NCBI GenBank assembly: GCA_902800435.1
Contig: CADCEQ010000052.1
Span: forward strand, 1 to 20,419
DNA from: an uncultured Prevotellaceae bacterium
GTDB taxonomy: Bacteria > Bacteroidota > Bacteroidia > Bacteroidales > Bacteroidaceae
DNA length: 20,419 nt
Direction of reading: 5' to 3'
The notes below the pieces were generated by a model that had not been told where the DNA came from, did no database searches, and worked only from the letters and a program-made list of their open reading frames with translations. Shown here piece by piece: positions 1-20,419 of the stretch (its first letter is position 1; each line of letters opens with the position of its first letter). Made by a program: the position numbers and the translations under genes.

Positions 1-184
1 TGCGGATGCGGAGGTTATAACGGCCGTACTGGTCGAACGTTATGTCGCGCCCGAACAGTGCTGCTTTCGATAAGTAATAAACAAGAGTCTTCTGCTGTAA
101 TGATAGTTGTACAAATCCCGTCAGCCGGTAACGAAGCATTTGCAAATCAGCAAAACGCTCGTCTGTATAACAGAAGTCTTTCAT
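1..184 (-). CDS. Dipeptidyl-peptidase III-like peptidase (family M49), N-terminal part only
   Basis: This gene starts at the ATG at 184-182 and is open for 61 codons to the left edge, so only the N-terminus is seen. It begins MKDFCYTDERFADLQMLRYR and continues with segments such as LVYYLSKAALFGRDI and FDQYGRYNLRIR. From memory these resemble the N-terminal part of Bacteroidota M49 enzymes, which are zinc exopeptidases removing dipeptides from peptide N-termini. The HExxGH-type zinc site would lie outside the window, so catalytic competence cannot be judged. There is no signal peptide or lipobox, which suggests a cytoplasmic form. Its ATG overlaps the stop of the upstream HTH gene as ATGA, implying translational coupling. 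Family assignment rests on recognition of 61 residues without a search. Confidence 0.72.
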   Translation of the reverse strand, partial: MKDFCYTDERFADLQMLRYRLTGFVQLSLQQKTLVYYLSKAALFGRDITFDQYGRYNLRIR

Positions 185-642
185 TCAGGATTATGCTTCT
201 TTGGTTTCTTAGCCGCTTGCGACGGGTGCTGCTGCAAATGCTTAAGACGGTAGTCGCGCGGTGTCATGTTCATAATCTTGTAGAACGACGCATAGAACGA
301 CTGGCGATTGGCAAAGCCAACCATATCGCTCACCTCCTCCATCCGCAAGTTCTGGTAGCGCTTGTCAACCAGAATAGACATCGCCTCCTCAATGCGATAC
401 TTGTTGACGAACGATGCGTAGTTCATGTGGAAGCGTACGTTGACAACTGCCGACACGTAACGGGTGTTCGTCCCCAAGTCCTCCGCCAGCTTTTTGGCCG
501 AATAGTCCTTGTCCTTGTACTTTTTCTGCATGACGATAATGTTAAGGATTTTCTCCTTCATCTCGTCCATCAACTTAGGGCTCACCATACTTCTGTAGTG
601 AGCCTCTTTCTCTTTCTTTTCAGTAATGTTATACTTTGCCAT
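181..642 (-). CDS. Small AraC/XylS-type HTH transcriptional regulator
   Basis: A 153-residue protein starting MAKYNITEKKEKE. The C-terminal two thirds is an AraC-type double helix-turn-helix: first HTH around residues 47-75 (SAKKLAEDLGTNTRYVSAVV), second around residues 98-135 (MEEVSDMVGFANRQSFYASF), followed by the typical TPRDYR end and a basic tail. There is no recognisable ligand-binding domain, so it is a near-minimal DNA-binding module. An upstream in-frame ATG at 699 exists, but the promoter at 680-711 lies over it, so the start at 642 is chosen. It overlaps the M49-type peptidase gene by ATGA (184-181), so the two are probably one operon. Regulated genes cannot be told from sequence. 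Confidence 0.88.
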   Translation of the reverse strand: MAKYNITEKKEKEAHYRSMVSPKLMDEMKEKILNIIVMQKKYKDKDYSAKKLAEDLGTNTRYVSAVVNVRFHMNYASFVNKYRIEEAMSILVDKRYQNLRMEEVSDMVGFANRQSFYASFYKIMNMTPRDYRLKHLQQHPSQAAKKPKKHNPE

Positions 643-679
643 ATGCCCAAAAAGAATAATGTGAATCTTCAGTCGAGTG

Positions 680-711
680 CAAATATAAGAATTTTTCAAA
701 TAATTTCCAAA
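680..711 (-). promoter_or_regulatory. Bacteroidota-type promoter for the HTH-peptidase operon
   Basis: On the minus strand, -7 element TATATTTG (687-680) fits TAnnTTTG, with a -33 TTTG (711-708) exactly 20 nt upstream. Transcription would start near 673-675, about 30 nt before the ATG at 642. This argues against the longer reading from 699. Confidence 0.75.
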
Positions 712-740
712 TAAAATTCCCTTTTTTTACAAAAAAGTTG

Positions 741-748
741 TATTTTTG
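741..748 (+). promoter_or_regulatory. -7 promoter element of recQ
   Basis: TATTTTTG fits TAnnTTTG and lies 20 nt before the recQ ATG, giving a very short leader. No good TTTG is seen at the expected -33 distance, only a T-run at 722-728. It forms a divergent pair with the promoter at 680-711 in a 126-bp intergenic gap. Confidence 0.55.
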
Positions 749-768
749 TGCCGAATTAGAGAAAAAGC

Positions 769-2595
769 ATGGAAATATTAGCACTTTTGAAGAACTTTTT
801 TGGATATTCTTCGTTCCGGCAGAACCAAGAAGAAATCATCCGAAATGTCATGTCGGGACACGACTCTCTGGTCTTAATGCCAACTGGTGGCGGCAAGAGC
901 ATCTGCTACCAGATTCCAGCCTTGGCAATGGAGGGAACAGCCGTCATCGTGTCGCCGCTCATCAGTCTGATGAAGGACCAGGTGGAGACGCTGAAGTCGA
1001 ACGGCATAGAGGCAGCCGCACTGAACAGCGACAATTCGGCCGATGCCGATACCATCATCCGCCGAAAGTGTATGTCGGGCGACATGAAGCTTCTCTATAT
1101 CTCACCCGAAAAGCTGCTGACGGAGATTCCCTACCTGCTGAACCGCATGCGAATCTCGCTGTTTGCCATCGACGAAGCCCACTGTATCAGCCACTGGGGA
1201 CACGATTTTCGCCCTGAATACACGCAGTTAGGGCAATTGCGTGAGCAGTTCCCCAACGTGCCCATTATGGCCCTTACGGCCACCGCTGACAAGATTACCC
1301 GCCACGACATCATCGAGCAGTTAAAACTGAAAGGTGCCCGTGAGTTCATTTCAAGTTTTGACCGTCCGAACCTGAGCCTCACCGTCAAGCGCGGCTTCCG
1401 TGATGCTGAGAAGATGAACTACATCCTGAACTTCATCAAGGCCCGTCCTTACGATGCGGGCATCATCTACTGCCTGAGCCGGAAGACAACAGAGAAGGTG
1501 GCGCGCACACTGAGGTCCAAGGGCATCAACGCCCTCCCCTATCACGCTGGCCTGACCAACCAGGAGCGCAACGAGACACAGGAGAAGTTCAAGAACGACG
1601 ACCTGCTGGTGGTCTGTGCCACCATTGCCTTCGGCATGGGCATTGACAAGAGCAACGTCCGCTGGGTGATTCATTTCAACATGCCTAAGAGCATCGAAAG
1701 CTTCTATCAGGAGATTGGGCGTGCAGGGCGCGACGGAGCGCCTGCCGACACCGTGCTGTTCTATTCCATCGCCGACATCATCCAGCTGACGGAGTTTGCC
1801 AAGGCCAGCGGTCAGCAAGACGTCAATATGGACAAGCTGAAGCGCATGAGGGAGTACGCCGAGTCGGGCGTCTGTCGCCGGCGTATCCTGCTGAGCTACT
1901 TCAACGAACAGACCGACCACGACTGCGGCAACTGCGACGTATGCCAGAATCCGCCGCAACGGTTCGACGGCACGAAATACGTCCAGATGGCGCTCAGTGC
2001 CATGAAGCGTACGGAGGAGCAGGCACGCCTGTCGACCATCACCGAGATACTGAAGGGCATGAACTCGTCGACCGTCGTCAAGAAGGGCTACAACCAGTTG
2101 AAGACCTTTGGCGTGGGGCGCGATCTGAGTGTTCAGGACTGGAACGACTATCTGCTACAGATGATGCAGATGGGGTTCTTCGAGATTGTCTACAACGAAG
2201 GCCGCCGCACGGTGGTCACACCGTTGGGCGAGGATGTGCTCTATGGCCGCAAGCAGGCCGCCCTGTGCGTCATCGACCGTAGCGTCAAGGAGGAGCCTCG
2301 CCGACGCCGACAGCGCCTGACGTTAGAGATTCCCACCATCACCATCCCGGGAATGCCCCCGACAACGGGTATCGAAGACCCGAAGCTGTTCGATGCCCTG
2401 CGTACCTTGCGCCGCCAGTGTGCCGAGGAAGAGGGTTTCCCGCCCTACATCGTGTTCAGCGACAAGGTGCTCCATGCCTTAGCCACACAGAAGCCTGTCA
2501 CCGTCGAACAGTTTGGCTTTATACCCGGCGTCGGCGACCATAAACGCCAGAAATATGGTTCTCGCTTCATTGCCCTGATTAAGAAATTTGTCTGA
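769..2595 (+). CDS. recQ: ATP-dependent DNA helicase RecQ
   Basis: A 608-residue 3'-5' superfamily 2 DNA helicase acting in recombination and replication-fork repair. Visible in order: Walker A MPTGGGKS (37-44), DEAH box (135-138), the RecQ aromatic-rich loop SHWGHDFRPEY (141-151), motif VI QEIGRAGRDG (314-323), the zinc site with Cys369, Cys386, Cys389 and Cys392, an RQC winged-helix region (about 402-510) and an HRDC domain (about 530-608). Length and domain order are those of full-length bacterial RecQ, and nothing essential is missing. It stands alone, divergent from the HTH gene. The next gene, purU, has its own promoter 49 nt downstream. An arginine-rich stretch (EEPRRRRQR, about 504-512) links RQC and HRDC. 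Confidence 0.97.
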   Translation: MEILALLKNFFGYSSFRQNQEEIIRNVMSGHDSLVLMPTGGGKSICYQIPALAMEGTAVIVSPLISLMKDQVETLKSNGIEAAALNSDNSADADTIIRRKCMSGDMKLLYISPEKLLTEIPYLLNRMRISLFAIDEAHCISHWGHDFRPEYTQLGQLREQFPNVPIMALTATADKITRHDIIEQLKLKGAREFISSFDRPNLSLTVKRGFRDAEKMNYILNFIKARPYDAGIIYCLSRKTTEKVARTLRSKGINALPYHAGLTNQERNETQEKFKNDDLLVVCATIAFGMGIDKSNVRWVIHFNMPKSIESFYQEIGRAGRDGAPADTVLFYSIADIIQLTEFAKASGQQDVNMDKLKRMREYAESGVCRRRILLSYFNEQTDHDCGNCDVCQNPPQRFDGTKYVQMALSAMKRTEEQARLSTITEILKGMNSSTVVKKGYNQLKTFGVGRDLSVQDWNDYLLQMMQMGFFEIVYNEGRRTVVTPLGEDVLYGRKQAALCVIDRSVKEEPRRRRQRLTLEIPTITIPGMPPTTGIEDPKLFDALRTLRRQCAEEEGFPPYIVFSDKVLHALATQKPVTVEQFGFIPGVGDHKRQKYGSRFIALIKKFV

Positions 2596-2643
2596 CAAAA
2601 GCAAAAATCACCTATTTCTTACGCGCGAATCATTTTTTTTTCG

Positions 2644-2651
2644 TACCTTTG
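2644..2651 (+). promoter_or_regulatory. -7 promoter element of the purU-his-lys gene run
   Basis: TACCTTTG fits TAnnTTTG, 33 nt before the purU ATG. The -33 region (about 2615-2620) is TTTC-like at best. No other TAnnTTTG with a sensible position was found in the intergenic gaps down to 10333, so this may drive the whole run. The leader is A-rich and holds no attenuator-like hairpin or His-rich leader peptide that I can see. Confidence 0.6.
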
Positions 2652-2684
2652 CACGATTAAAAGCAAAAAAGGAAAGAAAACTAA

Positions 2685-3548
2685 ATGAAACAGACAGCCA
2701 TTCTGCTTCTGCATTGTCCTGACCAGCAGGGCATTATCACAGAAGTAACGAAGTTCATCACCGACAACAAGGGCAACATTGTGTACCTCGACCAATACGT
2801 GGACAAGCTCGACGGGATGTTCTTCATGCGCATTGAATGGGAGCTGGAGGGCTTCCTCATTCCACGCGACAAAATCTACGAATATATCACTACGCTCTAT
2901 GCCCAGCGCTACAAGATGAAGTTCTCGCTCTACTACAGCGACAAGAAGCCGAGGATGGCTATCTTTGTCTCAAAGATGAGCCACTGCCTCTACGACCTGC
3001 TGGCGCGCTGGAAGGCCGGCGAGTTTGCCTGCGAGATTCCCTGCATCGTCTCTAACCATGAGGACCTGCGCTACGTCGCTGAGCAGTTCGGCATTCCCTA
3101 CTACGTGTGGAGCATCAAGAAGGACCATTCGAACAAGGCCGAGGTTGAGCAGGCCGAGATGGAACTGCTGAAGAAGCTCGACATCTCGTTCATCGTCCTG
3201 GCCCGTTACATGCAGATCATCTCCGACGAGATGATAGCCGAGTATCCGCACCACATCATCAACATCCACCACTCGTTCCTGCCAGCCTTCGTCGGTGCCA
3301 AGCCCTACCATCAGGCCTGGGAGCGCGGCGTGAAGATTATCGGTGCCACGAGCCACTACGTGACGGCTGAGCTGGACGCTGGTCCCATCATCGAACAGGA
3401 CGTGACGCGCATCACCCATAAGGACACGCCTGAGAGCCTCGTTCTGAAGGGCAAGGACCTGGAGAAGATTGTGCTGAGTCACGCTGTTCAGAAGCACATA
3501 GAGCGCAAGATACTGACATACAAGAACAAGACAATCATCTTTAGCTAA
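2685..3548 (+). CDS. purU: Formyltetrahydrofolate deformylase PurU
   Basis: A 287-residue enzyme hydrolysing 10-formyl-tetrahydrofolate to formate and tetrahydrofolate, which balances the one-carbon pool and can supply formate for purine synthesis. An N-terminal ACT domain (about 4-75, CPDQQGIITEVT) is followed by a formyltransferase-fold domain (about 88-275). The catalytic triad of the fold is present as Asn193 and His195 in NIHHSFLP and Asp231 in ELDAGPII. Length matches the family. It ends directly against hisH: TAA is followed at once by ATG. Placement before his genes is suggestive, since the his pathway releases AICAR, whose next step consumes 10-formyl-tetrahydrofolate. That functional link is inference. 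Confidence 0.96.
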   Translation: MKQTAILLLHCPDQQGIITEVTKFITDNKGNIVYLDQYVDKLDGMFFMRIEWELEGFLIPRDKIYEYITTLYAQRYKMKFSLYYSDKKPRMAIFVSKMSHCLYDLLARWKAGEFACEIPCIVSNHEDLRYVAEQFGIPYYVWSIKKDHSNKAEVEQAEMELLKKLDISFIVLARYMQIISDEMIAEYPHHIINIHHSFLPAFVGAKPYHQAWERGVKIIGATSHYVTAELDAGPIIEQDVTRITHKDTPESLVLKGKDLEKIVLSHAVQKHIERKILTYKNKTIIFS

Positions 3549-4111
3549 ATGAACGTAGCAATCGTAAAATACAACGCGGGAAACATCTACTCGGTGGTGA
3601 ACGCCCTGAAGCGGTTAGGTTTTGAGCCGCTGCTGACTGACGATGCCGAGCAGCTGCAGAAGGCCGACCGCGTGCTGTTTCCCGGACAGGGCGAGGCCCG
3701 TGGGGCAATGGAGTACCTGAAGGCCCGCCGCCTCGACGAGGTAATCCGCTCGCTTCGGCAGCCCGTACTGGGCATCTGCGTCGGTCAGCAACTGCTGTGC
3801 CGCCATTCCGAGGAGGGCGACGTCGACTGTATCGGTGTGTTCGATGCCGAGGTCAAGCGTTTCCAGCCCCAGCAGCACGAGGACAAAGTGCCGTGCATGG
3901 GTTGGAACCAGCTCTACGACACCAAGTCGCCGCTGATGCAGGGCATCGAGGGCGGCTACGTCTACTTCGTACATTCCTTCTATGTACCCCTGTGCGTTGA
4001 GACCATCGCCACGGCCGACTACATTCAGCCCTACTCTACGCCTGCCAGTTCCACCCCGAGAAGAGCGGCCGCGTGGGCGAGCAAATCATCAAAAACTTCT
4101 TAGCCCTATGA
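3549..4111 (+). pseudogene. hisH: hisH, imidazole glycerol phosphate synthase glutaminase subunit, with a frame-disrupting deletion
   Basis: Residues 1-162 read as a normal HisH, the glutaminase that feeds ammonia to HisF: start MNVAIVKYNAGNIYSV, oxyanion region PGQGEA, nucleophile Cys77 in GICVGQQL, then VYFVHSFYVP. After YIQPYS (residue 163, about 4035) the frame is lost and the product ends in unrelated TPASSTPRRAAAW up to a stop at 4101-4103. The missing C-terminus is present in another frame from 4037: YACQFHPEKSGRVGEQIIKN, ending at a TGA (4109-4111) that overlaps the hisA ATG as ATGA, as expected of an intact operon. Related proteins have about nine residues (SAAL..KDNF) at the junction; here 2 nt remain, so about 25 nt are missing. 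As read, the catalytic His-Pro-Glu (codons at 4052-4060) is not translated, so glutaminase activity should be lost. A real mutation or an assembly error are both possible. Confidence 0.85.
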
Positions 4112-4833
4112 TAGAACTGATTCCCGCCATTGACATTATCGAAGGCCAGTGCGTCAGACTGACCAAGGGCGACTACGACAGTAAGACCGTCTACCGCGAC
4201 TCCCCAGCTGAAGTGGCCAAGGAGTTCGAGCAGTCAGGCTTCAAGCGGCTGCACGTCGTCGACCTCGACGGCGCCAAGTCGAAGCACATCGTGAACAGTA
4301 CTGTGCTCAGCCGTATCACGGCTGAGACCCAGCTCATCGTTGACTTCGGCGGCGGCATCAAGACCGACGAGGACATTGAGAAAGCCTTCGAGGCTGGAGC
4401 CAGTATGGTGACCGTCGGTTCGATAGCCGTCACCCGGCCCGAGCTGTTTATGGGCTGGCTCGACAAATACGGTGCCGACCGCATGATTCTCGGTGCCGAT
4501 GTGCGCAACGGCAAGATCAGCATCAACGGCTGGAAGAAGGACTCTACCGAAGACCTGCTGCCCTTCCTCAAGAAATACATCGACGCCGGCGTCAGGAACG
4601 TGCTCTGCACGGAGATATCAAAGGACGGAACGCTTCAAGGTCCCGCCATCGGACTCTACAAGGACGTGATGACGGCCTACCCGCAGCTGCACCTCATAGC
4701 CAGCGGCGGCGTCTCATCTATCGACGACATCCGCGCCCTCGACGCGGCAGGCATACCTGCCGTCGTCTTCGGCAAAGCTATCTACGAAGGTAAAATCAAC
4801 TTGAAAGAATTATGGGACTCGCAAAACGCATAA
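4108..4833 (+). CDS. hisA: Phosphoribosylformimino-5-aminoimidazole carboxamide ribotide isomerase HisA
   Basis: A 241-residue (beta-alpha)8 barrel carrying out the Amadori isomerisation of ProFAR to PRFAR, the step before HisF/HisH. Start [18 protein letters not shown] holds the first catalytic Asp (Asp9); the second is Asp131 in GADVRNG. Phosphate-binding loops are seen as FGGGIKT (80-86) and SGGVSS (199-204). The ATG at 4108 is chosen because it starts the conserved N-terminus and overlaps the frame-corrected hisH stop; reading upstream to 3982 only adds out-of-frame hisH sequence. It overlaps hisF by 22 nt, so translation is probably coupled. It looks intact although the gene before it is broken. 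Confidence 0.97.
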
Positions 4834-5600
4834 TACCCTGTTTAGACGTGAAGGACGGCGAGACCGTCAAGGGCACGAACTTCGTCAACCTGCGTTCCGC
4901 TGGCGACCCTGTGGAGTTGGGCAAAGCCTACTCTGACCAAGGTGCCGACGAGTTGTGCTTCTTAGACATCACAGCGAGCTTTGAGGGCCGCAAGACCTTT
5001 ACCGAGATGGTGACCCGTGTGGCTGCTGAAATCAACATACCCTTCACCGTCGGCGGCGGCATCAACGAACTGGCCGACGTGGAGCGTCTGCTCTACGCCG
5101 GAGCCGACAAGGTGAGCGTCAATAGCGCTGCCATCCGTCGCCCTGAGCTTATCGACGAAATAGCCGGTCGGTTCGGCAGTCAGGTGTGCGTCTGTGCCAT
5201 CGATGCCCGACTCGACGAGGATGGCATTCCCGCTGGCGCGCCTACCCGTAGCCTTTGGCACTGCTACCTGAAGGGTGGCCGCGAGCGTACGGAGCGCGGG
5301 CTCTTCGAGTGGGCACACGAGGCCCAGGAGCGTGGTGCCGGCGAGATACTCTTCACGTCGATGAACCACGACGGCGTGAAGGAAGGCTATGCCAACGAGG
5401 CTCTGCGCGAGCTGGCTGATAATCTGTCGATACCCATCATTGCCAGTGGCGGAGCCGGTTGTAAAGAGCACTTCCGCGACGCCTTTACGCTTGGTCACGC
5501 CGACGCTGCCCTGGCTGCCAGCGTCTTCCACTTCGGCGAGATTCCGATACCCGAACTGAAACAATATTTAAAGAACGAAGGAATAAACGTAAGATTATGA
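4812..5600 (+). CDS. hisF: Imidazole glycerol phosphate synthase cyclase subunit HisF
   Basis: A 262-residue barrel enzyme that uses ammonia, normally from HisH, to turn PRFAR into imidazole glycerol phosphate and AICAR. Catalytic Asp12 ([10 protein letters not shown]) and Asp131 (CAIDAR) are present, as are the phosphate-binding GGGIN (81-85) and ASGGAG (211-216). Between residues 134 and 165 it differs from relatives I remember: there appear to be a few extra residues ([16 protein letters not shown]), and the usual Thr-Gly after the GGR motif reads RTERGLF. The rest of the barrel is standard. It overlaps hisA by 22 nt and hisIE by 4 nt (ATGA). With HisH damaged, HisF might depend on free ammonia, as the subunit can do in vitro in other bacteria; that is inference here. 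Confidence 0.96.
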
Positions 5601-6244
5601 AAATAGACTTTGACAAGTGCGGCGGTCTCGTACCTGCCATCATCCAGGACGCTAAGACGAAGAACGTCCTGATGTTAGGATATATGAACAAGGAGGCCTA
5701 CGACAAGACCGTGAAGACGAAGAAGGTCACCTTCTGGAGCCGCTCGCGCAACTGTCTGTGGACGAAGGGCGAGACCAGCGGCAACTTCCTGAACCTCGTC
5801 GACATCAAGATTGACTGCGACAACGACACGCTGCTGGTTCGCGCTATACCCGACGGCCCTACCTGCCACAAGGGCACCGACACCTGCTGGGGCGAGGACA
5901 ACGAACAGAATCCGCTGCTCTTCCTCACCGAGCTTCAGGACTTCATCAACCGCCGCCACGAGGAGATGCCCGAGGGCTCTTACACCACCTCGCTCTTCAA
6001 GGACGGCATTAACCGCATGGCTCAGAAAGTGGGCGAAGAAGCACTTGAAGCCGTCATCGAAGCCACCAACGGCTCTAACGAGAAATTGGTCTACGAGGTC
6101 AGCGACATGATGTACCACCTCATCGTACTGCTCACCAGCAAGGGCCTGCGCATTGAGGACGTCGCCGCCGAACTGGCCAAGCGTCACGACCCCAACTGGG
6201 ACAAGAAGCGCCGCGCCGCCAAGGCTGCTGGCACAATGGAATAA
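5597..6244 (+). CDS. hisIE: Bifunctional phosphoribosyl-AMP cyclohydrolase / phosphoribosyl-ATP pyrophosphatase HisIE
   Basis: A 215-residue fusion doing steps two and three of histidine synthesis. The N-terminal cyclohydrolase part (about 1-105) shows the metal-binding DCDND (73-77) and cysteines Cys74, Cys90 and Cys97, with [10 protein letters not shown] (46-55). The C-terminal pyrophosphatase part (about 108-210) is a MazG-like all-alpha fold with the [13 protein letters not shown] motif (144-156; Glu147, Glu148, Glu151) and VSDMMYHL (168-175). The ATG overlaps the hisF stop. Its TAA begins a heptamer repeat array that fills the gap to ftsE. hisG, hisD, hisC and hisB are not in the window, so the his genes of this organism are split. 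Confidence 0.96.
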
Positions 6245-6275
6245 ATAGTAAACCGAAAATCGTAAATCGTAAATC
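6241..6275 (+). repeat. Five-unit heptamer array between hisIE and ftsE
   Basis: Five tandem 7-bp units: ATAAATA, GTAAACC, GAAAATC, GTAAATC, GTAAATC, then CC and the ftsE ATG. The first unit contains the hisIE stop TAA. Because 7 is not a multiple of 3, the TAA triplets fall in more than one frame. The same unit occurs on the sense strand in the rnfC-rnfD and rnfD-rnfG gaps. Confidence 0.85.
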
Positions 6276-6277
6276 CC

Positions 6278-6994
6278 ATGGTGCTGATAAATTATAAGAA
6301 CGTCAACGTCTACCATAAGGACGGCGACACCGTGCTCCGCAATGTGGACTTTCACGTTGAAGATGGCGAATTCGTCTATCTTATCGGAAAGGTTGGCTCA
6401 GGCAAGAGTTCGCTGCTGAAGACCATCTACGGTGAAATGGACATCGACGAGGCCGACGAAGCCACCGTCCTCGAGTACGACCTGCTGACCATCCGCCGCA
6501 AGCAGGTACAGGACTTGCGAAAGAAGATGGGCATAATCTTCCAGGACCTGCAGCTGCTCAGCGACCGCAGCGTCTACCGTAACCTGCGCTTCGTCATGAA
6601 GGCGACGGGCTGGAGAGACAAGGAGCGTATCAACAACCGCATTGACGAGGTGCTCGAACAGGTAGGCATGGCCGACAAGAAAGACCGCATGCCCCACGAG
6701 CTGTCGGGCGGCGAGCAGCAGCGCATCAGCATTGCCCGTGCTCTCTTGAACGCGCCTGAGCTCATCGTTGCCGACGAGCCCACCGCCAACCTCGACTATG
6801 AGACGGCCGACACCATCATCCAGCTGCTGCGCGAGATCTCGCTTCGAGGCACCGCCGTCATCCTGACCACCCACAACCGCACGCTGCTGAACAAGTATCC
6901 CGGCATTGTCTACCGCTGTAGCGACGAGCGGCTGGAGGAAGTCACCAACGACTTCAACCAGATGCAGTTATCGGAAGAAGAACTGAAGGATTGA
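6278..6994 (+). CDS. ftsE: FtsE-like ABC transporter ATP-binding protein
   Basis: A 238-residue ABC ATPase. Walker A is GKVGSGKS (37-44), the Q-loop Gln is Gln89 in IIFQD, the signature is LSGGEQQR (142-149), Walker B is LIVADEP (162-168), and the switch His is His199 in TTHN. Overall similarity is to FtsE, which with membrane partner FtsX controls cell-wall hydrolysis at the division septum. The general LolD/MacB group of small ATPases is the main alternative. No ftsX or other permease is nearby, which is unremarkable if ftsX is elsewhere. A 20-residue acidic tail (NDFNQMQLSEEELKD) follows the ATPase core. It sits between his and lys genes, flanked on both sides by tandem-repeat gaps. Confidence 0.78.
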   Translation: MVLINYKNVNVYHKDGDTVLRNVDFHVEDGEFVYLIGKVGSGKSSLLKTIYGEMDIDEADEATVLEYDLLTIRRKQVQDLRKKMGIIFQDLQLLSDRSVYRNLRFVMKATGWRDKERINNRIDEVLEQVGMADKKDRMPHELSGGEQQRISIARALLNAPELIVADEPTANLDYETADTIIQLLREISLRGTAVILTTHNRTLLNKYPGIVYRCSDERLEEVTNDFNQMQLSEEELKD

Positions 6995-7040
6995 TAAAAG
7001 GTAAAAAAGTAAAAAGGTAAAAAAGTAAAAAGATAAAAAC
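6993..7040 (+). repeat. Six-unit octamer array between ftsE and lysC
   Basis: Six 8-bp units: GATAAAAG, GTAAAAAA, GTAAAAAG, GTAAAAAA, GTAAAAAG, ATAAAAAC. The first overlaps the ftsE TGA; the last ends 9 nt before the lysC ATG at 7050. Every unit contains TAA, and the 8-bp period moves it through all three reading frames. No TAnnTTTG promoter is present in the gap. Confidence 0.88.
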
Positions 7041-7049
7041 ATATTGATT

Positions 7050-8369
7050 ATGAAAGTAATGAAATTCGGCGGCACCTCTGTAGGCACGCCACAAAGAATG
7101 AAGGAAGTAACGCAGCTCGTCGTCAAGTCGGGCGAGCCTGTTTTCGTCGTACTCTCGGCCATGTCGGGAACAACCAATTCGCTGGTCGAAATCTCTGACT
7201 ACCTCTACAAGAAGAACGCCGACGGCGCCAACGAGGTCATCAACCGTCTGGAGGCCAAGTACATGAAGCACGTCGAGGAACTCTACACCCAGGACGAAAC
7301 GAAGCAGACCACACGCGACTTCCTGAAGGAGGAGTTCAATTTTCTCCGCTCGTTCACCAAGGAGATTTTCACGTCGTTCGAGGAGAAGGCCATCGTGGCC
7401 CAGGGCGAGATGATGTCTACCAACATGGTGGTGAACTACATGAAGGAGCAGGGCATCAAGGCCGTGCTGCTCAACGCCCTTGACTTCATGCGCACCGACA
7501 AGAATGCCGAGCCCGACCCCGTCTATATCAAGGAGAAGCTGCAGGCCGTCATGCAGGAGAACGAGGGCCAGCAGGTCTACGTCACCCAGGGCTTCATCTG
7601 CCGCAATGCCTACGGCGAGGTCGACAACCTGCAGCGCGGCGGCTCCGACTACACCGCCTCGCTCATAGGAGCTGCTCTGAACGCCGAGGAGATTCAGATT
7701 TGGACCGACATCGACGGCATGCACAACAACGACCCGCGTGTGGTCGACAAGACGCAGCCCGTCCACCAGCTGCAGTTCGAAGAGGCTGCCGAGCTGGCCT
7801 ACTTCGGTGCCAAGATTCTGCACCCGACGTGTGTGCAGCCCGCCAAGTACGCCGGCATCCCCGTCCGCCTGCTGAACACGATGGACCCCGATGCCGAGGG
7901 CACCACCATCTCCAACCAGACGGAGTACGGCAAGATCAAGGCCGTCGCCGCCAAGGACAACATCATCGCCATCAAGATCAAGTCGAGCCGCATGCTCCTG
8001 GCCACTGGCTTCCTGCGGAAGGTGTTCGAGATTTTCGAGTCCTACCAGACGCCCATCGATATGGTCTGCACGTCAGAGGTCGGTGTCTCGATGTCTATCG
8101 ATAATAGTGCCCACCTTGGAGAGATTGTCGACGAGCTGAAGAAGTACGGCACCGTCACCGTCGACACCGGCATGTGCATCATCTGCGTTGTCGGCGACCT
8201 CGACTGGTCGAACATCGGCTTCGAGACGCGCGTCATGGATGCCCTGAAGAACATCCCCGTGCGCATGATCAGCTACGGCGGTTCCAACTACAACATCTCA
8301 TTCCTCATCAAGGAGGAGGACAAGCGCCGCGCCCTGCAGAGCCTAAGCGACAACCTGTTTAATTCTTAA
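7050..8369 (+). CDS. lysC: Aspartate kinase, monofunctional
   Basis: A 439-residue enzyme phosphorylating aspartate, the entry step to lysine, diaminopimelate, threonine and methionine. The kinase domain starts MKVMKFGGTSVG, with RGGSDYTA (196-203) and WTDIDG (218-223) as substrate/nucleotide-site motifs. Two ACT-type regulatory domains follow (about 305-372 and 375-436), the usual place for end-product feedback. There is no fused homoserine dehydrogenase. A TTG 6 nt upstream would add two residues, but the ATG at 7050 begins the conserved MKVMKFGG and is preferred. It is 8 nt from lysA. The leader holds only the octamer array, with no room for a lysine riboswitch. Confidence 0.95.
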   Translation: MKVMKFGGTSVGTPQRMKEVTQLVVKSGEPVFVVLSAMSGTTNSLVEISDYLYKKNADGANEVINRLEAKYMKHVEELYTQDETKQTTRDFLKEEFNFLRSFTKEIFTSFEEKAIVAQGEMMSTNMVVNYMKEQGIKAVLLNALDFMRTDKNAEPDPVYIKEKLQAVMQENEGQQVYVTQGFICRNAYGEVDNLQRGGSDYTASLIGAALNAEEIQIWTDIDGMHNNDPRVVDKTQPVHQLQFEEAAELAYFGAKILHPTCVQPAKYAGIPVRLLNTMDPDAEGTTISNQTEYGKIKAVAAKDNIIAIKIKSSRMLLATGFLRKVFEIFESYQTPIDMVCTSEVGVSMSIDNSAHLGEIVDELKKYGTVTVDTGMCIICVVGDLDWSNIGFETRVMDALKNIPVRMISYGGSNYNISFLIKEEDKRRALQSLSDNLFNS

Positions 8370-8377
8370 TTTGACAG

Positions 8378-9535
8378 ATGAAAGGTAAATTCCCCGTAGA
8401 GCGGTTCCAGCAAATCCAGACACCGTTCTACTACTACGACACAGAACTGCTCAGACAGACACTACGCGCCATCAACGCCGAGACCAGCCGCCACGAGGGA
8501 TGGCACGTCCACTACGCCGTCAAGGCCAACGTCAACCCACGCCTGCTCACCATCATCCGTGAGGCAGGCCTGGGTGCCGATTGTGTCAGCGGCGGCGAGA
8601 TTGAGGCCTGCGTCAAGGCTGGCTTCCCCGGCTCGAAGATTGTCTTCGCCGGTGTTGGCAAGGCCGACTGGGAAATCAACATCGGGCTCGACCGCGACAT
8701 CTTCTGCTTCAACGTCGAGAGCATCCCCGAGCTCGAGGTCATCAACGAACTGGCTGCCGCCAAGGGCAAGGTGGCCCGCGTGGCCTTCCGACTGAACCCC
8801 AACGTAGGTGCCCACACCCACGCCAACATCACCACCGGACTGGCCGAGAATAAGTTCGGCATCGCCATGCGCGACATGGTGCCCGTCATTGAGCACGCCA
8901 GCCAGCTGAAGAACGTCCAAGTTGTCGGGCTCCACTTCCACATCGGCAGTCAGATTCTCGACATGGGCGACTTTCAGGCTCTCTGCAATCGCATCAACGA
9001 ACTGCAGGACGAGCTCGAGCGTCACCGCATCCGCGTGGAGCACATCAACGTCGGCGGCGGTCTCGGCGTAGACTACGAGCACCCTAACCGTGTATCTATC
9101 CCTGACTTCAAGGCCTACTTCGATACCTACGCCAAGAAGCTGAAGCTGCGCCCAGGCCAGACGCTCCACTTTGAGTTAGGCCGCGCCGTCGTCGCACAAT
9201 GCGGCACGCTCCTCACGCGTACCTTATATATTAAAAAAGGAGCCGTCAAACAGTTCGCCATCGTCGATGCTGGCTTCACCGACCTCATACGTCCTGCCCT
9301 CTATCAGGCCTACCACAAGATTGAGAATATTAGCAGCGACGAGCCGACAGAAGCCTACGACGTCGTCGGCCCCATCTGCGAGTCGACCGACGTTTTTGCA
9401 AAGCAGGTCGACCTCAACCGCACCAAGCGCGGCGACCTCCTGGCTATCCGCTCTGCCGGTGCCTACGGCGAGATTATGGCCTCGCAGTACAATTGCCGCC
9501 GACTGCCCCTGGCCTACACCAGCGACGAGTTCTAA
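8378..9535 (+). CDS. lysA: Diaminopimelate decarboxylase
   Basis: A 385-residue PLP enzyme of the alanine-racemase fold type that decarboxylates meso-diaminopimelate to L-lysine. The PLP lysine is Lys49 in HYAVKAN. HFHIGSQ (186-192), the glycine loop GGGLGVDY (226-233), the active-site Cys334 in CESTD (334-338), and Tyr363 in AGAYG are all in place. The length is at the short end of the family but no motif is lost. It follows lysC by 8 nt, and its TAA abuts the ATG of the next gene. First and last steps of the lysine branch are thus paired; the dap genes between them are not in the window. Confidence 0.96.
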   Translation: MKGKFPVERFQQIQTPFYYYDTELLRQTLRAINAETSRHEGWHVHYAVKANVNPRLLTIIREAGLGADCVSGGEIEACVKAGFPGSKIVFAGVGKADWEINIGLDRDIFCFNVESIPELEVINELAAAKGKVARVAFRLNPNVGAHTHANITTGLAENKFGIAMRDMVPVIEHASQLKNVQVVGLHFHIGSQILDMGDFQALCNRINELQDELERHRIRVEHINVGGGLGVDYEHPNRVSIPDFKAYFDTYAKKLKLRPGQTLHFELGRAVVAQCGTLLTRTLYIKKGAVKQFAIVDAGFTDLIRPALYQAYHKIENISSDEPTEAYDVVGPICESTDVFAKQVDLNRTKRGDLLAIRSAGAYGEIMASQYNCRRLPLAYTSDEF

Positions 9536-10333
9536 ATGGCTGTCATCGAGATAACATCCCTGTCGCATCCCGGCGTCGAGGTGTTCAGCACCTTGACCGA
9601 GGCACAGCTGCGCAACCGCCTTGAACCCGCCAAGGGCATCTTCATTGCCGAGAGCCCGAAGGTCATCAACGTGGCGCTCGATGCCGGCTACCAGCCCACT
9701 GCACTTCTATGCGAGCGTCGTCACATCGAGGGCGACGCTCGCAGCATCATTCAGCGCTGCGGCGATATTCCCGTCTACACTGGTGAGAGACAACTCCTCG
9801 AGCAGCTGACGGGCTACACCCTGACGCGCGGCGTTCTCTGCGCCATGCGCCGGCCGTCGCCACAGCCCGTTGCCGACGTCTGCCGCGATGCCCGCCGTGT
9901 GGTGGTCATCGACGGCGTGGTCGACACCACCAACATCGGCGCTATCTTCCGCTCGGCGGCCGCCCTGGGCATCGATGCCGTGCTGCTCACCCGATCGTCG
10001 TGCGACCCGCTCAACCGTCGTGCTGTGCGCGTCTCTATGGGCAGCGTCTTCCTTGTTCCCTGGACGTGGCTCGATGCCCCCATAAGCAGTCTCAACGACT
10101 TAGGATTCAAGACTGCCGCCATGGCCCTCACCGACGACAGCATTCCCCTCGATGCTCCCCAGCTGAAAACCATTCCCCGCCTGGCCATCATCATGGGCAC
10201 TGAGGGGGATGGTCTCTCCCCTGCTACCATTCAGTCTGCCGACTACGTTGTGCGTATCCCGATGTCCCATCACGTCGACTCCCTCAACGTCGCTGCCGCC
10301 TCAGCCGTCGCTTTCTGGGAACTTAGAGCGTGA
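9536..10333 (+). CDS. SpoU/TrmH-family RNA 2'-O-methyltransferase
   Basis: A 265-residue SPOUT methyltransferase of the TrmH/SpoU class, expected to 2'-O-methylate a ribose in tRNA or rRNA using S-adenosylmethionine. An N-terminal substrate-binding-like part (about 1-105) is followed by the knot domain. Motif 1 is DTTNIGAIFRSAAALG (130-145; Asn133, Arg139), motif 2 IIMGTEGDGLS (218-228), and motif 3 IPMSHHVDSLNVAAASAV (241-258). The exact RNA target cannot be read from sequence; related proteins are annotated variously as RlmB-like or TrmH-like. ATG immediately follows the lysA TAA, so it is the last gene of the plus-strand run. A foldback repeat starts directly after its stop codon. Confidence 0.9.
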   Translation: MAVIEITSLSHPGVEVFSTLTEAQLRNRLEPAKGIFIAESPKVINVALDAGYQPTALLCERRHIEGDARSIIQRCGDIPVYTGERQLLEQLTGYTLTRGVLCAMRRPSPQPVADVCRDARRVVVIDGVVDTTNIGAIFRSAAALGIDAVLLTRSSCDPLNRRAVRVSMGSVFLVPWTWLDAPISSLNDLGFKTAAMALTDDSIPLDAPQLKTIPRLAIIMGTEGDGLSPATIQSADYVVRIPMSHHVDSLNVAAASAVAFWELRA

Positions 10334-10578
10334 CGAGGGAAAGGGACAAAACGGGGACAAAGGGACAGGGACATTAAGGTTTTTATTTTTCCCATTTCAA
10401 GACATTAGAGCAAAGTACACGATAGACAAGGAAGGACAACCAGATTTGAATATCTAATTATAGTACTATATTATTTATATATTATATATATTATAATATA
10501 TATAATATATAAAAATTCCCCTTCTAAAATTTGCAGGAACCTTAATGTCCCTGTCCCTTTGTCCCCGATTTGTCTCGT
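10333..10578. repeat. Foldback element: long inverted repeat between convergent genes
   Basis: A perfect 30-bp inverted repeat, arms 10352-10381 and 10538-10567 (left arm starts CGGGGACAAAGGGACAGGGA), encloses 156 bp. The pairing extends outward with one mismatch through GACAAA (10345-10350 / 10569-10574) and, after a 6-nt bulge, ACGAG/CTCGT, giving outer limits near 10333 and 10578. The arms are themselves small arrays of GGGACA. The interior is AT-rich and holds two further palindromes. There is no ORF for a transposase, so it looks like a non-autonomous MITE- or REP-like element, or a giant terminator structure. It occupies most of the 366-bp gene-free gap between the methyltransferase and rnfA. 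Confidence 0.9.
10474..10513. repeat. AT-only perfect 40-bp palindrome
   Basis: Arms of 20 bp meet with no loop at 10493/10494. Every base is A or T and all 20 pairs match. A 12-bp palindrome TATAGTACTATA lies just before it at 10459-10470. Both are nested inside the foldback element. Such a sequence could extrude a cruciform or melt easily. Confidence 0.92.
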
Positions 10579-10582
10579 AGCA

Positions 10583-10623
10583 CTACACGAAAACGAGGTG
10601 GCGCTACACGAAAACGAGGTGGC
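10583..10623. repeat. 21-bp tandem duplication
   Basis: The unit CTACACGAAAACGAGGTGGC plus G occurs twice in a row (10583-10603 and 10604-10623), with 20 of 20 shared bases identical. It lies between the foldback element and the terminator hairpin. A length of 21 bp would keep frame, but no start codon or ribosome site precedes it, so coding is not supported. Confidence 0.9.
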
Positions 10624-10644
10624 CCCTCAGCCCCATAAAGAAAC

Positions 10645-10675
10645 GCACGGCATCTGACAATTGCAGATACCGTGC
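10645..10675. terminator. Terminator-like hairpin, probably bidirectional
   Basis: A 12-bp stem with one mismatch (GCACGGCATCTG / CAGATACCGTGC) and a 7-nt loop ACAATTG. On the minus strand it comes 24 nt after the rnfA stop and is followed by GTTTCTTT, so it should end the rnf transcript. On the plus strand it is followed by an AT-rich tail and could also stop the lysA-methyltransferase transcript. Confidence 0.75.
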
Positions 10676-10699
10676 ATTAATTATATAGGTGGGACGTTA

Positions 10700-11302
10700 T
10701 TAGTCGAGGCCGAAGAGGGTTTTGAGACCGCCGTCGACACCTGAGAAGCCCATGAAGGCGAGGGAGAGGAGACCAGCTGAGAGCATGACGATGGCCATGC
10801 CCTGCATGCCCTTGGGAATGCGCACCAGCTCCAACTGCTCGCGCATGCCGGCAAAGACGACGAGGGCGAGACCGAAGCCGACAGCCGTTGAGAAGGCGTA
10901 GACGACGGACTGCAGCAGCGAGAAGTCCTTCTGGATGACAAGGATGGCCACACCGAGGACTGCGCAGTTGGTGGTGATGAGGGGCAGGAAAATGCCGAGG
11001 GCCTGATAGAGTGCGGGCGACACCTTCTTGAGCACAATCTCGACCATCTGCACCAGCGAGGCGATGACGAGGATGAAGGCGATGGTCTGCAGATACTGCA
11101 GGCCGAAGGGGTCGAGCACGTAGCGCTGCACGAGCCATGTAACGATGGTAGCCAGCGTGAGCACAAAGGCTACGGCTGCCGACATGCCGAGCGAGGTGTC
11201 AATCTTCTTCGAGACACCAAGGAACGGACAGATGCCGAGGAACTGTGACAACACAATGTTGTTCACGAAGATGGCAGAGATAAATATCAGGATGTATTCC
11301 AT
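10700..11302 (-). CDS. rnfA: Rnf complex membrane subunit RnfA
   Basis: A 200-residue integral membrane protein with about six hydrophobic segments, one of the two homologous membrane subunits of the Rnf (ferredoxin:NAD+ oxidoreductase) ion pump. The start MEYILIFISAIFVNNIVLSQ and the motifs FLGICPFLG (22-30) and TTNCAVLG (109-116) are typical. Conserved membrane cysteines Cys25 and Cys112 are those thought in the family to hold an intramembrane iron-sulfur cluster with RnfE. Its start is 3 nt after the rnfE stop. It is the last gene of the rnf operon and is followed by a terminator-like hairpin. Confidence 0.96.
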   Translation of the reverse strand: MEYILIFISAIFVNNIVLSQFLGICPFLGVSKKIDTSLGMSAAVAFVLTLATIVTWLVQRYVLDPFGLQYLQTIAFILVIASLVQMVEIVLKKVSPALYQALGIFLPLITTNCAVLGVAILVIQKDFSLLQSVVYAFSTAVGFGLALVVFAGMREQLELVRIPKGMQGMAIVMLSAGLLSLAFMGFSGVDGGLKTLFGLD

Positions 11303-11305
11303 AAC

Positions 11306-11887
11306 TTAGTTCCTTATTTTGTTGACAATAGCGATGAGGAAGCCGAGGGTGATGAAGGCACCCGGAGGCAGGACGAAGAGCAGGATGTTGTAGGTCTCGG
11401 GCAGCAGGGTCAGTCCGAAGATGCTGCCACTGCCCAACAGCTCGCGGCAGATGCCGAGAAGCGTCAGTCCGAGCGTGAAACCCAGTCCGATGCCGATACC
11501 GTCGAAGAGCGAGGCTACAGGCGACTGCTTGGCGGCAAAGGCCTCAGCACGACCGAGAATGACGCAGTTGACGACAATCAGCGGGATGAAGAGTCCGAGG
11601 GCCGCGTCGACATCGGGCAGGAAGGCCTTGATGACCAGCTGCAGCATCGTGACGAAGGCGGCGATGACGACGATGAACACGGGGATTCGCACCTTATCGG
11701 GCGTGACCGACTTCAGGCACGAGATGACGACGTTGGTGCAGATGAGCACGGCCATCGTGGCCAGTCCCATCGACAGTCCGTTCAGGGCCGACGTGGTGGT
11801 GGCCAGCGTGGGACACATACCGAGCATCAGGACGAACGTGGGGTTCTCCTTGACGATGCCGTTCTTTACAATATTAATATAATTCAT
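11306..11887 (-). CDS. rnfE: Rnf complex membrane subunit RnfE
   Basis: A 193-residue membrane protein homologous to RnfA, with about six hydrophobic segments. NPTFVLMLGMCPTLATT (15-31) and VVNCVILGRAEAFA (104-117) are the conserved half-helix regions, with Cys25 and Cys107 matching the intramembrane cluster ligands of the family. Together with RnfA it forms the core through which electrons cross the membrane while ions (Na+ or H+) are pumped. An A-rich GAAAAAGGT precedes the ATG. The 87-nt gap to rnfG carries two opposed 9-bp repeat arrays, so despite membership in the operon its translation start is isolated from rnfG. Confidence 0.96.
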   Translation of the reverse strand: MNYINIVKNGIVKENPTFVLMLGMCPTLATTTSALNGLSMGLATMAVLICTNVVISCLKSVTPDKVRIPVFIVVIAAFVTMLQLVIKAFLPDVDAALGLFIPLIVVNCVILGRAEAFAAKQSPVASLFDGIGIGLGFTLGLTLLGICRELLGSGSIFGLTLLPETYNILLFVLPPGAFITLGFLIAIVNKIRN

Positions 11888-11904
11888 ACCTTTTTCGTTT
11901 TAAC

Positions 11905-11970
11905 CTCGAATTTCACGAATTGCACGAATTGGCTACGCATGATCAATTAGTAAAATTAGTGTAATTAGTG
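11905..11970 (-). repeat. Two opposed 3 x 9-bp arrays between rnfG and rnfE
   Basis: Read in the rnf direction, three nonamers CACTAATTA, CACTAATTT, TACTAATTG (11970-11944) are followed after 12 nt by CAATTCGTG, CAATTCGTG, AAATTCGAG (11931-11905). The second array is an imperfect reverse complement of the first, about 20 of 27 positions, so the transcript could fold into one stem with a 12-nt loop. Confidence 0.85.
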
Positions 11971-11974
11971 GTCG

Positions 11975-12604
11975 TTATTTATTTGTTTGCTTTGTGGCTC
12001 CCGACTCAGCATCTGGGGCGGGCGTAGCCTTGTAGGCGTTATAGGCATTGTTGACGGCCAGCAGGAAGGCGCGGCTGGTGATGGTCGAGGCGGTGATGGC
12101 GTCAACCTGTCCGCCGTCCTTCGAGACGGTCAGCGGCTCAGCGGGCGTCTTGCCGATGATGTCGCCCTTCTCGCCGCGCTGGAACCACTTGTCGGCCTTG
12201 GCACCGAGTCCCGGCGTCTCAGCATGCTCGAGCAGCGTGTAGCCGAGAATCTTGCCGTCGGGGTCGAAGCCTACGAGCACCTTCAGATTGCCGCCGAAGC
12301 CGCCGGTGGTCGACTCAACAGCGGCACCAAGGTCGCGGCCCTGGGCATCCTTGGCCTGATAGAGAATAAAGGTTAGCTCCTTGCCCTTGGCGTCGGTCTG
12401 GCGGACGGTGTCGGTCTGGGCGACAACGATGTTGTCGCATAGAAGGACAGACTGGATGCCGGCGGCGAGGGCCTTTTCCTTCTGCTGGGCGATGGGGCCT
12501 TCGGTCAAGTGGTTGACGAAGGCCAGGATGGCACCCATGACGACGGCGACACCCGTGAGCACCAGAGCCATATTCAGTAGTGTAGATTCAAGTTTCTTCA
12601 CCAT
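11975..12604 (-). CDS. rnfG: Rnf complex FMN-binding subunit RnfG
   Basis: A 209-residue protein with one N-terminal membrane anchor (about 10-32) and an FMN-binding domain on the outer face. The flavin attachment motif reads DAITASTITS (168-177), with Thr174 as the expected acceptor for phosphoester-linked FMN placed by ApbE; the usual Gly-Ala is Ala-Ser here. EHAETPGLGAKAD (126-138) is the other conserved stretch. The C-terminal tail (about 193-209) is polar and contains DAESGAT (198-204), which fits the same attachment motif and is discussed as a finding. It is the fifth gene of the operon counting rseC. No apbE is in the window. Confidence 0.95.
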   Translation of the reverse strand: MVKKLESTLLNMALVLTGVAVVMGAILAFVNHLTEGPIAQQKEKALAAGIQSVLLCDNIVVAQTDTVRQTDAKGKELTFILYQAKDAQGRDLGAAVESTTGGFGGNLKVLVGFDPDGKILGYTLLEHAETPGLGAKADKWFQRGEKGDIIGKTPAEPLTVSKDGGQVDAITASTITSRAFLLAVNNAYNAYKATPAPDAESGATKQTNK

Positions 12605-12607
12605 AGG

Positions 12608-12643
12608 GATTTTCGATTTACTGATTTTCGATTTACGATTTAG
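12608..12643 (-). repeat. Five-unit heptamer array between rnfD and rnfG
   Basis: In the rnf direction: CTAAATC, GTAAATC, GAAAATC, one extra A, GTAAATC, GAAAATC, then CCCT and the rnfG ATG. The last sense codons of rnfD (AAA TCG TAA) are part of the array. The same unit and the same 1-nt insertion between units 3 and 4 occur in the rnfC-rnfD gap. Confidence 0.87.
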
Positions 12644-13631
12644 TTGGGACTTCGCCGAAGCGCTTGGGTTTCACGTAGTTGTTGATGAGCGGCGTAAAGG
12701 CGTTCATGATGAGAATGGCGAACGACATGCCCTCAGGATAGGCGCCCCAGTTGCGGATGATGACCGTCAGCAGACCGATGCAGACGCCGTAGATAAGCTG
12801 TCCGCGCGGAGTCATGGGCGACGTAACGTAGTCGGTAGCCATGAAGATGGCTCCGAGCATCAGACCGCCAGAGAGGACGACGCTGACAGGGTCGGCATAA
12901 GCAGGACTGGCCAGATGGAGCAGTCCGGCGAAGACGAACACCGTAGCGATGATTGAGACGGGGATGTGCCACGTGATGATTTTGCGCCACAGCATGAAGG
13001 CCAGGCCGAGCAGCAGCGCCAAGGCGCAGATCTCGCCCATAGCGCCGGCCCCGTCGGGATGGTTGCCGAGCAGAAGGCTCAGCGAGTCGGGCAGGCGGTC
13101 GAGCACCGAGGCATCGCCACTCTTGATGGCTTCCTTCATGATGGCCAGCGGCGTGGCCCCCGTCTCGGCGTCAAGATAGCTCGTGAGCTGGCCAACCTTC
13201 GGCCAAGTGGTCATCTGTGCAGGGAAGGCCACAAGCAAGGCGGCACGTCCGACGAGTGCTGGGTTGAAGATGTTGTTGCCCAGACCGCCAAACGGCATCT
13301 TAGCTACGCCGATGGCAAACAGCGCACCGATGATGATAATCCATACGGTCAGGTTCGACGGCAGGTTGAAGGCAAGGAGCAGACCTGTAAGGGCGGCTGA
13401 GCCATCCATTACCGTAGAGCGCTCTTGCTTCAGGACATACTTGCTGATGGCCCACTCCAACAGGACGCAGGCAGCCACACTCGTTGCCGTCACGACAACG
13501 GAACCCAGGCCGAAGAAGTAGAACGACACGAGCAGAGCGGGCAGCAGGGCGATGATGACGCCGTACATGTTGCGCTCGACGGTGTCGGTGCCGTGGGCGT
13601 GTGGTGATAATGATACAACTAATTTTCCCAT
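12633..13631 (-). CDS. rnfD: Rnf complex membrane flavoprotein RnfD
   Basis: A 332-residue membrane protein of the NqrB/RnfD family with roughly eight to ten hydrophobic segments. Covalent FMN is expected at Thr160 in the motif DAETGAT (154-160), a clean match to the ApbE attachment sequence. GGLGNNIFNPALVGRA (115-130) and ATDYVTSPMTPRGQ are conserved family stretches. It passes electrons between the membrane core and RnfG. The last three codons and the stop lie inside the heptamer repeat that follows, so its C-terminus (TKS) may have been set by the array. The next gene, rnfG, starts 28 nt later. Confidence 0.96.
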   Translation of the reverse strand: MGKLVVSLSPHAHGTDTVERNMYGVIIALLPALLVSFYFFGLGSVVVTATSVAACVLLEWAISKYVLKQERSTVMDGSAALTGLLLAFNLPSNLTVWIIIIGALFAIGVAKMPFGGLGNNIFNPALVGRAALLVAFPAQMTTWPKVGQLTSYLDAETGATPLAIMKEAIKSGDASVLDRLPDSLSLLLGNHPDGAGAMGEICALALLLGLAFMLWRKIITWHIPVSIIATVFVFAGLLHLASPAYADPVSVVLSGGLMLGAIFMATDYVTSPMTPRGQLIYGVCIGLLTVIIRNWGAYPEGMSFAILIMNAFTPLINNYVKPKRFGEVPTKS

Positions 13632-13636
13632 CTATA

Positions 13637-13672
13637 TATTTACGATTTACAGATTTTCGAATTTCGATTTAT
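13637..13672 (-). repeat. Five-unit heptamer array between rnfC and rnfD
   Basis: In the rnf direction: ATAAATC, GAAATTC, GAAAATC, one extra T, GTAAATC, GTAAATA, then TATAG and the rnfD ATG. The first unit contains the rnfC stop TAA. The architecture (7+7+7+1+7+7) equals that of the rnfD-rnfG array. Confidence 0.87.
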
Positions 13673-15036
13673 TTCTTTGCAGCACGACTGCGGATGATGC
13701 CCATGACGGTCTGCTTGCCCTGACGGATGTTGTCGAGCAGCGGACGGTGGGCAGGACAGGTGAACTGACAGGAGCCGCACTCAATGCACGAGGTGATGTC
13801 CTCACGCTCGGCACGCTCCCAGTTCTTCACCTCCGAGAGCTTGGCCAGCAGGTAAGGCTCAAGGCCCATCGGACAGGCGCCGACGCACTTGGCACAGCGG
13901 ATGCAGGGCAGCGGCTCGCTGCGGCGGGCATCGTCGCCAGAGAGGATGGTCACGGAGTTCGTGCCCTTGCAGACGGGCACCTCGTCGGTGGTCAGTGCCT
14001 TGCCCATCATCGGACCGCCGGCCAGCAGCTTGTTGTCGCCGTCGGGCATACCGCCACAGACCTCGATGAGGTCCTTCATTGGCGTACCCATGCGGACGAG
14101 GAAGTTGCCGGGATTGGCCAGGCGCTTGCCCGTAACGGTGGTATAGCGCTCGAACAGCGGCTTGTGCTTCATCACGGCCTCGTAGACGGCGTAGGCCGTT
14201 CCGACGTTCTGGACGATGGCACCTACGTTGACGGGGATGGCGGGCGGAGCAGGCACCTGGCGGTTGATGACGGCATCGACGAGCTGCTTCTCGCCGCCCT
14301 GCGGGTAGCGCTGCTTCAGGGGGACTACTTCGACGTGGTACGTCGAAGCACCGAACTTCTCGGCGCACTTCTTGGTGAGCAGGTCGATGGCGGCGGGCTT
14401 GTTGGTCTCGATGCCGATGTAGCCCTTGCTGACCTTGGTGGCCTTCATGAGCAGTTCGAGGCCCACGAGAATCTCGTCGGGATGCTCCATCATCAGACGG
14501 TAGTCGGCGGTGATGTAAGGCTCACACTCCACGGCGTTGATGATGACGCACTCGGCCTTGGCCGTCGGCGGCGGGGTGAGCTTGATAAACGTGGGGAAGC
14601 CGGCACCGCCCATACCCGTAATGCCTGCCGTCTTCACGCGGTTGATGATTTCCTCGGGAGTCAGTTCGGGGTGGTCGCCGACGGTCTCTAACTTGTCAGA
14701 GCGGTCGATGCTCTCCTCCCACTCGTCGCCTTCCACATTAATAATAATGGCGGGCTTGCGGTAGCCAGTGGCATCGACAACGGTGTCAATCTTAAAGACG
14801 GTACCGCTGACGCTGCTGTAGATGGGCGCCGACACGAAGCTGCCTGCCTCGGCAATGAGCGTACCGACTTTCACCTTGTCGCCCTTCTGCACAACAGGTG
14901 AGGCTGGAGCACCAATGTGCTGGCTCAGCGGGAAGATGGCCTGCTTGGGCAGTGGGGCTGTCTTCGTGGCCACCTCATGGGTCAGCTTGTTCTCATCAGG
15001 GTGGATGCCACCTATACTGAATGTCTTGATATTCAT
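13669..15036 (-). CDS. rnfC: Rnf complex NADH-binding iron-sulfur subunit RnfC
   Basis: A 455-residue peripheral subunit that exchanges electrons with NAD(H). It has an N-terminal barrel-sandwich-like part, a flavin/NADH-binding domain with GMGGAGFPTF (141-150) and QGGEKQL (246-252), an SLBB-like region, and two [4Fe-4S] motifs: Cys378, 381, 384, 388 and Cys417, 420, 423, 427. The start at 15036 (MNIKTFSIGGIHP) is chosen over an in-frame one at 15132: the longer form only repeats rnfB sequence, the ATG overlaps the rnfB stop as ATGA, and a strong AAAGGAGG lies 8 nt before it. The usual C-terminal repeat extension of some gammaproteobacterial RnfC is absent. Confidence 0.96.
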   Translation of the reverse strand: MNIKTFSIGGIHPDENKLTHEVATKTAPLPKQAIFPLSQHIGAPASPVVQKGDKVKVGTLIAEAGSFVSAPIYSSVSGTVFKIDTVVDATGYRKPAIIINVEGDEWEESIDRSDKLETVGDHPELTPEEIINRVKTAGITGMGGAGFPTFIKLTPPPTAKAECVIINAVECEPYITADYRLMMEHPDEILVGLELLMKATKVSKGYIGIETNKPAAIDLLTKKCAEKFGASTYHVEVVPLKQRYPQGGEKQLVDAVINRQVPAPPAIPVNVGAIVQNVGTAYAVYEAVMKHKPLFERYTTVTGKRLANPGNFLVRMGTPMKDLIEVCGGMPDGDNKLLAGGPMMGKALTTDEVPVCKGTNSVTILSGDDARRSEPLPCIRCAKCVGACPMGLEPYLLAKLSEVKNWERAEREDITSCIECGSCQFTCPAHRPLLDNIRQGKQTVMGIIRSRAAKK

Positions 15037-15905
15037 ACTGTTGCCTCCTTTCCTTCTACTTTTGGTTCTGCGGGTTTCGGAGCGGGGAAGTTGACGGCGA
15101 CGATGGCGTGGGTCGGACAGACTGACACGCACTTACGGCACAGACGACACTTCGCAGGGTCGATGTACGAGCAGTTGTTGCCAACAGTGATGGCACCAAA
15201 CGGGCACTCGCGCTCGCACTTGCTGCAGCCGATGCACGACACCTTGCAGGCCTTCATGGCAACAGCGCCCTTGTCCTTGCTGACGCAGCTGACGTACACT
15301 CTCCTACCCTTCGGACCCTTCTTGCGCAGTTCGATGATGCTTCGCGGACAAGCCTTCACACAGGCGCCACAGGCCACGCAACGCTCCTCGTCGACCTCGG
15401 CAATGCCGGTCTCAGGGTTGATGTGGATGGCGTCAAACTGGCAGGCCTCCACACAGTCGCCACAGCCCAGGCAGCCATAGCCGCAAGCCGTCTCGCCAGC
15501 GCAGCAGGCGTTCATGGCTGCACAGGTGCGCAGACCGGCATACTCGGCAATACGGGGCCGGTTCTCACAAGTGCCATTACAGCGCACCACGGCCACCTTC
15601 GGTTCGCCGTTGGCAATGGCCATACCGAGCAGGTCGGCCACTCGCCCCATGACGTCGGCACCGCCAACGGGACAGTTCAGTCCCTCGATGGAGCCGGCAT
15701 CGGCACCCTTGACGAGTGCATCGGCCATACCCCCACAGCCGGCAAAGCCACAGCCGCCGCAGTTGGCACCAGGCAGCAGCTCGTTGACCTGCGCAATGCG
15801 AGGATCTTCGTAGACAGCGAATTTCTTGGAGGCGGCAAACAGCACGAGGGCTGCCACGAGACCGATGGCTCCAAGGACAATCACTGCAATCAACATGAAA
15901 TTCAT
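15033..15905 (-). CDS. rnfB: Rnf complex electron-entry subunit RnfB
   Basis: A 290-residue iron-sulfur protein taking electrons from ferredoxin. An N-terminal membrane helix (about 4-26) precedes the Fe4S domain with Cys49, 52, 57 and 78. Four ferredoxin-type CxxCxxCxxxC motifs follow: Cys145/148/151/155, 176/179/182/186, 224/227/230/234 and 253/256/259/263. That makes five potential [4Fe-4S] clusters, a long-form RnfB compared with the three-cluster proteobacterial type. Another Cys-rich stretch lies between (Cys109, 113, 128, 134, 135, 141). The C-terminus is a Pro/Lys-rich tail. It lies 10 nt after rseC and overlaps rnfC by 4 nt. Confidence 0.96.
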   Translation of the reverse strand: MNFMLIAVIVLGAIGLVAALVLFAASKKFAVYEDPRIAQVNELLPGANCGGCGFAGCGGMADALVKGADAGSIEGLNCPVGGADVMGRVADLLGMAIANGEPKVAVVRCNGTCENRPRIAEYAGLRTCAAMNACCAGETACGYGCLGCGDCVEACQFDAIHINPETGIAEVDEERCVACGACVKACPRSIIELRKKGPKGRRVYVSCVSKDKGAVAMKACKVSCIGCSKCERECPFGAITVGNNCSYIDPAKCRLCRKCVSVCPTHAIVAVNFPAPKPAEPKVEGKEATV

Positions 15906-15915
15906 ACCTTTTTTC

Positions 15916-16338
15916 TTATTTATTTAGTTCTTCTATCTCAAACGAAACGCGGCGGCCAATCTGCCCGCGCAGCAGCCACAGCACAGCATAGTAAGGCACC
16001 AAGGCGCCCAAACCGGTTAACGCCGCCGTGCCCTCGCTGCCCGTCAGACGGAGCACCACGACAAGCACCACCACAAGGATGAGCAGCGGCAAGCCGAAGC
16101 CCAACAGTACGGCGCGGACAGCCACCTGCTGCGAAGCCGTAACCACCACTTCCTGCCCGGGGCGGTAGGCTGCAACGTTGTTGCAGCATACAGAGACAAG
16201 CTTCTCTTTCGACTCCGAAGCGTGACAGTAGCCCGCCACCTTGCAGGCAGCACAAGCCGACTGCTGAAGGATGCGCACCTTGACGACTCCCTCAGCAATG
16301 CTGTCGATAACCCCCGAATGTCTTATCTTGTCGTTCAT
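15916..16338 (-). CDS. rseC: RseC/MucC-family membrane protein heading the rnf operon
   Basis: A 140-residue protein starting MNDKIRHSGVIDSIAEG. The N-terminal part carries the family cysteine pattern Cys29, Cys32, Cys38 and Cys51 (CAACKVAGYCHASESKEK, 29-46), and two membrane helices follow (about 74-102 and 107-128). In gammaproteobacteria RseC acts with Rsx/Rnf proteins on SoxR reduction or modulates sigma-E; in Bacteroidota it regularly leads rnf operons, but its task there is not established to my knowledge. The ATG at 16338 is preferred over one at 16416, because the promoter (-7 at 16376-16383) lies between them. The gene ends 10 nt before rnfB. Confidence 0.88.
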   Translation of the reverse strand: MNDKIRHSGVIDSIAEGVVKVRILQQSACAACKVAGYCHASESKEKLVSVCCNNVAAYRPGQEVVVTASQQVAVRAVLLGFGLPLLILVVVLVVVLRLTGSEGTAALTGLGALVPYYAVLWLLRGQIGRRVSFEIEELNK

Positions 16339-16375
16339 TAACCTGTGAAACAAGTAAAGTAGTAGTTTGCGACTG

Positions 16376-16383
16376 CAAAGGTA
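16376..16383 (-). promoter_or_regulatory. -7 promoter element of the rseC-rnf operon
   Basis: On the minus strand TACCTTTG fits TAnnTTTG and lies 37 nt before the rseC ATG. A T-rich run precedes it, but there is no TTTG at the 19-21 nt spacing. Divergent from the promoter of the 147-residue acidic protein. Confidence 0.65.
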
Positions 16384-16477
16384 CAAAAAAAAAGACAAAT
16401 GAGGAGTGAGAAACAAGAAATAATAAAAAAAATAATCGTAATCGTTTGCAGATACAAATCTTTTTTATACTTTTGTC

Positions 16478-16485
16478 GGCAAATA
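16478..16485 (+). promoter_or_regulatory. -7 promoter element of the acidic hypothetical gene
   Basis: TACTTTTG fits TAnnTTTG and lies 12 nt before the ATG at 16498, so the mRNA would have almost no leader. The nearest TTTG (16445-16448) is too far for a standard -33 (29-nt spacer). Confidence 0.5.
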
Positions 16486-16497
16486 GAGAAAGACGTT

Positions 16498-16941
16498 ATG
16501 AAAGCTACAGAACAAACGCTACAACAAATTGGACGTGCTATCCGCAAGATAGCAGAGAAATTCCCTTCTAAAGAGGATGCCTCACTAATGACCGACATCC
16601 ACATCCGCGTCACCCAGGAAACGGGCGAACTGACCGCGTTCGACGACGACGACAACGAGATTACGCGCTGCGTCGTTGAGCAGTGGATCGACAACAAGGA
16701 CGACGACTTCTACGAGCAGATTGCCAGCATCATCCGCCGGGTCATCGACAAGCAGAAGGCTCAGGTCGAGAACATGGGACTGCTGAAGCCCTACGCCTTC
16801 GTACTGGAGGACGACGACAAGGAGCCTGCCGGCGAACTGTATGTGGTCGACGACGACACGGTCATCATCGACACAGAGCTGATGGCCGACCTCGACAAGG
16901 ACCTGGACGACTTCTTCGACAAACTGCTGAAGGAGGATTAG
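16498..16941 (+). CDS. Acidic conserved-looking protein of unknown function, 147 residues
   Basis: I do not recognise a named domain. The protein starts MKATEQTLQQIGRAIRKIAE and is soluble-looking, without signal peptide or membrane segment. It has a basic N-terminal helix (about 5-22) and then becomes very acidic, with Asp/Glu clusters FDDDDNE (48-54), NKDDDF (65-70), EDDDKE (103-108), VDDD (116-119) and a C-terminal DLDKDLDDFFDKLLKED. The layout suggests alternating helices and short strands. The start at 16498 is chosen because the -7 element at 16478 lies inside the longer reading from 16399. It is monocistronic, divergent from rseC and convergent with yihY (23-nt gap, no clear hairpin). 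I believe similar proteins exist in other Bacteroidales, but cannot confirm that here. Confidence 0.85.
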   Translation: MKATEQTLQQIGRAIRKIAEKFPSKEDASLMTDIHIRVTQETGELTAFDDDDNEITRCVVEQWIDNKDDDFYEQIASIIRRVIDKQKAQVENMGLLKPYAFVLEDDDKEPAGELYVVDDDTVIIDTELMADLDKDLDDFFDKLLKED

Positions 16942-16964
16942 CCGACAGTTTTCACCTTATTTAT

Positions 16965-17894
16965 TTACAGACCGTCAATCCCTTCGGCATACATCGACAG
17001 GGACTGGTCGTCGCGCTCGTCATCGCCCATCTCGATATACGGATGAGCGTCAGGACGCATCATGTTGACACCCATGCGGTTCATGTGCTGGTTGGCAAAC
17101 GTCATCTCAGCACCAAACAGGCAGATGGTCCACGAAATCTGCACCCAGAGCATGAACAGCGGCAAGGCGGCAAACGAGCCGTAGATGGCGTTGTAGCCCG
17201 TCACCCACAACTGCGAGTGGACGTAGAACAGCTGCAGCCACTGAATGCCCACGCCGGCAATGATGCCCGGCACTATGGCACAACGCCACTCCACGTGGGT
17301 GTTGGGCATTGAGACATACAGGCCAATGAAGAGCAGCGACAGCAGTACGTAGGGCAGGAAGCCGAGCAGATGGCGCAGCGCCGAGCCGAGCATCAGCACG
17401 TCGGGCATGCTGCTCACCAACGTAGTCAGCACAACCGAGCAGCCCGTCGTGACGACAATAAAGATGGGGAACAGGAAGAACGCCGCCAGATAGTTGGTAA
17501 ACGAGCGGTAGAGCGAGCGCGAGCTGCTCACCTGCCAAATCTCGTTGAAAGTCTCCTCAATATTGTTCACCAGCATCAGCACCGTATAAAGCATGAATAC
17601 CAATCCGATGCCTAAGAACAGGCCGCTCTTGGTGTGGACGAGGTAACTGTTCACCCACTCGATGATGATGTCGGCGGCCTGCGGTTGTGAAGCGAGAATA
17701 TCGCGGAACCACACCTCTATATATTTGCTGAAGCCGAAGCCCCGCGCTATGGCAAAGACCACAGCCAGAATGGGTACAATGGCCAACAACGTGGAATAGG
17801 TCAAGGCCGATGCCTTGGCCATCACCCGCTTGGCCGTAAAGAACTTGATGGTCAGCGCGAGCGTCTTATACACACGATGCAACAGCTTCTTCAC
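16965..17894 (-). CDS. YihY/BrkB-family (UPF0761) inner membrane protein
   Basis: A 309-residue membrane protein with about six hydrophobic segments. Family stretches are KASALTYSTLLAIVPILAV (27-45), NNIEETFNEIWQV (109-121) and the C-terminal signature YNAIYGSFAALPLFMLWVQ followed by WTICLFGAEMTFANQ. Its function is not firmly known; a transport or membrane-integrity role has been proposed for relatives. Initiation is at a GTG (17894-17892), since an in-frame TGA lies 6 nt upstream and no ATG occurs before residue 25. The GTG lies in the last unit of a GTGAAG repeat array. The protein stops soon after the last membrane segment, whereas Bacteroidota relatives I remember are about 430-440 residues with a C-terminal winged-helix-like domain. 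Confidence 0.85.
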   Translation of the reverse strand: MKKLLHRVYKTLALTIKFFTAKRVMAKASALTYSTLLAIVPILAVVFAIARGFGFSKYIEVWFRDILASQPQAADIIIEWVNSYLVHTKSGLFLGIGLVFMLYTVLMLVNNIEETFNEIWQVSSSRSLYRSFTNYLAAFFLFPIFIVVTTGCSVVLTTLVSSMPDVLMLGSALRHLLGFLPYVLLSLLFIGLYVSMPNTHVEWRCAIVPGIIAGVGIQWLQLFYVHSQLWVTGYNAIYGSFAALPLFMLWVQISWTICLFGAEMTFANQHMNRMGVNMMRPDAHPYIEMGDDERDDQSLSMYAEGIDGL

Positions 17895-17923
17895 CCTTCA
17901 CTCTTCACTTCTCACTATTCACT
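17889..17923 (-). repeat. Five-unit heptamer array between rnpB and yihY
   Basis: In the transcription direction: AGTGAAT, AGTGAGA, AGTGAAG, AGTGAAG, GGTGAAG, exact 7-bp period. Each unit holds a TGA, so stops occur in all frames, and a GTG; the GTG in the last unit is the only plausible yihY start. GAAGGG just before it may act as ribosome site. Confidence 0.88.
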
Positions 17924-17931
17924 TCAAAAGC

Positions 17932-18312
17932 GGAAAGCACTGCCCCTGTAAGCCGGGTTCTGTACTGACAGCAAGTGCCAGCGTCTGTCATATATCTAAT
18001 CCGTAAGTCACCCCACGGCTTTAGCATTCTACCCTCCACCGCGTACCTACAGGTCACTCGGACGGACAGCCCTCAGACGGTGGTATACATGAACTTGCAG
18101 CCCCCAGATGGCACAGCACGACTGTCACCAGCCGCCTGGTGGTCTCTTACACCACCTTCTCACCCTTACCTTCCGAAGAAGGCGGTCGTTCTCTTCTGCC
18201 ATATCCAGCCGTCGCCGACTGCTTGCACTTTCACAAGTGGGGCGTCCTGCGCTGCCCGGACTTTCCTCTCGTGCCATAAAGACACCAGCGACAGACCGTG
18301 ACAGTGCTTTCC
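17932..18312 (-). ncRNA. rnpB: RNase P RNA (type A)
   Basis: The catalytic RNA that matures tRNA 5' ends, about 381 nt. Conserved blocks on the minus strand are GAGGAAAGTCCGGGC near the 5' end and ACAGAACCCGGCTTAC near the 3' end. The ends pair as helix P1: GGAAAGCACTG (18312-18302) with CAGTGCTTTCC (17942-17932), 11 bp without mismatch, which sets the boundaries. The stretch GTGAGAAGGTGGTGTAAGAGACCACC contains the P10/P11 specificity-domain signature. A TAnnTTTG element at 18325-18318 would start transcription right at the predicted 5' end. No hairpin terminator follows; the yihY gene begins 37 nt downstream on the same strand, so the 3' end is probably made by processing. Confidence 0.95.
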
Positions 18313-18317
18313 GAGTG

Positions 18318-18325
18318 CAAAGGTA
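18318..18325 (-). promoter_or_regulatory. -7 promoter element of rnpB
   Basis: On the minus strand TACCTTTG fits TAnnTTTG exactly. A CTTG, three of four bases of TTTG, lies 20 nt upstream. The element ends 6 nt before the P1-defined 5' end of RNase P RNA, an independent check on both calls. Confidence 0.75.
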
Positions 18326-18487
18326 ATACAAAAAGCGCAAATAGCCAAGAAATTTCAGGAAAAGCCGACGGATGATTACAAATAAAGAATCAAAAGTACC
18401 AGAAACTCTTAATTTTGTCAATATTTTAAGGTTCTGACTGTTAATCGCAAAGCAGCGTTAACAAGCGGCGCGAAATTGTTAAATTGG

Positions 18488-18539
18488 GACAAATAATCAC
18501 GACAATTTGTCAGTTTCTTAAACTTTGCGCGTAATTTTG
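18488..18539 (+). promoter_or_regulatory. Promoter and candidate operator of the degP/htrA gene
   Basis: The -7 element TAATTTTG is at 18532-18539; TTTG at 18506-18509 is a -33 candidate with a 22-nt spacer. An 11-nt palindrome GACAATTTGTC (18501-18511) covers that -33, and GACAAAT (18488-18494) pairs with ATTTGTC (18505-18511) as an inverted repeat with a 10-nt spacer. Three GTTAA copies lie further up at 18440, 18457 and 18478. A stress-responsive regulator site is possible but unproven. Confidence 0.5.
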
Positions 18540-18581
18540 CAGTCAGAAAACAGGAAACGACAATTTTAAAATCAAACAAAT

Positions 18582-20078
18582 ATGGATATGAAAAAAGTAA
18601 TCAACATCGCAGTCCCGACATCAGCACTCGTAGCTGTTGTCTTCTCAGTCGTAGCATTTAGCAAAACCAATGCTGCCACTTCGCCCGAACAAGTACCCAC
18701 CCCCGCCGTGACAGCCCTGCCGGCAGGTCAGCCCGTTGACCTGACCTTTGCAGCCGAGAAGTCACTGCCCTCAGTGGTCTACATCAAGAACACGCAGAAC
18801 TCAAAGGTGCAGACCGTAGAGTACAGCGATCCGTTCGAGGACTTCTTCTCTGACCCCTTCGGAGGGTTCTTCGGACGCGGCCAGGGCAATGGCGGCCGTC
18901 GCCAGCGCCAGGTGCAGACACCGAAGCGCCAGGCAGCAGGCTCGGGTGTCATCATTTCGGCCGACGGCTATATTGTAACCAACAATCACGTGGTTGACGG
19001 TGCCGACGAGCTGACCGTGACACTGAACGACAACAAGGAGTACTCGGCACGCATCATTGGTGCCGATGCCACCACCGACCTGGCACTCGTCAAGATTGAC
19101 GCCAAGCAGCTGCCGGCCATCGTCATCGCCAACTCCGACAATGTGAAGGTGGGCGAATGGGTGCTGGCCGTGGGCAACCCACTCGGACTGAACAACACCG
19201 TGACCGCCGGTATCGTTTCGGCCAAGGCCCGCAGCATGGGACAGGGCGTGTCATCAATGATTCAGACCGACGCTGCCATCAACCAAGGTAACTCGGGCGG
19301 CGCGCTGGTGAACACGCGCGGCGAACTGATTGGCATCAATGCCATGCTGGCATCGCCCAATGGCTCGAACATCGGCTACGGCTTCGCCATTCCTACCTCT
19401 ATTATGAATAAGGTGGTGGCCGACCTGAAACAGTATGGCAACGTGCAGCGCGCCCTGATAGGCATCCAGGGTACCGACGTGAACGACTATGTAGACCGCG
19501 AGAAGGACAAGGGCAACGATGTCGACCTGGGCACAATGGAAGGCATCTATATAGCCAAGGTTGTTGAAGATGGTGCTGCCGCCGAGGCCGGACTGAAGGA
19601 GGGCGACGTCATCACTCACATCGACGGACAGAAGATCAAGTCGTTCGGCGAACTGCAGAACATCATCGCCCAAAAGCGTCCCGGCGACAAGATTACCATC
19701 AACTACCTGCGCGACAAGAAGAAGCAGACCGCTACGCTGACGCTGAAGAACGAGCAGGGCAGCACCAAAGTGGTGAAGAATGCCGACATCGACGTGCTCG
19801 GCGGACAGTTCCGCGCTCTCAGCAACCAGCAGAAGGAGCAGCTCAACATCGGCTACGGACTGGAAGTGCTGAAGGTGAACGGCGGCAAACTGAAGGATGC
19901 CGGCGTGCCGAAGGGCTTCATCATCCAGCGCATCAACGACAAGAGCGTGAAGTCTATCGAGGACCTGCAGGACATTGTCAAGGAAGCTTCCACATCGAAG
20001 GAGCCCGTGCTCTACATACAGGGCATCTACCCCACTGGCAAGAAAGGCTACTTCGCAGTACCGCTTCAGAACGACTAA
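18582..20078 (+). CDS. degP: DegP/HtrA-family periplasmic serine protease
   Basis: A 498-residue trypsin-like protease and chaperone of the cell envelope that removes misfolded exported proteins. An N-terminal hydrophobic segment (about 7-27) ending ...SKTNAA is a signal peptide or anchor. The protease domain holds the triad His136 (TNNHVVDG), Asp166 (ATTDLALV) and Ser238 (QGNSGGALVN). Two PDZ domains follow (about 290-390, and 405-495 ending near GYFAVPLQND). A Phe/Gly/Arg-rich insert (84-115) before the catalytic His corresponds to the flexible LA loop of DegP. A second in-frame ATG at 18588 would shorten it by two residues. It has its own promoter, with a palindrome over the -33 region, and a strong terminator. 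Confidence 0.96.
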   Translation: MDMKKVINIAVPTSALVAVVFSVVAFSKTNAATSPEQVPTPAVTALPAGQPVDLTFAAEKSLPSVVYIKNTQNSKVQTVEYSDPFEDFFSDPFGGFFGRGQGNGGRRQRQVQTPKRQAAGSGVIISADGYIVTNNHVVDGADELTVTLNDNKEYSARIIGADATTDLALVKIDAKQLPAIVIANSDNVKVGEWVLAVGNPLGLNNTVTAGIVSAKARSMGQGVSSMIQTDAAINQGNSGGALVNTRGELIGINAMLASPNGSNIGYGFAIPTSIMNKVVADLKQYGNVQRALIGIQGTDVNDYVDREKDKGNDVDLGTMEGIYIAKVVEDGAAAEAGLKEGDVITHIDGQKIKSFGELQNIIAQKRPGDKITINYLRDKKKQTATLTLKNEQGSTKVVKNADIDVLGGQFRALSNQQKEQLNIGYGLEVLKVNGGKLKDAGVPKGFIIQRINDKSVKSIEDLQDIVKEASTSKEPVLYIQGIYPTGKKGYFAVPLQND

Positions 20079-20095
20079 CAGCCGCTAAATATATT

Positions 20096-20131
20096 GAAAA
20101 AGGTGGAAAAGACAACTTTTTCACCTTTTTC
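20096..20131 (+). terminator. Intrinsic terminator after degP
   Basis: A 16-bp stem with one mismatch (GAAAAAGGTGGAAAAG / CTTTTTCACCTTTTTC) and a 4-nt ACAA loop, 17 nt after the degP stop. The T-rich 3' arm runs into TTTG, which is also the -33 element of the next promoter. Confidence 0.88.
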
Positions 20132-20163
20132 TTTGGCAGTTTCATTTTTTTACCGTACCTTTG
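20132..20163 (+). promoter_or_regulatory. Promoter of rpoD
   Basis: -33 TTTG (20132-20135) and -7 TACCTTTG (20156-20163) with a 20-nt spacer, a full match to the Bacteroidota consensus. The rpoD ATG is 26 nt further on. The -33 begins at the base after the degP terminator stem. Confidence 0.85.
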
Positions 20164-20189
20164 CCCAACGGCTTTAAACTCGACTACCA

Positions 20190-20419
20190 ATGAGACAACT
20201 GAAAATCACGAAATCCATCACTAATCGGGAGAGTGAATCTCTCGAAAAATACTTACAGGAGATAGGCAAGGAAGAAATGATTTCCATTGAGGAAGAGGTG
20301 GAGCTGGCACAGCGGATTCGCAAGGGCGACCGCAAGGCCCTGGAGCGGCTGACGCGCGCCAACCTCCGCTTCGTAGTCTCGGTAGCCAAGCAGTACCAGA
20401 ACCAGGGGCTCTCGCTCTC
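20190..20419 (+). CDS. rpoD: Primary RNA polymerase sigma factor RpoD, N-terminal part only
   Basis: The first 76 residues of the housekeeping sigma-70 factor, cut by the right edge. It begins [20 protein letters not shown], the usual start of the short (about 286-residue) Bacteroidota RpoD, which lacks the long region 1.1 of proteobacterial sigma-70. Region 1.2 is seen as [20 protein letters not shown] and region 2.1 begins at [20 protein letters not shown] followed by QNQGLSL. This is the factor that reads the TTTG / TAnnTTTG promoters found throughout the window, including its own, so autoregulation by promoter strength is plausible. Nothing unusual is visible in the part present. Confidence 0.95.

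Follow-up and report, generated by a model that had tools for sequence, protein, structure and literature searches.

The window analysed here, a stretch of 20,419 nucleotides from an uncultured Prevotellaceae bacterium, carries tandem arrays of 7- and 8-bp units between its genes; short tandem elements of this kind form a population in rumen Prevotella/Xylanibacter. The reading that we prefer, to which we give a probability of about 0.45, is that short stretches of DNA are copied from one site to another as patches, then change by steps of 7/8 bp, and persist where coding constraint allows. The closest named loci to the window are from rumen Prevotella and Prevotellaceae, and the nearest genome among those compared, hereafter G001, has 28% of the window's 31-letter words in common. 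The arrays of the window and the genes around them are the following:

5597..6244, + strand: hisIE (PRA-CH and PRA-PH; Pfam)
6242..6275, + strand: five-unit TAAATCG-type array, hisIE-ftsE gap, steps 7,7,7,7 (read directly)
6278..6994, + strand: ABC ATPase (Pfam ABC_tran), named ftsE by the earlier note
6996..7039, + strand: 8-bp array AAAAGGTA/AAAAAGTA of another family, ftsE-lysC gap
7053..8369, + strand: aspartate kinase-like gene (AA_kinase and ACT; Pfam), here called lysC
11975..12604, - strand: rnfG-like gene (FMN_bind; Pfam)
12608..12642, - strand: five-unit TAAATCG-type array, rnfD-rnfG gap, steps 7,7,8,7 (read directly)
12633..13631, - strand: rnfD (NQR2/RnfD/RnfE; Pfam)
13637..13671, - strand: five-unit TAAATCG-type array, rnfC-rnfD gap, steps 7,7,8,7 (read directly)
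13669..15036, - strand: rnfC (Pfam)
17889..17923, - strand: 7-bp array GTGAAGA between rnpB and a BrkB-family gene
17933-18307, - strand: RNase P RNA, bacterial class A (Rfam RF00010, 196 bits)

The array of the hisIE-ftsE gap consists of the units TAAATAG TAAACCG AAAATCG TAAATCG TAAATC; its first TAA (6242-6244) is the stop codon of hisIE, and 2 nt separate its end from the ftsE ATG at 6278. On the minus strand, the rnfC-rnfD array (13671-13637) reads TAAATCG AAATTCG AAAATCT G TAAATCG TAAATA, its first TAA being the rnfC stop and the rnfD ATG lying 5 nt on, at 13631. The rnfD-rnfG array (12642-12608) reads TAAATCG TAAATCG AAAATCA G TAAATCG AAAATC; here unit 1 is coding, the TAA of unit 2 is the rnfD stop, and the rnfG ATG (12604) is 3 nt away. 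The earlier note had described sense-oriented five-unit heptamer arrays in these three intra-operon gaps, starting at or in the upstream stop codon and ending 2-5 nt before the next ATG. Direct reading bears out both statements, with coordinates shifted by at most one base, and the single-nucleotide insertion that it had seen between units 3 and 4 is present in both rnf arrays and missing from the hisIE array. The rnfD-rnfG array has the same sequence in G001 (locus L019), where similar stretches occur at further loci.

With up to three mismatches, TAAATCGTAAATC matches the window 13 times, where 2.28 +- 1.46 matches would be expected and 100 dinucleotide shuffles gave at most 7; a chance origin of the arrays is ruled out by the shuffle counts in the window, in G001 and in the rnf loci. 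The three arrays are direct repeats whose units contain no G-run. No stable hairpin was found in the three array gaps (fold z 0.28, -0.01 and 0.71), and the RNase P RNA was the sole Rfam match at the gathering score in the whole window; an intrinsic terminator or a structured RNA at the three gaps is therefore unsupported.

The other two arrays of the window differ in context. The AAAAGGTA array is missing from the orthologous ftsE-lysC gap of G001. The GTGAAGA array lies directly 3' of the RNase P RNA, i.e., behind a non-coding RNA, and the GTG start of the BrkB-family gene falls within its last unit. Pfam also confirms the BrkB-family protein and an Rnf-Nqr membrane subunit in the window. 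Some further observations concern the rnf region. The rnfG-rnfE gap (11888-11974, minus strand) contains the 9-bp repeats ACTAATTNN and CAATTCGTG, which break the 7/8 rule. The convergent region downstream of the rnf operon (10449-10512 and 10583-10623) holds a TATATAT tract, rich in AT, and CTACACGAAAACGAGGTGGCG, a 21-bp sequence duplicated perfectly. In several Prevotella a GGAGG (Shine-Dalgarno) sequence precedes rnfG in the rnfD-rnfG gap, although Bacteroidota are held not to use such sites (loci L034, L037, L043, L044, L047, L048, L049, L070, L073, L079, L083, L084, L098 and L101).

The comparison with shuffled DNA, by which the earlier note proposed to judge its claim, gave counts far above the shuffles. 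An 800-kb sample of G001 supplied 125 co-directional gaps of 15-100 nt, in which self-similarity reached z 13.6 at lag 7, 8.4 at lag 14, 8.2 at lag 21 and 3.9 at lag 8, with z between -2.8 and 1.6 at lags 3-6 and 9-13. The first 20 stretches of this genome gave z 13.9 at lag 7 in 72 co-directional gaps, and their controls at the same lag gave 1.2 (divergent gaps), -1.3 (13 convergent gaps) and -4.1 (coding sequence). At a lag score of 9, the 125 gaps contained 18 lag-7 arrays against 0.4 expected. Three groups of rnf loci behaved similarly in their short co-directional gaps (z 17.5, 10.3 and 8.7 at lag 7; 18.7, 7.1 and 5.0 at lag 8). Their controls were not silent, the divergent leaders of one group giving 5.8 at lag 8 and the convergent gaps of another 4.3 at lag 7; long leaders reached at most z 4.6 (lag 7) and 4.5 (lag 8). 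Counted at a lag score of 9 over the 376 gaps of 80 rnf loci, arrays numbered 49 against 1.1 expected at lag 7 and 31 against 1.3 at lag 8, with 1 against 1.2 at lag 6 and 8 against 1.4 at lag 9.

The restriction to two periods is also seen in 2.7 Mb of loci chosen independently of the repeat, where the distinct arrays in co-directional gaps of up to 150 nt number 0, 1, 65, 33, 6, 0 and 1 for periods 5 to 11. Elsewhere in these data the 7/8-bp arrays occupy 27 longer co-directional gaps, 14 convergent and 18 divergent gaps, 20 sequence ends and 43 predicted genes. Genes make up 86% of a 400-kb sample of G001, yet just those 43 arrays fall in predicted genes. Within gaps the periodicity sets in at about the stop codon and ends at about the start codon, and most gaps have no array. 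The description of a dispersed element tied to gene ends is largely upheld, by a single architecture at unrelated gaps, sense orientation and counts far above shuffles; the 43 arrays in predicted genes reduce the tie to gene ends from a rule to a strong preference.

The TAAATCG family has a recognisable layout of 35 nt. Fourteen regions of G001 yielded 15 stretches of this family (one region had none), 14 of them in gaps and one in a predicted gene. Three of the 14 gap copies are orthologues of the window arrays, and one G001 copy that the gene caller had labelled as coding sequence is placed by alignment in the hisIE-ftsE gap. Most stretches read TAAATCG WAAATCG WAAATC N GTAAATCG WAAATA, or a large part of it. 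A profile built from ten copies found 83 distinct stretches at E <=1 among the loci compared. The steps 7,7,8,7 were present in 40 of the 56 stretches with five scorable units (E <=0.01), from several species and unrelated gaps, a proportion to be taken as an upper estimate since copies of just this layout dominated the profile and the loci had mostly been picked for a tandem pattern or for similarity to an array. The eight-nucleotide steps fell on step 3 in 43 of 56, and in the window alone two of the three arrays have the 7,7,8,7 steps. As the layout is common across the family, the extra nucleotide is a family feature and not peculiar to the two rnf gaps. A GGTG at the start codon accompanies seven of the 14 G001 copies and five of 143 other gaps (Fisher p 5e-6), in a comparison that sets copy tails against windows round called starts; element-like gaps of the same comparison sample had it in none of three cases.

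The bias in orientation that the earlier note had made a second touchstone is present. Among unselected co-directional matches, TAAATCG is in the sense direction in 31 of 31 cases (26 gaps from 15 loci, orthologues included), ending in the window 2, 3 or 5 nt before the start codon. The same search found 1 sense and 6 antisense matches in genes, 4 in divergent gaps and 2 in convergent gaps. Loci selected by pattern gave 23 sense and 2 antisense matches, and L082 has an antisense-type stretch next to a sense array. Seventeen of the 31 matches begin more than 10 nt past the stop codon. The AAAAGGTA arrays of genome G041 (25 arrays in 20 regions) are sense in 18 of 18 co-directional gaps. Other families have sense to antisense ratios of 32:3 (AATTGAG), 36:3 (AAATGAG), 20:2 (AGTGAAG), 11:2 (AATAACGA) and 9:9 (GTTAGAG), and TGTTCAA is sense 8 times against 17 for its complement TTGAACA.

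Taken over families and sorted by the nearest gene end, the arrays have the purine-rich strand as sense in ratios of 65:5 (stops), 20:6 (starts), 11:7 (divergent leaders) and 10:3 (convergent stops). In co-directional gaps longer than 150 nt the ratio is 9:3 near stops and 2:11 near starts, a reversal that miscalled starts in signal peptides may have caused. The ratios at stops and starts indicate that the upstream stop has a closer link with orientation than the downstream start has. Among arrays that extend to the upstream stop, this codon is repeated one period on in 13 of 21 of G001 and 30 of 59 of the rnf set, against 8 of 130 and 26 of 378 in the off-register control.

Families are shared within genomes and change between species. 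In G001, 27.7% of the pairs of lag-7 arrays agree within one mismatch under rotation. The corresponding figures are 2.0% for random 7-mers from gaps (maximum 7.0% in 40 draws), 3.4% for those taken at stop codons and 7.5% once the letters of the units are shuffled. Families recur many times per genome. Genomes differ in the families they carry: of 20 genomes, 8 have no match to the triple TAAATCG pattern, whereas G057 has 35 and G056 has 24 (overlaps counted). The orthologous rnfC-rnfD gap itself contains, depending on the species, TAAATCG, AAAAGGTA, GTCAAATTGTGAAATA, AATGTTC or other arrays, or none. On a tree of the rnfD protein (51 rows, 26 of them labelled), in which 21 of 48 inner branches are open and the bootstrap is not settled, these labels require 13 changes where the minimum is 4 and the shuffled mean 15.2; they are slightly clustered, a value as low being reached in 14 of 200 shuffles. 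TAAATCG/TAAATTG alone requires 8 changes for 8 rows. L031, near by rnfD (90% amino acid identity), has no array in this gap. A single conserved ancestral array in rnfC-rnfD is rejected, families switching between species with the exception of the GTCAAATTGTGAAATA array.

Between the window and G001, 97.3% identical over 1601 nt, the rnfC-rnfD array has two substitutions and the rnfD-rnfG array none, with no indel, and the hisIE-ftsE array is rearranged in a region of 85% identity. The arrays resemble the repeats of contingency loci in being short tandem units beside genes. They differ from them in that unit number is constant between the window and G001 (one close pair, two arrays), the units are degenerate and the genes are housekeeping genes. 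Phase variation was rejected on the constant unit number in this one pair.

Over larger distances, orthologous gaps in the class with 0.40-0.50 identity at 4-fold sites have a median identity of 0.58 where both members carry arrays (55 pairs), 0.55 where one does (113) and 0.56 where neither does (118). Pairs at least 80% identical number 3, 2 and 7, respectively. In the 0.50-0.60 class, 4 of 16 array pairs against 0 of 27 non-array pairs are at least 80% identical; three of the four concern the GTCAAATTGTGAAATA array and one is L049/L053. L036, L045 and L047 share this 36-nt array of the rnfC-rnfD gap letter for letter, and L060 has it with a single base changed, while the flanking genes are 0.39-0.58 identical at 4-fold sites. 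With L066 included, the label of this array changes 4 times on the rnfD tree, and supported branches alone demand at least 3 of these changes. The array has 1, 1, 2 and 1 matches in the genomes of L036, L045, L047 and L060. Exact runs outside the gap extend for just 3-30 nt, and on this ground its exchange in long recombination tracts was rejected. The 36-mer may reflect functional conservation or short-patch transfer, and its scattered positions on the tree favour transfer.

The trait has an uneven distribution. Other families of the order gave no lag-7 signal (37 gaps, z 0.6), and even the genus of G001 is not uniform, as 50 gaps from its other genomes gave a weak one (z 2.5 at lag 7 and 2.8 at lag 8). 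Nine of 40 relatives contain the triple TAAATCG pattern. For the AAAAGGTA pattern, a draw of 119 genomes across the order yielded eight carriers, G001 with 16 matches and seven others with a single match apiece; in the set formed by G001 and the 19 genomes behind the rnf loci it is present in 18 of 20, with up to 76 matches. The share of gaps with arrays rises with the G+C content of the locus, being 4 of 52 below 45%, 24 of 71 at 52-54% and 12 of 55 above (rho 0.32, p 0.008, a correlation over related loci).

Some arrays lie inside predicted genes. Thirteen 7/8-bp arrays lie in the first 40 codons; 10 of them, read by eye, have the purine-poor strand as sense and encode hydrophobic leaders of signal-peptide or lipoprotein type, LPFYLFTFLPF being one. 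Three antisense AAAAGGTA arrays in early coding sequence of G041 are leader-like too. Another 30 lie beyond the first 40 codons or in open-ended genes; in about 24 of these, judged by eye, the C-bearing, stop-free strand is sense. These 30 may be real coding insertions or wrong gene calls. These in-gene arrays match the expectation of dispersal with coding constraint, and the stop and start anchors are missing there.

Other array families occur at times as inverted pairs. In L286, L287, L288, L290 and L294 a sense array before the start codon is combined with its complement in the leader, which looks by eye like a signal peptide or membrane anchor, and the start codon could lie in a hairpin loop. 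The second arm is thus coding in these five loci, which refutes the idea that inverted pairs always mark convergent genes; two hairpins of L133 (G001) had likewise been taken for convergent gaps, and both are inside long predicted ORFs. The peptide cores read from complement arrays at gene starts, in these five loci, in L299, L303 and L313 and in the 10 early-gene arrays above, are of the FTFHFSLF and LPFYLFTFLP types. Long inverted repeats with AATTGAG-type arms were noticed in L277-L283 (X. rodentium) and in L133 near 166 and 17164, often with AATTATGATTA or AATTATGATAT as inner core. Of the X. rodentium pairs, L277, L280, L282 and L283 (4/7) lie between convergent genes and three between co-directional genes. 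AATTATGATTACC also opens several G001 genes with lipoprotein-like starts, susD-like being a guess.

According to the copying reading, one stretch would overwrite another site as a short patch; short-patch double illegitimate recombination is a possible mechanism. In gaps, the ends of the patch would be anchored on the stop codon (TAA or TGA, in unit 1 or 2) and on the A-rich start context, the start codon sometimes being carried along, so that only the sense orientation would be allowed and the gap would be replaced whole. Such anchored copying would account in one step for sense orientation, stop register, whole-gap replacement and start-codon sharing. Copies in genes would persist only if the stop-free strand is read and the encoded peptide does no harm, e.g., in signal peptides, and copies would change afterwards by 7/8-bp steps and point mutation. 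In gaps, bacteria that do without Shine-Dalgarno sites would tolerate them as A/U-rich spacers containing stops, and any benefit, such as frame-independent termination or a free leader for re-initiation, would be secondary. Turnover is supported by the 13 label changes, the array-free gap of L031 and the absence of the ftsE-lysC array from G001. Against copying we count the even ratio of GTTAGAG, the excess of the TGTTCAA complement, the late-starting TAAATCG matches and the GTGAAGA array behind a non-coding RNA. In addition, the in-gene arrays without anchors imply that anchoring is not the whole mechanism, and copying gives no account of the 7/8-bp restriction or of the origin of the in-gene arrays.

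Selection for a translation signal, in which all-frame termination is followed by an A-rich unstructured leader for (re)initiation without a Shine-Dalgarno site and selection keeps orientation and layout, appears unlikely to us as the main cause. It agrees with the strong sense orientation, the extreme local identity of the GTCAAATTGTGAAATA rnfC-rnfD array and the lack of functional Shine-Dalgarno sites in Bacteroidota (PMC3155529; PMC6847099), and array gaps close all three frames more often (0.78 of 87) than they do after shuffling (0.42) or than gaps without arrays do (0.34 of 220). The all-frame stop suggested by the earlier note is right in so far as frames are closed more often; some units (TGTTCAA, GAAAATC) have no sense stop, the GTGAAGA array stands behind a non-coding RNA, and function and by-product are not distinguished by these figures. 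An excess of the stop-bearing strand as sense is missing from start-proximal arrays (12:9) and divergent leaders (7:9), most gaps are array-free, and array gaps are generally no more conserved than non-array gaps. Nor is folding of the start region weaker than after shuffling the gap letters, at -4.74 vs -4.57 kcal/mol in 98 array gaps and -4.73 vs -4.43 kcal/mol in 242 non-array gaps, so that leader openness as a selected trait has no support beyond composition.

Local slippage only, in which each array would have grown in place, the stop codon serving as seed and the replication machinery setting the 7/8-bp step, is improbable. The stop codon is in register with the units, relatives such as L055 and L077 have a possible seed, TAAATCGTAA, at the end of rnfD, and heptamer over-representation in bacteria has been published together with a polymerase-footprint hypothesis (PMC4692102). 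An independent origin at each site is at odds with family sharing above the nulls and with the common layout, profile-biased as the latter is. One family and layout at unrelated gaps, the absence of copy-number change between the window and G001, the GGTG start context in common and the near-identical GTCAAATTGTGAAATA array in scattered species also argue against it; the selfish slippage product of the earlier note is thus contradicted, as far as slippage alone is concerned, by common layout and cross-species identity. Still less probable, in our view, is that an RNA- or DNA-binding protein of the S1, cold-shock or RRM type recognises the units at their 7/8-nt spacing. The common five-unit layout speaks for it; unit sequence varies between families, and between species at one gap, and the downstream genes look unrelated. 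Protein binding is also the reading given to start-proximal heptamers in Beggiatoaceae (PMC4679880).

The nearest known system is that of the TAACTGA direct repeats of Beggiatoaceae, some Cyanobacteria and five Bacteroidetes (MacGregor 2015, PMC4679880). These repeats have stops in the forward frames, 10 sets lie inside ORFs in reverse orientation, and the functions of the downstream ORFs show no pattern. Place, direction and reverse-strand occurrence in ORFs are common to both systems, including the forward orientation and the end a few nucleotides before the start. The TAACTGA unit itself does not form exact repeats here, where units are TAAATCG/AAAATCG and others. The TAACTGA system has one main unit (some sets are split by related 7-mers), whereas the Prevotella arrays comprise many families with periods 7 and 8, species-specific preferences and one family with a common 35-nt layout. 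In the sections of that paper drawn on here, no such layout is described for TAACTGA and the name Prevotella does not appear. The GGGAATC heptamers of Xanthomonas and Nostoc are intergenic, G-rich and G-quadruplex forming, and in Xcc 30% share the strand of the aligned ORFs and 35% lie opposite; Calothrix heptanucleotides are mentioned as well (PMC4692102). The Prevotella units differ in being A/T-rich and mostly sense, the three window arrays also in their absence of G-runs. A further case is that of the STRR heptamers of heterocystous cyanobacteria, which are dispersed, C-rich heptamer tandem repeats: the dispersed heptamer is shared with the Prevotella arrays, and unit sequence and composition differ. 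In the openly licensed literature we found no description of such arrays in Prevotella, nor of the 7/8 restriction, the 35-nt element or signal-peptide use there. The class of intergenic heptamers is already known; what would be new is the Prevotella population, the 7/8 restriction, the 35-nt element and the use in signal peptides.

Within its passages on the subject, PMC4692102 offers heptamer over-representation in bacteria with a hypothesis only. In Prevotella the excess is strong, concentrated in one genomic place and limited to 7/8 bp, and there are dispersed copies whose layout can be recognised. An origin by slippage, copying or selection is thus directly testable in culturable rumen bacteria. 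The arrays also bear on how genes are separated in operons without Shine-Dalgarno sites and on the origin of signal peptides from repeats. A more specific proposal, which we advance tentatively and consider rather doubtful, is that they form a new class of mini-elements of about 35 nt, without ends or genes of their own, copied as short patches among intercistronic gaps and species, stop/start-anchored in gaps and with a complement that seeds signal peptides. If this were true, operon junctions would be overwritten as cassettes in which the stop-bearing strand serves as spacer, the stop-free complement at gene starts would encode the hydrophobic core of signal peptides, and the same words would seed both junctions and export signals.
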